A stretch of 64,000 bases of DNA from Acidobacteria bacterium SCN 69-37 (GCA_001724025.1 MEDJ01000022.1:62001-126000); one strand, 5' to 3'. Positions 1 through 64,000 are shown, numbered from the stretch's first letter. Notes: a model not told the origin generated them from the letters alone. Made by a program: numbers and translations.

Positions 1-1573
1 AGGACGGCGAGACTGGCGGTGTCGCGGCGGCGGCCGTGGACTGTGGCGACGGCGTCGATGCGGACGCGGGTGTGTCGATCGACGTATTGGACGCGCCCGG
101 ATCGACGGAGCCGGGCTCGAGCAGGTTGGCTCCGCTGCCGGGCGTGGCGGCTTCGGCAGGCGTGTCCGTGCTCCCGAACAGGCCCATGCGCATGGCGCCG
201 TACCCGACGCCGCTCACGACGAGCAGGAGCACGGCCGCGAGCACGAGGATGTTGCGGGTCGATCGCGGCTCGGTGGCCGCCACCGGGCCGCGATCGGCCC
301 ACGGCTCTGTCGCCGGCGACGGCACCGCGGCGCGCGCGGGCGCCGGTGCCGGTGTGGCCGGCGCCGTCACGGGCACGGAAATCGGCGTCGGCGTCCGCGC
401 GGGTGCCGCCGGGACGACCGGCGGCACTGCGGCCGACGCCGCGGGGACGGCCGCGGCAGGCGTGGCCGGGACCGTGGGCGCGCCGCCCTGATGCGGCGCC
501 GCCACGGTCGCCTCGAACGCCGCCGCAGGCTGCGGCGGCGTCTCGGCGCGCTCGCTCCTGAACGGGCTGCCGCCACCCGGTGGCGGCAGCGCGATCGTGC
601 GGTCGTCGGCAGAGGTGACGGCCGGGACGGCCGTGGCCGTCTCGGCCGGCAGCGCGGCAAGGAACTCGTCAGCCGACTGATACCGATCGGCCGGGTCCTT
701 CGCGAGCAGGCGCAGCGCGATGGCCTCGAGCACGGGCGACACCGCGACGTCGGGCCGGCGCCGCGACGGCGGCGCCGGCACCTCGGTGAGGTGCTTCACC
801 AGCACGGCCGGCGTCGACGGATCGTTGAACGGCACCTCGCCGATCAACATTTCGTAGAGGATGATCCCGAGCGAATACAGGTCGCTGCGTCCATCGATTG
901 GGCGCCCCGCGGCCTGTTCGGGCGACATGTACTGCGGTGTGCCCAGCACGAACCCGGTGGCCGTCAACTGCGTCGACGCCTCGTCGAACGTCTTCGCAAT
1001 CCCGAAGTCGAGCAGCTTCGCCACCTCGTGCCGGCCGTCGGTGGCCAGCATGATGTTGTGCGGCTTCAGATCGCGATGGATGATGTTGTGCCTGTGGGCC
1101 AGCGCCAGGGCGCTGCCGACCTGCCGCATGATCCGCACGGCGCGATCGACGGCAATGGGCCCGGTGTCGCGAATGACATCCTTCAGGCTCGGTCCGTTGA
1201 CCAGCTCCATCGCGATGTAGAGCGTGCCGTCCTGCGTCTGTCCCAGATCGTAGGCGGCCGCGATGTTCGGATGGTTCAGGTTGCCCGCCGCGCGCGCCTC
1301 GCGCTGGAAGCGCCGCACGAGATCGGGCGACGTCACCAGCTCCGCCTTGATGAGCTTGACGGCCACGGGCTTGTCGAGCATCAGGTGCGTGGCCCTGTAG
1401 ATGGCCCCCATGCCGCCCTGGCCGATCTGCGCGTCGAGCCGGTACTTGCCGTCGAGCACCTGCCCCAGCCGCCCGTCGACGGCGCCCGTGGCGCCCTCGA
1501 GGACCGTGCCGTCTTTCGGACAGATCTTCACACTGCTCTCGTAGGTGGCGCCGCAGGCTGGACAGGCACGCAT
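1..1573 (-). CDS. Serine/threonine protein kinase, C-terminus beyond the left edge
   Basis: Eukaryotic-type (Hanks) Ser/Thr kinase, probably membrane-anchored. The ATG at 1571-1573 gives a start with Cys pairs (CPACG at 4-8, CPKDG at 18-22) that looks like a small zinc ribbon. The catalytic domain follows: glycine loop GQGGMG (51-56), ATP-binding Lys73 in VAVK, HRDLKPHN (166-173), DFG (189-191) and the activation-segment end GTPQYMSPEQ (211-220). A long Ala/Pro-rich linker leads to one membrane segment near residues 437-458, and the protein runs off the window, so any sensor domain is not visible. A good promoter lies just upstream. The substrate is unknown. The family assignment is firm. Confidence 0.93.
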   Translation of the reverse strand, partial: MRACPACGATYESSVKICPKDGTVLEGATGAVDGRLGQVLDGKYRLDAQIGQGGMGAIYRATHLMLDKPVAVKLIKAELVTSPDLVRRFQREARAAGNLNHPNIAAAYDLGQTQDGTLYIAMELVNGPSLKDVIRDTGPIAVDRAVRIMRQVGSALALAHRHNIIHRDLKPHNIMLATDGRHEVAKLLDFGIAKTFDEASTQLTATGFVLGTPQYMSPEQAAGRPIDGRSDLYSLGIILYEMLIGEVPFNDPSTPAVLVKHLTEVPAPPSRRRPDVAVSPVLEAIALRLLAKDPADRYQSADEFLAALPAETATAVPAVTSADDRTIALPPPGGGSPFRSERAETPPQPAAAFEATVAAPHQGGAPTVPATPAAAVPAASAAVPPVVPAAPARTPTPISVPVTAPATPAPAPARAAVPSPATEPWADRGPVAATEPRSTRNILVLAAVLLLVVSGVGYGAMRMGLFGSTDTPAEAATPGSGANLLEPGSVDPGASNTSIDTPASASTPSPQSTAAAATPPVSPS

Positions 1574-1585
1574 GACAAGGCCCCG

Positions 1586-1614
1586 ATTCTACGCCCCGGG
1601 TGGGACGTCGTAAA
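1586..1614 (-). promoter_or_regulatory. Sigma-70-like promoter of the Ser/Thr kinase gene
   Basis: On the minus strand a -35 TTTACG (1609-1614) and a -10 TAGAAT (1586-1591) are separated by exactly 17 bp. The -10 box ends 12 bp before the kinase ATG, so the transcript would have a leader of only about 5 nt. A short inverted repeat CGTAA-GT-TTACG sits just upstream at 1626-1637. Confidence 0.55.
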
Positions 1615-1643
1615 GACACGGAAACCGTAAGTTTACGCCGAAA

Positions 1644-2843
1644 TCAGGCGCCGCCGCTCCCCGGCTCCGAGGGCGCCGGCGGCTGGTACTCCGTGGCCGT
1701 GAAATACGAGGAAAAGGCCTGCAACAGGCGCATCACGTCGGGCAGCGACTTGTCGCGACCGAAGATCGACGCCAGCCGCGGATCGAGCGTCAGCGACGGA
1801 CGCGCTTCGGCCTCGAGCGCACGCTCCATCGCGCCCCGCACGAAGTCGCTCAGGTAGAAGCCGGCCAGTTCCTGCTCGTAGTTCGACGGCAGTTCGCCGA
1901 GCGAGACGTTGAACGCCCGCGCAATCGCCATGCGAAGCCCTCCCATGGCCATGACGACCGATCGCACGAAGAAGCCGTCGCTCGTGTCCGGCGTGATGGG
2001 GTGGATCGAGCTGACGTCGCACACGCCACCGTCGAGGCACGCGTTGTTCGGATCGAAGATGTCGCCCAGTCGCCACGACAAAGGCGTCGTCGGCAGCAGG
2101 CCCAGCCAGAGCAATCGCGCGCCAATCGTGATCCAGCCGGGAATCGCGCGCGCGAGCAGGTTCCTGTGCGACGCCAGGTCCACGGGCGCAGGCCGCAGGA
2201 ACGCCGCACGACCCACGGCGTGGACGCGCACCGGCGGCGCCGGATAGTAGTAGGCCACGACACCGATGCCGTGACGCAGGTGCGGCTCGAGGCGCTCGAA
2301 CGCCATCGCGGAAATCCTGTGGCGCAGCCGCGCGATGGTGTCCGACGCCGCGGGCTCGCCCAGCCGCCACACGATCAACGGCACGGGCAACCGCATCAGG
2401 CTGTCATAGTGCGCGAGGTGGCGCTGCTGGACGTCGAGAGCCGTCGCGGCCTCGCCCATGGCCTCGCCGAGAAACACCGTCCCCGGCGCCTTGCCCTCGA
2501 ACAGCGGGAAATGCTCGGCCAGCGGCCGCGGCCAGGCGCCGAACTGCGTGCCGGTCATCCACGCCAGATAGTGATCGAAGTCGGCGATGAGTGGCTCGGT
2601 CCCCTTGAGCACCACGACCTCGGCTGTGGCCTTGTCGTCATCGAGGGCCAGGCACACGGACCGATTGTGCCCCTTCAGGCGATAGAGCGCGCCCTGTTCA
2701 CCCGGGGCCGACGAGGGCATCAGCGGAATGCCCTCGGTCCGCAGCCGCACCATGGCGTCGGCCGCACGCGGCGACGCCGCCTTCAGCGCATCGAAGACGA
2801 CAGGTGACGCGGAGGCGAGATCGAACACGACAGAGTGGGGCAT
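1644..2843 (-). CDS. Conserved-looking hypothetical protein, 399 aa
   Basis: I do not recognise this protein. It starts at an ATG and has no signal peptide. The sequence looks like a soluble globular protein with an even mix of charged and hydrophobic residues. One hydrophobic stretch (GWITIGARLLWLGLLP, middle of the protein) could be buried or a weak membrane contact. The C-terminus is Pro/Gly-rich and disordered. It lies between the kinase gene and the FemAB/GNAT pair, all on the same strand, but spacers of about 50-70 bp and the kinase's own promoter give no clear operon link. The long open frame and GC-biased codon use support a real gene. Confidence 0.75.
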   Translation of the reverse strand: MPHSVVFDLASASPVVFDALKAASPRAADAMVRLRTEGIPLMPSSAPGEQGALYRLKGHNRSVCLALDDDKATAEVVVLKGTEPLIADFDHYLAWMTGTQFGAWPRPLAEHFPLFEGKAPGTVFLGEAMGEAATALDVQQRHLAHYDSLMRLPVPLIVWRLGEPAASDTIARLRHRISAMAFERLEPHLRHGIGVVAYYYPAPPVRVHAVGRAAFLRPAPVDLASHRNLLARAIPGWITIGARLLWLGLLPTTPLSWRLGDIFDPNNACLDGGVCDVSSIHPITPDTSDGFFVRSVVMAMGGLRMAIARAFNVSLGELPSNYEQELAGFYLSDFVRGAMERALEAEARPSLTLDPRLASIFGRDKSLPDVMRLLQAFSSYFTATEYQPPAPSEPGSGGA

Positions 2844-2894
2844 GGGGTGTTTTTCGGAAGATGAGACTTCGGAGCAGATCCTGGGGAATCCCCC

Positions 2895-3902
2895 CTACCT
2901 CATCACATAGTCAAACGTGCCGAGCTGACGCACCACGGTTCCACTGAATCCACGCTTGAATCGGTAGAGACTCCACATCCCGCCCGTCTGCCTGCCGTAC
3001 TCGGCCTCGAGCACGTCGACGTCGTGATCGGGAATCCCGAACGTGTCGTAGGTCTCGCACCCGCGCGACTTCGCCCACTGCATCGCGGTCCAGTGCAGCA
3101 GTTGATTGGGATTCAGCTTCCGCGCGTCGTCGGCGTCCGATGATGCGCCCCAGAGATACGTGGCCGTGCGTCCGAACACGAACACGATGATGCCCGACAC
3201 GTCCGGGCCGTCGTCACCGCCGCGCGCGAGATAGAGCCGCATCGTGTCGGTGCCGGCGAACGCGCGCGCCGCCAGGCCGAACGTCTCCCGCGCCGCACGA
3301 CGCAGGCCGTGACGCTTCGTCATGTCCTCGAACAGGTCTTCGAATACCGCGATGTCGGCCTCGCCGCCCACACGGACCTGGACGCCAAGCTTCTCGGCCA
3401 GCCGCACACGGTTACGCGTGTTGGACTTGAACCGCGCCCAGATCTCCCCGGTGGTCGGCCGCAGGTCGACGAGCAGCGTGCGACGCGGCATGATCCACTG
3501 CTTCGCCGCCGCAAACCCGAAGCCCTGCATCATCTCCACGTGCGCCGCATGCCACACCCACTGCGGCTCGATGCGGAGCAGGAACGCGCCTTCTTCGCGC
3601 GCAGCCGCGATTGCCGCGTCCACGAGCGCCCGCACGATCGGCACGTCATCCGGATCGGCCACCGGCCCGCGTGGGACGACGGCAAATGGACGCGTGGCGC
3701 CCTGGAAGATGAACACCTGCACGACGCCGCGGATGTCGTTGCCGGCAAGCGCCGCGATACGCCGCGGCCTGGCGCCCAGGCCCCGCTGCATCTCGCCCCA
3801 CGTCCAGCCCTGGAAGAAATGTCCCGACGGGTGTGCCTCGACGAACGCGTCCCAGCGGTCTCTGTCGTCGTAATGGTCGACGATCCGGATCGAATCGGTC
3901 AT
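2895..3902 (-). CDS. FemAB-family peptidoglycan aminoacyltransferase-like protein
   Basis: 335-aa protein of the FemA/FemB/FemX superfamily (two GNAT-like folds), which transfer amino acids from aminoacyl-tRNA to a lipid-linked peptidoglycan precursor. Family signs are an N-terminal GHFFQGWTWGEMQ, the central SNTRNRVRLAEKLGV block, and a C-terminal half with GASSDADDARKLNPNQLLHW and YDTFGIPD. The chosen ATG at 3900-3902 overlaps the stop of the upstream GNAT gene as ATGA; a longer in-frame extension upstream only reads antisense through that gene. Translational coupling suggests that the two acyltransferases work together. The amino acid transferred cannot be told, and related proteins outside Firmicutes may act on other acceptors. 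Confidence 0.8.
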   Translation of the reverse strand: MTDSIRIVDHYDDRDRWDAFVEAHPSGHFFQGWTWGEMQRGLGARPRRIAALAGNDIRGVVQVFIFQGATRPFAVVPRGPVADPDDVPIVRALVDAAIAAAREEGAFLLRIEPQWVWHAAHVEMMQGFGFAAAKQWIMPRRTLLVDLRPTTGEIWARFKSNTRNRVRLAEKLGVQVRVGGEADIAVFEDLFEDMTKRHGLRRAARETFGLAARAFAGTDTMRLYLARGGDDGPDVSGIIVFVFGRTATYLWGASSDADDARKLNPNQLLHWTAMQWAKSRGCETYDTFGIPDHDVDVLEAEYGRQTGGMWSLYRFKRGFSGTVVRQLGTFDYVMR

Positions 3903-4819
3903 GCGACTGGTGCGGCCGGCGCGAGCGCCTTCGACACGCCGCGCGTCTCGCCGCAGAAACTGATGTACGGCGCGCACCGCCGCAGGACGAACCGCACCAT
4001 GTTCTCGTACACCGACGAGGTCACGAAGGTGCAGACGACGCCAGTCCCCTTCAATCGTTCGATCGAGGCCACGTAGAGCGCGAAAATCGCGCCGCGATGC
4101 GCGAGATCGCGGCGCATGAAGCTCGTGGTGAAGCACAGGAGCTTCGGGCCGATCGGGTGGTTGATGACCCAGCCGACCACCTGGCCGTCCCTGCGCATTC
4201 CCACGCTCGAAACCGGATCGAATCGATCGCTCATGCGCCACGGCTCGAGATCCGGGTCGATCCACGGTCGCTCGGTGTGCGTGCGCTTCAGCGTCTCGAG
4301 TTCGTCAGCGGTGAGGTCGGCCCACGCGAACACCTCGCACCCGGCCGGCAGACGCGCCTTGCCGTACCACTCGGTGGTGGCTGCTTCCTCGGGCGTGAAT
4401 CGCACGACGATCTTCCGGCGCTCGGGCGTCGAGAATGCGCGCTTCTCGAAGATGCGCTCGATGGACGCGATGGCGGACCTGCCCGTCATGTAGACCGCCT
4501 CGAGGCTCGCCGCGCCGCGCCGGCGGAGATCGGCCTCCATCCCCTCGATGAGCCGGGTCCCGATCCCCTGTCCCCGATGGCCGGCGATCACGAATAACGA
4601 GAACAATTCGGCCGACGCCGAGTCTCCGGGTGCCAGTTCGGCCAGCGCCAGTCCGGCCGGCTCGCCGTCGATGGTCGCGCAGTGCGCCACGGGACGCCCG
4701 CCGGTGGCCGGATGGATCGACCCGATCAGCGCCAGCAGCGGACGATACGCCGGAAACGTCATGGCTGCCCACGCGTCGCCGAGCGGCGCTGTCGCTTCCG
4801 CCATCACGACGTCAGACAC
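3899..4819 (-). CDS. GNAT-family N-acetyltransferase, two-domain
   Basis: 306-aa protein with a clear acetyl-CoA-binding motif A in the first half (LFVIAGHRGQGIGTRLIEGM, about residues 75-94) and a second, more degenerate GNAT-like half. The start is taken as GTG at 4819 because a GAGGG sequence sits 4-5 nt upstream; an ATG five codons further in (4804) is the alternative. It overlaps the downstream FemAB gene by 4 bp. Substrate unknown. The pairing suggests a role in cell-envelope or amino-acyl chemistry, which is inference. Confidence 0.8.
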   Translation of the reverse strand: MSDVVMAEATAPLGDAWAAMTFPAYRPLLALIGSIHPATGGRPVAHCATIDGEPAGLALAELAPGDSASAELFSLFVIAGHRGQGIGTRLIEGMEADLRRRGAASLEAVYMTGRSAIASIERIFEKRAFSTPERRKIVVRFTPEEAATTEWYGKARLPAGCEVFAWADLTADELETLKRTHTERPWIDPDLEPWRMSDRFDPVSSVGMRRDGQVVGWVINHPIGPKLLCFTTSFMRRDLAHRGAIFALYVASIERLKGTGVVCTFVTSSVYENMVRFVLRRCAPYISFCGETRGVSKALAPAAPVA

Positions 4820-4939
4820 GACACCCTCGCAAAACGCCCTCGATCATCACCCATCACCGCAGCCGGTCGAAGGCTAACACGACGGAGGCCGGGAGGCGGC
4901 AGCCGGGAAGGGGCCGGGAAGGCTACAGTGGACACTTCT

Positions 4940-6256
4940 ATGCCCTTCATTGCCCGTTGCGTCCCGCGCCTGCTCATCGCCCTCGGTCTGGTCGTCGGCC
5001 CGGCATCGGTTGCCCTGGCGCAGGCCGACGCTCATGCGCACCACGGTAGTGACGCCACGGCCGATTGTGTGTCATGTCCGGCGCCGCGCGAGTCCTCGGG
5101 CACGTCATGGCAGCCGGATGCCGCCGGCTCGCCCCACACGTCCCGTCGCCTCGGCGCCTGGCTCGTGGCGACGCACGTCGAGCTTGCGCCCATGGTGACG
5201 CGCGAGACCGGCCCGCGCGGGGGCTCGGCCTTCGTTGTCCCGAACCACGGCATGCTGAACCTCCGGCGCGCGGCCGGCGGCGGCACCTTCGGCATCCGCA
5301 CGATGCTGTCGCTCGAGCCTCTGATGGGAGCCGACGGCTATCCGATCCTGCTGCAGGCAGGCGAAACGGCCGACGGCGTCCATCCGCTCATCGATCGCCA
5401 GCATCCGCACGATGTGTTCATGGAACTGGCGGGCACCTACGAGCGACGCCTCACCTCTGGCGCACGCGTATCGTTCTACCTGGCCGCGGTCGGAGAGCCC
5501 GCACTGGGCCCGCCCGCGTTCATGCATCGCCCGTCGGCTTCGCTGCTGCCGATCGCGCCCATCACGCACCACTGGATCGACTCGACGCACATCACGCAGG
5601 GTGTCGTCACTGTCGGCCTCTCGCCGGGCGAGCGCCTGCGCTTCGAGGTGTCGGCCTTCAACGGCAGGGAACCCGACGAACGGCGATGGAACCTGGCCGC
5701 GCCGCGTTTCGACTCGTTCTCGCTGCGCGTGTCGATCAATCCGAGCGCGGCGCTCGCGTTCCAGGCCAGCGCGGGTGTCGTGAAGAATCCCGAGTTCGTG
5801 CACCCAGACGCAGACGTCACGAAGCTGTCCGCGTCGATGATGTACGCGCGGCGATGGAACGACGGCGGGCTGGATGCGCTCGTGGCACTTGCGTACAGCA
5901 CGCGGACCGCGAGCCTGTCGCCGGTCCCCGGCGGGTCGTACTACACGCCGGGGGCCACGTCACCGGCGCTCATCGTGGAGAACACGATTCGCCTGCGACG
6001 ACGCCACGAACTGATGGCACGCGCCGAGGCCGTGCGCAAGGACGAACTGTTCGGTATCGACGACCCGCGGCACTCGTTGCAGTTCCCCGTGGCCCGCGCC
6101 ACGTTCGGCTACGCCCTGCGCCTCATCGATCGCCACAACGTCGTCGTCCGCGTCGGCGCCGCGTGGTCGGCCGTGGGCGTGTCCGACGGGATCCGCGACG
6201 ACTATGGCGGGAATCAGACGGGCGCGCTGGCGTTCGTCAGGATCGACGCGCATTAG
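4940..6256 (+). CDS. Predicted outer-membrane beta-barrel protein with His-rich N-terminus
   Basis: 438-aa secreted protein. A signal peptide (hydrophobic LLIALGLVVGPASVALA) is followed by a His-rich mature start (ADAHAHHGSD) and a CVSC pair, suggesting metal contact. The rest alternates short strand-like segments ending in aromatic residues, as in outer-membrane barrels, and carries a distinctive HPLIDRQHPHDVFMEL block near residue 150. Similar uncharacterised proteins occur near copper-resistance genes, but no copper gene is adjacent here. The open frame extends further upstream, but the ATG at 4940 is the first that gives a signal peptide. A TACAGT box lies 11 bp before it. Confidence 0.7.
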   Translation: MPFIARCVPRLLIALGLVVGPASVALAQADAHAHHGSDATADCVSCPAPRESSGTSWQPDAAGSPHTSRRLGAWLVATHVELAPMVTRETGPRGGSAFVVPNHGMLNLRRAAGGGTFGIRTMLSLEPLMGADGYPILLQAGETADGVHPLIDRQHPHDVFMELAGTYERRLTSGARVSFYLAAVGEPALGPPAFMHRPSASLLPIAPITHHWIDSTHITQGVVTVGLSPGERLRFEVSAFNGREPDERRWNLAAPRFDSFSLRVSINPSAALAFQASAGVVKNPEFVHPDADVTKLSASMMYARRWNDGGLDALVALAYSTRTASLSPVPGGSYYTPGATSPALIVENTIRLRRRHELMARAEAVRKDELFGIDDPRHSLQFPVARATFGYALRLIDRHNVVVRVGAAWSAVGVSDGIRDDYGGNQTGALAFVRIDAH

Positions 6257-6291
6257 ACGATCAAGCCAGAACCCGGAAGACAGAAGTTGTT

Positions 6292-7047
6292 CTACCGCTG
6301 CAGGCGATAGTGCACGTACTTCATCGCTCCCGTCGCGAGATTGTCGTACGACGGCGTGCCGCGGACGCCGGCCCAGCTGAGCAGCAGCGGGCGGAATCGC
6401 TCGGGCAGATCCAGCGAGTCAATCAGTTCCTGCCGCAGATCGCTCGTGCGCTCGAGCGAGGCGACGACGTTGGCCGTGATGTCGCGGCGGTCGACGATGT
6501 GGAAGCCGGCGGATGCGAGCGGGGCGTCCGGCAGCCGTGTCGGCGGCCAGAGCGCGGCCAGCAGGCACCAGCCTCCAGGCCGGACCACGCGCGCGGCCTC
6601 GCGATAGAACCGCTCGGGCTCCTCGAAGTGCTGCGCGGCCTCGATGCTGTAGAGCACGTCGGCCGCACCTGTGGCAATCGGCAGGATCCCGGCGTCGGCC
6701 ATGGCCACGTGCGTGGACGGCCGCGGCTCCAGGCGACGCCGCGTCAGGTCCAGGTGCTCGGCCGAGAGATCGAGGCCGACGTACCGCAGGTCGGGCTTGT
6801 TCTCGAGCAGCAGCCTGGCGCCACCACCGCGGCCGCAGCCGACCTCCACCACCGTCCCGGCCGTCACCGGAAACGGCTCCAGCACGGTCTCGTACAGACG
6901 ACGGCACATGCGGAACAGGTCCAGGTCATCGGACGGCTCGTCGGGATGATCAACAAAACCGTAATTGATGAACGCCAGGTCTGGCGATCGCCGGGCAATG
7001 GCGTTGTAGAACCGCTGCATCGACTCGATGAGGGACCCGTCGGACAT
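6292..7047 (-). CDS. Class I SAM-dependent methyltransferase
   Basis: 251-aa Rossmann-fold methyltransferase. Motif I is VVEVGCGRGGG (67-77), followed by an acidic YVGLDLS strand and the post-motif region RVVRPGG typical of UbiE/type 11 methyltransferases. The start is set at the ATG at 7045-7047; the 23 residues of upstream open frame run toward the divergent P450 gene and look non-coding. The 67-bp divergent spacer with the P450 gene suggests shared control and perhaps a shared small-molecule pathway. Substrate unknown. Confidence 0.85.
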   Translation of the reverse strand: MSDGSLIESMQRFYNAIARRSPDLAFINYGFVDHPDEPSDDLDLFRMCRRLYETVLEPFPVTAGTVVEVGCGRGGGARLLLENKPDLRYVGLDLSAEHLDLTRRRLEPRPSTHVAMADAGILPIATGAADVLYSIEAAQHFEEPERFYREAARVVRPGGWCLLAALWPPTRLPDAPLASAGFHIVDRRDITANVVASLERTSDLRQELIDSLDLPERFRPLLLSWAGVRGTPSYDNLATGAMKYVHYRLQR

Positions 7048-7114
7048 GCGCGCCACTCTACCCCAGAACACGAGACTTGACGCGCGGCGGCAGGCGCGCG
7101 AAAGATCGGGGCCC

Positions 7115-8308
7115 ATGCTGGACTTCTCGGATCCGGACTATCGTCGCAATCCGTATCCCACGCTGAAGCGATTGCGCGAGACCGACCCGCTCTATCGACA
7201 CCCGCACGGGTTCTGGATCAGCACGCGCCACGCCGACGTCCGCTTCTTCAATCGCGACCCGCGACTCGGCCGCGACCTGCGCAAGCTCACGTTCGGCGGC
7301 GCCCACGTCGTGTACGCGCAGTTGCCGACGCTGCTCGAGTCGTACACGACGGGGATGTTCCACCTCGATCCGCCGGATCACACCCGCGTCCGCCGCCTGT
7401 TCTCCCACGCTTTCACACCGGCCGCCGTGGCGCGCATGGTGGCAAGCGTCGAACGCACGGCCCACACCCTGGTCTCCGCCCTGCCGGACGAGGGCGCGAT
7501 CGAGCTGATTCACGACGTGGCCAAGCCGTTCCCTGTCGCGGTGATCGGCGACCTCCTCGACGTGCCCGAGGCCGACTATCCGGTGCTCGAACGCTGGAGC
7601 TTCGCGATTTCCGAGATCGTGGAACTGACGATCAGCAAGGCCAAGCTCGCGCGCGCCGAACAGAGCGCCCGGGAATTCAAGGCGTACCTCGAGGCGTTCG
7701 TCGAACGCCGCCGCCGCGAACCGGGTGACGGCCTCGTCGATCGGTTGATCGCGATCGAACGCGATCACGGCACGCTCAGCGAAGCGGAGCTGATTCACAA
7801 CATCATGCTGCTCTTCGTCGCGGGACACGAGACCACGACGAACCTGATCGGCAACGGCCTGTACGCCCTGCTCCGGCACCCGGATCAGCTGGCGCGGCTG
7901 CGGCGCGATCCGGCCCTGCTGCCGCTGGCCATCGAGGAGTGCCTGCGATACGAGAGCCCGGCCAACGCCACGCCGCGCTGTGCGCACGAGGACATCGAGG
8001 TCCGCGGCAAGATCATCCGCAGGGGCGAACTGGTCATGTGCATGCTGGGTGCGGCCAACCGCGACCCGGAGGCGTTTGCCGATCCCGAGCGTCTCGACAT
8101 CACGCGCGATCCCAACCCGCACGAAAGTTTCGGCGGCGGCATCCACTACTGCATCGGCGCCCCGCTGGCGCGGCTCGAAGGGCGGCTCGCGCTCGCGGCG
8201 CTGCTCGCACGCTACCGCCACTTCACGATCGACGACTCGCGCGTTGCCTGGGCCGACCGCGTGAACCTGCGCGGGCTCTCGCAGTTCGGGCTCCAGGTGG
8301 CACAGTAG
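7115..8308 (+). CDS. Cytochrome P450
   Basis: 397-aa soluble bacterial P450 mono-oxygenase of normal length. I-helix oxygen-activation motif AGHETTT (236-242), K-helix ExxR E275-R278, and heme-binding loop FGGGIHYCIGAPLAR with ligand Cys346. There is no membrane anchor or fused reductase, so it needs external ferredoxin and reductase, neither of which is visible nearby. The start at 7115 gives the usual N-terminus (DPDYRRNPYP). An 18-bp gap leads to a cysteine-rich gene, so the two are probably co-transcribed. Substrate unknown. Confidence 0.95.
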   Translation: MLDFSDPDYRRNPYPTLKRLRETDPLYRHPHGFWISTRHADVRFFNRDPRLGRDLRKLTFGGAHVVYAQLPTLLESYTTGMFHLDPPDHTRVRRLFSHAFTPAAVARMVASVERTAHTLVSALPDEGAIELIHDVAKPFPVAVIGDLLDVPEADYPVLERWSFAISEIVELTISKAKLARAEQSAREFKAYLEAFVERRRREPGDGLVDRLIAIERDHGTLSEAELIHNIMLLFVAGHETTTNLIGNGLYALLRHPDQLARLRRDPALLPLAIEECLRYESPANATPRCAHEDIEVRGKIIRRGELVMCMLGAANRDPEAFADPERLDITRDPNPHESFGGGIHYCIGAPLARLEGRLALAALLARYRHFTIDDSRVAWADRVNLRGLSQFGLQVAQ

Positions 8309-8326
8309 AAAGGGCAAGGCCTGATC

Positions 8327-9409
8327 ATGACCCGCGAACGCGTGATCGACTTCCTGCCGGCGATCTACCGCCCGTTCCTGCCCGACGTGTTCGATCGCCC
8401 CATGCGCGAGGAGCGTCACGCCACCTGCGCGGCCTGCTCGATGTGTCCGCCACCCGAGCCCGACTTCCCGGCCGACGCGTATTTCAATCCCTCGACCAAG
8501 TGCTGCACCTTCCACCCGGCGCTGCCGAACTACTCGGTCGGCGGGCTGCTGGCCGACACCAGCACCGAGGGCGCAGAGGGCCGGCGCCGCGTGCTGGCGA
8601 CGATCGCCGCGGGCGTGGGCGTGACGCCTGCCGGCCTCCTGCCGCCCGCGCGGGTCCTGCTGCTGCAACGACACGGCAAAGCCGCCTTCGGGCGTGCCGA
8701 GCGGCTCGTCTGTCCGTATCTCGATCGCGAGCACGGCGCCTGCACCGTGTGGGCACAGCGCGAAGCCGAGTGCGCGACCTGGTTCTGCAAGCACAATCAG
8801 GGCGTCGACGGCCGCGCGTTCTGGAAGCAGGTGCGCGACTACCTCGTCGAGGTACACGTCGCACTCGGCACGTGGGTGATGCGCGAACTCGGGATCGATC
8901 CCGATCGCATCGCCGAGGGCTTCGGACCGCACCTCGACGCGCTCGACGCGCGCGATCTCGACGATCGGCCGCCAGCGGCCGCGGACCATGCCAGGATGTG
9001 GGGCGAGTGGACGGGGCGCGAGATCGCGTTCTACGAGGCCGCGTACGACATGGTGCGCACGCTCGACCGCGATCGCTTCACGTCACTCATGGGGGTTGCG
9101 CACGCGGTGACCGTCGATCGGATCGCGAAACGCCACGACGCCATCACGGACCCGGTGCTGCCCGATCCGCTGCTGCGTAATCCGCTACTGCGCGTCGACC
9201 GCGCGGCCGACGGCGCGTACGTCCTCACGGCCGTGGACGAGGGCGAAGCCACACGCCTTCGCTCCGAGATCTATCCGCTGCTCGATCTCTTCGACGGCCG
9301 CCGACGCACGACCGACGTGCGCGCCCGCGTCATCGCCGAAACGGGATACCGCGTCTCTGACAGCTTCCTCCAGGCGCTCTATCACCACCGGATCCTCATA
9401 GGGACATAG
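8327..9409 (+). CDS. Cysteine-rich YkgJ-like protein linked to the P450
   Basis: 360-aa cytoplasmic protein. The first half has two cysteine clusters: CAACSMC followed by KCC (about 33-64), and the block CPYLDREHGACTVWAQREAEC followed by WFC (about 127-151). The second matches the pattern of the YkgJ-type zinc/iron-chelating domain (C-x-Y-L...G-x-C-x-(I/V)...C..F/W-x-C). The C-terminal part is helical, with a final segment (LLDLFDGRRRTTDVRARVIAETG) resembling a small winged or helical domain. It is probably translated with the P450. It could hold a metal or Fe-S centre; an electron-transfer role would be a guess. The family's exact function is unknown. Confidence 0.7.
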   Translation: MTRERVIDFLPAIYRPFLPDVFDRPMREERHATCAACSMCPPPEPDFPADAYFNPSTKCCTFHPALPNYSVGGLLADTSTEGAEGRRRVLATIAAGVGVTPAGLLPPARVLLLQRHGKAAFGRAERLVCPYLDREHGACTVWAQREAECATWFCKHNQGVDGRAFWKQVRDYLVEVHVALGTWVMRELGIDPDRIAEGFGPHLDALDARDLDDRPPAAADHARMWGEWTGREIAFYEAAYDMVRTLDRDRFTSLMGVAHAVTVDRIAKRHDAITDPVLPDPLLRNPLLRVDRAADGAYVLTAVDEGEATRLRSEIYPLLDLFDGRRRTTDVRARVIAETGYRVSDSFLQALYHHRILIGT

Positions 9410-9474
9410 GGCGACAAGGCCATACGACTACGAGGCTACGAGACCACGCGGGCGGCAGGCTCGAGAGCCGACGA

Positions 9475-10296
9475 TCACTTCTTCGCGCGCTGTGCCGCCC
9501 GATACTCGCGCAGTTCCGCGAGGCGCACCTTCCCCAGCGCCGACAACGACTCGAGCCATCCGGCCGTGTACGGCCGCAGCCCCTCGACAACGGTCTTCAG
9601 CACGACGTAGTTCCTGTACCATTTCCGATCCGCTGGCACGACGTGCCACGGCAGTTCGGCGGATGCGCACCGCGCCATCGCGATCTCGTACGCCGTCGTG
9701 TAGTCGTCCCAGTGCTCCCGCTCCTGCCAGTCGCCCACCGCCAGCTTCCACGCCTTCTCCGGTTCCTCTTCCCGCTCGAGCAGCCGCTTCTCCTGCTCCT
9801 TCCGGCTGACGTGCAGGAAGAACTTGAAGACCACCGTGCGGTTCGCGGCAAGCAGTGCCTCGAAATGGTTGATGGCGTCGTAGCGCGCGTCGATGACGTC
9901 GCGCGGGAACAGGTCGTGCACGCGGGTCACGAGCACGTCCTCGTAGTGCGATCGATTGAACAGCACGATCTCGCCAACGGCGGGGACCTTCGGGTGAACG
10001 CGCCAGAGGAAGTCGTGGGCCCGCTCTTGCTCGGTCGGCACCTTGAACGACTCGACACGCACACCCTGGGCGTTGCACTGATCGAGCAGCTTGCGGATGG
10101 TGCCGTCCTTGCCGGCCGCATCCCGTCCCTGCAGGACAACGAGCACGCCGTGCTGCCTGGCGGCGTACAGCAGGTCGTCGAGCTCGGTGAGTTCGCGCGC
10201 CAGCGCCCGGGTGAGTTTCTCGATACGGGCGCGGCTGGTGCCGGCAGGCGGATCGGTCGAGATGCGGTCCAGGCGGACGAGGCGCGTCTTCGGCAT
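9475..10296 (-). CDS. Polyphosphate kinase 2 family protein
   Basis: 273-aa PPK2-family phosphotransferase, which uses inorganic polyphosphate to phosphorylate nucleotides (or the reverse). Walker A GRDAAGKDG (57-65), the lid region with NRSHYEDVLVTRVH, and the family block FFLHVSRKEQEKRLLER are all present. The ATG at 10294-10296 is chosen over a longer frame because PPK2 proteins begin about here. Whether it prefers AMP, ADP or GDP cannot be decided by eye. It stands alone on this strand. Confidence 0.9.
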   Translation of the reverse strand: MPKTRLVRLDRISTDPPAGTSRARIEKLTRALARELTELDDLLYAARQHGVLVVLQGRDAAGKDGTIRKLLDQCNAQGVRVESFKVPTEQERAHDFLWRVHPKVPAVGEIVLFNRSHYEDVLVTRVHDLFPRDVIDARYDAINHFEALLAANRTVVFKFFLHVSRKEQEKRLLEREEEPEKAWKLAVGDWQEREHWDDYTTAYEIAMARCASAELPWHVVPADRKWYRNYVVLKTVVEGLRPYTAGWLESLSALGKVRLAELREYRAAQRAKK

Positions 10297-10386
10297 GCCC
10301 TCCAGCCTATGCCAGACGCGGCCGGACCATGGCATTCGCCCCTGCGGCCGCCGCGCGTCGAGGGCCGCCGACGCTGGTGCGGCGGC

Positions 10387-11229
10387 TCACTGGCGGGCGG
10401 CAGCGGACAGGAAGGCCGACCCGATGCGCAGCTGCCCGTCGACGACGAACCGGCCCGTGTCGATCGGTTCCCCCACGAGCACGACTTCTGCCCCCGGAGC
10501 GCGGCCCACGGCCAGATAGACGGGCTGCGCCCGCAGGACGAAGCGATCGGCAGGCGAGATGACGCGCTCGACGGTCGAGTTGTCGGCGTACCGCACGAAC
10601 ACCCACGTGGTCTCGGGCACGCGGACGTAACCGAACTCACCATCGCCGCTGCGCACGGGCGAAGGTTCCTCGGGAGCTGACAGCCGCACGGCCACCGGCG
10701 CCGGGGACAATTGCGTGGAGACGAGATTCTGGAGCGTCGGCATGTCGGCGGGCGCGACGACCGCCGGCGCGGCGTCTTTCGCCACGGGGGCGTCCGTGAC
10801 CGGGATACCCCGCAGGACGAGCCAGCCACCGACGGCCAGCGTCACGGCAGCCGCCAGCGACGCCGCGGCGGCCAGCCGCACAGGAGAACGACGCGTAACG
10901 GCGACCGGCGTGACCGGCGCCTGCGTGTCGAGGACGGGAGGCACGAGGATTTCGTCGACGAGCGGAGACGCGAGCCCGAGCAGCGCGTCGTACTTCCGGG
11001 CCGCCACCTGGTACAGCTCGGCGCTGTAGAACGCGTCGCCATCGGCGGTCTCGAGACCGACGACCTGCCGCGGCGAGAGCAGCAGTCGCGCGGCCGCGTT
11101 CCGCACGTCGATCCCGCGCTGTGCGCGTGCGTCGGCGAACAGCCGACCGAGACGCGTACAGGCCTCGTGATTCAGCGCGGCACGCGCCGATTCGAGCCCG
11201 AGGGGGATGCGCGGTCGGTTCATGGCCAT
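10387..11229 (-). CDS. RodZ-like protein: N-terminal helix-turn-helix, one TM, DUF4115-like tail
   Basis: 280-aa protein with an N-terminal helix-turn-helix-like domain (GRLFADARAQRGIDVRNAA... ending RKYDALLGL), a linker, one membrane helix (LAAAASLAAAVTLAVGGWLVL) and an outer C-terminal beta domain of DUF4115 type (VRYADNSTVERVISPADRF...). This is the RodZ architecture, where the protein ties MreB to the envelope. The match is weaker than in classical RodZ. Two ATG starts occur two codons apart (11229 and 11223); the first is given. It is divergent from the PilZ-like gene. Confidence 0.65.
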   Translation of the reverse strand: MAMNRPRIPLGLESARAALNHEACTRLGRLFADARAQRGIDVRNAAARLLLSPRQVVGLETADGDAFYSAELYQVAARKYDALLGLASPLVDEILVPPVLDTQAPVTPVAVTRRSPVRLAAAASLAAAVTLAVGGWLVLRGIPVTDAPVAKDAAPAVVAPADMPTLQNLVSTQLSPAPVAVRLSAPEEPSPVRSGDGEFGYVRVPETTWVFVRYADNSTVERVISPADRFVLRAQPVYLAVGRAPGAEVVLVGEPIDTGRFVVDGQLRIGSAFLSAAARQ

Positions 11230-11449
11230 CCGTCGTGAGCGGTCGCCGAAAACGCGATTCTGTGTGTCGGCACGGCCGCTGTCAACTCCGCTGCCGGCGC
11301 CTGCACCATTCTGCACACATCCTGACGTCCGGCGTGGTCTCCGAGACGTAATCGTCACGTCCGGCCCCCGGCTTGAGGCCTGCGCCGCGACGCAGGGCCG
11401 TCCCTGCGCGACTCAAGGCTGGCACGGGCGTTGCCGATTCGCGGAGACG

Positions 11450-11833
11450 ATGCCAGACCTCGTTCGCCCTGTCGCCCGGACCCGTCGCATGACGACGGCC
11501 GACCGCCGCGCGCACGTGCGCGTCGATCCGCTCGGCCAGATCGAGGCCCACTCCGTGTGGCGGCTCCAGCCGCTGCACCTGCGCGAGCTGAGCGAGACAG
11601 GTTTCTCGCTCGAATCGATGGGACCGTTCGATCCCGATGCCATCCACAAGTTCCGCATCGGTCTGGACGGTTCCGGCCGGTCGGTCATCGTACAGGCTCG
11701 CGCGTGTCACACCACAGTCGTGAAGGCGGCAGGTGGCCTGGCGATTCACGTCACCGGCTTCGAGCTGGTCCACGCGGGCGACCGGGTGCGTCGCGAGATC
11801 CTGGCGTTGCTGCGATTCGTCGAGGAATTCTGA
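11450..11833 (+). CDS. PilZ-domain-like protein, 127 aa
   Basis: Small soluble protein with DRRAHVR at the start (RxxxR-like) and the sequence LRELSETGFSLES, which corresponds to the (D/N)xSxxG half of the c-di-GMP-binding PilZ motif with the Asp/Asn replaced by Glu. A beta-rich middle and the terminal HAGDRVRREILALLRFVE helix fit PilZ length and layout. The ATG at 11450 is chosen; 11489 (MTTADRRAH) is a possible shorter start. It could bind c-di-GMP weakly or not at all. Confidence 0.6.
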   Translation: MPDLVRPVARTRRMTTADRRAHVRVDPLGQIEAHSVWRLQPLHLRELSETGFSLESMGPFDPDAIHKFRIGLDGSGRSVIVQARACHTTVVKAAGGLAIHVTGFELVHAGDRVRREILALLRFVEEF

Positions 11834-11851
11834 CGACGGCCGCGGTCTGGC

Positions 11852-12517
11852 CTACGCCTCAAACACCTGCGCCATCCCTGCAATCACGGCATCCTCGACC
11901 GTCGTCATCGCCACGTCGCGGCCGAGCAGCCGGGCCATCGATGTGACGCCACGATCGGCGATGCCGCACGGCACGATCAGGCGGAAGTGATCGAGATTCG
12001 TCGAGACGTTGAGCGCGAAGCCGTGCGACGTGATCCAGCGGCTGATCCGCACGCCGATCGCGGCGACTTTTTCCTCCCGTTCCTGTTCGCCGACCCACAC
12101 GCCGCTGCGGCCCGGCACGCGCGTGCCGTCGATGCCGAACGTCGCGAGTGCGAGGATCAGCGCCTGCTCGAGATCGCGGACGTACTTGTGCACGTCGCAG
12201 CGATCCGGGCGCAGATCGAGGATGGGATAGCCAACGAGCTGGCCCGGGCCGTGATAGGTGACGTCGCCCCCGCGCCCGGTCTCGCGCACCACCACGCCCT
12301 CGCGCTGCAGGTGCGCCTCCGACGCGATGATGTGGGACGCGGCCACCTGATTGCGCGCTCCGAGCGTGATGACGGGCGGGTGCTCGACGAGCAGTAGCAG
12401 GTCGCCAACGGTGCCGGCGCGGCGGGCGTCGACAAGCGACTTCTGCAGATCGTGCGCCTCGTCGTACGCCACGCGGCCGAGCCGCCTGACCTCGAACGAT
12501 CGGCGTCGAACGGTCAC
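11852..12517 (-). CDS. lipB: Octanoyl-(acyl carrier protein):protein N-octanoyltransferase
   Basis: 221-aa LipB, which moves octanoyl from ACP to the lipoyl domains of E2/GcvH proteins. The signature RGGDVTYHGPGQ (82-93), the conserved Lys150 in EKVAAIG and the acyl-accepting Cys184 in IVPCGI are all present. The start is GTG at 12517, overlapping the stop of the E2 gene by 4 bp (GTGA); the open frame continues upstream but only reads through the E2 gene. The position directly behind an E2 gene fits: it supplies the cofactor that E2 needs. LipA is not in the window. Confidence 0.95.
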   Translation of the reverse strand: MTVRRRSFEVRRLGRVAYDEAHDLQKSLVDARRAGTVGDLLLLVEHPPVITLGARNQVAASHIIASEAHLQREGVVVRETGRGGDVTYHGPGQLVGYPILDLRPDRCDVHKYVRDLEQALILALATFGIDGTRVPGRSGVWVGEQEREEKVAAIGVRISRWITSHGFALNVSTNLDHFRLIVPCGIADRGVTSMARLLGRDVAMTTVEDAVIAGMAQVFEA

Positions 12518-13749
12518 AGCAGCGACTCGTCGAACTGTTCGAGCCGCGTCTTCAGCGCCTGAAGGAAGCGACCGCCATCGGCCCCGTCGATCAGGCGGTG
12601 GTCGTAGCCGAGCGTGGTGTACGCCATGGGTCGGATCACGATCTGATCGTCGACGACCACGGCCCGCTTGTCGATGCTGCCGATGGCGAGAATCGCCACC
12701 TGCGGCTGGTTGATGATGGGCAGGCCCCACAGCCCGCCGAAAATCCCCGGGTTGGTGATGGTGAACGTCCCGGCCTCGATCTCCTCCACCTTCAGTTGCC
12801 GGCTGCGCGCGCGTTGGGCGAGATCCGCGATCGCGACACACAGCTCCTTCAGCGACTTCCGATCCGCCTGGCGGATGACCGGCACGATCAGCCCCTGCTC
12901 CAGCGCCACGGCGATGCCGAGGTTGATGTCGTCCCTGTAGACGATCTGATCGCCATCGACCGACGCGTTGGCGTAGGGGAACTCGCGGAGCGTTGCGGAC
13001 ACGGCGTGCGCGATGAAGGCCGTATAGGTCAGGTTCGCGCCCTCGGCGTCGTAGCGCGCCTTGTGTGCGGCACGCAGCGCGGCCACACGGCTGAAATCGA
13101 TCTCGTAGGCCGAGTAGATGTGCGCCGACGTCTGCAGGCTCGTCAGCATGCGATCGGCAATCTTCCGCCGCATCACGCTCATCTTTTCCACGCGCACGTT
13201 GTCGCCCGGCTGGTACAACGGCTGCCGCCCCTGCGCAGGCGTCGGCGATGACGACGGGCCTGCGAGGTACGCGTCGACATCCTTCTTCGTCACGCGGCCG
13301 CCCGATCCCGTGCCGCGCACGCGCGTGACGTCGATCCCGTGGACCGCCGCCATCTTCTTGACCACGGGGGAGAGGAACACGCCGCGCGGGGCGGAGGGGC
13401 GCAGGATGCGGGACGCGTCGGGCGCGTCGGGGATCCCGGGTGCGGCCTGGACGGCGTCCGTCGATGGCGGCACGGCAGCCACACCCGCCGTGTGTGTAAC
13501 CTCGGTCGTCCCCGGGGCGCCCGAGATCACGGCCACGACCGTGTGCACGGGCACGGTCTCGCCCTCGCGCACACGGATTTCGGTGATGACGCCGGCGTGG
13601 GGCGACGGAATCTCCGCGTCGACCTTGTCCGTCGAGATCTCGAACAGCGGCTCGTCGTGATCGACAGGGTCGCCCACGGCCTTCATCCAGCGGACGATGG
13701 TGCCCTCGGCGATCGACTCCCCCATCTGCGGCATCAGTACGTCGGACAT
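12514..13749 (-). CDS. Dihydrolipoamide acyltransferase, E2 of a 2-oxoacid dehydrogenase complex
   Basis: 411-aa E2 core protein. The N-terminal lipoyl domain has the lipoylated Lys42 in STDKVDAEIP; a peripheral-subunit-binding domain (LSPVVKKMAAVHGIDVTRVRGTGSGGRVTKKDV, cut by family convention) follows after a Pro/Ala linker; the C-terminal catalytic domain ends with DHRLIDGADGGRF, containing the active-site HxxxDG. The ATG at 13749 starts the lipoyl domain exactly; a TTG three codons upstream is less likely. It lies between lpdA (E3) and lipB. No E1 genes are present, so pyruvate, 2-oxoglutarate or branched-chain use cannot be decided. Confidence 0.93.
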   Translation of the reverse strand: MSDVLMPQMGESIAEGTIVRWMKAVGDPVDHDEPLFEISTDKVDAEIPSPHAGVITEIRVREGETVPVHTVVAVISGAPGTTEVTHTAGVAAVPPSTDAVQAAPGIPDAPDASRILRPSAPRGVFLSPVVKKMAAVHGIDVTRVRGTGSGGRVTKKDVDAYLAGPSSSPTPAQGRQPLYQPGDNVRVEKMSVMRRKIADRMLTSLQTSAHIYSAYEIDFSRVAALRAAHKARYDAEGANLTYTAFIAHAVSATLREFPYANASVDGDQIVYRDDINLGIAVALEQGLIVPVIRQADRKSLKELCVAIADLAQRARSRQLKVEEIEAGTFTITNPGIFGGLWGLPIINQPQVAILAIGSIDKRAVVVDDQIVIRPMAYTTLGYDHRLIDGADGGRFLQALKTRLEQFDESLL

Positions 13750-13803
13750 AGAAGGCAAGGCGGCTGCGGGCTACGAGCAGCAAGGCCACGGCGACCAGCC
13801 ACC

Positions 13804-13830
13804 CGGAGCCCTGGGTCTTCAGACCCCGGG
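13804..13830. repeat. REP-like hairpin, single unit
   Basis: CGGAGCCCTGGGTCTTCAGACCCCGGG, read in segments: a CGGAGCCC lead followed by a hairpin around TCTTCAGA. It belongs to the same family as the units at 24583, 27906, 41512 and 59494 and lies in the lpdA-E2 spacer. Confidence 0.6.
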
Positions 13831-13885
13831 AAGGACCGGCGACCACACAAGACGACGCGATGCGGGCCGGTGCCTCCGACGCGTG

Positions 13886-15301
13886 TCACAGATGAATCGC
13901 TCCACCGAGCGCGGCGTGCGCCGCTTCGCCCATGGCTTCGGCCATCGTCGGGTGCGCGTGAATCGTACGGGCGAGTTCCTCGACGGTCGTTTCCAGCTGC
14001 AGGGCCGCGGCTGCCTCGGCAATCAGCTCCGTGGCGTGCCCGCCGATGATGTGTACCCCGAGCGCCTGATCGTAACGGGTTTCGCCGACGATTTTCACGA
14101 AGCCGTCGGTCTCGCCCGCCAGGCGCGCGCGGCCGAGGGCGCTGAAAGGAAACGTCCCGATCCGCACGTCGTACCCGCGGGCCCGCGCCTCCGCCTCCGT
14201 CAGTCCCACGCTGCCGATCTCCGGATCGCAGTAGGTGGCGGCCGGCACGCGGTCGTAGTCGATGGGCCGCACCTCACGTCCCGCGATGCGTTCGGCCACG
14301 ACGAGCCCTTCGGCCGACGACACGTGCGCCAGTTGCGGGTGCGGTCGATCGCCGATCGCAATCACGTCGCCGATGGCCGAGATGCCGGGCACGTTCGTGC
14401 GATAGGCGGCGTCGACGCGGATGTACCCGCGCTCGCACGCCAGGCCGACGGCATCGACGCCGAGCCCGTCGGTCACCGGGCCGCGCCCCGTGGCCACGAG
14501 CAGCGTGTCGACGACCATCGACTCCGCGCGATCGCCCTCGGCCAGATCGATCGTCACGCGGCCGCCGCGCACCTCGGCGCGCGTGACCGTCGTCGACGTG
14601 CGCACGTCGATGCCGCGCTTCCGGAACACCTTCAGCAGTTCGGCCGATACGGCCGCGTCCTCACCCGGGACGATGGCGGGCCGCGCCTCGATGAGCACCA
14701 CGCGGCTGCCGAACGCGTGAAAGATGGAGGCGAACTCCACGCCCACCGCGCCTGCGCCGATGATGGCGATCGACGCCGGCACGCGCGTCAGTCCGATGGC
14801 CTGATCGCTCGTGATGATGTGCGTGCGATCGATGGTGATGCCGGGAACGCTCTGCGCCGACGACCCGGTCGCCACGATGATCTCGCGGCCCGTGATCGTG
14901 CGCGGAGCCTGCCCGATCACGTCGACGTCCCCGCCGCCGGCCAGCCGACCCGTGCCGGCAATCCAGTCGATCTTGTGCTTGCGGAACAGGAACTCGATGC
15001 CCTTGTTCAGGCCGGTGACGATCCGGTCCTTGCGCGCGTGGACGGCGTCCATGTCGATCGATGCGGCCGACGCGGTCACGCCGCGGATGCCCCACTCGTC
15101 GGCCTGCTGCACGACCTTCAGCGCGTGCGCGTGCTCGAGCAGCGCCTTGGTCGGGATGCAGCCCCAGTTCAGGCACGTGCCCCCGAGCACCGGCTGCCGC
15201 TCGACGACCGCCGTCGACAGGCCGAGTTGCGCCGCGCGGATCGCGGCGACGTAGCCGCCCGTCCCGGACCCGATCACGATCACGTCGTAGCGGGAAGCCA
15301 T
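13886..15301 (-). CDS. lpdA: Dihydrolipoyl dehydrogenase (E3)
   Basis: 471-aa flavoprotein disulfide reductase that reoxidises the lipoyl arm of E2 using FAD and NAD+. FAD-binding GSGTGGYVAA (11-20), redox-active disulfide GTCLNWGCIP (C43 and C48), NAD-binding GAGAVGVEFAS in the middle, and the C-terminal dimer interface with the catalytic HAHPTMAE His-Glu pair. Normal family length, ATG start. The spacer to the downstream E2 gene is 136 bp and holds a REP unit, so the two may be one transcript or be attenuated there. Confidence 0.96.
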   Translation of the reverse strand: MASRYDVIVIGSGTGGYVAAIRAAQLGLSTAVVERQPVLGGTCLNWGCIPTKALLEHAHALKVVQQADEWGIRGVTASAASIDMDAVHARKDRIVTGLNKGIEFLFRKHKIDWIAGTGRLAGGGDVDVIGQAPRTITGREIIVATGSSAQSVPGITIDRTHIITSDQAIGLTRVPASIAIIGAGAVGVEFASIFHAFGSRVVLIEARPAIVPGEDAAVSAELLKVFRKRGIDVRTSTTVTRAEVRGGRVTIDLAEGDRAESMVVDTLLVATGRGPVTDGLGVDAVGLACERGYIRVDAAYRTNVPGISAIGDVIAIGDRPHPQLAHVSSAEGLVVAERIAGREVRPIDYDRVPAATYCDPEIGSVGLTEAEARARGYDVRIGTFPFSALGRARLAGETDGFVKIVGETRYDQALGVHIIGGHATELIAEAAAALQLETTVEELARTIHAHPTMAEAMGEAAHAALGGAIHL

Positions 15302-15415
15302 CGTCCGAAGGGGAAAAACGTTGGGAATGCGGAAAACGCGACGGCGCTCGTCGACGGGAGAGGCCGTCGTACGAGCGCCACGACCGTTGCCACCGGCCCC
15401 GGCCGGAGCCAGGGG

Positions 15416-15715
15416 CTACTTGCGGGGCAGGACGGCGTCTTTCAACTGCTTGGCGATACGCGCCTTCACGACCGTCTTGGCGGGGATCTTGATCGTATCC
15501 CCCGTGGCCGGGTTGCGCCCTTCGCGCGCCTTCCGCTTCTGCACGACGAGCTTGCACATTCCCGGGAGCACGAACTCCCCGGACCGCTTGAGCTCCTTTT
15601 CGGCCAGCGTGTTCAGCTCGTCGAACAGATCGCGGACCTGCGTGCGCTTCAGGTCGAACTTGTCCGCGAAGTGCGCGAACAATTCCATCTTGCCCATGCG
15701 CCGGGCGTCTGCCAT
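15416..15715 (-). CDS. HU-family DNA-binding protein
   Basis: 99-aa HU/IHF-type nucleoid protein. The start MADARRMGKMELFAHFADK and the arm region FVLPGMCKLVVQKRKAREGRNPATGDTIKIPAK follow the family, including the RNPATGDTIKIPA block with the intercalating Pro. It ends in a basic tail. The ATG at 15713-15715 matches family length; 41 more in-frame codons upstream are non-coding leader. An unusually good promoter lies about 95 bp upstream. Its gene precedes lpdA by 114 bp. Confidence 0.93.
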   Translation of the reverse strand: MADARRMGKMELFAHFADKFDLKRTQVRDLFDELNTLAEKELKRSGEFVLPGMCKLVVQKRKAREGRNPATGDTIKIPAKTVVKARIAKQLKDAVLPRK

Positions 15716-15809
15716 GCGTCTTCTCCCTGCCTGGGCGCGCGTGTCATCAGCTGTCGTCATGACCGCGCGCGCAAAACGGTCAAACGGCCATCGCTCGAAA
15801 TCGGGCCTA

Positions 15810-15838
15810 ATCGTAGTCCCGGCCCCGGAATGTGTCAA
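15810..15838 (-). promoter_or_regulatory. Near-consensus sigma-70 promoter for the HU gene
   Basis: On the minus strand TTGACA (15833-15838) and TACGAT (15810-15815) are separated by exactly 17 bp. The -35 is perfect. The predicted transcript would have a leader of roughly 90 nt before the HU ATG. This is the strongest promoter I can read in the window, as expected for an abundant nucleoid protein. Confidence 0.7.
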
Positions 15839-15881
15839 TGAAATGAGCCACTGTCAGCGCCACACTTCACCCTGCGCCACG

Positions 15882-15887
15882 TAGAAT
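15882..15887 (+). promoter_or_regulatory. Possible -10 box for a leaderless queF transcript
   Basis: TAGAAT ends 7 bp before the second in-frame ATG of queF (15895) and overlaps the first (15886). No Shine-Dalgarno sequence precedes either ATG, which fits leaderless initiation at 15895. No good -35 is visible. Confidence 0.35.
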
Positions 15888-16239
15888 GTCAAGCATGTCA
15901 TCGGTGCTCGAGACGTTCCCCAACCCGCGGCCGGAACGCGATTACGAAATCCAGATCCGCTGCCCGGAGTTCACCTCGGTCTGCCCCAAGACGGGCCAGC
16001 CCGATTTCGGCGAGATTGCCATCACCTACACACCCGACCAGCACTGCATCGAGCTGAAGTCGCTCAAGTACTACCTCCAGGGGTACCGCAACCAGGGGAT
16101 CTTCTACGAAGCGGTCACCAACCGCATCCTCGACGACCTGGTCGCCTGCTGCCAGCCCCGCCGGATGCGGCTGACCGGCGCCTTCTCCGCCCGCGGCGGC
16201 ATCACGACGACGGTCGTGGCGGAGTACGCCAGGAAATAA
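15886..16239 (+). CDS. queF: NADPH-dependent 7-cyano-7-deazaguanine reductase
   Basis: 117-aa QueF of the short unimodular type, reducing preQ0 to preQ1 in queuosine synthesis. The nitrile-attacking Cys33 in [12 protein letters not shown], Asp40 and the family motif ELKSLKYYL (E-x-K-S/A-x-K) are present, as is the [13 protein letters not shown] block. Start 15886 is given; ATG 15895 ([11 protein letters not shown]) is equally good and may be the true start given the TAGAAT box. It is divergent from HU and followed immediately by the 58-bp repeat array. No other queuosine gene and no preQ1 riboswitch is seen here. Confidence 0.95.
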
Positions 16240-16498
16240 CAGGTACGACGGGCGACTGGTGGGGCCGGCGACTTCCTCGGGCCCTCCTGATTTCAGGCGC
16301 GACAGGGGCGACGAGCCACTGGTGGGCCCACGCTGCCTGGGGCCGGTTATTCAGGTACGACAGGGACGACGGGCGACCGGTAGGCCCGCATCGCCTGGGG
16401 CCGGTTGTTCAGGTACGACGGGTACGACAGGCGAGCGGTGGGGCCGCACTGCCTGGGCCCGGGGTTTCAAGTACGACAGGTACGACGGCAACCTGGCA
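16240..16498. repeat. Imperfect 58-bp tandem repeat, about 4.5 copies
   Basis: Units begin with CAGG(T/C)(A/G)CGAC at 16240, 16294, 16352 and 16410 and CAAGTACGAC at 16468. Copies 2, 3 and 4 are each exactly 58 bp; copy 1 is 54 bp and more diverged; copy 5 is partial. Each unit carries a GTACGAC-rich start, a GGCGA(C/G)CGGT middle and a CTGGGGCCGGTT end. The spacing has no unique spacers, so it is not a CRISPR. It fills most of the 360-bp gap between queF and the helicase gene. A related single copy lies at 43417. Confidence 0.85.
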
Positions 16499-16536
16499 CC
16501 GCCCTTGCCCCTGATCCGTCCTGCTGCGCGAATTTC

Positions 16537-16572
16537 GGCCGGATTCCGGCCTGACGTTGCAATTTCTGCAAC
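16537..16572. promoter_or_regulatory. Two adjacent palindromes upstream of the helicase-methylase operon
   Basis: A perfect 7-bp inverted repeat GGCCGGA-T-TCCGGCC (16537-16551) is followed by a perfect 6-bp one GTTGCA-ATTTC-TGCAAC (16556-16572), ending 27 bp before the helicase ATG. The second half-site TGCAAC reappears at the start codon itself (ATGCAACG). A weak promoter-like pair (TTGCCC, 17 bp, GCGAAT) lies just upstream. These are candidate operators for a regulator not found in the window. Confidence 0.45.
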
Positions 16573-16599
16573 GGGTCGCGCTGTGAAGGATGGCAGGAA

Positions 16600-18996
16600 A
16601 TGCAACGTCCGCCGGTTCCCGGCTCGCTCGTCTGGCTGCGCCAGCGTCGCTGGCGCGTCCTCCACACCCAGGCCGATCGCCGCGTCGCCAGGCTCGACGT
16701 CGCCGGTCCCACCACCCGGCTGACGGTCGTCACGCCGTTCGATCGCCCGCGCCTCGTCACCCCGGATCGGCGACCGGTACGCGTGCGCCGCCAGCAGGCC
16801 CGCGCCCGACTGGCGGCCCTCGTGGCCGCAGCGCCCGGCGCGCGGCTCCCGCACACCGCCGTCGAGAGCCGGATCGAACTCTGGCCCCACCAGTTCGAGC
16901 CGGTCGCCGCCGTGCTCGACGGCCACCGCCGCCTGCTGATCGCCGACGAGGTGGGTCTCGGCAAGACGATTCAGGCAGGCCTGATCCTGGCCGAACTGAT
17001 CCACCGCCAGCCGATGACAACCGCGCTCGTCATCACGCCCGCCGGACTCTGCCGCCAATGGCGCGATGAACTCCGCCGGCACTTCGCGCTGGAGGCGCGC
17101 ACCATCGACGAAGACGTCGACTTCGCGATCGCCACCGGCTCCCGCGAGACGAATCCGTGGCGACGCCCGGGCCTCCGGATCGTCTCGGTCGATCACCTCA
17201 AACAGCCCCACGTGCTCGGGGGCCTGCCGCTCGATCCCTGGGACGTCCTCGTCATCGACGAGGCGCACACGGTGACGGGCGCGTCCGATCGCCACGAGGC
17301 CTGTGACGAACTCGGCCGGCGGGCCCGGCGCGTCATCCTGCTGTCAGCCACGCCCCACGATGGCGACGCCGCGCGGTTCGCCAGGCTCGTCCGCCTGGGC
17401 GCGCTGCCCTGCGAGGGCGACACGCTGACGGTATTCCGTCGCACGCGCACGGACGTCCGCCTGCCGCACGGACGCGTGGTGCGCTGGTGTCGCGTCGAAC
17501 CCGGGCCGGCGTTCGGCCGGCTGCTCGACACGCTCGGCGCCTTCGAGCGCGCCCTGCTGGCCGGGACGCGTGCGGGCACGCGCGATGCCGCCCTGCTGCT
17601 CCTGGCGGTCTTCCGCACGCGCGCGCTCTCCACGATCGCGGCGCTCGATCGATCACTCGCCCGCCGGCTCGCCTGGCTCGACACCCCTGCCGGAACGGAC
17701 GCCGACGCGTGGCGACAACAGCGGCTCGACTTCGACGACGACGGCGTCGGCAGCGACGAAGACACAGCGTGGACCACGGCGGACACCGGGGTCCCGCGGG
17801 CACGCGAGCGCGCGTGGATCGTGCGGCTCCGCGGCGCGATCTCGGCCATGCGCGGGCGCGATCCGAAGCTGCGCCGGGTGCACGCCCTGCTCACTCGCAC
17901 GACCGAACCGGTGGTCATCTTCACCGGCTTCCGCCACTCGCTCGACGCCGTCGTCCAGGCCATCGGCACGGTGCGGCAGGTGTCGGCCATGCACGGCGCG
18001 CAGCCGCCCACCGATCGCCAGCACGCACTCGATCGCTTCCTGGCCGGGGCCACGTCCGTACTGGTTACGACGGATGTCGGCGGGCAGGGGCTGAATCTCC
18101 AGTCACGCGCACACTGGCTGATCAACCTCGATCTGCCCTGGAATCCCGCGCGGCTCGAACAACGGATCGGTCGGCTCGATCGCCTCGGGCAGCCGACGCG
18201 CGTGCATGCCACGCTGCTCGTCGCCGGCCACGCCGTCGAACAGCCGCTGATCGCCTCGCTGTCGCGTCGGACGCACGCCGCGCAGCAGCGGCTCGGCTCG
18301 TCGACGCTGGCCGACGTCACGCCGCCATCGCCCCTCGCCCTGGCGACCACCGTCATCGCAGGCACCACGCCTGCACCTCCTGTGCGGCAGCCCGACATGC
18401 AGGTGCCCCTCTGCCACGCCTATCGTCGTGTTGGCCGCGCCTGTGTGACGGTCGTCGCGCGCCGGCGACGCCTGCGACAGCACTGGCACGGCCTGACGAC
18501 GCCCGGTGGCCGGCCGACGTGGACGGACGCGTGGTTCCCCTGCCGGCCGCCGCTGCCGGTCCGCGGCCTGGCCATTGTCGCGGTCCCGCTCATCGATGGG
18601 ACCGGCGACGTGATCGAACGCGGCCTCATCGCCCTTGGCACGGCCGATCCGTGGCGGGACGCGCGCGACAGCCACCTGCTGCCCGCCGTCGTCCGAGCCG
18701 CGGTGTCCCGCCGGGTCGAGGTTCGCCTCAGGCGCCTGCGCCCGTGGCTCCGCGACGTGTCGATCCGACGCGTGGTCGCCGAACGGGCCATCGCCCGTCA
18801 CCTGTATCTGGTCGGACACCCGCGCGCTGCGCAACTGGGCCTGTTCAGTCAGCGCGCCAGCACGGCCTTCGACGAGGCGAGGCGACGAGCCGCCATCGAG
18901 GCCACGCTGGCCGCCGCACGGATCCGGGTCGAGGAAGCCCGGGGCGTGCTGACATGCGGAGACCCGGTCATCGAGTGGATCGGCGAACGGTCATGA
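16600..18996 (+). CDS. SNF2-family helicase (RapA/DrmD-like) of a helicase-methylase pair
   Basis: 798-aa superfamily-2 ATPase of the SNF2/RapA type. N-terminal region of about 90 residues, then the Q-like ELWPHQFEPV, motif I DEVGLGKT (116-123), motif II DEAH (220-223), motif III LSATPH (248-253), a second RecA lobe with TTDVGGQGLNLQ, and motif VI QRIGRLDRLGQ (about 521-531). The 260-residue C-terminal region is basic and unassigned. The next gene, an adenine methylase, starts inside the stop codon (ATGA), so they are one operon. In class 1 DISARM an SNF2 helicase (DrmD) is paired with such a methylase (DrmMI), but no drmA, drmB or drmC is here. The role is most likely phage defence or site-specific modification, which is inference. 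Confidence 0.88.
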   Translation: MQRPPVPGSLVWLRQRRWRVLHTQADRRVARLDVAGPTTRLTVVTPFDRPRLVTPDRRPVRVRRQQARARLAALVAAAPGARLPHTAVESRIELWPHQFEPVAAVLDGHRRLLIADEVGLGKTIQAGLILAELIHRQPMTTALVITPAGLCRQWRDELRRHFALEARTIDEDVDFAIATGSRETNPWRRPGLRIVSVDHLKQPHVLGGLPLDPWDVLVIDEAHTVTGASDRHEACDELGRRARRVILLSATPHDGDAARFARLVRLGALPCEGDTLTVFRRTRTDVRLPHGRVVRWCRVEPGPAFGRLLDTLGAFERALLAGTRAGTRDAALLLLAVFRTRALSTIAALDRSLARRLAWLDTPAGTDADAWRQQRLDFDDDGVGSDEDTAWTTADTGVPRARERAWIVRLRGAISAMRGRDPKLRRVHALLTRTTEPVVIFTGFRHSLDAVVQAIGTVRQVSAMHGAQPPTDRQHALDRFLAGATSVLVTTDVGGQGLNLQSRAHWLINLDLPWNPARLEQRIGRLDRLGQPTRVHATLLVAGHAVEQPLIASLSRRTHAAQQRLGSSTLADVTPPSPLALATTVIAGTTPAPPVRQPDMQVPLCHAYRRVGRACVTVVARRRRLRQHWHGLTTPGGRPTWTDAWFPCRPPLPVRGLAIVAVPLIDGTGDVIERGLIALGTADPWRDARDSHLLPAVVRAAVSRRVEVRLRRLRPWLRDVSIRRVVAERAIARHLYLVGHPRAAQLGLFSQRASTAFDEARRRAAIEATLAAARIRVEEARGVLTCGDPVIEWIGERS

Positions 18997-21900
18997 CGTC
19001 GCCAATCCCCGGGATCGGCGGCGTTCTACTTCCGGAACGCTATATCGCATCACAGCTGTTCGACGACCAGGGCAGCGGCGTACCGGTGGGCACGTCGGCG
19101 CGGATCGATCGCTGGTGGCGGACGGTCCGCTGCGGCCCGGCGTCCGCCCTCCGCGCGATCTTCGACGAGATTGCGATGCCGCTCTTCGCGCTGCTCGGCT
19201 TCTCGGCGCACGATGCGGTCTTCGATGGCGCGTGGTGTCGCACCCGCCTCGTCACACCTCGCGGCACGCCTGTCGCGCTGCTGGTGACGACCTGGGCCCA
19301 TCGCCCGTCGTCGCGGTGGGCCGACCTCGCGCGGCACGCCACGCAGATCGGTGCGGCCTGGGGCTTCGTCCTGGCGCCGCCGTTCCTCAGCCTCGTTCCC
19401 ACGACCGGACATGCCTCGCGCCGCAGCGTGGACTTCGTGCTGCCCACGCTCGTCGATCGCGGCGCCACCGCGTATCTCGCCGGCATCGCACACGCGCAAC
19501 GTTTCGATCCCCATCCCCAACCCGGCTCGCGAACGATCGCGGCCCTGCTCGCCAGGGCGTCGGCCTTCCAGGACGACGTGCGGGCCGATCTGCAGCAGGG
19601 CGTCGAACGGGCGTGGCGCACGCTGACGCCCGCGATCGATCACGCCCGGTCCGATACACACCGCGCACCGGCAGGTCCGTCGGCGGCCGACGAGGCCCTC
19701 ACGCTGATCTATCGCATCCTCTTCCTGCTCTTCGCCGAATCGCGACACCTCGTTCCGGGCCAGGGCACACTCTACGCCCGCAGCTACGCCATGGGTCCGC
19801 TGTGCCGCGAGGCGATCGACGGCGAGGCCACGGGGCTGTGGGACACGCTCGCCGCCACGAGTCGGCTCTCGCGCTTCGGGTGCCGGACCGCCGATCTGCG
19901 CGTCACGGCGTTCAACGGCGCGCTGTTCGCGCGCGCCGCCGCCCCCGTGCTCGAACAGCGTCGGCGACGGACACGCGATCGCCATGACGGTCGCGACGAC
20001 GCCCTCAGGCAGGCGCTCGTGGCACTGGGATCGCGGCCATCGCGTGCCGGCCGCGAGACGATCCACTACCGCGATCTCGGCGTGGAGCAGTTGGGCGCCG
20101 TCTACGAGCGGATCCTCGATCTCGATCCCGATCACTCACCGACGACACGGGATCGTCCAATACGCACAGCGAGCCGGCACAGCCGCCTGCGTCGCGAGAC
20201 CGGCACCTTTTATACGCCGCGCCCGCTCGCCGAGTACGTCGTGCGGCGCACGCTTGCTCCGCTCGTCGACGGCGCGCCCGCCGATCGGATCCTCGATCTG
20301 CGCGTACTCGATCCCGCGATGGGCAGCGGGGCGTTCCTCGTGGCCGCGTGCCGCTACCTGGCCGCAGCCTACGAGGACGCACTCGTCGACGAAGGCCGCC
20401 TCGCGCCGGACGACGTCGACGATCACGCACGCGCCGGCATGCGTCGCCTGATTGCCGAACGATGCCTGGCTGGCGTCGACAGCAATCCGACGGCCGTCCA
20501 TCTGGCCCGCCTCTCGATGTGGCTCACCACGCTCGCGCGCGATCGACCGCTCGGGTTTCTCGATCATCGCCTGCGGACCGGCGACAGCCTGGTGGGTGCG
20601 TGGCCGGCGGATCTCGGGCGTACACGCCTGCGCGCCGCGCGGTCGACAGGCGCGCTCCCGCTGTTCGACGCCGCAGGGCTCGACGACGCGGTGTCAGCTG
20701 CCGCCTCGCCCATTGCGGCCATGCTCCGTCGTCCCGATGACACGGTGGCCGACGTCCATGCGAAGGCGCGCCTGTGGCAGCGCTTCACGTCGGATCAATC
20801 ACCCCTGCACCGATGGCGCCTGGCCGCGCACGTCTGGTGCGCGCGCTGGTTTGCCGAGGACGACGTGCCGGGCGAGGCGGAGACGCGGGCGCTGATCGAC
20901 GCCATCACGCGCGCCGATCGCACGCTGAGCACGCCGCACGTGGCGCGTCGCCTGCGCCAGGCCGCCAGCGTGGCGGCCGCGCACCGCTTTTTCCACTGGC
21001 CGCTCGAGTTTCCCGACGTCTTCTTCGATGCGGGTGGTCACGCCTCGCCCACAGCCGGCTTCGATGCCGTCATCGGCAATCCGCCGTGGGAAATGCTGCG
21101 GCGCGATGCGGGAGACGCCGGCGCGCGTGCCACCGCGCTGTTCCGCTACGTTCGTCACGCGGGTCAATATCCCTCGTGTGGCGGCGGGCACCTGAACCTG
21201 TATCAAGCGTTCGTCGATCGCACACTGGCGCTCGTGCGGCCTGGCGGGCGGATGGGACTCGTCCTGCCGTGGAGCATCGCGACGGATGACGGTGCGGCGG
21301 CCCTGCGTCAGCGATTGTTCGAGGAGACGCGGATCGATCTCGTGGTCGGACTCGACAACGCCGACGGTCTCTTCCCGATCCACCGCGGCCTGCGGATGGC
21401 CGTCGTGGCGGCGACGCAGGGCGGTGTCACGTCGCACCTGCGCGCGGTCTTCGGCGTGCGCCGGCGTGACGACCTCGATGCGCTCCCCGCTCGCGGTGTG
21501 GAGGGCGCGCCGGCCGTGACCATGAGTAATGCCGACGTTCAGCGCGCGGGTGGTCCGACGCGGCGCATCCCCGACATCCGCCAGCCGAGGGATCTCGATC
21601 TGCTGTTGACGCTCAGCCGCCGGTTCGCGCCGTTGTCGTCGACACACGGCTGGCAGATGGCGTTCGGACGCGAACTGAACGCCACGGACATCCGCACAGA
21701 ACGCCGCACCGGCACCACCGACGGCGTCCCTGTCGTCGAGGGCAAGCACCTGGCTCCGTTCGTCGTGGATGTCGCATCAGCGACGCGGTTGCCCGTCGAG
21801 GCCGTGTACCGGCGGCTGCCGCGCCGGCGCCTCGATCATGCGCGGGTGGGCTATCGCGACGTCTCGGCCGTCGGCAACCGGCTGACACTCATCGCCGCCG

Positions 21901-22349
21901 TCATTCCGGGCGGCATGGTCACCACGCACACGGTCTTCACGTCGAAGACGCCGATCGGCCCGTTCGCGCGGCACTTCCTGTGCGCGTGCCTGAACTCGTG
22001 GGTGCTGAACCTGGTGGTCCGACTGCTGATGGGCGGGCACGTGACGACGACGCTGGCCGAGAGCCTGCCGGTGCCTGTCTGGCGAGGCGACGACGGGGAT
22101 CGACGGATAGCGGCCATCGCGCGGGTCTGCGCCAGTCGGCGCGCGCCCGAAGGAATCCAGGCCATGCTCCAGGCCCTGGTGGCCCGTCGGTTCGAGCTGA
22201 CGCGTCAGGAGTTCGCTCACGTCCTGGAGCGATCGCCGCTCGTGCCTGATGACGAACGGCGCGAGGCGCAGCAGTGCTTCGATCGATTGGAGAGTGGGCT
22301 GACAGATCTCAGGCGCCAGGTACGTCGCGCAGCTGAGCCGCTTCCGTGA
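18993..22349 (+). CDS. Large N6-adenine DNA methyltransferase (Eco57I/DrmMI-like)
   Basis: 1118-aa methylase. SAM-binding motif I DPAMGSGAF starts at Asp440 and is preceded by the YTPRPLAEYVVRR helix typical of gamma-class enzymes; catalytic motif IV NPPW is at 696-699. The 420-residue N-terminal region resembles the N-terminal part of Eco57I-like proteins (a long LARHATQIGAAWGFVLAPP section where many have an LVTNG strand) but shows no convincing PD-(D/E)xK residues, so nuclease activity is not supported. The last 350 residues look like a target-recognition part (EGKHLAPFVV, later TTTLAESLPVPVW). The start at 18993 is coupled to the helicase stop; the open frame upstream only reads through the helicase gene. 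The 3' end overlaps convergent hemD by 41 bp. Confidence 0.9.
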   Translation: MTSPIPGIGGVLLPERYIASQLFDDQGSGVPVGTSARIDRWWRTVRCGPASALRAIFDEIAMPLFALLGFSAHDAVFDGAWCRTRLVTPRGTPVALLVTTWAHRPSSRWADLARHATQIGAAWGFVLAPPFLSLVPTTGHASRRSVDFVLPTLVDRGATAYLAGIAHAQRFDPHPQPGSRTIAALLARASAFQDDVRADLQQGVERAWRTLTPAIDHARSDTHRAPAGPSAADEALTLIYRILFLLFAESRHLVPGQGTLYARSYAMGPLCREAIDGEATGLWDTLAATSRLSRFGCRTADLRVTAFNGALFARAAAPVLEQRRRRTRDRHDGRDDALRQALVALGSRPSRAGRETIHYRDLGVEQLGAVYERILDLDPDHSPTTRDRPIRTASRHSRLRRETGTFYTPRPLAEYVVRRTLAPLVDGAPADRILDLRVLDPAMGSGAFLVAACRYLAAAYEDALVDEGRLAPDDVDDHARAGMRRLIAERCLAGVDSNPTAVHLARLSMWLTTLARDRPLGFLDHRLRTGDSLVGAWPADLGRTRLRAARSTGALPLFDAAGLDDAVSAAASPIAAMLRRPDDTVADVHAKARLWQRFTSDQSPLHRWRLAAHVWCARWFAEDDVPGEAETRALIDAITRADRTLSTPHVARRLRQAASVAAAHRFFHWPLEFPDVFFDAGGHASPTAGFDAVIGNPPWEMLRRDAGDAGARATALFRYVRHAGQYPSCGGGHLNLYQAFVDRTLALVRPGGRMGLVLPWSIATDDGAAALRQRLFEETRIDLVVGLDNADGLFPIHRGLRMAVVAATQGGVTSHLRAVFGVRRRDDLDALPARGVEGAPAVTMSNADVQRAGGPTRRIPDIRQPRDLDLLLTLSRRFAPLSSTHGWQMAFGRELNATDIRTERRTGTTDGVPVVEGKHLAPFVVDVASATRLPVEAVYRRLPRRRLDHARVGYRDVSAVGNRLTLIAAVIPGGMVTTHTVFTSKTPIGPFARHFLCACLNSWVLNLVVRLLMGGHVTTTLAESLPVPVWRGDDGDRRIAAIARVCASRRAPEGIQAMLQALVARRFELTRQEFAHVLERSPLVPDDERREAQQCFDRLESGLTDLRRQVRRAAEPLP

Positions 22350-23142
22350 CCAGCAGGCCCATCTTCGGATGACTGGGTTCGAACGACGGCTCGAGGTCGT
22401 GGCGGCGGAGTTCGGCAGAGGAGGAAGGACCAATCGACCCGATGACGACGCGACCGAGCGCCGCTTTCAGATCGGCCTCGAGGCCCATCTCGGCCGCGAC
22501 CTTCAGGAAGTGAACGATCTGGATGCCCGAGGTCACGAGCATGACGTCCACGCGCCCGTCGACGACGGCGCGCACCGCCTCACGCAGCGGCTCGAGATCG
22601 TCCGGCATCGCCCACTGATACGTCGGCACGGCGGTGACGATGGCCCCGGCGCCCTGTAATGCGTCGAGCAGGTCCGTGTTCGGGACGCCGTACTCCTGCA
22701 CCGCGATCCGCTTGCCGGCCAGGGGCCACTCGGCGGCACGGGCCTCGAGCGTGGCCATCAGTTCGCGCCAGGTGTTCGGCTCGGGCGCGTTGGCCCACAC
22801 AGGCACCGAGAGTTCACGCAGCACGCCCGCGGGCTTCGGCCCGCGGGCAATGATCCGTGTGCGTCGCAGCGCGTCGACCAGCGGCGCCCGGCTGCCCGCG
22901 CGGGCGGTGGCATCGAGCAGGGCATGAATCCCGACGCCGGTCAGGAAGATGACGGCGTCGAACCGACCGGCAATGATCCCCTCGGCCAGCGCCAGCGCGT
23001 CGTCGTCAGACTCGCGCGCGACCTCGCGCATGGCGGGCGCGACGATCGGGCGGCCGCCGAACGTCTCGATGAGACTCGCGATCTGCCGCGCGCGTCGGCT
23101 CTCGAGCGCCAGCACCGTCCGATTGTCGAAGCCATCAGCCAT
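22309..23142 (-). CDS. hemD: Uroporphyrinogen-III synthase
   Basis: 277-aa HemD-family protein, which cyclises hydroxymethylbilane with inversion of ring D in tetrapyrrole synthesis. The two-lobe layout is seen in NRTVLALESRRARQIASLIETFGG at the start (read as VLALESR..), the FLTGVGIHALL strand-helix, IARGPKPAGVL, a second lobe with AVQEYG and VTAVPTYQW, and the closing VIGSIGPSSSAELRR. Sequence conservation in this family is low, but these blocks are diagnostic. ATG start. No other hem gene is adjacent. The last 41 bp overlap the end of the methylase gene on the other strand. Confidence 0.85.
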   Translation of the reverse strand: MADGFDNRTVLALESRRARQIASLIETFGGRPIVAPAMREVARESDDDALALAEGIIAGRFDAVIFLTGVGIHALLDATARAGSRAPLVDALRRTRIIARGPKPAGVLRELSVPVWANAPEPNTWRELMATLEARAAEWPLAGKRIAVQEYGVPNTDLLDALQGAGAIVTAVPTYQWAMPDDLEPLREAVRAVVDGRVDVMLVTSGIQIVHFLKVAAEMGLEADLKAALGRVVIGSIGPSSSAELRRHDLEPSFEPSHPKMGLLVTEAAQLRDVPGA

Positions 23143-23204
23143 ACGCCTGCTCCCGCGTCAGGGAGGAAGCCTCCCGGCCTCTTCCCCGCCTGTCGCCTCC
23201 CCGC

Positions 23205-24494
<1,290 letters not shown>

Positions 24495-24582
24495 CTATAC
24501 GACGGCAACTGGCCATCGGCAACCGGCTGCCGGCTACCTGCCATCGAGCTGTCGGAGCTCCGGGGGCGGACCGCAAAGCTGC

Positions 24583-24643
24583 CGGAGCCCTGAGGCTTCA
24601 GCCTCAGGGGGGTGTCCCCCGGGGCTGAAGCCCCGGGGATCCG
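24583..24643. repeat. REPIN-like pair of inverted hairpins
   Basis: Two perfect 9-bp stems with 4-nt loops face each other: CCCTGAGGC-TTCA-GCCTCAGGG (24588-24609) and CCCCGGGGC-TGAA-GCCCCGGGG (24617-24638). The loops are reverse complements and the outer ends carry CGGAGC and GGATCCG, so the element is an inverted pair of one repeat. It fills the 333-bp gap between the esterase gene and the DAC-like gene together with GC-rich low-complexity sequence. Confidence 0.8.
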
Positions 24644-24722
24644 AAGAGCTGTCCGCCGCCGCCCCGCCGTGTAGCCCGCCGTCGTGCCGCCCGCAGCCCG
24701 CCGCCCGCAGCCGCGCAGTCCG

Positions 24723-25865
24723 CTACATCAACAACGCTTCGATCCGGTGCGCGCGGACCATGCCCTCGGCAGGCGACCAGCGGAAGACCGTGAAGCGGCC
24801 GTCCTGCGACGCGACGAGTACCGTCGAATCCGGCTGATCGTGGACGAACTGCGCGGCCGACAAGTGGCGCGTGCCGCCAATCTGGTACAACGCCCCCGCC
24901 ACGCGCGCGCTGCCGTCCACGATCTCGGTGAGCAGCACGCGCTCGACCTGCGGCCGGCCGCGGCGACGGGCGATCTTCGTCCCGAAGGCGAGCAGTTCGA
25001 ACGCGTCGCTGATGATCGTCGCGCCGTCGACGGCCGTCACCCCCGCCAGCGCATCCACGGCACGACGGACGTCCGGCTGACGGTCCACGGCACCGCCCTC
25101 GCTCTCGCGCAAGATCGTCGTCAACTCGGCGTACGGCGGGGTGACGGCATAGAGCACCGGCTGCACCACCGATTCTTCCCACGCCTGGCTGCCCGACGGC
25201 ACGATGATGAGCGCACCGCCACGGCCGTGGGCCCGCATCGACACGGCCAGCTGCATGAGGACATCGGCAGATCTCGCCAGCGGCGACGGCAGATCGATGC
25301 CGAGCTTCGATGGCGCCAGGTCGTCCGTCTCCGCTACCTGCGCATCGAGCTCGGGCACGAACTTGACCTGGTCGCCCTCGAGGACCACGACGTTGACGAA
25401 CTTGCCCAGCGACTCGCCGCGACGCTTGACGACGAGCAGGCCGGAGGTGACGGTTTCAATCACCAGGCACAGGGCCGGCAGGTGCCGCGTCGTGCCCCAG
25501 ACGCGGAACTCGCCGCCACGATCGCGCCACACGCCGAGATGGATGCCCGGGCGCTCGACGGCCGGCGCCAGCTTTGCGAGCCCGGCCGGCGACAGCGGCA
25601 ACTGCCGCTCGAAGCGCAGCGGCTGCACCGTGGCCCCGGGCGGCAGAAACGCCAGCGAGATCGTCGGCGACCGGCCTTCCTCGCGCCGCAGACTCGCCCA
25701 GAACGCGGCCGCGGCAATCGTCTCGATCGTCTCGACGTCCGGCTCGGGCGCCACGGGCGTCACTTCGTGCAGCCGCGCGAGTTCGTGCTGTCTCGCCAGG
25801 TGCGCCTGGACGCGCTCGGCCATCGCGTGGACGACGGGATGGACGGAAGGCGGTTGCGGGGCCAT
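24723..25865 (-). CDS. DAC-like (DACNV-type) sensor domain protein
   Basis: 380-aa soluble protein. The C-terminal third resembles the diadenylate cyclase (DisA_N) fold: VDGATIISD corresponds to the catalytic DGA motif, and GGTRHLSAAQF to the RHR motif with the second Arg replaced by Leu, followed by a VLVASQDGRFTVF strand pair. The N-terminal two thirds is a beta-rich unassigned domain with repeated nucleotide-binding-like strands (GALIIVPSG). Such proteins are named probable DACNV sensors, thought to bind a nucleotide rather than to make c-di-AMP. The ATG at 25865 is chosen; the frame upstream runs into an intergenic repeat. Divergent from the MutS-like gene. Confidence 0.65.
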   Translation of the reverse strand: MAPQPPSVHPVVHAMAERVQAHLARQHELARLHEVTPVAPEPDVETIETIAAAAFWASLRREEGRSPTISLAFLPPGATVQPLRFERQLPLSPAGLAKLAPAVERPGIHLGVWRDRGGEFRVWGTTRHLPALCLVIETVTSGLLVVKRRGESLGKFVNVVVLEGDQVKFVPELDAQVAETDDLAPSKLGIDLPSPLARSADVLMQLAVSMRAHGRGGALIIVPSGSQAWEESVVQPVLYAVTPPYAELTTILRESEGGAVDRQPDVRRAVDALAGVTAVDGATIISDAFELLAFGTKIARRRGRPQVERVLLTEIVDGSARVAGALYQIGGTRHLSAAQFVHDQPDSTVLVASQDGRFTVFRWSPAEGMVRAHRIEALLM

Positions 25866-25995
25866 CGGCCTGCCGAGCTTATCAGGATGACGACCGCCTG
25901 CCGGCCGGATCCGCCGCCTCACCGCGCCGCCGCCCGACCTGTCGGGATCCCGGCCCGGCCTCGATAAACTTGGACGCGGTTCCGGGCCGGGCTCG

Positions 25996-26082
25996 GAGGT
26001 TGCTGAAAAGGCCAGCCCCCTCGAGTTCGAAGCCAGACGCCAACCTTCTGGCCTGGGAGCCTGCACTTTTCAGCACGCTCCC
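25996..26082. repeat. 87-bp dispersed element with inverted ends
   Basis: The ends GGAGGTTGCTGAAAAG (25996) and, inverted, GGAGCGTGCTGAAAAG (26082 reading back) match at 14 of 16 positions. The right part shares CCTTCTGGC(C/T)TGGGAGCCTGC with a second copy at 35115. The size and inverted ends resemble a miniature mobile element. It lies between the DAC-like and MutS-like genes, close to both promoters. Confidence 0.6.
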
Positions 26083-26112
26083 GGCCGACGGGCCGATGGA
26101 GGTCCCGCCCGC

Positions 26113-27897
<1,785 letters not shown>

Positions 27898-27905
27898 GGG
27901 CCGAT

Positions 27906-27972
27906 CGGAGCCCCGAGGCTTCAGCCTCGGGGGAGTCGCGGGATCCCCTGGGGCTGAAGCCCCAGGGCTCCG
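27906..27972. repeat. REPIN-like pair of inverted hairpins
   Basis: Same family as 24583. Stem 1 CCCCGAGGC-TTCA-GCCTCGGGG (27911-27932), stem 2 CCCCTGGGGC-TGAA-GCCCCAGGG (27945-27967), with outer ends CGGAGCCC and GGGCTCCG. It lies between two convergent genes (MutS-like and VWFA) and could serve as a bidirectional terminator. Confidence 0.8.
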
Positions 27973-27995
27973 AATACCGCCGCGCCGCCCGTAGC

Positions 27996-28970
27996 CTACC
28001 TGGGTGCGACGTAGTCGCGGCGCGCGCGCGGCGTGAGCCCGCGGGTCGCCACCCGCACGTCGATCTTGTGGACCTTGCCGTCGCGGTCGGGCACGTCGTA
28101 GCCGAGCAGGTACTGCCGGTGCAGTTCATCGGCGACGCGGGCGAAGGCTTCCCCGAGATCGTCGGCAGGACGCAGTTCGACGTAGCCGCCGCCGGTTTCC
28201 TGCGCCACTCGGGCCAGTCCCGGGTCGGGCATGTCGGCGGCGAGCATCGACGAGAGCGCTCCCGGCCCGACTCCCATCGTCGGCGCGGTGCCGCGGCTGC
28301 GCATGCCGATCGCATAGACCATGACGTCGCGCTGTCGCGCCTCGTCGATGACCTGCACCTGGCTGACGCGCCGGCCGCCGAAGCCGAGCGACGATCCGTC
28401 ACGGCCATCGCTGAGCACGAGCACCACCCGCCGCATGTCGGACGCGTCGTCGAACTCGGCCATCGCCCTGTCGATCGCGCGCCAGAGCGGCGTCGGCGCC
28501 TCGGGATCGATCTCGGTCGGCAGCGCCGCCTCCAGCGCGGCGGCGTCATTGGTGAAGGCCGGGCTGATCGTGATGTCCGCGCCGAACGTACCGACGCGCG
28601 CCCGGTCGCCGGGCAACAGACTCGTGAACAGGCGCGTCGCCGAGGCGCGCAGCAACTCGAGGTTGCCCTGCATGCTGCCCGACACGTCGAGCATCACGAT
28701 GATCTGAATGGGCTGGGGCCGATTGTCGAAGATGACGATCGGCTGGGGCCGGCCGTTGTCGCGCACCTCGAAATCGGCCTGCGTCAGCGACGTCACGAGC
28801 CGCCCGTCCCTGTCGGTCACCGTCACGAACAGCCGGACCGTGTCGCCGGCGCTGCGGAACACCGGCTGCTGGGCGCGCCCCGCGGACGGCACGAGCCAAG
28901 CCACGGCCAGGAGCGTCAGGCAGGCACACAGGAAGCGCCGGGTCGTCGACCACGTCACGATGCCGTCCAT
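27996..28970 (-). CDS. Secreted VWFA-domain protein
   Basis: 324-aa exported protein. A signal peptide (FLCACLTLLAVAWLVPSAGRA) precedes a short beta domain (RLFVTVTDRDGRLVTSLTQADFEVRDNG, in the usual form for acidobacterial VWFA proteins), then a von Willebrand A domain with the metal site D95-V-S97-G-S99, TPLW and SDGRDG. The tail YLLGYDVPDRDGKVHKIDVRV is shared with the VWFA proteins at 60-64 kb. Likely a surface protein binding other proteins through a metal ion; function unknown. The ATG at 28970 is chosen over 26 upstream codons with no signal. Confidence 0.85.
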   Translation of the reverse strand: MDGIVTWSTTRRFLCACLTLLAVAWLVPSAGRAQQPVFRSAGDTVRLFVTVTDRDGRLVTSLTQADFEVRDNGRPQPIVIFDNRPQPIQIIVMLDVSGSMQGNLELLRASATRLFTSLLPGDRARVGTFGADITISPAFTNDAAALEAALPTEIDPEAPTPLWRAIDRAMAEFDDASDMRRVVLVLSDGRDGSSLGFGGRRVSQVQVIDEARQRDVMVYAIGMRSRGTAPTMGVGPGALSSMLAADMPDPGLARVAQETGGGYVELRPADDLGEAFARVADELHRQYLLGYDVPDRDGKVHKIDVRVATRGLTPRARRDYVAPR

Positions 28971-29568
28971 CCTACGCCAGCGGCGTCGGCGGCAGGAGAA
29001 GAAAGGCAACGGCGCCGCCGGCCGCGACGCCGCGAATGGGTGGTGCATGGCCCTGAGCCGATTGAGGCATCAGTGCAGGATGATCGTGCAGAAATCACGA
29101 TGGCGGGCAGCCGGTATGTCGAGGGAACGTTCGAGGACGTCGGCCCGGGCCATGCAGAGAGGGTGTTTGCAAGCCCCGGGCCGAAATCGTGGTCGGCGTC
29201 AGCGTAATCGATCGATGCGGGCAACCACCTGTCAGTCAATCAGTTACGCGTCGCGCTGGCGCCGCGATGCCCGGCTGGACACGCTCGTGCCGAACCCACA
29301 TCCTTGTCGATGACGCCCGATCTGCCTACGCGAACGTCGAACCTGGGTAACCGGTGGACCACACGCGGACGCGTGCGACAGGCACCGGCGCCGGGCCAAT
29401 CCGCAGCGGGCCAACAACTTTGTTGGTTCGATTGCCGTTCCTCACGGGAATATCGGCAGGTCCCCCGCCGTGCGGCGGCTGCCCACAGCCGCGGTGCGGC
29501 ATAATTCATGACGGGTTCCCGATTCACCGCCGGCACGGGCACGCCGGCCGCAGGAGCAGGAGATTTTG
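28971..29568. other. 598-bp divergent intergenic region
   Basis: No credible gene. It separates the VWFA gene (minus) from the peptide ABC operon (plus) and must hold both promoters. A CATAAT box near 29503 with no good -35, and a GGAGCAGGAGA ribosome site before 29569, are the only signals I can name. A GTTCGAT near 29426 resembles a tRNA T-loop but nothing around it folds as a tRNA. Confidence 0.5.
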
Positions 29569-31191
29569 ATGAACAGACGGATGCTGGCTGCCTGGACCCT
29601 CGTGGCCATCGCGACACTCGGCTCGACCGCCTGCGGCGGCTCCTCGACGTCCTCGGACGCCTTCGTGGTCAGCATCGGCATCGGCGAGCCCAAGTTCCTG
29701 ATCCCGAGCAGCGCCACCGAGACGAACGGCCACAACGTGCTGAGTGCGCTGTTCACGCCGCTGGTCGAGTACGACGACCAGTTCCGGCCGATCGAACTGG
29801 CCGCCGAGTCGATCACGTCGCCCGACAACAAGGTCTGGACGATCGTCCTGAAGCCGGGCTGGACGTTCCACAATGGCGAGCCGGTCACGTCCGATTCCTA
29901 CATCAACGCGTGGAACGCCGGGGCATGGGGCCCGAACGCACACGACGGCAACTACTTCTTCGACAAGATCCAGGGCTACGCGGACATGAACCCGCGCGAC
30001 GCCCGCACGGCGCCGACGGCCAGGAAGCTCACCGGCCTCGAGAAGGTCGACGACCTCACCTTCCGCGTCACGCTCACCGAGCCCTACGTCAACTTCAAGT
30101 CCATGCTCGGGTACGCCGCGTTCTTCCCGCTGCCCGACGTGGCCTTCACCGACGTGGCCGACAACGTCATCGATCCGCGCTACCAGGAAGCCCCTATCGG
30201 CCAGGGCCCGTTCCGCATGAAGGGGACATGGCAGCACGATCAGCTGATCGAAACGGAGCGCTACGAGGACTACGCGGGCGCCGCCAAGCCGCACATCGCC
30301 GGCGTGGCCTACAAGATCTACCAGCAGGTGCCGACGCAGTACCAGGATCTGCTCGCCGATCAGCTCGACGTGGTGCCGCGTCTGCCGATCGAGAACATCG
30401 GCAGCGCACGCGCCGACCTGGGCGATCGCTACCAGCAGAGCCCGGCGTCGGTCATCCAGACGCTGGCGTTCCCGACCTTCGACAAGCACTTCGCCGACGT
30501 GCGCATCCGGCGGGCGATCTCGATGGCCATCGATCGCGACGAGATCGCGAGCAAGGTCTTCCTCGACGCGCAGAAGCCGCTGCGCTCGTTCGTCTCACCC
30601 GTCGTACCCGGGTACCGCGGGAACACGTGCGGTGAGTGGTGCGTGTTCGATCCGCAGAAGGCGAAGGCCCTCTTCGAGCAGGCCGGCGGTGCCAAGGCCG
30701 TTGGCGGACGCGTCGAGATCGCCTACAACGTCGACGGCGGGCACAAGCCGTGGATCGATGCGACGTGCAACCAGATCCGCGCCAACCTCGGGGTCGAGTG
30801 CCTCGGCAACCCGCAGCCGAAGTTTGCCGAGATGCTCACGAAGGTCGAGAAGAAGCAGCCGGTCGGCATGTTCCGCATGGGCTGGGTCTTCGACTATCCC
30901 GCCATGGAGAACTACCTCGGCCCGCTCTACACCACCTACGGATCGTCGAACTACTACGGCTACAGCAACCCGGACTTCGACAGGCTCGTGGCCCAGGGCG
31001 ACCGCGCGGCCACGCCCGAGGAGGCGACGACGTTCTATCAGCGGGCGGAGGACATCCTCGCGCGCGACCTGCCCATGCTGCCGCTGCGCTACGAACCGAA
31101 CAACTTCGGGTACTCGACGCGCGTGACCAACGTGCACCTCGACCTGTTCAACCTCGTCGACCTCTTCCGGATCGAGGCCAGCGCGCGGTAA
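29569..31191 (+). CDS. Peptide ABC transporter, substrate-binding lipoprotein
   Basis: 540-aa SBP_bac_5 (OppA/DppA) binding protein. It begins with a lipoprotein signal whose lipobox STAC places the lipidated Cys at residue 22, followed by a Gly/Ser linker. Family blocks include TIVLKPGWTFHNGEPVTSDSY, RRAISMAIDRDEIA and a C-terminal LPLRYEPNNFGYS. A ribosome site (GGAGCAGGAGA) precedes the ATG at 29569. First gene of a five-gene operon. Its ligand is probably oligopeptides, by family. Confidence 0.93.
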   Translation: MNRRMLAAWTLVAIATLGSTACGGSSTSSDAFVVSIGIGEPKFLIPSSATETNGHNVLSALFTPLVEYDDQFRPIELAAESITSPDNKVWTIVLKPGWTFHNGEPVTSDSYINAWNAGAWGPNAHDGNYFFDKIQGYADMNPRDARTAPTARKLTGLEKVDDLTFRVTLTEPYVNFKSMLGYAAFFPLPDVAFTDVADNVIDPRYQEAPIGQGPFRMKGTWQHDQLIETERYEDYAGAAKPHIAGVAYKIYQQVPTQYQDLLADQLDVVPRLPIENIGSARADLGDRYQQSPASVIQTLAFPTFDKHFADVRIRRAISMAIDRDEIASKVFLDAQKPLRSFVSPVVPGYRGNTCGEWCVFDPQKAKALFEQAGGAKAVGGRVEIAYNVDGGHKPWIDATCNQIRANLGVECLGNPQPKFAEMLTKVEKKQPVGMFRMGWVFDYPAMENYLGPLYTTYGSSNYYGYSNPDFDRLVAQGDRAATPEEATTFYQRAEDILARDLPMLPLRYEPNNFGYSTRVTNVHLDLFNLVDLFRIEASAR

Positions 31192-31224
31192 CCGGCGGGT
31201 CACGACGACCGGATTCCTCCCCCG

Positions 31225-32151
31225 ATGTCCCGCTTCGTCCTCCGCCGCCTGCTGCAGTCGGTGCTGACCTTCTTCGGCGCGACGCTGATCATCTACGCGC
31301 TGATGTTCAGCGTCACCACCGACCCGCTCCAGGCGCTGGCCGGCGAACGGCCGCTCAGCCCGAGCCAGCGCGCGCAACTGACGGCGCAGTACCACCTCGA
31401 CGAACCGTTTCTCGTCCAGTACGGCTACTACATGCGCGGCCTGCTGACCGGCGACATGGGACGCACCATCACGGGCCGCCAGATCACCGACGTGCTCGCC
31501 GAAGCCTGGCCCCGCACGCTCCAGCTCACCGCCATCACGATGCTCATCGTCATCGTGTTCGGCGTGACCGGTGGCGTGTTCGCCGGGCTCAGACGCGGCG
31601 GCGTCTTCGACCAGACCACGCTGGCCATCACGCTCATCGTCATCGGCACGCCGGTGTTCGTGCTGGGCACCGTGTTCCAGACGGTGTTCGCCGTGGAACT
31701 GGGCTGGTTCCGCCCGAGCTTCGCTCCCGAACTCGGCATCGCCACGTACGTGCTGCCCGCCATCGTCATCGGCCTGCTGTCGCTCGCCACCACCATGCGA
31801 CTCACGCGGACGTCGGTGGCCGAGAACCTGCGCGCCGATTACGTGCGCACCGCCAATGCGAAGGGTCTCACGCGGAACCGCGTGGTGGGCGTGCACGTAC
31901 TGCGCAACTCGCTGATTCCCGTCATCACGTTCCTGGCGACCGAGCTCGGCGGGCTCATGAGCGGCGCGATGGTGACCGAGGGCATCTTCAACATCCCCGG
32001 CGTGGGCGGCCGGCTCTTCCAGGGCATCCGGCTCGAGGACGGGCCGCTCGTCGTGACGATCGTCAGCCTGATCATCCTGATCTACCTCGTCAGCAACCTG
32101 GTGGTCGACGTGCTCTACGCCGTGCTCGATCCGAGGATCCGCCATGAGTGA
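31225..32151 (+). CDS. Peptide ABC transporter permease (DppB/OppB type)
   Basis: 308-aa inner-membrane permease with about six membrane helices. Starts FVLRRLLQSVLTFFGATLIIYALMF as in DppB/OppB; the cytoplasmic coupling loop has RTANAKGLTRNRVVG and the closing part GAMVTEGIFNIPGVGGRLFQGI. Starts 33 bp after the binding protein and overlaps the next permease by 8 bp, so production is coupled. Confidence 0.94.
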   Translation: MSRFVLRRLLQSVLTFFGATLIIYALMFSVTTDPLQALAGERPLSPSQRAQLTAQYHLDEPFLVQYGYYMRGLLTGDMGRTITGRQITDVLAEAWPRTLQLTAITMLIVIVFGVTGGVFAGLRRGGVFDQTTLAITLIVIGTPVFVLGTVFQTVFAVELGWFRPSFAPELGIATYVLPAIVIGLLSLATTMRLTRTSVAENLRADYVRTANAKGLTRNRVVGVHVLRNSLIPVITFLATELGGLMSGAMVTEGIFNIPGVGGRLFQGIRLEDGPLVVTIVSLIILIYLVSNLVVDVLYAVLDPRIRHE

Positions 32152-33049
32152 GCCGGCCGTGGTCATCCCCGGGGCCGAAGACGAGGCCGTCGCCGCACCG
32201 CGGAGCCTCACGGGCGACGCGTGGTACGACCTGCGCCGCCGGCCCGTATTCTGGATCGCCAGCGCCATCGTGCTCCTGATGGTGATGCTGGCCGTGGCGC
32301 CGGGCCTCTTCAGCTCGGTCGATGCCCGCGTGGCGCCGTGCTCGCTCACCGATTCGCTGCGCCCGCCCGACGCGTCGCACTGGTTCGGCTTCGACAAGCA
32401 GGGGTGCGATGTCTATGCGCGCGTCGTCTACGGAGCCCGCTCCTCGGTGATCGTCGGCGTCTTCTCGACCCTGATCGCCGGCGTGGTCGCGCTCGTGGTC
32501 GGCATGATTGCCGGGTTCTACGGTCGCTGGATCGACGCGGGGCTGGCGCGCGTCGTCGATGTCTTCCTCGGCATCCCGCCGCTGCTCGGCGCCATCGTCA
32601 TGGCCAAGGCGCTGTCGGGCCAGGACCTGGGCATCTGGCCGATCGTGATTGCGCTCGGGCTGCTGGGCTGGCCGGCCACCGCGCGGATCGTGCGATCGTC
32701 GGTGATTGCCGCGCGCGGCCAGGACTACGTCAACGCCGCCCGCATCCTGGGGGCCGGCAACCTGCGGCTGATGCTCAGGCACATCCTGCCGAACGCGATG
32801 GCCCCGATGATCGTGGTCCTGATGATCCTCCTCGGCCAGTTCATCGCGTACGAAGCCACGCTCTCGTTCCTCGGCGTGGGGCCGCGCAACACGGTGTCGT
32901 GGGGCGTCGACATCGCCGAAGCGCAGCGCTGGATTCGCGAGGCGTCGTTTCCCCTGCTGTTCCCGGCCGGCTTCCTGACGGCCACGGTCCTCGCGTTCAT
33001 CATGCTCGGCGACGCCGTCCGCGACGCGTTCGATCCGAGGCTCAGGTGA
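32144..33049 (+). CDS. Peptide ABC transporter permease (DppC/OppC type)
   Basis: 301-aa partner permease. The N-terminal cytoplasmic segment (about 40 residues) precedes helix 1 (FWIASAIVLLMVMLAVAPGLF); the core carries the DppC-type HWFGFDKQGCDVYARVVYGAR block and the coupling helix NAARILGAGNLRLMLRHILPN. The insertion with CSLTDSLRPPD and GCD adds two cysteines in the first periplasmic loop, which is unusual and may form a disulfide. ATG at 32144 inside the end of the previous gene. Confidence 0.94.
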   Translation: MSEPAVVIPGAEDEAVAAPRSLTGDAWYDLRRRPVFWIASAIVLLMVMLAVAPGLFSSVDARVAPCSLTDSLRPPDASHWFGFDKQGCDVYARVVYGARSSVIVGVFSTLIAGVVALVVGMIAGFYGRWIDAGLARVVDVFLGIPPLLGAIVMAKALSGQDLGIWPIVIALGLLGWPATARIVRSSVIAARGQDYVNAARILGAGNLRLMLRHILPNAMAPMIVVLMILLGQFIAYEATLSFLGVGPRNTVSWGVDIAEAQRWIREASFPLLFPAGFLTATVLAFIMLGDAVRDAFDPRLR

Positions 33050-33056
33050 TCGGGCG

Positions 33057-34098
<1,042 letters not shown>

Positions 34099-34112
<14 letters not shown>

Positions 34113-35115
34113 TCGCACGACGGCGGATCCGCTGCTGCGCGTCGACGGGCTCGTGAAGCACTTCCCGCTGACCCGCGGCGTGATCTTCAAGCGGCATATC
34201 GGCGACGTGAAGGCCGTCGACGGCGTCAGCCTCGATCTCGCCCGCGGCGAGACGCTGGGCATCGTCGGCGAATCGGGCTGCGGCAAATCGACGCTCGCGA
34301 AGCTGCTCGTGCGGCTCGAACGACCGACAGCCGGCCGCGCGCTGTTCGAGGGCCGGAACATCTTCGATCTCGAGGGCGGCGACCTGCGGCGACTGCGGCG
34401 GAACCTGCAGATGGTGCTGCAGGACCCCTATACGTCACTCAATCCGCGCATGACGGTGGGCGACATCGTCGGCGAACCGTTCGAGATCCACCCGGAGGTG
34501 GCGCCGAGATCCTCGCGCCGGGCGCGCGTACAGGAACTGCTCGATCTCGTCGGCCTCAACCCCGAGCACATCAACCGGTATCCGCACCAGTTCTCGGGCG
34601 GCCAGCGGCAGCGGATCGGCATCGCCCGCGCCCTGGCACTCAAGCCGCAGGTGATCATCTGCGACGAGCCGGTCTCCGCCCTCGACGTGTCGATCCAGGC
34701 GCAGGTCATCAACCTGCTCGAGGATCTGCAGACTGAACTGGGACTCTCCTACATCTTCATCGCACACGATCTCTCGGTGGTGCGGCACATCTCGGACCGC
34801 GTGGCGGTGATGTACCTCGGCCGGATCGTGGAGATCGGCACGGGCGACGACATCTACGACAGGGCCACGCACCCGTACACGCAGGCGCTCCTGTCGGCCG
34901 TGCCGGTCCCCGATCCGCGCGCCCGCGGTACGCGACGCGTAATCCGGCTCGAGGGAGACGTGCCGTCGCCGGCCAACCCGCCCTCGGGCTGCCGCTTCCG
35001 GACGCGCTGCTGGAAGGCGCAGGACGTGTGCGCCGTCGAAGAGCCCGCCCTCGCTGTTCGATCATCTGACGGCGGTCACCTCTCCGCGTGTCATTTCGCG
35101 GAGCCGCTGGCGTAG
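34099..35115 (+). CDS. Peptide ABC transporter ATPase (DppF/OppF type)
   Basis: 338-aa second ATPase of the importer. Walker [10 protein letters not shown], signature FSGGQRQR, Walker [25 protein letters not shown] with the switch His, and the C-terminal [15 protein letters not shown] cysteine block. The ATG at 34099 overlaps the end of the DppD-type gene by 14 bp; the longer open frame upstream is inside that gene. It closes the operon, which is complete (binding protein, two permeases, two ATPases). Confidence 0.95.
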
Positions 35116-35175
35116 GAGGTTGCTCTGCCTGCTGGCCTCGACCTTCTGGCTTGGGAGCCTGCGCATTTCAGCAGC
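35115..35175. repeat. Second copy of the dispersed element found at 25996
   Basis: GGAGGTTGCT followed after a shorter middle by CCTTCTGGCTTGGGAGCCTGC and TTTCAGCAGC. The right-hand 30 bp matches the copy at 25996 at all but about three positions; the left arm lost the GAAAAG part, so the inverted ends are incomplete. It begins at the stop codon of the ABC ATPase gene. Confidence 0.55.
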
Positions 35176-35359
35176 TTCGGCCAACCTCTTCGACGAGGAA
35201 CGCTCCCGCGATCGTGAGCGTCCGCCCGCGAGCGCGCGTGCAGTGAATCGCCTGTCTGGTGGATTGGAGGAACTCGTGGCCGCATGATCAGTGTCGCGCA
35301 CGTGCCGTCTCACTTCAAGACTGTTTGTTGGCCGGAGGGATCGGTATCATCGCCGGCCC

Positions 35360-36988
35360 ATGTCGATGCCCACGCACCGGAACGCGACGCACGTCCGCTC
35401 GTCGATCGCGCAGGCCGTCACGCAGCTGCCGCCCGAGACACTGCATCAGATCGTGAAGCACTGCGGGATCGAGGCCTGCGGCGATCTCCTGACGCTGGCC
35501 ACGCCCTCGCAACTCACGGCGGTCCTCGACCTCGACCTCTGGCACGGCGCACATCCCGGTGCTGACGCGCACTTCGACGTCGACCGCTTCGGGACGTGGC
35601 TCGAGGTCCTCGTGGACGCCGGCGACGACGTGGCCGCGCGCACGGTCGCGGCGCTCGACGCCTCGCTGACGATCGCCGGCCTGTCGCGCTATGTGCGGAT
35701 TTTCGATCCGGGCACGTTCGAGCCCACAGCGCAGAGCGACGACGAGCCGATGGATCGCCACGAGATGATGCATGCCGGCACGAGCCGCGACATGCCCGAG
35801 TGCGAGATTGGCGGCTACCTGGTGCGTGCGCGACGCGCCGACACGTGGGACGCCATCCTCGCGCTGCTGGCGGCGCTCGACACGAACCACGCGGACGATT
35901 TCCACGCCATCATGCAGGGCTGCCGCCGTCTCTCTCACTCGCGGCCGGAAGTCGACGGCCTCGACGATCTGCTGCAGGCGCCTGAGCAATCGCTGCACGA
36001 TCTCGCTGTGGACCGCGAGCACCGGCACGCCGAGCGCGGCTTCGTCACACCAGCCGATGCACGCGCTTTCCTGGAGGCCGCCCGGCACGTGGACCTCGCG
36101 GTCACTCCGGCCACGACGTCGGACGTGTCGGCGGCCGCAATGCTGGCCGGGGCCTGGCTCCATGTGGCAGACGGGACGGCGGCAGGCGGGCCCGACGCGC
36201 GTCAGGTGCCGACACAGGGCGCCGACCATCCCCCGGCTCCTGTCGACACGATCGTCGGGCAACTGATCAATGCGGGCGTGGTGCCCGACCGGCAGCGGCG
36301 CCTGCTCCGCGCCGCTGCCGACGTCGATGACACGGCGACGAATGATCTCCCGCTGCTGAAGCGGTTGATGACGCACGTGCGGCATCGCGTACCGGCGGCG
36401 TTCGAAGCGCGCAGCCACGAACTGGTGTTTCTCACCAACGCGCTGATGGCCGGATGCGCTGTGCAGTCACGGCCGTTCACGCCGCAGGAAGCCTCCGAGG
36501 CCGCAGCGAGCGTCTGTCACCTCGGACTCGAGTGCTGGTCGCCGCGCGGGCCGCTGCCCGACGCGTTTCTGGCCGATCACGATCTGATAGCGGTCTTCGA
36601 GGTCGGCTGGTCGGTGCTGCACCGCGACGTCAGCCTGTTCGTGGCCGATCGCCTCCTGGCCGTCGTGGACGAGATCCACACGCGTGACGTCGACACCCGT
36701 CGCGGCCTGGGTGAGCTGGCACGTCGGCTCGCAACGGATCGCCGGGCGGGGACGCCGTGGCTGGCACGCGGGGCCACGGACGTGCTCGCCACGCTGGACG
36801 TGACCGCGTGGATGGCCGTGCGCGGGCTGCTCGACGAGTGTCCGATCCTGCCCGCGGCACTCACGGCCATTCTCGAGCGCCGCATCAGGTCGGTGAGCCC
36901 CACGGCGTTCCGGTTCATCTCGACAAGGGCACAGATTGGCGACGTGCGGGTGTTCATGCGCGCGCTGCCGCGCCTGCTGGCGGGATGA
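35360..36988 (+). CDS. DUF6178-like protein
   Basis: 542-aa soluble, helix-rich protein. The start (IAQAVTQLPPETLHQIVKHCG), a central LDLDLWHGAHPGADAHFDVDRFGTWLEVLVDAG-type region (quoted in part) and repeated short helices with Leu/Ala-Asp patterns recall DUF6178 proteins of delta-proteobacteria. No enzymatic motif or membrane segment is visible. The ATG at 35360 is preceded by TATCAT nine bases before it, a possible -10 box. The function is unknown, and the family call is from memory of its pattern, so moderate. Confidence 0.6.
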   Translation: MSMPTHRNATHVRSSIAQAVTQLPPETLHQIVKHCGIEACGDLLTLATPSQLTAVLDLDLWHGAHPGADAHFDVDRFGTWLEVLVDAGDDVAARTVAALDASLTIAGLSRYVRIFDPGTFEPTAQSDDEPMDRHEMMHAGTSRDMPECEIGGYLVRARRADTWDAILALLAALDTNHADDFHAIMQGCRRLSHSRPEVDGLDDLLQAPEQSLHDLAVDREHRHAERGFVTPADARAFLEAARHVDLAVTPATTSDVSAAAMLAGAWLHVADGTAAGGPDARQVPTQGADHPPAPVDTIVGQLINAGVVPDRQRRLLRAAADVDDTATNDLPLLKRLMTHVRHRVPAAFEARSHELVFLTNALMAGCAVQSRPFTPQEASEAAASVCHLGLECWSPRGPLPDAFLADHDLIAVFEVGWSVLHRDVSLFVADRLLAVVDEIHTRDVDTRRGLGELARRLATDRRAGTPWLARGATDVLATLDVTAWMAVRGLLDECPILPAALTAILERRIRSVSPTAFRFISTRAQIGDVRVFMRALPRLLAG

Positions 36989-36996
36989 CGCCCGGT

Positions 36997-37920
36997 CTAC
37001 GGGGCAGCCGCCGTCGGCGCCACGGCCTGTGGCACCGTGTCCTGCATCAGTTCGTCCTCGTCGACGTTTTCTTCGATGTCGACGCGGAACTTGCGGACGT
37101 TGTTGTACACGGCGCGGCCGAAGATGTGGGCGAGTTGGCGGCCCATCCCGTCGGTGAACTCGTACGTCTCTTCCATCTGCCTCGGCAGCCAGAGGCCGAG
37201 GTCGTCCGACTCGCTGTACTCGACCTCGATGAGTGCCTGCACGTTGGTCGTCCCCCGCCGGCTGTTGATCTCGAGTTCGCTTCGCAGCACGCGGCCGGTG
37301 CCGGGCTCGATCCAGAAACGGCCGCGCGCCGGCGCGTTGTCGACCGATCCGATCAGCCGCGGTGTGGCCTGTTCCTCGAAACGGACGATGAGCACGCGGT
37401 GTCCCGCAACCGAGTCGAGCGACTCGCGACGGAAGCGCGATCGCGACTGGTTTTCCGCGCGCAGGTACATCAGCGCCGCCATCGGCAGGTTCAACGTGCG
37501 CGCGAACTGCACGCCCACGGGAGTCAGGTTGTGCCGCGCGCCTTCCTGGGCGATGCGTTGCGCCTGTGCCAGCCCGTCGGCACTCGGATGGGCAAACAGT
37601 TCGACCACCCGATCCTGGCGATCGGGAATCTCGGTGCCGTCCACCACGTACACGTCGCGGAACTCGACCCAGCCGAACTGCGGATCCGCCATGATCGCGA
37701 GATCGGACACGAGCTCACGCGCCGAGACCACGCGCCCCTGTGCCTGCTGGAGATAGCGTTCCTCGAGCACGACGCCCGACGCCTGGTCGCCAAACACGCG
37801 CAGATATTGCGCGGCGTCGGCGATCGCCTGCTCGACAGCCGATTGGGCAGGCAGCGACGCCGCGAGCACCGGGAGGCTGGCCAGCACGATCAGGGGGGCG
37901 ATCAGGCGGCGAGACGTCAT
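36997..37920 (-). CDS. Secreted hypothetical protein, 307 aa
   Basis: Exported by a signal peptide (LIAPLIVLASLPVLAASLPAQS). The mature part begins with a helical segment (AVEQAIADAAQYLRVFGDQASGVVLEERYLQQ) and continues as beta strands (VLIVRFEEQATPRLIGSV, GRFWIEPGTGRVLRSELEI, LIEVEYSESDDLGLWLPRQMEETYEF). This resembles acidobacterial outer-membrane lipoprotein-sorting-like folds without a lipobox. No catalytic residues can be named. ATG at 37920. It is convergent with the DUF6178-like gene, 8 bp apart. Confidence 0.7.
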   Translation of the reverse strand: MTSRRLIAPLIVLASLPVLAASLPAQSAVEQAIADAAQYLRVFGDQASGVVLEERYLQQAQGRVVSARELVSDLAIMADPQFGWVEFRDVYVVDGTEIPDRQDRVVELFAHPSADGLAQAQRIAQEGARHNLTPVGVQFARTLNLPMAALMYLRAENQSRSRFRRESLDSVAGHRVLIVRFEEQATPRLIGSVDNAPARGRFWIEPGTGRVLRSELEINSRRGTTNVQALIEVEYSESDDLGLWLPRQMEETYEFTDGMGRQLAHIFGRAVYNNVRKFRVDIEENVDEDELMQDTVPQAVAPTAAAP

Positions 37921-38166
37921 GTCTGTGGACGATCGCGCCCATGCTACAGCGTTTCGGCGGTGCGAAACACGCCGGAGACGGGAAACGGCTCGCCCCTCAT
38001 GACGACGCCGGCCGCACGACAGACGACGAGAACGGGCGATCAGGGTATGGATCGGGGCCAGACGAACGGGCAGGTGGGGTGGCGGGAGCCCCGCCGGAGC
38101 GGACACGAAGCCGGACGCCGCGCGTGTGCGGCGGGGAGGGGACTCCGACTCCGTGCCTGGGCCGCG

Positions 38167-38562
38167 TTACTGCTGCGGCGCGGGCGCCGGCGCGGGCTGC
38201 TCAGCGCGCGCCTGGATGTCGATCTTCGTCGCCACGTTCGACTCGCCCTCGACCTTGTACTGCACCGTCACGCGCGTGCCCGTCATTGTCGACAGCCCCT
38301 CGACGTCGCGGCCCGCGCCCGTGATCTCCGTCTCGTCCGTGAAGCGGAACTGCTGTTCCTTTTCGTCGGCCCGGACCGTGATCATCTTGGCGTCGGCATC
38401 GACGCGGAGCAGTTCGCCTTCGACCGACGCCGCCTGCGCCTGGGGCGCCGGTGCCGGCTGCTGCTGCTCGGCGGGCTGAGGCGCCTCCTGCGCCATCAGT
38501 GGTGATGCACTCAGTGCCACAACGACAGCGGCGGGAATGAACATGCGGGTGGTGAACGTCAT
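38167..38562 (-). CDS. Small secreted beta-barrel-like protein, 131 aa
   Basis: Signal peptide (MFIPAAVVVALSASPLMA), a Gln/Ala/Pro-rich linker, one compact beta domain of about 70 residues (VEGELLRVDADAKMITVRADEKEQQFRF... VTVQYKVEGESNVATKIDI) and a Pro/Ala tail. The domain reads like a five-stranded OB or YdeI-type fold common in periplasmic proteins. A strong ribosome site AGGAGG sits 7 bp before the ATG at 38562, which fixes the start despite a much longer open frame. Function unknown. Confidence 0.75.
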   Translation of the reverse strand: MTFTTRMFIPAAVVVALSASPLMAQEAPQPAEQQQPAPAPQAQAASVEGELLRVDADAKMITVRADEKEQQFRFTDETEITGAGRDVEGLSTMTGTRVTVQYKVEGESNVATKIDIQARAEQPAPAPAPQQ

Positions 38563-38948
38563 CTGATGCCTCCTGAGCATGATGTTCGCGATGGGGGAGC
38601 ACATCACGGAACGCTTGCCCTTTCTCAGAGCGAATCGCGTGCCAACCCCTATTACGCACGTCAGTCCGCCCCTGCGGCCGGAATTCCCGCGTATATGGCA
38701 GAGGGCGGCCACGTTCAGGCACGAATTGCCCACTGCGTGAAGTTTCTCCACTCCCGGCCCCCCGTTACCGCAGCGAAGCCCCGGTTGCGCAGGACCGCCA
38801 GGGTCAGGCGGGGATGGACCGGGTCCGGGCCTGACGAGGAGCGTGCAATCGGGCGAAAGGCTGCTAGAATACCGACTTTGGACAATCAGGGACAGACTCA
38901 CGTCCCTGCGGCGCCCACATCGGGTAAGCATCGCTGAGTCGGACTGGA
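38563..38948. other. 386-bp divergent intergenic region
   Basis: No gene seen. It separates the small secreted protein gene (minus) from the metallopeptidase gene (plus). A TAGAAT box at 38865-38870 on the plus strand, about 78 bp before the downstream ATG, is a possible -10 without a good -35. Confidence 0.4.
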
Positions 38949-39506
38949 ATGCGACAGGTCAGAGCAGCTTTCATGCCGCCACGCCGGCCATCCCGGCACA
39001 CAGGAACCTCGAGCGCCCTGCGCGCCACCCTGGCCATCTTCATCCTCCTGGGATGGGCGGCGCGGGCGTCGGCTGCCGAGCCCGGCGCGCTCCCGGTGGC
39101 CGGACTCCAACAGACGGTCAACAGCCTGTGCGCCAGACTCGGCATCACGCAACAGGTCACCGTCACGCTCGTGGACACGAATCCACGGGTCGTGTCCATG
39201 ATGCCGCCGCCGGCGCCCGGCGATCCTTTCTCGCTGGCCGTGCAGACCGATTTCCTCGACAAACTGACAGACGACGAGGTGACGGCCGCGCTGGCGCACG
39301 AGCTCGGCCACGTCTGGGTGGCGACCAATCACCCGTACCTGCAGACCGAGCGCCTGGCCAACGACATCGCGATGCGCGTGGTCACGCGCTACAGCCTCAG
39401 CCGCCTGTACGCGAAGCTCTGGGCCCTGACGGGTGCCGAGGCAGACCTGACGCACTATCTCGGCCCCGAGATCCTGCGCGTCACGCGACACTACGCGGCC
39501 GACTGA
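38949..39506 (+). CDS. Secreted M48-like zinc metallopeptidase
   Basis: 185-aa exported protein. After a signal peptide ([19 protein letters not shown], residues 24-42) comes a compact peptidase domain with the zinc site HELGH (117-121) and a candidate third ligand Glu134 in TERLANDIA, i.e. the gluzincin HExxH-x(n)-E layout of family M48. The domain is shorter than a full M48 enzyme, with the active-site helix near the C-terminal third. ATG 38949 or 38973. The ilvD gene follows 65 bp downstream. The substrate is unknown. Confidence 0.75.
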
Positions 39507-39571
39507 GCCTGCGGCGGACCCGCTACACTGATGTCTGGGCCCGGCATCGGCCGGGCGTCCGACGAATTGCC

Positions 39572-41416
39572 ATGCCTCCACTTCGCTCCCGTACCGTCAC
39601 TCACGGCCGCAACATGGCCGGCGCCCGCGCCCTGCTGCGCGCCGCCGGCGTGAACGGCGCCGATTTCGGCAAGCCGATCATCGCGGTCGCCAACTCCTTC
39701 ACCGAATTCGTGCCGGGCCACACCCACCTGCAGCCCGTCGGCCGCATCGTCTCCGACGCCATCAAGGCCGCCGGTGGCATCCCGCGCGAGTTCAACACGA
39801 TCGCCGTCGACGACGGGATCGCGATGGGACACGGCGGGATGCTGTACTCGCTGCCGTCGCGCGACCTGATTGCCGATGCCGTCGAGTACATGGTCGAGGC
39901 GCACTGCGCCGATGCCCTGGTCTGCATCTCGAACTGCGACAAGATCACGCCCGGGATGCTCAACGCCGCGCTGCGGCTGAACATCCCCGCGGTCTTCGTC
40001 TCCGGCGGCCCGATGGAGGGCGGGACGGCCACGCTCGTCGACGGACGCGTCACCCGCCGCATGCACCTGATCCACGCGATGTCGGGCGCCGTCGACGAAT
40101 CGGTCTCCGACCAGGATCTGGCCCGCATCGAGGAAAACGCGTGCCCGACGTGCGGCTCGTGTTCCGGCATGTTCACCGCCAACTCGATGAACTGCCTGGC
40201 CGAGGCTCTCGGCCTCGCCCTGCCCGGCAACGGCTCCACGCTCGCCACGCACACGGCGCGACGCGCGCTCTACGAACACGCCGGCGCCGCGGCCGTCGCT
40301 CTCGCCCATCGCTACTACTTCGAGGACGACGCCTCGGTGCTGCCGCGGAGCATCGCCACGTTCGAGGCGTTCACGAACGCCATGTCACTCGACATCGCCA
40401 TGGGTGGCTCCACGAACACGATCCTGCACCTGCTGGCCGCCGCGCAGGAAGGAGAGGTGCCCTTCACGATGGCCGACATCGACGCGCTCTCGCGCGAGGT
40501 GCCGTGCATCTGCAAGGTCGCCCCGAACGGTACCTACCTGATGGAAGACGTGCACCGCGCCGGCGGCGTCCCCGCGATCCTCGGTGAGCTGCGGCGCGCG
40601 GGCCTGCTGCACGAGAACGTCACCTCCGTCCACAGTCGCACGATGGCCGGGTGGCTCGACGCCTGGGACATCCGCAGCGGCCACGCTACCGCCGAGGCGA
40701 TCGAGCTGTTCCACGCCGCTCCCGGGTGCCGGCGCACGGCCGAGGCCTTCTCGCAGTCGGAACGCTGGGAGTCGCTCGATACCGACGCGGCCGACGGCTG
40801 CATCCGCGACGTGACGCACGCCTACTCCCGCGACGGCGGCCTGGCGGTGCTGCGCGGCAACCTCGCCCCCGACGGGTGCGTGGTGAAGACGGCGGGCGTC
40901 GACGAGTCGATCTGGCGCTTCACCGGTCCCGCCGTTGTCGTCGAGTCGCAGGAAGATGCCGTCGAGGCGATCACCGGTAAGCGCGTCACCCCCGGCGACG
41001 TCGTCGTCGTCCGCTACGAGGGGCCGAAGGGCGGGCCGGGTATGCAGGAGATGCTCTATCCGACCGCGTTCCTGAAGGGCCGCGGCCTGGGCAAGAGCTG
41101 CGCGCTCATCACCGACGGCCGATTCTCAGGCGGAACCTCCGGGCTGTCGATCGGCCACGTCTCCCCGGAGGCCGCCTCGGGCGGCGCGATCGCGCTGGTC
41201 GAGGACGGCGATCGCATCACGATCGACATCCCCAACCGGACGATCACCCTCGAGGTCGACGACGCGACGCTTGCGGCGCGACGCGCGGCGCTCGAAGCCG
41301 GCGGCGGCTACCAGCCCGCGCACCGCGAGCGCAAGGTCTCCGCGGCCCTCAAAGCCTACGCGGCCATGGCGCTGTCGGCCGACAAGGGTGCCGTGCGCGA
41401 CGTCAGCCGGCTCTAG
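39572..41416 (+). CDS. ilvD: Dihydroxyacid dehydratase
   Basis: 614-aa IlvD, the Fe-S dehydratase for the third step of isoleucine/valine synthesis (also leads to pantothenate). The cluster region NCDKITPGM and the motif [16 protein letters not shown] carry the Cys ligands; the start [26 protein letters not shown] and the C-terminal [20 protein letters not shown] are diagnostic. The length equals that of the E. coli enzyme. The ATG at 39572 is chosen; the longer open frame upstream crosses the peptidase gene. No other ilv gene is close. Confidence 0.97.
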
Positions 41417-41510
41417 GCCGCAGGCCGCGGGCAGCACGGCGGCGGCCTGCGGGCGGCACGGCCGCACGGCGGCGGGCAGCGCGGCGGCCGGCAGCACGGC
41501 CGCGAGTCTC
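41417..41510. repeat. GC-rich low-complexity spacer
   Basis: Repeats of GGCGG and CAGCACGG between ilvD and the sulfur transporter genes. Similar CCGCCGCCCGCAGCC-type sequence appears at 24655-24720 and at the start of the gene at 61254. Confidence 0.5.
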
Positions 41511-41511
41511 C

Positions 41512-41538
41512 CGGAGCCCCAAGGCTTCAGTCCCGGGG
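41512..41538. repeat. REP-like hairpin, single unit
   Basis: CGGAGCCCC lead, AGGCTTCAG core and CCCGGGG end, a diverged single unit of the family at 24583 and 27906. Confidence 0.55.
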
Positions 41539-41547
41539 AGACAGTCC

Positions 41548-41553
41548 TACAAT
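41548..41553 (+). promoter_or_regulatory. Possible -10 box of a leaderless yeeE-type gene
   Basis: TACAAT (five of six consensus bases) ends 6 bp before the ATG at 41560, so transcription would start at about the A of the ATG. No good -35 is visible upstream, where the REP unit lies. Confidence 0.4.
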
Positions 41554-41559
41554 CGCCTG

Positions 41560-42069
41560 ATGACGCCCCTCATCCTCCACGACGCTGCCCCCATGCCCTG
41601 GTCGATGGCCGGCATGGCCATCGCCGCCATCACGGCTCTACTGCTGCTCTTCCAGAATCGACGGCTCGGTATCTCGACAGGCTTCGAGGACGTGTGCAGC
41701 CTGGCCAGCCGCACCGGCTACTTCAGCCGCGCGAGCCTGCGGGACGGCCGGCGCTGGCGCCTGCCGTTCATCGGCGGCCTCGTCCTCGGCGGCGTCATCG
41801 CGGCAATCTCGACGGGCGGGTGGCAACCGACATGGGCCCTGGGCATGCTCGACGACACCCTGGCCCTGGAACCGGCAGGCAAGCTCGCGTGGATGTTCGC
41901 CGGCGGCCTGTTCATTGGCTTCGGCACGCGCCTCGGCGGCGGCTGCACCAGCGGTCACGGTATCTTCGGCCTTTCCAACCTCGAGTGGCCGAGCCTGGTG
42001 ACGACCATCTGCTTCATGATGGGCGGCCTGATCACCACGCAACTCCTCTACCGGGTGGTGCTGCCATGA
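41560..42069 (+). CDS. YeeE/YedE-family sulfur transporter, first half
   Basis: 169-aa membrane protein with about four helices and the family core GGGCTSGHGIFGLSN, including the Cys thought to relay thiosulfate. In TsuA-type importers two such halves are fused in one chain; here they are two genes overlapping by 4 bp (ATGA). The N-terminal SLASRTGYFSRASLRDGRRWR segment matches DUF395-type proteins. ATG 41560. Confidence 0.88.
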   Translation: MTPLILHDAAPMPWSMAGMAIAAITALLLLFQNRRLGISTGFEDVCSLASRTGYFSRASLRDGRRWRLPFIGGLVLGGVIAAISTGGWQPTWALGMLDDTLALEPAGKLAWMFAGGLFIGFGTRLGGGCTSGHGIFGLSNLEWPSLVTTICFMMGGLITTQLLYRVVLP

Positions 42070-42515
42070 CGGCCCTCGTCTCGCTGATCCTCGGCACGGC
42101 GTTCGGCTTCGTCCTCAGCCGATCGGGCGCGGCCGACTACACCTACATCCAGCAGATGTTCCTGTTCGAGAACTTCCAGCTCTACGGCATCATCGGCACG
42201 GCCGTGGCGCTTGGCGTCCCCCTGCTCTGGCTCGTGAAGCGTCGTCGCCGCACGCTGCTCGGAACGCCCCTGCACGTCGAGGCCAAGCCGGCGCACCGCG
42301 GCAACATCGTCGGCGGCCTGCTGTTCGGCGTGGGCTGGTCGATCTGCGGGATGTGCCCCGGTCCGATCTTCGTCAACATCGGCGAAGGCAAGGTCTACGC
42401 GCTGGCGGCACTGGCCGGCGCGCTCGTCGGGACCGCACTGTTCGGCCGGCTGTACACCACGCTGGAGCGGCCGCTGCGGCTCCCGCCGATGCAGACGGGC
42501 ACGGGCGAAGGATGA
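42066..42515 (+). CDS. YeeE/YedE-family sulfur transporter, second half
   Basis: 149-aa membrane partner of the preceding gene. Four hydrophobic segments and the core GVGWSICGMCPGPIFVNIGEG with two Cys, corresponding to the second repeat of YedE/TsuA. The start ATG at 42066 is inside the stop of the first half; the stop TGA in turn overlaps the ATG of the EamA-type gene. The three genes are surely one operon. Sulfur-compound uptake is inferred from the family. Confidence 0.88.
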   Translation: MTALVSLILGTAFGFVLSRSGAADYTYIQQMFLFENFQLYGIIGTAVALGVPLLWLVKRRRRTLLGTPLHVEAKPAHRGNIVGGLLFGVGWSICGMCPGPIFVNIGEGKVYALAALAGALVGTALFGRLYTTLERPLRLPPMQTGTGEG

Positions 42516-43411
42516 CCGACGCCCGTCGTCGTCGCCTGGCCCACGTGCTGGTATTCGTCGCACCCGCGCTGTGGGGCGTCAATTACGTGGTCGCGCGCGC
42601 GGCCGCGGACGTCATCGCCCCGCACATGCTGGCGATCTGGCGCTGGTTCGTCGCGTGCCTCCTCCTCGGCGCGATTGCCTGGCGGGAACTGGCGGCCGGA
42701 CGCCAGGCGATTACGCGCGAGTGGCCGCACTACCTCGTGCTGGGCGCACTGGGCATGTGGATCTGCGGCGCGTTCGTCTACATCGGCGGCCGCACGACGC
42801 CGGCCACGAACATCAGCCTGATCTATGCGTTGTCCCCCGTGCTGATTGCGGGGTTCTCCATGGTCGCACTCGGGGAACGCCTCGGCCTGGTCCAGGCGGC
42901 CGGGATTGGCGTCAGCCTCGCCGGGTTCTTCCACATCGTGCTGAAGGGCAAGTGGGGCGATCTCTCGTCGGTGCAGCTGACGCCGGGCGACTGGTGGATC
43001 GCCGTGGCCGCTGTCGCGTGGGCGGCCTACACGCTGCTCCTGAAGCGGTGGCCGTCGGCGTTCGGCCCGACAGCGCGCCTCGCCCTCATCGCCGCCGGCG
43101 GCGTGCTCGTACTGCTGCCCTTCACGCTCGTCGAAGCCGCCATCATGCCCACGGCGTTCTCGTGGCGGGCCGTGTGGTACGTCATGGCGACCGCGCTGTT
43201 CCCGGCGTTCGGCGCGTACCTGTCGTATTCCTTCATGCTCCGGGAACTCGGGGCCTCGCGCGTGGGCGTCGTGCTCTACATGGGCCCCGTGTATGCTGCG
43301 GTCATGGCGTGGATGGCCCTGGGCGAACCGATCCGCACGTTCCACGCCATCGGTGCGGCGCTGATCCTGCCGGGGATCTACCTCGCGACGCGAACACCGA
43401 CGCAACCGTAG
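42512..43411 (+). CDS. EamA/DMT-family transporter
   Basis: 299-aa inner-membrane protein with ten predicted helices in two EamA repeats (WGVNYVVARAAADV... IYALSPVLIAGFSMVALGERLG and FGAYLSYSFMLRELGASRVGVVLYMGPVYAAVMAWMALGEPI, shown in part). The family exports amino acids or other metabolites. The ATG at 42512 overlaps the YedE second-half stop by 4 bp. In this operon it could export a sulfur metabolite such as cysteine, an inference from context only. Confidence 0.9.
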   Translation: MTDARRRRLAHVLVFVAPALWGVNYVVARAAADVIAPHMLAIWRWFVACLLLGAIAWRELAAGRQAITREWPHYLVLGALGMWICGAFVYIGGRTTPATNISLIYALSPVLIAGFSMVALGERLGLVQAAGIGVSLAGFFHIVLKGKWGDLSSVQLTPGDWWIAVAAVAWAAYTLLLKRWPSAFGPTARLALIAAGGVLVLLPFTLVEAAIMPTAFSWRAVWYVMATALFPAFGAYLSYSFMLRELGASRVGVVLYMGPVYAAVMAWMALGEPIRTFHAIGAALILPGIYLATRTPTQP

Positions 43412-43416
43412 GGGGC

Positions 43417-43478
43417 CGACAGGCGACCAATGGGTCCATGCCCTCTCCGGGGCCGCCGTTCACACCGGGTACGACGGA
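43417..43478. repeat. Distant single copy of the 58-bp repeat unit
   Basis: CGACAGGCGACC, later CCGGGGCCGCCGTTCA and GGGTACGACGG occur in the same order and spacing as in the array at 16240-16498 (GCGACCGGT, CTGGGGCCGGTTGTTCA, GGTACGACGGG). It directly follows the stop codon of the EamA gene, as the array follows queF. Confidence 0.5.
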
Positions 43479-43651
43479 CAACCGTGATACCTGCGACGAT
43501 ACGTCCGCGCAGTCGCAGGCTTCGGCCCGACGCCGGCGCGCGATGACCGACTCCCTGCAGTGGACTCGATCCGCGCATGCCCGGACAGCCCATCGGCCTG
43601 CAGAGACTCGGCTGAATCGTCCAGATGGCAGGCCCGCTTGCCCGATCAGCT

Positions 43652-44140
43652 TCAGCGATCCGGACGTCCGCGGGGCCCCGCATCGACAACGGCAGATCCG
43701 TCCCCGGCCGGCTCGATGACCTGCAGACGATCGGCTGAGGCGCCGACGACGGCGCGCCAGGGAATGGAGTGATCGAGCGTGGCGAGGCAGCCGCCGTGCT
43801 GGACGGCCAGGCCGAGCAGGTGCACGTCCGTCACCTGACGCGGGTTGGCGATGAGATCCGTCCTGAACGCACTGGCATTCGCAATGGACTGGCGATCGTC
43901 CCAGAAGACATGGTGTCCGCTGGCCGTGAATCGGCGCAGGCGATCGACCACATCGACGGCGCGCAGACCAGCGCCGTAGGACGGGTGCGCCAATACCCGC
44001 ACCAGTCCGTTCTCGGTGATCGAACACGTGGCCCAGCCCGCCTCACGGTGATCGGCAAACCAGTCGTGCGCGATCTCGTGGTGGATGTGATCGGGATCGA
44101 ACAGCGCCACGAGGATGTTGACGTCGAGCAGCGCCGCCAC
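43652..44140 (-). CDS. PIN-domain toxin (VapC-like)
   Basis: 162-aa PIN-domain ribonuclease. The first acidic site is LLDVNILVALFDPDH near the start, with the HHEIAHDWFADH helix next; ITENGLVRVL has the second Glu, and VTDVHLLGLAVQHGG plus LATLDHSIPW carry the last acidic residues. Starts with GTG at 44140, 3 bp after the antitoxin stop. The last 20 residues (AVVDAGPRGRPDR) extend beyond a normal PIN end. The likely target is RNA, by family. Confidence 0.88.
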   Translation of the reverse strand: MAALLDVNILVALFDPDHIHHEIAHDWFADHREAGWATCSITENGLVRVLAHPSYGAGLRAVDVVDRLRRFTASGHHVFWDDRQSIANASAFRTDLIANPRQVTDVHLLGLAVQHGGCLATLDHSIPWRAVVGASADRLQVIEPAGDGSAVVDAGPRGRPDR

Positions 44141-44143
44141 GCG

Positions 44144-44371
44144 TCAGGCCTCGTCGCGCAGTTCGTTCACCAGCTTCATGGTCGGCCTGGGCGCATCGGG
44201 CAGCCGTCGCGGCAGGAGCGGCACGCCATTGCGCTCGGCCGCGAGGACCGGTCGCGAGAGGCCGATGCGCGCCAGGTCCGAAAGCACCTTGCCCGCCGTG
44301 GACCCGCGGCAGGCAGCCAGTTCCCTGGCCGCCTGCAGGACGTCGTCGTCGATGTCCAACGTGGTTCGCAT
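44144..44371 (-). CDS. Antitoxin partner of the PIN toxin (VapB-like)
   Basis: 75-aa protein starting MRTTLDIDDDVLQAARELAA, the ribbon-helix-helix pattern of VapB-like antitoxins, followed by a flexible C-terminal region ending KLVNELRDEA that would neutralise the toxin. The ATG at 44371 is chosen over one 7 codons upstream since it leaves the promoter free. It precedes the toxin gene by 3 bp. Confidence 0.85.
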   Translation of the reverse strand: MRTTLDIDDDVLQAARELAACRGSTAGKVLSDLARIGLSRPVLAAERNGVPLLPRRLPDAPRPTMKLVNELRDEA

Positions 44372-44377
44372 GCACCG

Positions 44378-44406
44378 AGCATCACGCATCACCCATCAGA
44401 CGTCAA
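44378..44406 (-). promoter_or_regulatory. Promoter with three 7-bp repeats at the antitoxin gene
   Basis: On the minus strand TTGACG (44401-44406) is 17 bp from GATGCT (44378-44383). The stretch 44378-44398 is three tandem 7-bp units TGATGGG-TGATGCG-TGATGCT, which lie over the spacer and -10. They end 6 bp before the ATG and are a good candidate operator for autoregulation by the toxin-antitoxin complex. Confidence 0.5.
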
Positions 44407-44432
44407 GACCTCGCCATTGGTCTGCCTGGCGC

Positions 44433-46472
44433 TCAGCGCGCCGGTCCGGCTGGGTAAGTGCCGGTCGTCGCCCGCAACATCTTCAGGAACACGTCAGTGT
44501 TCTCGTACACACCGGTGAACTGCCAGGCGCCAGGGCCTGTTGCCGACAATGGCACGTCGCTGGCCGTGTGCCCGGCCACCGTGTGCCCGACCGACGCGGT
44601 GTCGCCTGGACACCCGCCCGCGGCCGGACACGGCGTGGCGCCGTTCTCGATGACCCCGGCTACGAGGAATCCAGGAATCGCACGGCCGCTTACCGTCGCG
44701 TTGTCACTCGTCGCGTCGTGACCGTCGCGATCCGCATTGGCCACGCTTCCGGCGCCGCCTGGATCGACGACGGCCGCCTCCTGCTGGAGACGATTCGACA
44801 GCCAGTTCTCATACCGATCGGGCGCGGCAGCCCAGCCGAGCAGCACCTTGCGCGACGGATCGGGCTCGATCGGAAATCCCTGCGCATCCACCACGTAGTT
44901 CGGGAACAACTGGAGCTGCTGATCCGGGACGAACCGGAAAACGGCTGCATAGTCGCGCACGGCCCGACCGATGACTTCCGGCGCGTAGCGCTCGTTGCCC
45001 ACACCAACGATGGCCAGGCCGCCGGTCTCGTGATCCGCCGTGACAATGACCAGCGTGTCATTGCCGGGATCCGCATCGCCGTTGGTAACGGCCGCGAACT
45101 CGAGCGCCACGCGCACGGCCTGGTCGAACTCGATCACGTCCCAGATCGTGCGCTCGGCGTCGGCGGCGTGAGCGCGCTTGTCGATCGACGCGCCCTCGAT
45201 CATCAGGTAGAACCCATCTGGTGCATGCGCGCTGAGCGACCGGATCGCCAGGGCCGCCATCTCGTCCAGCATCGGGACGTCCCGGTACGCGGCATTGGCC
45301 GGCTGCTCGAGCTCACGGCTGTAGCGTCCGGCGCCAACCTTGTCGAACGCGACGGGCAGGTTCGCAGGGTGGAACAGCCCGAGCAGCGCCGCGGGAGGCT
45401 CGGCCTCGACGGCCATCAGGGCACGCAGGTCCTGCCTGGTCGTGAGCGTCCTGTATCCCGCAGCCGCAAACTCGTCGTCGAGACGACGGCCATCGGCGCG
45501 CTTCGTGAAGTGGCGTGCCCCGCCGCCAAGCAGCACGGTGACGCCGTTGCGCTGGCGCTCGTCGAAAAACTGCGCCGCGATGCCCGGCGAGGCGAAACGG
45601 TGCGCGGTGTGCACGGCGTTGGCCGCCGGCGTCGAGTCCGTCAGATCGGCCGTCGAGACGATGCCGACATGGAATCCCGGGCCGCGCGTCCGCCTCAACA
45701 GCGCGCCGAGATACTCGACGCGCGGGTTGTCGAAGACATCGGCCGTGTTGTCCGGCAGGACGCCCTCCTGGTTGTTATTGGCCTTCTGCCCTGTCGCGTA
45801 CGACGACATGCCCGGCGACGAGTCGGTGATCGCGGAGTTCAGCGACGCCGTCATCACCAGTCCCGTGACGTCGAGCGTATCCATGGCCAGACGACCGGCG
45901 GCCTTGCCGTTGTGCAGGCCGCGCGACACGAGACGCGCCGCGGTGCGGTGCGCGATCCCCATACCGTCGCCCACCAGCAGAATGATGTTCTTCGCCCGCG
46001 GACCTGATGCTGTGCCTGACGAGGCCCAGGCCTCCGCCGCCAGCCGCGCCTCGGCCGTCGCCCCGTCGTCCGTGCGCGCACGAACGACGACGGGCCCCGG
46101 CGCGTCGACCGCGTAATCGCGTAACAGGAAATTCGTGGTGTCCGGAGCGGCGGCCGCTGCGCGGTGCTCCGCCGGCAGCGTGGGACTCGTCGCACCCGCG
46201 CCCCCGGCGCCGCGCTCACCACCGATGCCGGGATCGAGCACGTTCCGCGCGGTGACGTCCGCGCCGTTGATCGTGACGACCAGCCCTCGTGGCGGGAGGT
46301 CGTTCGCACCGGTGGCTTCGACGCGGATGTCGAATCGCTGGCCGACGGCAAAGACGGCGCCGTCGGCCGGCATGATGCGGATGGTCGTCTGCGCTCCGGC
46401 CATGCTCGCGGCGCTCAGCACGCCGGCGCCGCAAAGCACGGTCGCGATGAAGACTTTCGTCCTCGATCTCAT
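44433..46472 (-). CDS. Alkaline phosphatase (PhoA family), secreted
   Basis: 679-aa exported phosphomonoesterase. Signal peptide (VFIATVLCGAGVLSAASMAGA), an N-terminal beta domain of about 100 residues, then the PhoA core: metal Asp169 in LVGDGMG, nucleophile Ser218 in TDSSPG (the usual TDSA-A sequence is changed after the Ser), MIEGASIDKRAHA, and the zinc ligand block ADHETGG near residue 480. Both cysteines of the CPAAGGCPGD loop near the C-terminus may form a disulfide. ATG start. The neighbours (PI-PLC-like lipoprotein and TonB transporter) suggest phosphate scavenging. Confidence 0.93.
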   Translation of the reverse strand: MRSRTKVFIATVLCGAGVLSAASMAGAQTTIRIMPADGAVFAVGQRFDIRVEATGANDLPPRGLVVTINGADVTARNVLDPGIGGERGAGGAGATSPTLPAEHRAAAAAPDTTNFLLRDYAVDAPGPVVVRARTDDGATAEARLAAEAWASSGTASGPRAKNIILLVGDGMGIAHRTAARLVSRGLHNGKAAGRLAMDTLDVTGLVMTASLNSAITDSSPGMSSYATGQKANNNQEGVLPDNTADVFDNPRVEYLGALLRRTRGPGFHVGIVSTADLTDSTPAANAVHTAHRFASPGIAAQFFDERQRNGVTVLLGGGARHFTKRADGRRLDDEFAAAGYRTLTTRQDLRALMAVEAEPPAALLGLFHPANLPVAFDKVGAGRYSRELEQPANAAYRDVPMLDEMAALAIRSLSAHAPDGFYLMIEGASIDKRAHAADAERTIWDVIEFDQAVRVALEFAAVTNGDADPGNDTLVIVTADHETGGLAIVGVGNERYAPEVIGRAVRDYAAVFRFVPDQQLQLFPNYVVDAQGFPIEPDPSRKVLLGWAAAPDRYENWLSNRLQQEAAVVDPGGAGSVANADRDGHDATSDNATVSGRAIPGFLVAGVIENGATPCPAAGGCPGDTASVGHTVAGHTASDVPLSATGPGAWQFTGVYENTDVFLKMLRATTGTYPAGPAR

Positions 46473-46480
46473 GAGACGAG

Positions 46481-46513
46481 CGTATCCACCCGACGTAACC
46501 GGGCTGTGTCGAG
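46481..46513. repeat. 33-bp element upstream of alkaline phosphatase
   Basis: Matches 51151-51183 (upstream of the TonB transporter) at 29 of 33 positions; both contain CCACCCG(A/G)CGTAACCGG. Here its edge is 8 bp from the phosphatase ATG. Either a shared regulatory site or a small dispersed repeat. Confidence 0.5.
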
Positions 46514-46580
46514 CCCTCGCCGACGTCTCGCGTCCGGATTCGAGCGGCCGGCTCGCGAGTCTGCGTTGTTCAGCGGGCGC

Positions 46581-47744
46581 CTATCGCGGCTCGAGCCACG
46601 CGTGCCTGCAGCCGGCCGGTGCATTGACCGGGTTGCAGCGTGCGGCCAGCGTCTCGGCCTCCGGCAGCTGCGCGCGATAGCCCGATCCGAACGGGCTCTC
46701 CTCCGGATAGTCGGTGCTGACGTATTGCGCGCCGGACCGGAACGCGGCGTCGCGTCGCGTGGTGTTGCCGCTGCGGGCCTCGTCGGTCGGCACGTCGGCT
46801 CGCGTGCGGACGAGATACCCGGCCTGCACCTGGCGACGGATGTTCACCTCGTCGTCGCCCATCGACTCGTTCAACTTGAGGAACGCGGCCGACGGATCGC
46901 CCGGGGGCGACGTGACGAACAGCACGCGCCCCTCCAGGGAGCGATTACCCTCGAGATAGGCGTCGCGGTGCGCGTCCGTGTTATCGAGCGCGAACAGGAC
47001 CTTGCCGCGGACGTCACCCAGCCGGGGCCAGCCGTCTGTCACGATCGCCTCGTTCAGCGTCGCGTGGCGGCCACGCACGTCATCGGGCGTGAGCAGGTGA
47101 TCCGCGTCGAACACCGAGCGAATCTCGGCATCGAGTGCGTGCAGTTCGGGCGCGCCGATCGCCACGGGCGTCACGAACCCGATGCCGGTCGGATCATCGA
47201 CAGGCGAATCCTTGACTTCGACCAGCACGAGCACGGGCACGTGCGTCGGGTTGGCGCGCGACCAGTCACGAATTTCCGTGAGGCACGTCATGAACGTCGC
47301 GCAGCGTGTCCGGTAGTCGAGATCCTGCACGTGCAGCACCTTGAATCCCGGTATCCGCATGTCCTCGGACACCGGCTCGAGTGTCGCGCCCCTGGCCAGC
47401 CGGAAGGCGGCAGGCGTGGCGTGGCGCCCTCCCTCGGGATCGGCGAACACATCAATCTCGAACTGGCGGATGCCGAGCTGCGCGAGTTGCTCGGTCAGCG
47501 GCCGGTGCGTGTACTCCAGGTTCCGCGCCCGCGGGCCGAGCACGGCCAGGACCGCGGGTTCAGCGACGACGTGGTAGCTGTTGTGCGTGCCGAGCGTCTG
47601 AATCTGGTTCATGCGCACGCACGCGTCGAGGCTTCCGGCCGTGATGGTCGAACAATCGACCGCGGCCGCACCTCGATCGGTCCCGCCGCACGACGAGGAC
47701 AGCACGCAGGCCAGCAGTGAGAGTGCGAAGCAGCGTTTCGTCAT
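46581..47744 (-). CDS. PI-PLC-like phosphodiesterase lipoprotein
   Basis: 387-aa lipoprotein: signal with lipobox LSSSC, lipidated Cys19. The catalytic domain begins NQIQTLGTHNSYH (His54 as the first catalytic His), continues with QLAQLGIRQFEIDVF (the usual EIDV metal/acid site) and FKVLHVQDLDYRTRC (second His), the pattern of Ca2+-dependent phosphoinositide-specific phospholipase C-like proteins (PF16670-type). Starts at ATG 47744 with a 1-bp stop/start overlap (TGATG) behind the TonB transporter gene, so both are co-translated. Substrate unknown; phosphodiesters of lipids are likely. Confidence 0.88.
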   Translation of the reverse strand: MTKRCFALSLLACVLSSSCGGTDRGAAAVDCSTITAGSLDACVRMNQIQTLGTHNSYHVVAEPAVLAVLGPRARNLEYTHRPLTEQLAQLGIRQFEIDVFADPEGGRHATPAAFRLARGATLEPVSEDMRIPGFKVLHVQDLDYRTRCATFMTCLTEIRDWSRANPTHVPVLVLVEVKDSPVDDPTGIGFVTPVAIGAPELHALDAEIRSVFDADHLLTPDDVRGRHATLNEAIVTDGWPRLGDVRGKVLFALDNTDAHRDAYLEGNRSLEGRVLFVTSPPGDPSAAFLKLNESMGDDEVNIRRQVQAGYLVRTRADVPTDEARSGNTTRRDAAFRSGAQYVSTDYPEESPFGSGYRAQLPEAETLAARCNPVNAPAGCRHAWLEPR

Positions 47745-50700
47745 CAGAATCCCACCTTGACGCCGATCTGTCCCTGCCTCGGCGTCGTCGCCAGCGACGT
47801 GATGGTGCCGTAGGCCGCCGAGGAGGCGTTGCCGTTCGGCGCGTTGAAGTTCGCGCGATCGAGCAGGTTGAACACCTCGATCCGGAACTCGACGTACCCG
47901 CGGCCCATCGGCACGCTCTTGTGGAACCCGAGATCGAGCGTGGCGATGGCCGGTCCGCGTGCGGCGTTCCTGGGCGCATTGCCGAACGGCTGCGACGAGT
48001 CCGTCGGAATCGCCACGCCCGCCGGATCGAGATAGCGCTCGGGCGACCGCGCGCTGCTGTACAGACTCCCGACGATGTTCGGCCGATACGTGGGCGCGCT
48101 GCTCACGCTGAAGGCCGACGCCGGCGAATAGGTCAGGTTCACAGGCACACCGCTCGTCATCGTGTTGATGGCCGTCGCGCGCCAGCCGCCGAGCAACGCT
48201 TCGACAACGGCATTCGCGTCTGAGCCCCATCGCCGACCGTGGCCGAACGGGATCTCCCACACCAGCGTGGTGGTGTTGCTGAGCGGCTGATTGTAGCCGG
48301 ACAGCCCGAACTCGCCGGCGAGATTCGCCATGTTGACGCGGCTGTTGTCGCCGTTGGCCGTCTCGAGGTGGCCGCTGGCGTTGTCGCGCGCGCGCGACCA
48401 GGTGAACGAGTTGAGCAGGTAGATCCCGTCGGCGAAGCGTCGTTCGGCCTTGAGTTGCAGGGCGCGGTAGTCCCCCTTGCCGCCATCGAACGCCGCCTGG
48501 ATGAACTGGTACCCCTGAATCGGACGACGCGCCTGCAGCGAGGTATTCTCGCCCGGTGCGTTCGGCCGCGCCTGGTTGAGGTCGCCGAGGATCATCAGGT
48601 GATCGCTGCGATTGCCGACGTAGGCGACGTCCACCACGAAGCGCCCCGGCAGTTCCCGCTGCAGCGTGACGTGCCAGCTCTGCACATAGCCCGTCCGAAG
48701 GTCGGCCGGGATGTAGTTGACGCGGCCGTTGATCGGATCGAAGTTCGCCGGGACGTTCAACCCTTCCGGATAGCCCATCTGCGTGGGCCGGAAACAGGTC
48801 GTCGGCTTCTGACCGACGGCGCACGGGCCCTGTGACGGCTGCTGCGTGATCGCGATCGGCACCACGTTCGGACCATTGAACGAGAGCAGGTTCTCGCCGC
48901 CCAGGCGATTGAAGTGCACGTAGCTCATGCCATACGCCGAACGCAGCACAGTACGGTCGTTGATCGTGTATGCCACGCCGAGTCTCGGCGCCCAGTTGTT
49001 GCGATCCGGCCGCACGAGCGCGCGATCGTAAATCGATCCGTCACGCGCCTGAATCAGGGTATTCGTCGCCGGGTCGAAGTTGGTCAGCTTGTTGTCGGCC
49101 TCCCACTGCGGCGTCGCGAACTCGTAGCGGACGCCGAGGTTCAGCGTCAAATCCGGCCGCACGCGCCAGTCGTCCTGCAGGTAGCCGAAGTGCATCCGCT
49201 GCCGCAGGTTGAACACCGCCGGGTTGACGAGTTCGTAGCTGCTGCGCGCGCCCATCAGGAAGTCCGCCAGGTTGTACGTGGCGGGATCGGCAGCCGCGCC
49301 GGCTGGACGGCTGAACTGACCCGAGTACGTATCAGCGCCGCACTTCGGATGCACGTCGTCCACCTCGGTGTTGATGCGCTGATATTCGTAGCCGGCCTTG
49401 ATCGAATGCGCGCCGAGCAGCCACGTCTGATTGAGGCGAACGTCGATCGCGAGGGGATCCTGGTACTGAGGGTTGCTGCTCTGACGACCGAGGGCCGTCC
49501 AGCCGCTGATGCTCTGCTGCGTCAGACCGCCAGCGAAGACGGTGTCGGTCGGCAGGCCCGTGATGCCGTAGCCGTCGAGCATGTTCGGCGTGCCGGTGCC
49601 GAACGCGGTCTTGCCCGCCTCGGTGCGCGACAGGCCGAAACGAAGTTCGAGCAGCGACCGCGGCGAGAACGTGCGCGTCGTGCCGAGCGCGAGTTGCTGG
49701 TTCAGCACGTATACATACGCGTTGGCGGGACTACTCGTCTCGCCGGGGATCGGCGGCGGTTCGAAGTTGTTGACCTTGCGATGGCTGAAGCGGACGAACG
49801 AGTTGGTTCCGGCGTTGGCCGCGTGATCGATCTTGATGTCGAACTTGTCGCTGTCGTCCGTGCGTGTCGGCAGCGTGTCGTAGTTGTTGCTCAGGCCGTC
49901 GCGCGTCGGCGCGGGCAGGCCGGCCAGCACCTTGGCGGCAAACGGGGTGATGGCGGACTGCGGGATCACGCCGTCGGCATACAGCTCGCCCGTCATCGGG
50001 TTGACGACCGGCTTGCCCAGGATGCCCTGACGCTGGGCTGCTGTCGGGATCGTCGAGAACGTCACCGTGCGCTGCTTCTGTCGGAACCCCTCGTAGTCGA
50101 AGAAGAAGAACGCCTTGCTCTCGACGATGGGCCCGCCGGCCACCCCGCCGAACTGGTTGCGGCTGAGCGTGGGCTTGCCCGTGGTCGGCTTGAAGTAGCC
50201 GACGGCATTCAGCGCCGTGTTCCGGTTGAACTCCCAGACCGTGCCGCTGAACTGGTTGCTGCCGCTGCGGAACGTGGCGTTGATGACCGCGCCGCCGGCG
50301 CGGCCGTATTCGGCCGAGAAGTTGTTGGTCTGGACGCGGAATTCCTCGACCGCATCGGGCGAGACCTGCACGACCTGGTTCGAGAAGCCCTGGTTGCTCG
50401 TGCCGTACGCGTTGTTGTCGATGCCGTCGAGCGTGAAGTTGTTCAGCGCGCTGCGCATGCCGTTCACATTGAACGAGGCGTCGCGCGAGGTGCTGATGGC
50501 CGACCGGCGGACACCCGGGCTGAGCAGCGCGAGATCCGCATATGCCCGGCCGTTGAGCGGCAGGTTGACGATCTGTTCGCGACTGATGACCTGGCCGCGG
50601 TCGCTCGAATCGGTCTCGAGCGGTCGGGCCGCGCCGGTCACCTCGATGGTCTCGCCGGCGGCGCCGATGGCGAGCGACAGGTCCACGCGCTGCCGCGCGT

Positions 50701-50998
50701 TGACGGTCACGACGACGTCTGATGCGACGGCCGTGGCGAAGCCGGAGAGCGCCGCTTCGAGACGGTAGGTGCCGACGCGCACGTTGGCGAACTGATAGCC
50801 GCCAACGGCGTCGGTGACGGTCACGATCTGCTGCTTCGTGGCCTGATTGGTGAGCGTGATGGTGACGCCCGGCACCGCCGCGTCGGATTGATCGACGATG
50901 CGGCCGAGCACGGTGCCTGAATCGAACTGCGCGAACGCAGTGGCCGGCACGGCAATCAGCGCGATGGCGAGGATGAATCGAGTGACATGTATGAACAT
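47744..50998 (-). CDS. TonB-dependent transporter, Oar-like
   Basis: 1084-aa outer-membrane protein. Signal peptide ([16 protein letters not shown]), then a carboxypeptidase-regulatory-like beta domain ([22 protein letters not shown]), a plug domain ([51 protein letters not shown]) and a large barrel ending in Phe (KVGF). This is the Oar type abundant in acidobacteria. The ATG at 50998 begins the signal peptide; upstream codons are non-coding. The cargo is unknown, but coupling with a PI-PLC-like enzyme suggests uptake of products from phospholipid or phosphoinositol breakdown. Confidence 0.93.
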
Positions 50999-51053
50999 AG
51001 CGGCTCCGCGTGCTGATGAAGCAGCACAGCGGGGCCGATGGTAGCGAGCGCAC

Positions 51054-51106
51054 GTGACCGTCGTGTGACGGACGACGACCTGTCGCAATCGTTACACGAC
51101 GGTCAC
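51054..51106. promoter_or_regulatory. 16-bp inverted repeat upstream of the TonB transporter
   Basis: GTGACCGTCGTGTGAC (51054-51069) and GTTACACGACGGTCAC (51091-51106) are inverted repeats with one mismatch and a 21-bp spacer. The near edge is 56 bp from the ATG at 50998. This is either an operator for a dimeric regulator or a stem-loop in the leader. Confidence 0.55.
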
Positions 51107-51150
51107 AATCGATCTCCGGACAGCGCGTTCGCCGAGTCCCAGAGGACGGG

Positions 51151-51183
51151 CGTCTCCACCCGGCGTAACCGGATTGTGTCGAG
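51151..51183. repeat. 33-bp element, copy upstream of the TonB transporter
   Basis: The partner of 46481-46513 (29 of 33 identical). Here it lies 153 bp before the ATG, beyond the inverted repeat. Confidence 0.5.
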
Positions 51184-51231
51184 TCGCGCTTCAGACCGGC
51201 GACTGACGCTCGGCCTGGCGTCGCGCCGAGG

Positions 51232-52005
51232 TCAGAACGGCACGAGCACGCCGACGGTGACCTGGGTCCCGCCGGCACGCGTCTCGACACGGCGATCTCC
51301 CGCACGATCGACGGCGACCGTCGCACGGGCGTGCAGGACCTCGACACCGGCGTGGACGGGGCCCAGCACGCCGACGTAGACCGCCGCGCCAACGCCGACG
51401 ATTCCCCGGCGCGTCGATACACTCGTCGACACCGCACCGGTGAACGTGGCGGTGTCGTACGGATAGCTGTCCTCGTACGTCACGCGATCGACCAGTTCCT
51501 GCCGGATCGAGATCCAGGACGGACCGGCGAACACGCTCGCATGGATGCGGCGCGGCGTGGGCAGCACATATGCCGCGTGGACGTGCACACCGGTCTCGGC
51601 ACGCGTGACGCCCGGCCTCGTCCCCTCGATCGTCCGGGCGTCATCGAAGCGAAAGGGATGCGGCAGGCTGCCGGACAACGCGACGTCGGCGCCGGGACTT
51701 GCGGAGTTCACAGCGACCCGTACACCCAGCCCGCGCCACAGCGTGACACCACCCCCGACCCGGAACAGCCGGCCACTGCCCGGGGCGTAGCGCGCCGAGA
51801 AGCGCGCGTCCTCGGCGTGCAGCGGGGTCGTCCACGTCTCCGAGAAGCTGCCGGCCTTCTGCTGCACGCCGATTCCCGCGCTGATGAACCCGTGATCGCG
51901 CGCAGGTCCCGACGACCGGGCACGCGTCGCGGGTGCCTCCTGGGCATAGACCAGCGGCGTCGTCGCCAGGACGAACCCCATCATGACCATCCATCGCATC
52001 GACAT
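51232..52005 (-). CDS. Outer-membrane beta-barrel protein, 257 aa
   Basis: Signal peptide (WMVMMGFVLATTPLVYAQ) followed by alternating strands typical of small eight-stranded barrels: GFISAGIGVQQKAG, LFRVGGGVTLWRGLGVRVAVN, VHVHAAYVLPTPRRIHASVFAGPSWI, IVGVGAAVYVGVLGPVHAGVEV, ending VTVGVLVPF with a terminal Phe. ATG at 52005 preceded by GGCGGGGG, 11 bp after the M4 protease stop, so the two are probably co-transcribed. Function unknown. Confidence 0.8.
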   Translation of the reverse strand: MSMRWMVMMGFVLATTPLVYAQEAPATRARSSGPARDHGFISAGIGVQQKAGSFSETWTTPLHAEDARFSARYAPGSGRLFRVGGGVTLWRGLGVRVAVNSASPGADVALSGSLPHPFRFDDARTIEGTRPGVTRAETGVHVHAAYVLPTPRRIHASVFAGPSWISIRQELVDRVTYEDSYPYDTATFTGAVSTSVSTRRGIVGVGAAVYVGVLGPVHAGVEVLHARATVAVDRAGDRRVETRAGGTQVTVGVLVPF

Positions 52006-52016
52006 CACGCCCCCGC

Positions 52017-53867
52017 CTACAATCCAGCCGCTGCCAGAGCCTCGTCGATCGCGCGATAGGCGGCGCTCGACGGGCCCTCGAGATCGCTGGCCGCCTGCCG
52101 CAACACCGCGGCCGTGGTCTCGAACGAGGTCAACGCCGGCATCAGCGTCGTCATCGCCCGGAAGAACACGCGCTCGATGATCGCGCGGTTGCCCGCCCCT
52201 ACACCGGCCACCGTGCGGCCAGACGTCCTGTGCGTGCCCCCCTCGATGGCCCGATAGAACACGTGACTCAGGATCGTCGAGTTGTGGTGCACAGCGCCGC
52301 TGTCCGGCGACACAGGCACCAGACGGCCGTCGGCAATGGCGTAGGAGAGCAGGTAGGCCTGGTTGTTGAGGACGTACACCGGGTACCGCACGCGGCCATC
52401 GATGTGATCGGGCTGCCTGATCGTCCCCGTCGGTTCGAGCGGCACGGACATCGGATCTTCGAGCGACCGGTACCTGCCGATCTGCGGTGACGCTGTCGAC
52501 CCCGCGGATGTCACATCCTCGCCATTCAGATAGTCCGCGCGAAGCACGCCGCGGCCCGGCGGTTGGAACTGGAACTCGATGGCCGTCCCGAACACGTCCG
52601 AGAACCCTTCGTTGATGGCCCCGCCCGCGTTCGAGGCGAGCACGTATCGCCCGTCCACGCACAGCATGGGCGCCTCTGCCCCGTTGTCGAAGCGGACGAC
52701 GGTCAGGGTGCACGGCAGGCGCTGGCCGTTCAACGTGACTTCGGACGGTCCGAGGCCGTCAGGCGCGATCGCGCTCACCAGACCGGTGCCCGTTCGTCCG
52801 CGCACGGAGAAGAACGTCACGCCGTGCATCATCTCGTGTCCGACGATATCGAGCGTGGCCATCGGATAGCCCGTCGACGACATGCCGAACGCGATCAGCC
52901 CGACGTTCCCGCCCGGAGCGGGATACGCGAAGAACGCATTGTTCTGGATGGTCGCGCCGTCGGTGACGACCTGATCGATCAGGGCATTCCGCCCGTCGAG
53001 CCCCTCCCATCCCTGCTGCTGGTTGAAGTAGTCGTAGGCGAGGCCGGCGTTCACGTGCGCGTCGACCACGGCGCGGTCTTCCCAGACGTTACGCGCACTG
53101 AGGGCCGTCTCGCCGGCCCCCTCGAAGAGCGCATCGCGCGGCACGTTGGTGCCCTGCGTCGATCGCGTCCGGATCCGGGCGGGCCGCATCTGGTCGACCG
53201 CCTCGTAGCCATTGGTAGCCCTCGAGGCGCTCACCTTCTTGACGTCGCCGTGTGCGCCGGTGCCGGTCCCCACAGTGCCCTGCGTCACGAACGCGTCCTC
53301 GGTCCGGACCAGGTCGCCGGTCAGGGCATCGATGCTGCGCACGGTGCCGTCACGGAACGTGGCCTGGTAAATCAGCCTGTACGAGCCGTCGAACTGCGGC
53401 AGGACCACGAGCGGGACGTCGCCCGGGGCGAGCGACGTGGTGCTGACACCGCGCAACCCGCGGACCGCGCGATCCGCGCCCATGGGCCGCGCGTCCGTCG
53501 GCACGACAATGTCGAGATAGATAGTGCCGAAGACCGACACGGTGCGCTCGCCATCGCGCTGGCGGCTGAGGCCGCCACCGAGCACCGGGACGCCGGCGTG
53601 GACCTGCGCGAAGTATTCGTGCGTCCGGCCCGGGATCAGCGGGTCGCTGACGGCCGGCCGCCGGACGAGTTGCCCGGCCGCGACCATGGCCGCGATCCGC
53701 GCATCGACGGCGGCCACGTCAGACGAGGGCGATCGGGAGCCGATGGCCACGCTGACGTGTGTGGCTGGCTGGGGCGGAGTCTCCTGCGCGTACGGAAACG
53801 CCACCATCAGGGAACAGAAGGCCGCGACACACCAGACGCGCGGCGCCGTCGGGAGGAACGGACGCAT
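52017..53867 (-). CDS. Secreted M4-type (thermolysin-like) metalloprotease
   Basis: 616-aa secreted protease. Signal peptide (VWCVAAFCSLMVAFPYA), an FTP/PepSY-like propeptide (EYFAQVHAGVPVLGGGLSR, IDALTGDLVRTEDAF), then the M4 domain with zinc motif HEMMH near residue 345, the downstream ligand NEGFSDVFG (Glu of the second zinc helix) and the catalytic His in HHNSTILSHVFYRAIEGG. The family is complete in layout with an insertion (TLNGQRLPCTLTVVRFD) between the two zinc helices. ATG at 53867. Heads a minus-strand run with the barrel protein. Confidence 0.9.
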   Translation of the reverse strand: MRPFLPTAPRVWCVAAFCSLMVAFPYAQETPPQPATHVSVAIGSRSPSSDVAAVDARIAAMVAAGQLVRRPAVSDPLIPGRTHEYFAQVHAGVPVLGGGLSRQRDGERTVSVFGTIYLDIVVPTDARPMGADRAVRGLRGVSTTSLAPGDVPLVVLPQFDGSYRLIYQATFRDGTVRSIDALTGDLVRTEDAFVTQGTVGTGTGAHGDVKKVSASRATNGYEAVDQMRPARIRTRSTQGTNVPRDALFEGAGETALSARNVWEDRAVVDAHVNAGLAYDYFNQQQGWEGLDGRNALIDQVVTDGATIQNNAFFAYPAPGGNVGLIAFGMSSTGYPMATLDIVGHEMMHGVTFFSVRGRTGTGLVSAIAPDGLGPSEVTLNGQRLPCTLTVVRFDNGAEAPMLCVDGRYVLASNAGGAINEGFSDVFGTAIEFQFQPPGRGVLRADYLNGEDVTSAGSTASPQIGRYRSLEDPMSVPLEPTGTIRQPDHIDGRVRYPVYVLNNQAYLLSYAIADGRLVPVSPDSGAVHHNSTILSHVFYRAIEGGTHRTSGRTVAGVGAGNRAIIERVFFRAMTTLMPALTSFETTAAVLRQAASDLEGPSSAAYRAIDEALAAAGL

Positions 53868-53981
53868 CACCCACCTCACTGGACGCCGGCATCGTGTCGA
53901 CGCTGTCCGGGCAGTCTGGCCGACACGCGGATGGCATGTCAAGGTGTGTGAGTCACAGCGGGCGGGCACCCGCGTCGTGCC

Positions 53982-56900
53982 CTACTCGATCACGAGCAGC
54001 AGCTCCTTGGTCTCGACCGTCTGTCCGGGCTGCACGAGCCGCCGCGCCACCTTGCCGGCGACCGGTGCGTAGACCGTGCTCTGCATCTTCATCGCCTCGA
54101 GCACGAGAAGCTTCTGTCCCTCCTTCACGGCCTGGCCCTGCTCGACCAGGACCGACGTGACCACGCCCGGGGTCGGCGCGCCGATGTGGCCACGATGGTT
54201 CGGATCGGCGTTCTCCTTCACGACGCCCGCCACCTTCTGCGAGCGATCGCGGATGCTGACCTCGCGCGGCTGGCCGTTGAGTTCGAAGAACACCGTCCGG
54301 TGCCCGTCGGCGCGCAGCTCGCCCGCCGTCAGGTACTTCACGACGATGGTCTTGCCCGGCTCGAGCTCGATCGCGATCTGTTCGCCCGTCTCCATCCCGT
54401 AGAAGAACGGCCGCGTCGGCAGCGCGTCCAGCTCGCCATAGCTCGCCTGCGCGCGCGCGAACTTGATGAAGACGTCCGGGTACATGACGTAGCTCAGCAC
54501 CTCGTCCCGCGACGGCGGCCGGCCGATGAGCCGCTCGATCTGCGCTGCTGTCGCCTCGAAGTCGATCGGCGGCAGACTCGCACCCGGACGCCCCTCGATG
54601 GGCGGCTGATCGCGCAGAATCTGCTGCTGCAGCGCCTTCGGCCACCCGCCATCGGGCTGCCCGAGCGACCCGGCAAACATTTCCACTACCGAATTGGGCA
54701 GCGTCAGCCCGTGCGCCGGCCCCAGCGCCTCGAACTCGGCCATCGTCATGTCGTGCGTGACCAGGAAGATGGCCAGGTCGCCGACCACCTTGCTCGACGG
54801 CGTGACCTTCACGATGTCGCCGAACGCGCGGTTCACGTCGGCGTAGGTGCGCGCGATCTCGGGCCAGCGCTCGCCGAGCCCCATGGCCTCGGCCTGCTCG
54901 CGCAGGTTCGTGTACTGGCCGCCGGGCATCTCGTGCAGGTACACCTCGGCCGTGCCCGAGAGCGGCGCGTTGTCGAACGGGGCGTAGTAGCCGCGAACGA
55001 TCTCCCAGTAGTCCGAGTACTGGTTGAGCGCCTCGAGGTCGAGTCCGGTGGCGCGCGGCGTGTGATCGAGCGCGGCCACGATCGAGTTCAGGTTCGGCTG
55101 GCTCGTAGTGCCGCTCATCGACGCTACCGCGACGTCGGCCACGTCCACGCCGGCCTCGGCCGCCTTCAGGATCGACGCGGCGTTCAGCCCGCTCGTGTCG
55201 TGGGTATGGAAGTGGACCGGGATCCCGACCTCGTCCTTCAGCGCCCGCACCAGCTTCTCCACGGCGTACGGCCGGCACAGCCCCGCCATGTCCTTGATGG
55301 CGAGCACGTGGGCGCCCATCTTCTCGAGCTCCTTCGCCATCCGCACGTAGTACTGGAGCGGATACTTGTCACGCGCCGGATCGAGAATGTCGCCGGTATA
55401 GCAGACGGCCGCCTCGCACACGCGATCGGTCTTGCGCACGGCGTCCATCGCCACCTGCATGTTCGGCAGCCAGTTGAGCGAGTCGAACACCCGGAAGATG
55501 TCCATGCCCGCCTCGGCCGCGTGCGCCACGAACTCGCGCACGGCGTTGTCGGGATACGCCGTGTAGCCGACCGCATTCGACGCGCGGAAGAGCATCTGGA
55601 AGCAGATGTTCGGGATCAGCTCGCGCAGCCGGTGCAGGCGCGCCCACGGGTCCTCGAGCAGGAAGCGCATGGACACGTCGAACGTGGCGCCGCCCCACAT
55701 CTCGAGACTGTAGAGTCCCGACAGCCGGTGGGCGATGAAGTTGGCGATGGCCGCCATGTCGTACGTGCGCACGCGCGTGGCCATCAGCGACTGGTGCGCG
55801 TCGCGCAGCGTCGTGTCGGTCAGCAGCAGCCGCGTCTGCGACGCGGTCCAGGCGGCAAACGGCTCGGGCCCCAGCTCGTCGAGCCGCTGCTTCGTGCCGG
55901 GCGGCGGCGCACCGGCCAGGCGGCGCGGCACGGGCGGCGTCTTCAGCTTCGTCGGGATTGTCTTGCCCTTGACCTCCGGGTTGCCGTTGATCGTGACGTC
56001 GCCGATGTACGTCAGCATCTTCGTCGCGCGATCGCGGCGCGGCGTGAAGTGGAACAGCTCCGGGTTGTCGTCAAGGAACCGCGTCGTCGCCTGTCCCGAC
56101 TGGAACACGGGGTTGTTGACGACGTTCTCGAGGAACGGGATGTTGGTCTTGACCCCGCGGATGCGGAACTCGCGCAGCGCGCGGTCCATCCGGCGGCAGG
56201 CAGCCGGGAAATCGCGATCCCAGGCCGTCAGCTTCACCAGCAGCGAATCGTAGTAGGGGCTGATCGCCGCGCCGCCGTACGCCGACCCGCCATCGAGCCG
56301 CAGGCCATGACCGGCCGGCGATCGATAGGTGTGGATCTTGCCGTAGTCGGGCACGAAGTTGTTCTGCGGATCTTCGGTGGTCACGCGGCACTGGAGTGCG
56401 TGGCCGTACAGCGGAATCGCCGCCTGCAACGGCAGGTGCAACTCGGGCCCGTGCAGCGCGAAGCCCTGCGCCACCAGAATCTGGCTGCGCACCAGGTCGA
56501 TGCCGGTGACCGCCTCGGTGACCGTGTGCTCGACCTGGATGCGCGGATTCACCTCGATGAAGAACCACTCGCGCGTGTCCGAGTCGAGCAGGAACTCCAC
56601 CGTGCCGGCGTTCTGGTACCCGGCCGTCTTCATCAACGTCACGGCCGCCGCGCAGATGGCGTCGCGTACGCCGCGGTCGAGGGCCATGGCCGGCGCCACT
56701 TCCACGACCTTCTGGTGCCGGCGCTGCACCGAGCAGTCGCGCTCGTACAGGTGCAGCACGTTGCCGTGCCGATCCGCGAGGATCTGCACCTCGATGTGCC
56801 GGGGCCGCCGGATGTAGCGCTCGATGAAGACCGCGCCATTGCCGAACGCGGCCGAGGCCTCGCGACTGGCCTCGTCGAAACGCGCGATCAGGTCATCGGC

Positions 56901-57419
56901 CGACTCGACCACGCGCATGCCGCGGCCGCCGCCGCCGAAGGCCGCCTTGATGATGAGCGGGAACCCGATGCGCGCCGCAGCCTCGCGCACGGCGTCGTGC
57001 GTTGCGAGCGCGGCTTCGACACCCGGGATGATCGGGACGCCGGCGCGCGCGGCGAGCCGGCGCGCCGCGGTCTTGTCGCCCAGCATCTCGAGCAGTTCGG
57101 CGCTGGGCCCGACGAAGGTGATGCCCGCCGCTTCGCAGGCGCGCGGCAGCGCGGGATTCTCGGAGAGGAAGCCGTACCCGGGATGGATGGCGTCGACGCC
57201 CTTCTCCCTGGCAAGTGCGACGATGCCCTCGACGTCGAGGTACGCCTCCACCGGGCCCTTGCCCTCGCCAATCTGGTAGGCCTCGTCGGCCTTGAACCGG
57301 TGCAGACTGAGCGAATCTTCCTTCGGGAAAATCCCGACCGTGCGAAGTCCGAGTTCCGTGGCCGCCCGCATGATGCGGATGGCGATTTCTCCCCGATTGA
57401 GCGCGAGTAGTTTCTTCAT
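53982..57419 (-). CDS. pyc: Pyruvate carboxylase
   Basis: 1145-aa single-chain enzyme that makes oxaloacetate from pyruvate, bicarbonate and ATP. N-terminal biotin carboxylase (KKLLALNRGEIAIRIMRAA, GGGGRGMRVV, EVNPRIQVEHTVTE), central carboxyltransferase (TLRDAHQSLMATRVRT, FHTHDTSGLNAASIL) and C-terminal biotin carrier (LVLEAMKMQSTVY, biotin on about Lys1111). Length normal. ATG start with no clear ribosome site. It is flanked by unrelated genes and probably transcribed alone. Confidence 0.97.
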   Translation of the reverse strand: MKKLLALNRGEIAIRIMRAATELGLRTVGIFPKEDSLSLHRFKADEAYQIGEGKGPVEAYLDVEGIVALAREKGVDAIHPGYGFLSENPALPRACEAAGITFVGPSAELLEMLGDKTAARRLAARAGVPIIPGVEAALATHDAVREAAARIGFPLIIKAAFGGGGRGMRVVESADDLIARFDEASREASAAFGNGAVFIERYIRRPRHIEVQILADRHGNVLHLYERDCSVQRRHQKVVEVAPAMALDRGVRDAICAAAVTLMKTAGYQNAGTVEFLLDSDTREWFFIEVNPRIQVEHTVTEAVTGIDLVRSQILVAQGFALHGPELHLPLQAAIPLYGHALQCRVTTEDPQNNFVPDYGKIHTYRSPAGHGLRLDGGSAYGGAAISPYYDSLLVKLTAWDRDFPAACRRMDRALREFRIRGVKTNIPFLENVVNNPVFQSGQATTRFLDDNPELFHFTPRRDRATKMLTYIGDVTINGNPEVKGKTIPTKLKTPPVPRRLAGAPPPGTKQRLDELGPEPFAAWTASQTRLLLTDTTLRDAHQSLMATRVRTYDMAAIANFIAHRLSGLYSLEMWGGATFDVSMRFLLEDPWARLHRLRELIPNICFQMLFRASNAVGYTAYPDNAVREFVAHAAEAGMDIFRVFDSLNWLPNMQVAMDAVRKTDRVCEAAVCYTGDILDPARDKYPLQYYVRMAKELEKMGAHVLAIKDMAGLCRPYAVEKLVRALKDEVGIPVHFHTHDTSGLNAASILKAAEAGVDVADVAVASMSGTTSQPNLNSIVAALDHTPRATGLDLEALNQYSDYWEIVRGYYAPFDNAPLSGTAEVYLHEMPGGQYTNLREQAEAMGLGERWPEIARTYADVNRAFGDIVKVTPSSKVVGDLAIFLVTHDMTMAEFEALGPAHGLTLPNSVVEMFAGSLGQPDGGWPKALQQQILRDQPPIEGRPGASLPPIDFEATAAQIERLIGRPPSRDEVLSYVMYPDVFIKFARAQASYGELDALPTRPFFYGMETGEQIAIELEPGKTIVVKYLTAGELRADGHRTVFFELNGQPREVSIRDRSQKVAGVVKENADPNHRGHIGAPTPGVVTSVLVEQGQAVKEGQKLLVLEAMKMQSTVYAPVAGKVARRLVQPGQTVETKELLLVIE

Positions 57420-57511
57420 ACGCGGCGTCTGTCCTGTCGATCCCAGCCCGTCAGGTTATCACGCGGTAGGGAGCCGCGCTGCGGGCGCCAGGACGCCGTC
57501 CTGCCGCAGGC

Positions 57512-58114
57512 TCAGCGGAACGTCAGTCCGATCGTGACGTCGATCACGTTCTGCGACCAGCCGGTCGCGAACGTCTGGCCGAGCGCTTTCAGGTCACCGA
57601 TCTGCCCACGCGACACATTGACTCCAGGCGTCATCGACAGTCGCCTCGAGATCGGGATGTCGTAGCCCAGGCCGGCGAGCACGCCGAAACCACTGCCGAG
57701 GTCCTCTCTGAGACTCGAGTCGCGAGCGTTCACGTCGAGCCTCGCCATGGCCAGGCCGGCACCACCACGGATGAAGAAACCGGCGCTGTCGGGATAGAAC
57801 GCTGCGGTCGCCGACACGCTGGAGAACCGCAACCTGGTCGACGCCCCTCCCAGACTCTCTCGTTTCGTCCACACGTTGGCTTCGCCTCCGAGCACGAGTC
57901 TCGGCGTCACCGCGTATCCGAGCCTGAAGTAGCCCGCGGCGCCGCCCTGCCGATCGCCAACGCAATCGTCGCAGCGTGCATCCGCTGAGCCATATCCGCC
58001 TCCGCCGCTGATGAGGAACCTGCCCGGCGCCTGCGCCGAGGCCCCTGCGGGTATCACCAGCAGCGTCATGGCCATCACGACGCAGCCGTACATCTCTCTG
58101 ACCGTCAGCGACAT
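57512..58114 (-). CDS. OmpA-like outer-membrane barrel protein, 200 aa
   Basis: Signal peptide (VVMAMTLLVIPAGASA) and strand pattern GGGGYGSADARC, AAGYFRLGYAVTPRLVLGGEANVW, FFIRGGAGLAMARLDV, SGFGVLAGLGYDIPISRRLSMTPGV, NVIDVTIGLTFR, an eight-stranded barrel of the OmpW/outer-membrane-beta-barrel type with a terminal aromatic. A CDDC pair near residues 49-52 may form a loop disulfide. A very strong AGGAGGAG ribosome site is 6 bp before the ATG at 58114. Confidence 0.82.
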   Translation of the reverse strand: MSLTVREMYGCVVMAMTLLVIPAGASAQAPGRFLISGGGGYGSADARCDDCVGDRQGGAAGYFRLGYAVTPRLVLGGEANVWTKRESLGGASTRLRFSSVSATAAFYPDSAGFFIRGGAGLAMARLDVNARDSSLREDLGSGFGVLAGLGYDIPISRRLSMTPGVNVSRGQIGDLKALGQTFATGWSQNVIDVTIGLTFR

Positions 58115-58355
58115 CTGGCTCCTCCTCTTGCGTTGCCCTATATCTTACGGCCCCGCGAGGCCGAATCTACACCGCGGCCCATGCGAAACCTTCATCGTTC
58201 ACTCCGCGGTCCCCGCTGACCGGGGCCGTGAACATGGGCTCGTCGCGCCGGACGCGACGGGGGACACACGGACATCGCTGTACTGCCCGGCCGCGCGGAT
58301 GCCGTATCCTGTAAGGCTGGCGGGCCCGTCCGCCTCGTCGCTGCTGGTCCTCATC

Positions 58356-59459
58356 ATGCTCAGAGCCGGAATCGTGGGACTGCCGAACGTCGGCAAGTCG
58401 ACCCTCTTCAACGCCGTTACCCGCACCCGCAAGGCCGAGGCGGCCAACTATCCGTTCTGCACCATCGACCCGAACGTCGGCATGGTCACGGTGCCCGATC
58501 CGCGGCTGGCCGTGCTCCAGGACATCGCCAGGACGAACGTGGTCATTCCCGCCGTCGTCGAGTTCGTCGACATCGCCGGGCTCGTCAAAGGCGCGAGCCA
58601 GGGCGAGGGACTCGGCAACACGTTCCTCACGCACATCCGTGAGGTCGACGCCATCGTGCAGGTCGTGCGCTGCTTCGAGGACGAAGACGTTCATCACGTG
58701 TCGGGGACGGTCGATCCGGTCCGCGACATCGAGGTGATCAACACGGAACTCATCCTCGCCGACCTCGAATCCGTGCGGAAGCGGCGCGAGCGGCTGCTCA
58801 AGGACGTCAAGAAGGGGGACAAGACCGCTGTCGCCGAAGAGGCCGCGCTCGCGAAACTGGAGCCGGCCCTCGATGCCGGCACGCCGGCCATCAACGCCGG
58901 CCTGTCCGCCGATGAACGCGCCCTCGTGCATGGCCTGTTCCTGCTGACCGACAAGCCGACCCTGTTCGCGTGCAACGTGAAGGAACAGGATCTGGCCACG
59001 GCCGATACCAACCCCTTCGTCCAGCAGGTCCGCGACTACGTCCAGACGCACCTGGCCTGCGAAGCGGTCGTCATCAGCGCGCAGATCGAGAGCGATCTGA
59101 TCGATCTCGAACCGGCAGAGGCCGCGGAGTTCCTGGCGGATCTCGGCGTGGCCGAAAGCGGCATCAGCACGCTGATCCGCGCCGCGTACCATCTGCTCGG
59201 CCTGCGCACCTACTTCACCGCCGGCGAAAAGGAAGTGCGCGCGTGGACCATCCACGCGGGCGACACGGCCCCGAAGGCGGCAGGCGTCATCCATTCGGAC
59301 TTCGAACGCGGATTCATCAAGGCCGAGACCGTGGCCTACGACGACCTGGTGTCCTGCGGCTCGATTGCCGCGGCACGCGAGAAGGGTCTCTACCGCATGG
59401 AAGGCAAGGAATACGTCGTCGTCGACGGCGACGTCATGCTGTTCAAGTTCAACGTGTAG
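58356..59459 (+). CDS. ychF: Ribosome-binding ATPase YchF (OLA1)
   Basis: 367-aa Obg-like ATPase. G1 GLPNVGKS (8-15), switch [19 protein letters not shown], and NVKEQDL in place of the guanine-specific NKxD, as in all YchF proteins that prefer ATP. The C-terminal TGS domain ([40 protein letters not shown], cited in part) is complete. It binds ribosomes and is linked to stress control of translation. The ATG at 58356 gives the family N-terminus; upstream open frame is not coding. A 241-bp region upstream, divergent from the OmpA-like gene, holds the promoters. Confidence 0.97.
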
Positions 59460-59493
59460 GCAGGCGGGGAGGCTGCAGGCGGGGAGGAGCTTT

Positions 59494-59520
59494 CGGAGCC
59501 CGAAGCTTCAGCCTCGGGGG
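59494..59520. repeat. REP-like hairpin, single unit
   Basis: CGGAGCCCGAAGCTTCAGCC and a CTCGGGGG end; a further member of the family at 24583. A second fragment (CGGAGCCCCAGGG) lies at 59563. The unit falls between convergent ychF and rhomboid genes, in a spacer that also has GGCGGGGAGG repeats. Confidence 0.55.
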
Positions 59521-59582
59521 AAGGCTACAAGGCTACGAGGCGACACAGGGCCACCGGACATCCGGAGCCCCAGGGAAGACAT

Positions 59583-60347
<765 letters not shown>

Positions 60348-60396
60348 CGTTCGTGAGAGTAGCGGGAAGGACCGCGCGGCAGCAAGACCAGGAACC

Positions 60397-61254
60397 CTAC
60401 GGCCGCACCTCGAACAGCGCGTCGCGTTGCGTGGCCGCCTGACCCGCGGCTACCTCGACACGCACGACATAGCGGCCTGCGGGCAACGTCTCCAGCGGCA
60501 GCGGGAGCTCGCCGATGAACAGCAGGACCTTGCGACGCCGCGGTGCCTCGCTCATCGCCGCGACCACGTGGCCCAGGGTCTCGAGCACGCAGCGCCCGCA
60601 ATCGCAGCCCCCGGCCCACGCCCTGTCGCCCGGGATAGGCGACGGATTCAACGCCACAGGCGTCTCGCCGGTGAACGTCGACTCGATGGCCGCCAGCAGC
60701 CGCGCCCGATCGGCTGTGAATCCCTGCACACGACCGTTGTCGGCAAACGCACCGGATCGCACGACTGCTGCCACGTCCCCGGGACCAAGCTGATCGATGG
60801 CGGCCAGCGCCACGGCGCGCGCCGTGGCTACGGGCGCCCCCGAGGGAATCGATCGATCGAGCAGGATGACCACGAGCCGGCCTTCCGCCGGCAGATCGTT
60901 GGTCACGACGTCCCTAGATCGATCGCGCACCGACGACGCCTGCATCGCGCTGTCCGACTCCCTCGTCGGCACGTCGACGACGGAGAACGCGACGATGGGC
61001 CGGGCAGCGCCGTCTTCGAGGACCACGAAATCGTCGGCGGTGAGGCCGCGGACCGGTCGCCGATCGCCATCGAGCACGGAGACGTCGACAGTGATGAGGT
61101 CTGTGCCGACACGGAGCGGTGTCTGGGGCACGCCCGCGGACTGATCGGCAAAGACCGTGACTGTGATGAGGCCGGCGAATACGAGTGCCGCCGCGCCTCG
61201 CCGCCCCTTCCCCGCCGCCGTGCCGCCGCGCCGCCCGCAGCCGCGCTCCCTCAT
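60397..61254 (-). CDS. Secreted VWFA-type protein, internally shortened
   Basis: 285-aa relative of the next gene. A basic start, a hydrophobic export segment (AAALVFAGLITVTVFA), then LRVGTDLITVDVSVLDGDRRPVRGLTADDFVVLEDG and a partial VWFA-like domain ending KVLLFIGE. The chain then jumps directly to LPLPLETLPAGRYVVRVEV, which equals the last 35 residues of the longer paralogue. About 375 residues present in that paralogue are missing, with the frame preserved. The ATG overlaps the upstream gene's stop by 4 bp (ATGA). GCDCGRC adds a Cys cluster not seen in the paralogue. Confidence 0.75.
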   Translation of the reverse strand: MRERGCGRRGGTAAGKGRRGAAALVFAGLITVTVFADQSAGVPQTPLRVGTDLITVDVSVLDGDRRPVRGLTADDFVVLEDGAARPIVAFSVVDVPTRESDSAMQASSVRDRSRDVVTNDLPAEGRLVVILLDRSIPSGAPVATARAVALAAIDQLGPGDVAAVVRSGAFADNGRVQGFTADRARLLAAIESTFTGETPVALNPSPIPGDRAWAGGCDCGRCVLETLGHVVAAMSEAPRRRKVLLFIGELPLPLETLPAGRYVVRVEVAAGQAATQRDALFEVRP

Positions 61255-63269
61255 CGCACCACGCGGAACGCCAGCAGCCGGCGTTCGGATTCGCTGCCGG
61301 CTGTGGCGACCAGTTCGATCACGTAGTCCCCTTCGGGCAGCGACGCCATGGGCAAATCCACAGCCACCACATCAGGTGAGGATGTCGTGGTCGCGATCGG
61401 CAGCGGCTGGCCGAGCGGTCCGCCCGTGCGATCGAGCAGGCGTGCCACGCGGCTCTCGACCGGCGCGAGCACGGGCCACTCCACGTGCAGCCGCTCGGCG
61501 CGTGTCAGGCGCGGATCGGCAAGCGGCCGCAGCGGCGCACGGGGAGACGGCGCCGCGCGCCACCCGATCGATTGCCCGATCAGGCGCGCCGCTGATGCCG
61601 CGATCTCGAGTCGCTGCTCCAGACGCTCATCCTGCGCCGTCGCCTGCACGACCACCTGCCAGACGCCCGGGGCCGCATCGGGTACGGGGATCGTGACGAC
61701 AGCGCTTCGGGCACCAGCCGCCATGTCGACGGCAGCCGAGGCGGACGCACCATCGGATCGCGTGGCCACCGCCTGCACGGTGCCGCCCTCGCGCCACGCC
61801 GCACGTGACGCCGTGGCCGCGGCCAGTTCCACGGCGACGTGCAGTCCGTCAGGCATGGCGGCGCCGGAGACGAACAGCTCGGCTCCCGTCCGCGCGGCTG
61901 CCAGCGTCGCCAGCGCATCGTCGACGGCCGACGGCTCCGCAACCGCGCGTGGGGCCGAGGCCGCGGCCACCATCGCCGGCGTCGGCGCCAGATAGCCGGG
62001 ACGCGCCGACACGCGGACGCCGGGCTGGTTCACCTTCACCTCGATCTTCCGGAACCGGCCGTTCGCCGCCGCGTTCGTCGAGTAATAGCCGAGCAGATAG
62101 AACGCCGACAGATCATCGGAGACGCGCCGCGCGCCACCAACCAGATCGTTCGTCGAGACCACGGCCATGCCATCGGTGTTGTCGGCCATCGTCATCAGCG
62201 TGTCCGTCGCCTTCGTCCGCGTGGTACGCAGGCCGCCGACATCGATCGGATAGAACGAGACGTTGGCCTGCTGCGCGGATGTCAGCAGCTGCCTGAACCG
62301 CATGTCGAAGTCGATGCCGGCCAGCCGCCGAATCTCCGAATCGCACCACGCCCGGTCCTGCGCGTACGGCTGCATCGACTGGCCGATCCCGATCCGACCG
62401 CCGGGCCCCACGCCCACGGCCGGCCTGTCGCCGCCGCTGACCGACGTGTTGACCAGTTCGGGACGAGGCCCGCGCGGCACCCAACCCTCGGACACGAACA
62501 GCACGTTCTTCCGCTCGTCACGCAGATCGCCGAGCCTGATGATCAGGTGCTCGAGGCTGGTCATCAGCAGGTCGTCGCGGGACAGATCGATCAGCGGCGC
62601 TCCAGGCGTATCGAGGCTCAGATACGCCTCGCAGACGGCGAGGCGCTGTTCCAGCGGCGTCCGGACCTCGTTGCTCGATCGATCCAGCTGGCCCCATGGC
62701 CAGTATTTCTCGAGCTCGGCCGCAAGGGTCGTCGTCTGTCGACCGAACACGAGCTGACCGATGGGCACCTCGGCGGTCAGCACACCGAACAGGTCGTTCG
62801 CACCAATCGTCCGGGTCAGGAACTCGAGCACCGGCTGCCGCGCGTAGTGCGCGCCCGCGACCGTCGTATGTTTCAGATCAAGATAGACAACAAAGATACG
62901 GTTACGCGGGTCGGCGGCCTGCCTGTCGCTGTCGGCCTTCGTGTTCGGATCGCGCCGCTCGTTGTCCGGCGGATTCGGATCGATGCGAATGAACTGGAAT
63001 CCCTCCACCGTCTGCGGGACGCCGTCCTCGAACACCTGGAAGTCGCCGGGCGCCAGCCCCTCGATGACCTGGCCATCCCGGCGCGGATAGACGTCGACCG
63101 AGACGAACGTGGTGCCGGCCCGGAAGACGGGCGGTGCCGGCGCCTGCGGCGTGGGCTGCTGCGCAGCGATCGGCCACGCGTGAAGGACCACGACGAGCGC
63201 CGCGCACACGGCCGCCAGCGGCCAGGCCAACAGACGACATCGTCCGGCGATCGGCATGGGATTCTGCAT
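61251..63269 (-). CDS. Secreted VWFA-type protein, full length
   Basis: 672-aa exported protein. Signal peptide (LAAVCAALVVVLHAWPIAAQ), the amino domain FRAGTTFVSVDVYPRRDGQVIEGLAPGDFQVFEDG common to acidobacterial VWFA proteins, a VWFA-like domain (IFVVYLDLKHTTVAG, KNVLFVSEGW near residue 260), YYSTNAAANGRFRKIEVKV, and an outer beta region. The metal-site DxSxS is degenerate (DLKHT), so metal binding may be lost. Start 63269 is chosen because GGAGAGG lies 5 bp upstream; ATG at 63272 is too close to it. Middle of three paralogous genes in a row. Function unknown. Confidence 0.82.
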   Translation of the reverse strand: MQNPMPIAGRCRLLAWPLAAVCAALVVVLHAWPIAAQQPTPQAPAPPVFRAGTTFVSVDVYPRRDGQVIEGLAPGDFQVFEDGVPQTVEGFQFIRIDPNPPDNERRDPNTKADSDRQAADPRNRIFVVYLDLKHTTVAGAHYARQPVLEFLTRTIGANDLFGVLTAEVPIGQLVFGRQTTTLAAELEKYWPWGQLDRSSNEVRTPLEQRLAVCEAYLSLDTPGAPLIDLSRDDLLMTSLEHLIIRLGDLRDERKNVLFVSEGWVPRGPRPELVNTSVSGGDRPAVGVGPGGRIGIGQSMQPYAQDRAWCDSEIRRLAGIDFDMRFRQLLTSAQQANVSFYPIDVGGLRTTRTKATDTLMTMADNTDGMAVVSTNDLVGGARRVSDDLSAFYLLGYYSTNAAANGRFRKIEVKVNQPGVRVSARPGYLAPTPAMVAAASAPRAVAEPSAVDDALATLAAARTGAELFVSGAAMPDGLHVAVELAAATASRAAWREGGTVQAVATRSDGASASAAVDMAAGARSAVVTIPVPDAAPGVWQVVVQATAQDERLEQRLEIAASAARLIGQSIGWRAAPSPRAPLRPLADPRLTRAERLHVEWPVLAPVESRVARLLDRTGGPLGQPLPIATTTSSPDVVAVDLPMASLPEGDYVIELVATAGSESERRLLAFRVVR

Positions 63270-63323
63270 CATAACCTCTCCGCCGTCGTCGGGTGACGCA
63301 GGCGTCACCTTCACGCCATCGCC

Positions 63324-64000
63324 TCAACGGACCGCGAACCGCACCAGTCGCGCGGCCGTCCGCTCACCGATTGCCGCCTCGACGCGCAGCAGGTATTCAC
63401 CAGGCGCCAGGTTCTGCACCGGCAGCGTCAGGCGCGACGTCGCCGTTCGGTTCGTCCCGAACTGATCGGGCGCCAGCACGATCGATTGATCACGTTCCGC
63501 GACGTCGTGCGTGTCGATGATGCGCACACGCAGGGAAGCGGGTTGCAGGCTGTCGGTACGTTCGGTGCCCTGGGAGATCTGGAGAAGCGCCTGCACCTGG
63601 TCGGTGCGGGCGAACGACCGTTCCGTGGTCGGCGCGGCTGGCACGGACGCCGCCGCGCTCGCAGGGCGCTCGATCGCGATGTCCGACAGCGCGAGCCGCT
63701 CGCTCGCGAACGCCGGTACGACGATCTGCGAGAAAACACTGGCCATCGTGTCCGTCGTGGTATCGGTCACCGCCACGCGCACTTCGTAGTCGCCTGGCGG
63801 AAGCACCAGATGTGTCGGGAGATGGATGGGCACGCCGGTATTGGACGCGGGGCGCGGTCCGGGAATCGTCGACGTCTGCCGGGCCGACGCAACGGACCGG
63901 CCCGCCTGGTCGACAGCACTCACCGATACGTCGAGCGGAATGGACGACGCGGTGTCGTACACGAAGCCGCTCACATCCACGCTGGCGCTGACGATGGCAT
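63324..64000 (-). CDS. VWFA-type protein, C-terminal part, start beyond the right edge
   Basis: About 225 residues are visible, starting at the window edge (ASVDVSGFVYDTASSIPLDVSVSAVDQ). The beta-rich repeats and the ending LPVQNLAPGEYLLRVEAA with RLVRFAVR equal the ends of the two downstream paralogues (SLPEGDYVIELVA..AFRVVR and TLPAGRYVVRVEV..FEVRP). It therefore appears to be the first of the three tandem paralogues. The N-terminal VWFA part is not in the window. Confidence 0.7.
   Translation of the reverse strand, partial: AIVSASVDVSGFVYDTASSIPLDVSVSAVDQAGRSVASARQTSTIPGPRPASNTGVPIHLPTHLVLPPGDYEVRVAVTDTTTDTMASVFSQIVVPAFASERLALSDIAIERPASAAASVPAAPTTERSFARTDQVQALLQISQGTERTDSLQPASLRVRIIDTHDVAERDQSIVLAPDQFGTNRTATSRLTLPVQNLAPGEYLLRVEAAIGERTAARLVRFAVR

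Follow-up and report, generated by a model that had tools for sequence, protein, structure and literature searches.

ARMADA, a disARM-related antiviral defense array, has a helicase and a methylase in common with class 1 DISARM (PMC12458937). Its parts include ArmA, a BrxHII/RapA-like helicase, ArmB, a PglX-like methylase, and ArmC, a YprA-like helicase; in the type I layout, a YprA-type helicase and the two other protein types lie in a row (PMC12458937). Both the ATPase of ArmA and the NPPW motif of ArmB are required for anti-phage protection, and the E. coli array needs all four of its genes (PMC12458937). In DISARM, the nuclease DrmC has been reported as non-essential. Outside of phage defense, DpnA of the pneumococcal DpnII system is a methylase that is induced during competence and shields imported DNA (PMC3573125).

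We analyzed a helicase–methylase gene pair in a 64,000-nucleotide stretch of DNA (the window) from Acidobacteria bacterium SCN 69-37. The first gene (16600..18996, + strand) is a complete ORF encoding a RapA/BrxHII/DrmD-like SNF2 helicase of 798 aa, here called HEL, assigned with Pfam and PADLOC profiles. HEL contains SNF2-rel_dom and Helicase_C Pfam domains and carries the catalytic motifs DEVGLGKT (motif I, residues 115–122), DEAH (residues 220–223), and EQRIGRLDRLGQ (motif VI, residues 520–531); its nearest solved relative is RapA. The second gene (18993..22349, + strand), also complete, encodes MET, a PglX/BrxX/DrmMI/ArmB-like N6-adenine DNA methylase of 1118 aa with Pfam domains Eco57I (66 bits) and N6_Mtase and the catalytic motifs VLDPAMGSGAF and NPPW. 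The two ORFs are joined by an ATGA overlap.

Upstream lie queF (15886..16239, + strand), which was called by reading the sequence and serves as a locus marker outside the unit, and a gene for an HU-family DNA-binding protein (Bac_DNA_binding; 15416..15697, − strand). Both are conserved neighbors. On the other side, hemD (PF02602; 22309..23142, − strand) converges on MET with a 41 bp tail-to-tail overlap and is not conserved beside the pair in other genomes. Thus far, the first-pass annotation, which had described a complete helicase and an ATGA-joined 1118-aa methylase flanked by queF and hemD, agrees with our analysis, and the palindromic upstream sites that it had pointed out are real (see below). 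Its suggestion that a tandem repeat marks the operon's own border does not hold: the 58-bp repeat at 16239–16488 belongs to a family with 54 matches across the genome, which rules it out as a component of the system. An Rfam search upstream of HEL returned no match to an RNA regulator, the predicted RNA fold of 16500–16650 is only mildly more stable than those of shuffled sequences (z −2.1), and scans for promoters and terminators were uninformative.

We compared the pair with class 1 DISARM, which it resembles in combining DrmD-like and DrmMI-like proteins. The best PADLOC models are DrmD for HEL (209 bits) and DrmMI for MET (354 bits, E 4e-106). However, HEL scores 237.5 bits against the 610-bit cut-off of the NCBIfam DrmD model (NF038317), and judged by these profiles MET is related to DrmMI without being of the identical family. 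The DISARM core of DrmA and DrmB is also missing. DrmB (NF038324) has no match in the window's genome, neither DrmA nor DrmB is a neighbor in the window or at orthologous loci, and the pair's neighborhood, in the window and at orthologous loci, contains no DrmC phospholipase D nuclease. This bears out the earlier statement that drmA, drmB, and drmC are absent from the locus. Across the order, drmB occurs in 11 of 120 genomes.

In layout the pair resembles ARMADA, with the same two protein types, a BrxHII/RapA-like helicase followed by a PglX-like methylase, adjacent and in the same order. It differs in having no ArmD; a YprA-like helicase gene is likewise missing next to the pair, both in the window and at orthologous loci. 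It also differs in occupying a fixed chromosomal locus, in being mainly vertically inherited within one order, and in sharing an operator with competence genes. Relatives outside the order show 23–32% identity, and in some of them a large YprA/DruE-type helicase, HEL, and MET are encoded consecutively in one locus, which is the type I arrangement. A deep origin of the pair from DISARM/ARMADA is possible, and derivation from the helicase–methylase pair common to class 1 DISARM and ARMADA is the best explanation of its ancestry. A viral origin was rejected, as viral contigs hold distant relatives only (21–35% identity).

We examined the domain architecture of MET in a predicted model (mean pLDDT 83). 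Residues 190–1085 align with BREX BrxX/PglX across 657 residues (Z 25.2), but MET has an additional N-terminal nuclease-like domain, and no BREX genes are present in the pair neighborhoods examined. The closest structure by Z is CamA of Clostridioides difficile (29.3). CamA, too, is an adenine methylase that has no nuclease, is confined to one lineage, and is universally kept there, but it has 577 aa and lacks both a helicase partner and the N-terminal parts of MET. The N-terminal domain of MET (residues 1–190; 18993..19562, + strand), folded alone with a pLDDT of 87, is predicted to adopt a restriction-endonuclease-like fold. Foldseek alone gave no significant match for this domain; the assignment rests on VIA-align, which matches it to the nuclease domains of DrdV (Z 8.5), BpuSI (Z 8.3), and HsdR (Z 6.8). 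Residues 81–99, where the D and ExK strands are expected, show neither an acidic residue nor a lysine that is conserved when the alignment of 24 orthologues is read by eye, in line with the first-pass annotation, which had seen no nuclease residues in the methylase. The N-terminal domain is therefore probably a degenerate, dead nuclease, and on this reading MET lacks the catalytic PD-(D/E)XK nuclease that characterizes type IIG and type ISP enzymes.

The catalytic methylase region (residues 396–820; 20178..21452, + strand) carries the DPAMGSGAF and NPPW motifs of gamma-class N6-adenine methyltransferases of the PglX/Eco57I type in 24 of 24 orthologues, and we consider it likely that MET is an active m6A methylase. 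It is followed by a putative target-recognition region (residues 821–1030; 21453..22082, + strand), assigned by alignment and structure match. The mean identity of this region among orthologues is 44%, compared with 29–61% for the other regions of MET. By this alignment the recognition region is not hypervariable, unlike what would be expected from an arms race over specificity.

To describe its distribution, we searched for the pair in 396 Acidobacteriota genomes of at least 85% completeness, 44 from the window's order and 352 others. The order is that of Luteitalea, which we take to be Vicinamibacterales. With presence scored as a MET homologue at E ≤ 1e-60 in draft genomes, some of them incomplete, MET was found in 31 of the 44 genomes of the order and in 0 of the 352 other genomes of the phylum. 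The two-gene form spans 12 families of the order (by our family codes), usually as a single copy per genome. In nearly all of the 40 neighborhoods retrieved, HEL lies next to MET, and in most genomes the two are joined by an ATGA overlap or lie within about 50 bp of each other, with gene starts in draft genomes predicted by a codon model built for this analysis. A few copies of the pair are broken in draft genomes. In the 41 neighborhoods examined, queF is present in 20 and HU in 17; these two genes recur on one side, and genes for a sulfite exporter and a ketopantoate reductase on the opposite one. NrfD and molybdopterin genes beside MET were rejected as extra members of the unit; they encode redox enzymes and are found at some loci only. 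A recurrent two-gene unit without drmABC, which the first-pass annotation had proposed looking for, is thus found, mostly in one fixed place.

The phylogenies of both proteins follow that of RpoB. Quartet agreement with the RpoB tree is 0.908 for MET and 0.907 for HEL, compared with 0.337 and 0.330 when names are shuffled. A few supported conflicts exist (for example, G031), so some transfer is possible. The queF-HU locus is retained in genomes without the pair, and in four of these (L203, L204, L209, and L212) it still contains scraps of HEL or MET; L203 belongs to the window's own genus. A mobile island was rejected on the basis of the fixed locus, the tree congruence, and the scraps at empty sites. 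The pair is, almost certainly, a mainly vertically inherited unit, and it has often been lost by repeated deletion within the order. Its presence in the order since an early ancestor is the best explanation of this pattern. MET and HEL evolve 4.5 and 5.9 times faster than RpoB, respectively. Its frequent loss and fast evolution show the pair to be dispensable, and it may yet serve in defense. The dN/dS values of 0.18–0.42 within genera or families, the higher of which come from partly saturated pairs of sequences, indicate that purifying selection acts on the pair. The catalytic motifs of HEL and MET are kept in all 24 aligned orthologues, and none of the inactivating changes envisaged by the first-pass annotation is present.

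Upstream of HEL, we identified a 15-bp palindromic operator with the consensus TKGCARWWWYTGCMA, which is conserved in HEL promoters across the order. In a Gibbs search of HEL promoters, the 15-mer scored 383, compared with 183–196 in shuffles, and motif widths of 13, 14, and 16 performed less well. The window contains two sites, neither assigned to a strand: TTGCAATTTCTGCAA at 16557..16571, 43 bp before the HEL start, and TGGCAGGAAATGCAA at 16591..16605, which spans the HEL start codon and lies 34 bp from the first. At least two sites are present in 21 of 35 HEL promoters, with successive sites spaced 33–34 bp apart in 19 of 22 cases.

We then asked where else this operator occurs. At one mismatch or fewer, the window's genome contains 16 places that match it, versus 4 for a reversed control. 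Reading of the flanks, checked with Pfam, placed sites before recA, dprA-topA, comM, radC, comF, and comEC, with paired sites 32–34 bp apart at dprA, comM, radC, and comEC. If 15 DNA-uptake or recombination genes are assumed among 3900, finding 6 among the 24 site-neighboring genes has a p of about 1e-10. In eight other genomes, the exact consensus yields 24 sites versus 0 for the reversed pattern. Exact sites in G029 precede comM, HEL, dnaX, dprA-topA, and pilD/pseudopilin genes. Further sites were found at comEC in G019, at pilD/pseudopilin genes in G003, and at comF and radC in G001. The operator is also found at genes that are not classical competence genes, namely those for Uma2 (in two families), coiled-coil proteins, and clpC, and some of the exact matches fall within or next to unrelated genes.

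For an independent check, a matrix trained on HEL promoters only was applied to homology-anchored regions before comM and dprA, with a threshold score of at least 8. For comM, 10 of 26 genomes from eight families reached it (p 1.4e-14 against a shuffle rate of 0.9%); for dprA, 4 of 29 did (p 1e-4), chiefly members of f1 and f5, the only families in which dprA clearly carries the site. In about 11 of the 26 genomes, comM has no operator site. Together, comEC, comF, dprA, comM, radC, recA, and the pseudopilins constitute a DNA-uptake set. These promoter comparisons make it very likely that the pair is under the same regulator as the competence genes. Because the operator-linked genes correspond to the DNA-uptake set, competence is the state in which the pair is most likely expressed. 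The literature searched on Luteitalea methylomes and Acidobacteria competence offered no direct data.

We lean, by slightly better than even, toward a reading in which a DISARM/ARMADA-type module has been recruited into a natural-transformation regulon, where it probably marks or processes incoming DNA. The fuller version, that the order domesticated the pair as a component of a competence regulon that imprints incoming DNA, is put forward more tentatively, at somewhat under even. As to its parts, action of the pair on transforming DNA is close to an even call, and specific self-marking of DNA is rather doubtful. The pair would operate as a stand-alone DNA translocase and adenine-methylase module that came under the operator controlling comEC, comF, dprA, comM, radC, and recA. 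When competence is switched on, HEL and MET would be made. MET, directed by its recognition domain, would put N6-methyladenine on imported or freshly integrated DNA, and HEL would translocate on imported DNA, presenting sites or clearing bound protein. The nuclease-like domain of MET, probably dead, may only bind DNA or HEL. The new DNA would thus carry the resident mark by the time it meets replication or restriction, as with DpnA in pneumococcus. We favor marking of imported or newly integrated DNA because competence expression is likely and DpnA offers a precedent, that of a competence regulon that has taken on a DNA adenine methylase (PMC3573125). DpnA differs in belonging to another methylase family, in acting on single-stranded DNA, and in being paired with a restriction enzyme and transcribed from a sigma-X promoter, whereas the pair has a palindromic operator. 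The first-pass annotation had suggested a minimal defense or modification system; modification fits the two proteins, whereas a defense role is conjectural.

In a defensive role coupled to competence, which we regard as unlikely, the pair would act as an ARMADA-like sensor in reduced form, protecting the cell during DNA import and relying on an effector in trans, either an MrfA-like YprA helicase elsewhere in the genome or an operator-bearing nuclease such as Uma2. The nearest outside relatives are located in DISARM/ARMADA-like loci with YprA/DruE-type helicases, and protection by ARMADA depends on the ATPase of ArmA and on the NPPW motif of ArmB (PMC12458937). The only MZB/DUF1998 protein of the window's genome is an ORF of about 890 aa on another contig, and such a protein is encoded in 34 of the 36 genomes examined. 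However, these include G001, which has lost the pair. No nuclease is linked to the pair, the E. coli system requires its full gene set (PMC12458937), and a fixed locus with mainly vertical descent would be unusual among defense systems.

Could the operator instead define a general recombination or DNA-damage regulon, with the pair assisting repair? The sites at recA, radC, and the dnaX-recR operon would fit, but comEC, comF, dprA, comM, and pilD/pseudopilin loci carry sites too. Moreover, lexA, imuA/imuB, and dnaE2 were not seen flanking the near-consensus sites of the window's genome, where an autoregulated LexA would be expected. We therefore judge this explanation improbable. It is less probable still that MET serves as a lineage-specific housekeeping epigenetic methylase in the manner of CamA, Dam, or CcrM, controlling the cell's own genes through its mark, with the operator only timing its expression. 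Such an enzyme could well be order-restricted, vertical, and single copy, with a recognition region that is not hypervariable and with CamA as the closest fold by Z. Against it, MET has a translocase as its partner, the pair has frequently been lost independently, even within one genus, and its operator is also that of DNA-uptake genes. Finally, the proposal of the first-pass annotation that the pair is the remnant of a class 1 DISARM island, with drmA, drmB, and drmC lost in this strain, is extremely improbable despite the best PADLOC models, since HEL misses the NCBIfam DrmD cut-off and 12 families have the pair in this very two-gene form, with its motifs intact, purifying selection acting on it, and inheritance mainly vertical.

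These results highlight that a module known from mobile defense islands is, in this group, carried on the chromosome and passed on vertically across an entire order. Placing the pair under the same switch as DNA-uptake genes links phage-defense modification enzymes to natural transformation. If the pair has indeed been domesticated for competence, it would represent a counterpart of DpnA driven by a translocase and, to our knowledge, the first such role for this defense module, and its operator would be a previously undescribed competence operator in Acidobacteriota. The operator is the first candidate for a competence regulon in this group, with no earlier report found in the literature searched. 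Acidobacteriota are an abundant soil phylum of low tractability. With this candidate operator, direct tests of the regulator and of the methylation mark become possible, and it could aid in transforming these bacteria.

Between queF and the helicase gene lies a tandem repeat of four copies of a 58-bp unit (16239-16488). Because this unit has 54 related places across the window's genome, several of which form inverted pairs (e.g., 75017+/75124- on contig C10 and 449496+/449794- on contig C9 of G000), the repeat is assigned to a dispersed REP-like family.

Copies of the competence-type operator, the palindromic 15-mer found ahead of the helicase gene, also occur beside other genes. In the window's genome, a copy lies 60-190 bp from each of four small coiled-coil proteins (L329 3181-3840, L329 5421-5915, L333 2630-3010, and L334 2122-2448; L numbers denote fetched loci). 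These proteins are mutually similar, with FxQIDARFxQVDARF repeats, and a Pfam search with the four returned no family above its cut-off. Uma2 (PF05685) putative nuclease genes in two families (L332 2328-2930 and L256 2335-2889) have the operator approximately 100-170 bp upstream. In genome G029, a perfect operator pair spaced by 34 bp (L250 3009-3057) precedes a radical SAM protein adjoining an NtrC-like response regulator; this locus could possibly represent a regulator or a new regulon member. An exact copy in genome G027 (L263 2976-2990) is located 118 bp upstream of clpC.

Four further helicase-methylase loci (L065, L066, L067, and L068) were found within the same order, with another related large protein close by in L066-L068, and genome G051 has DrmB-family matches elsewhere. 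DISARM/ARMADA-like systems therefore coexist with the vertically inherited pair inside the Vicinamibacterales.
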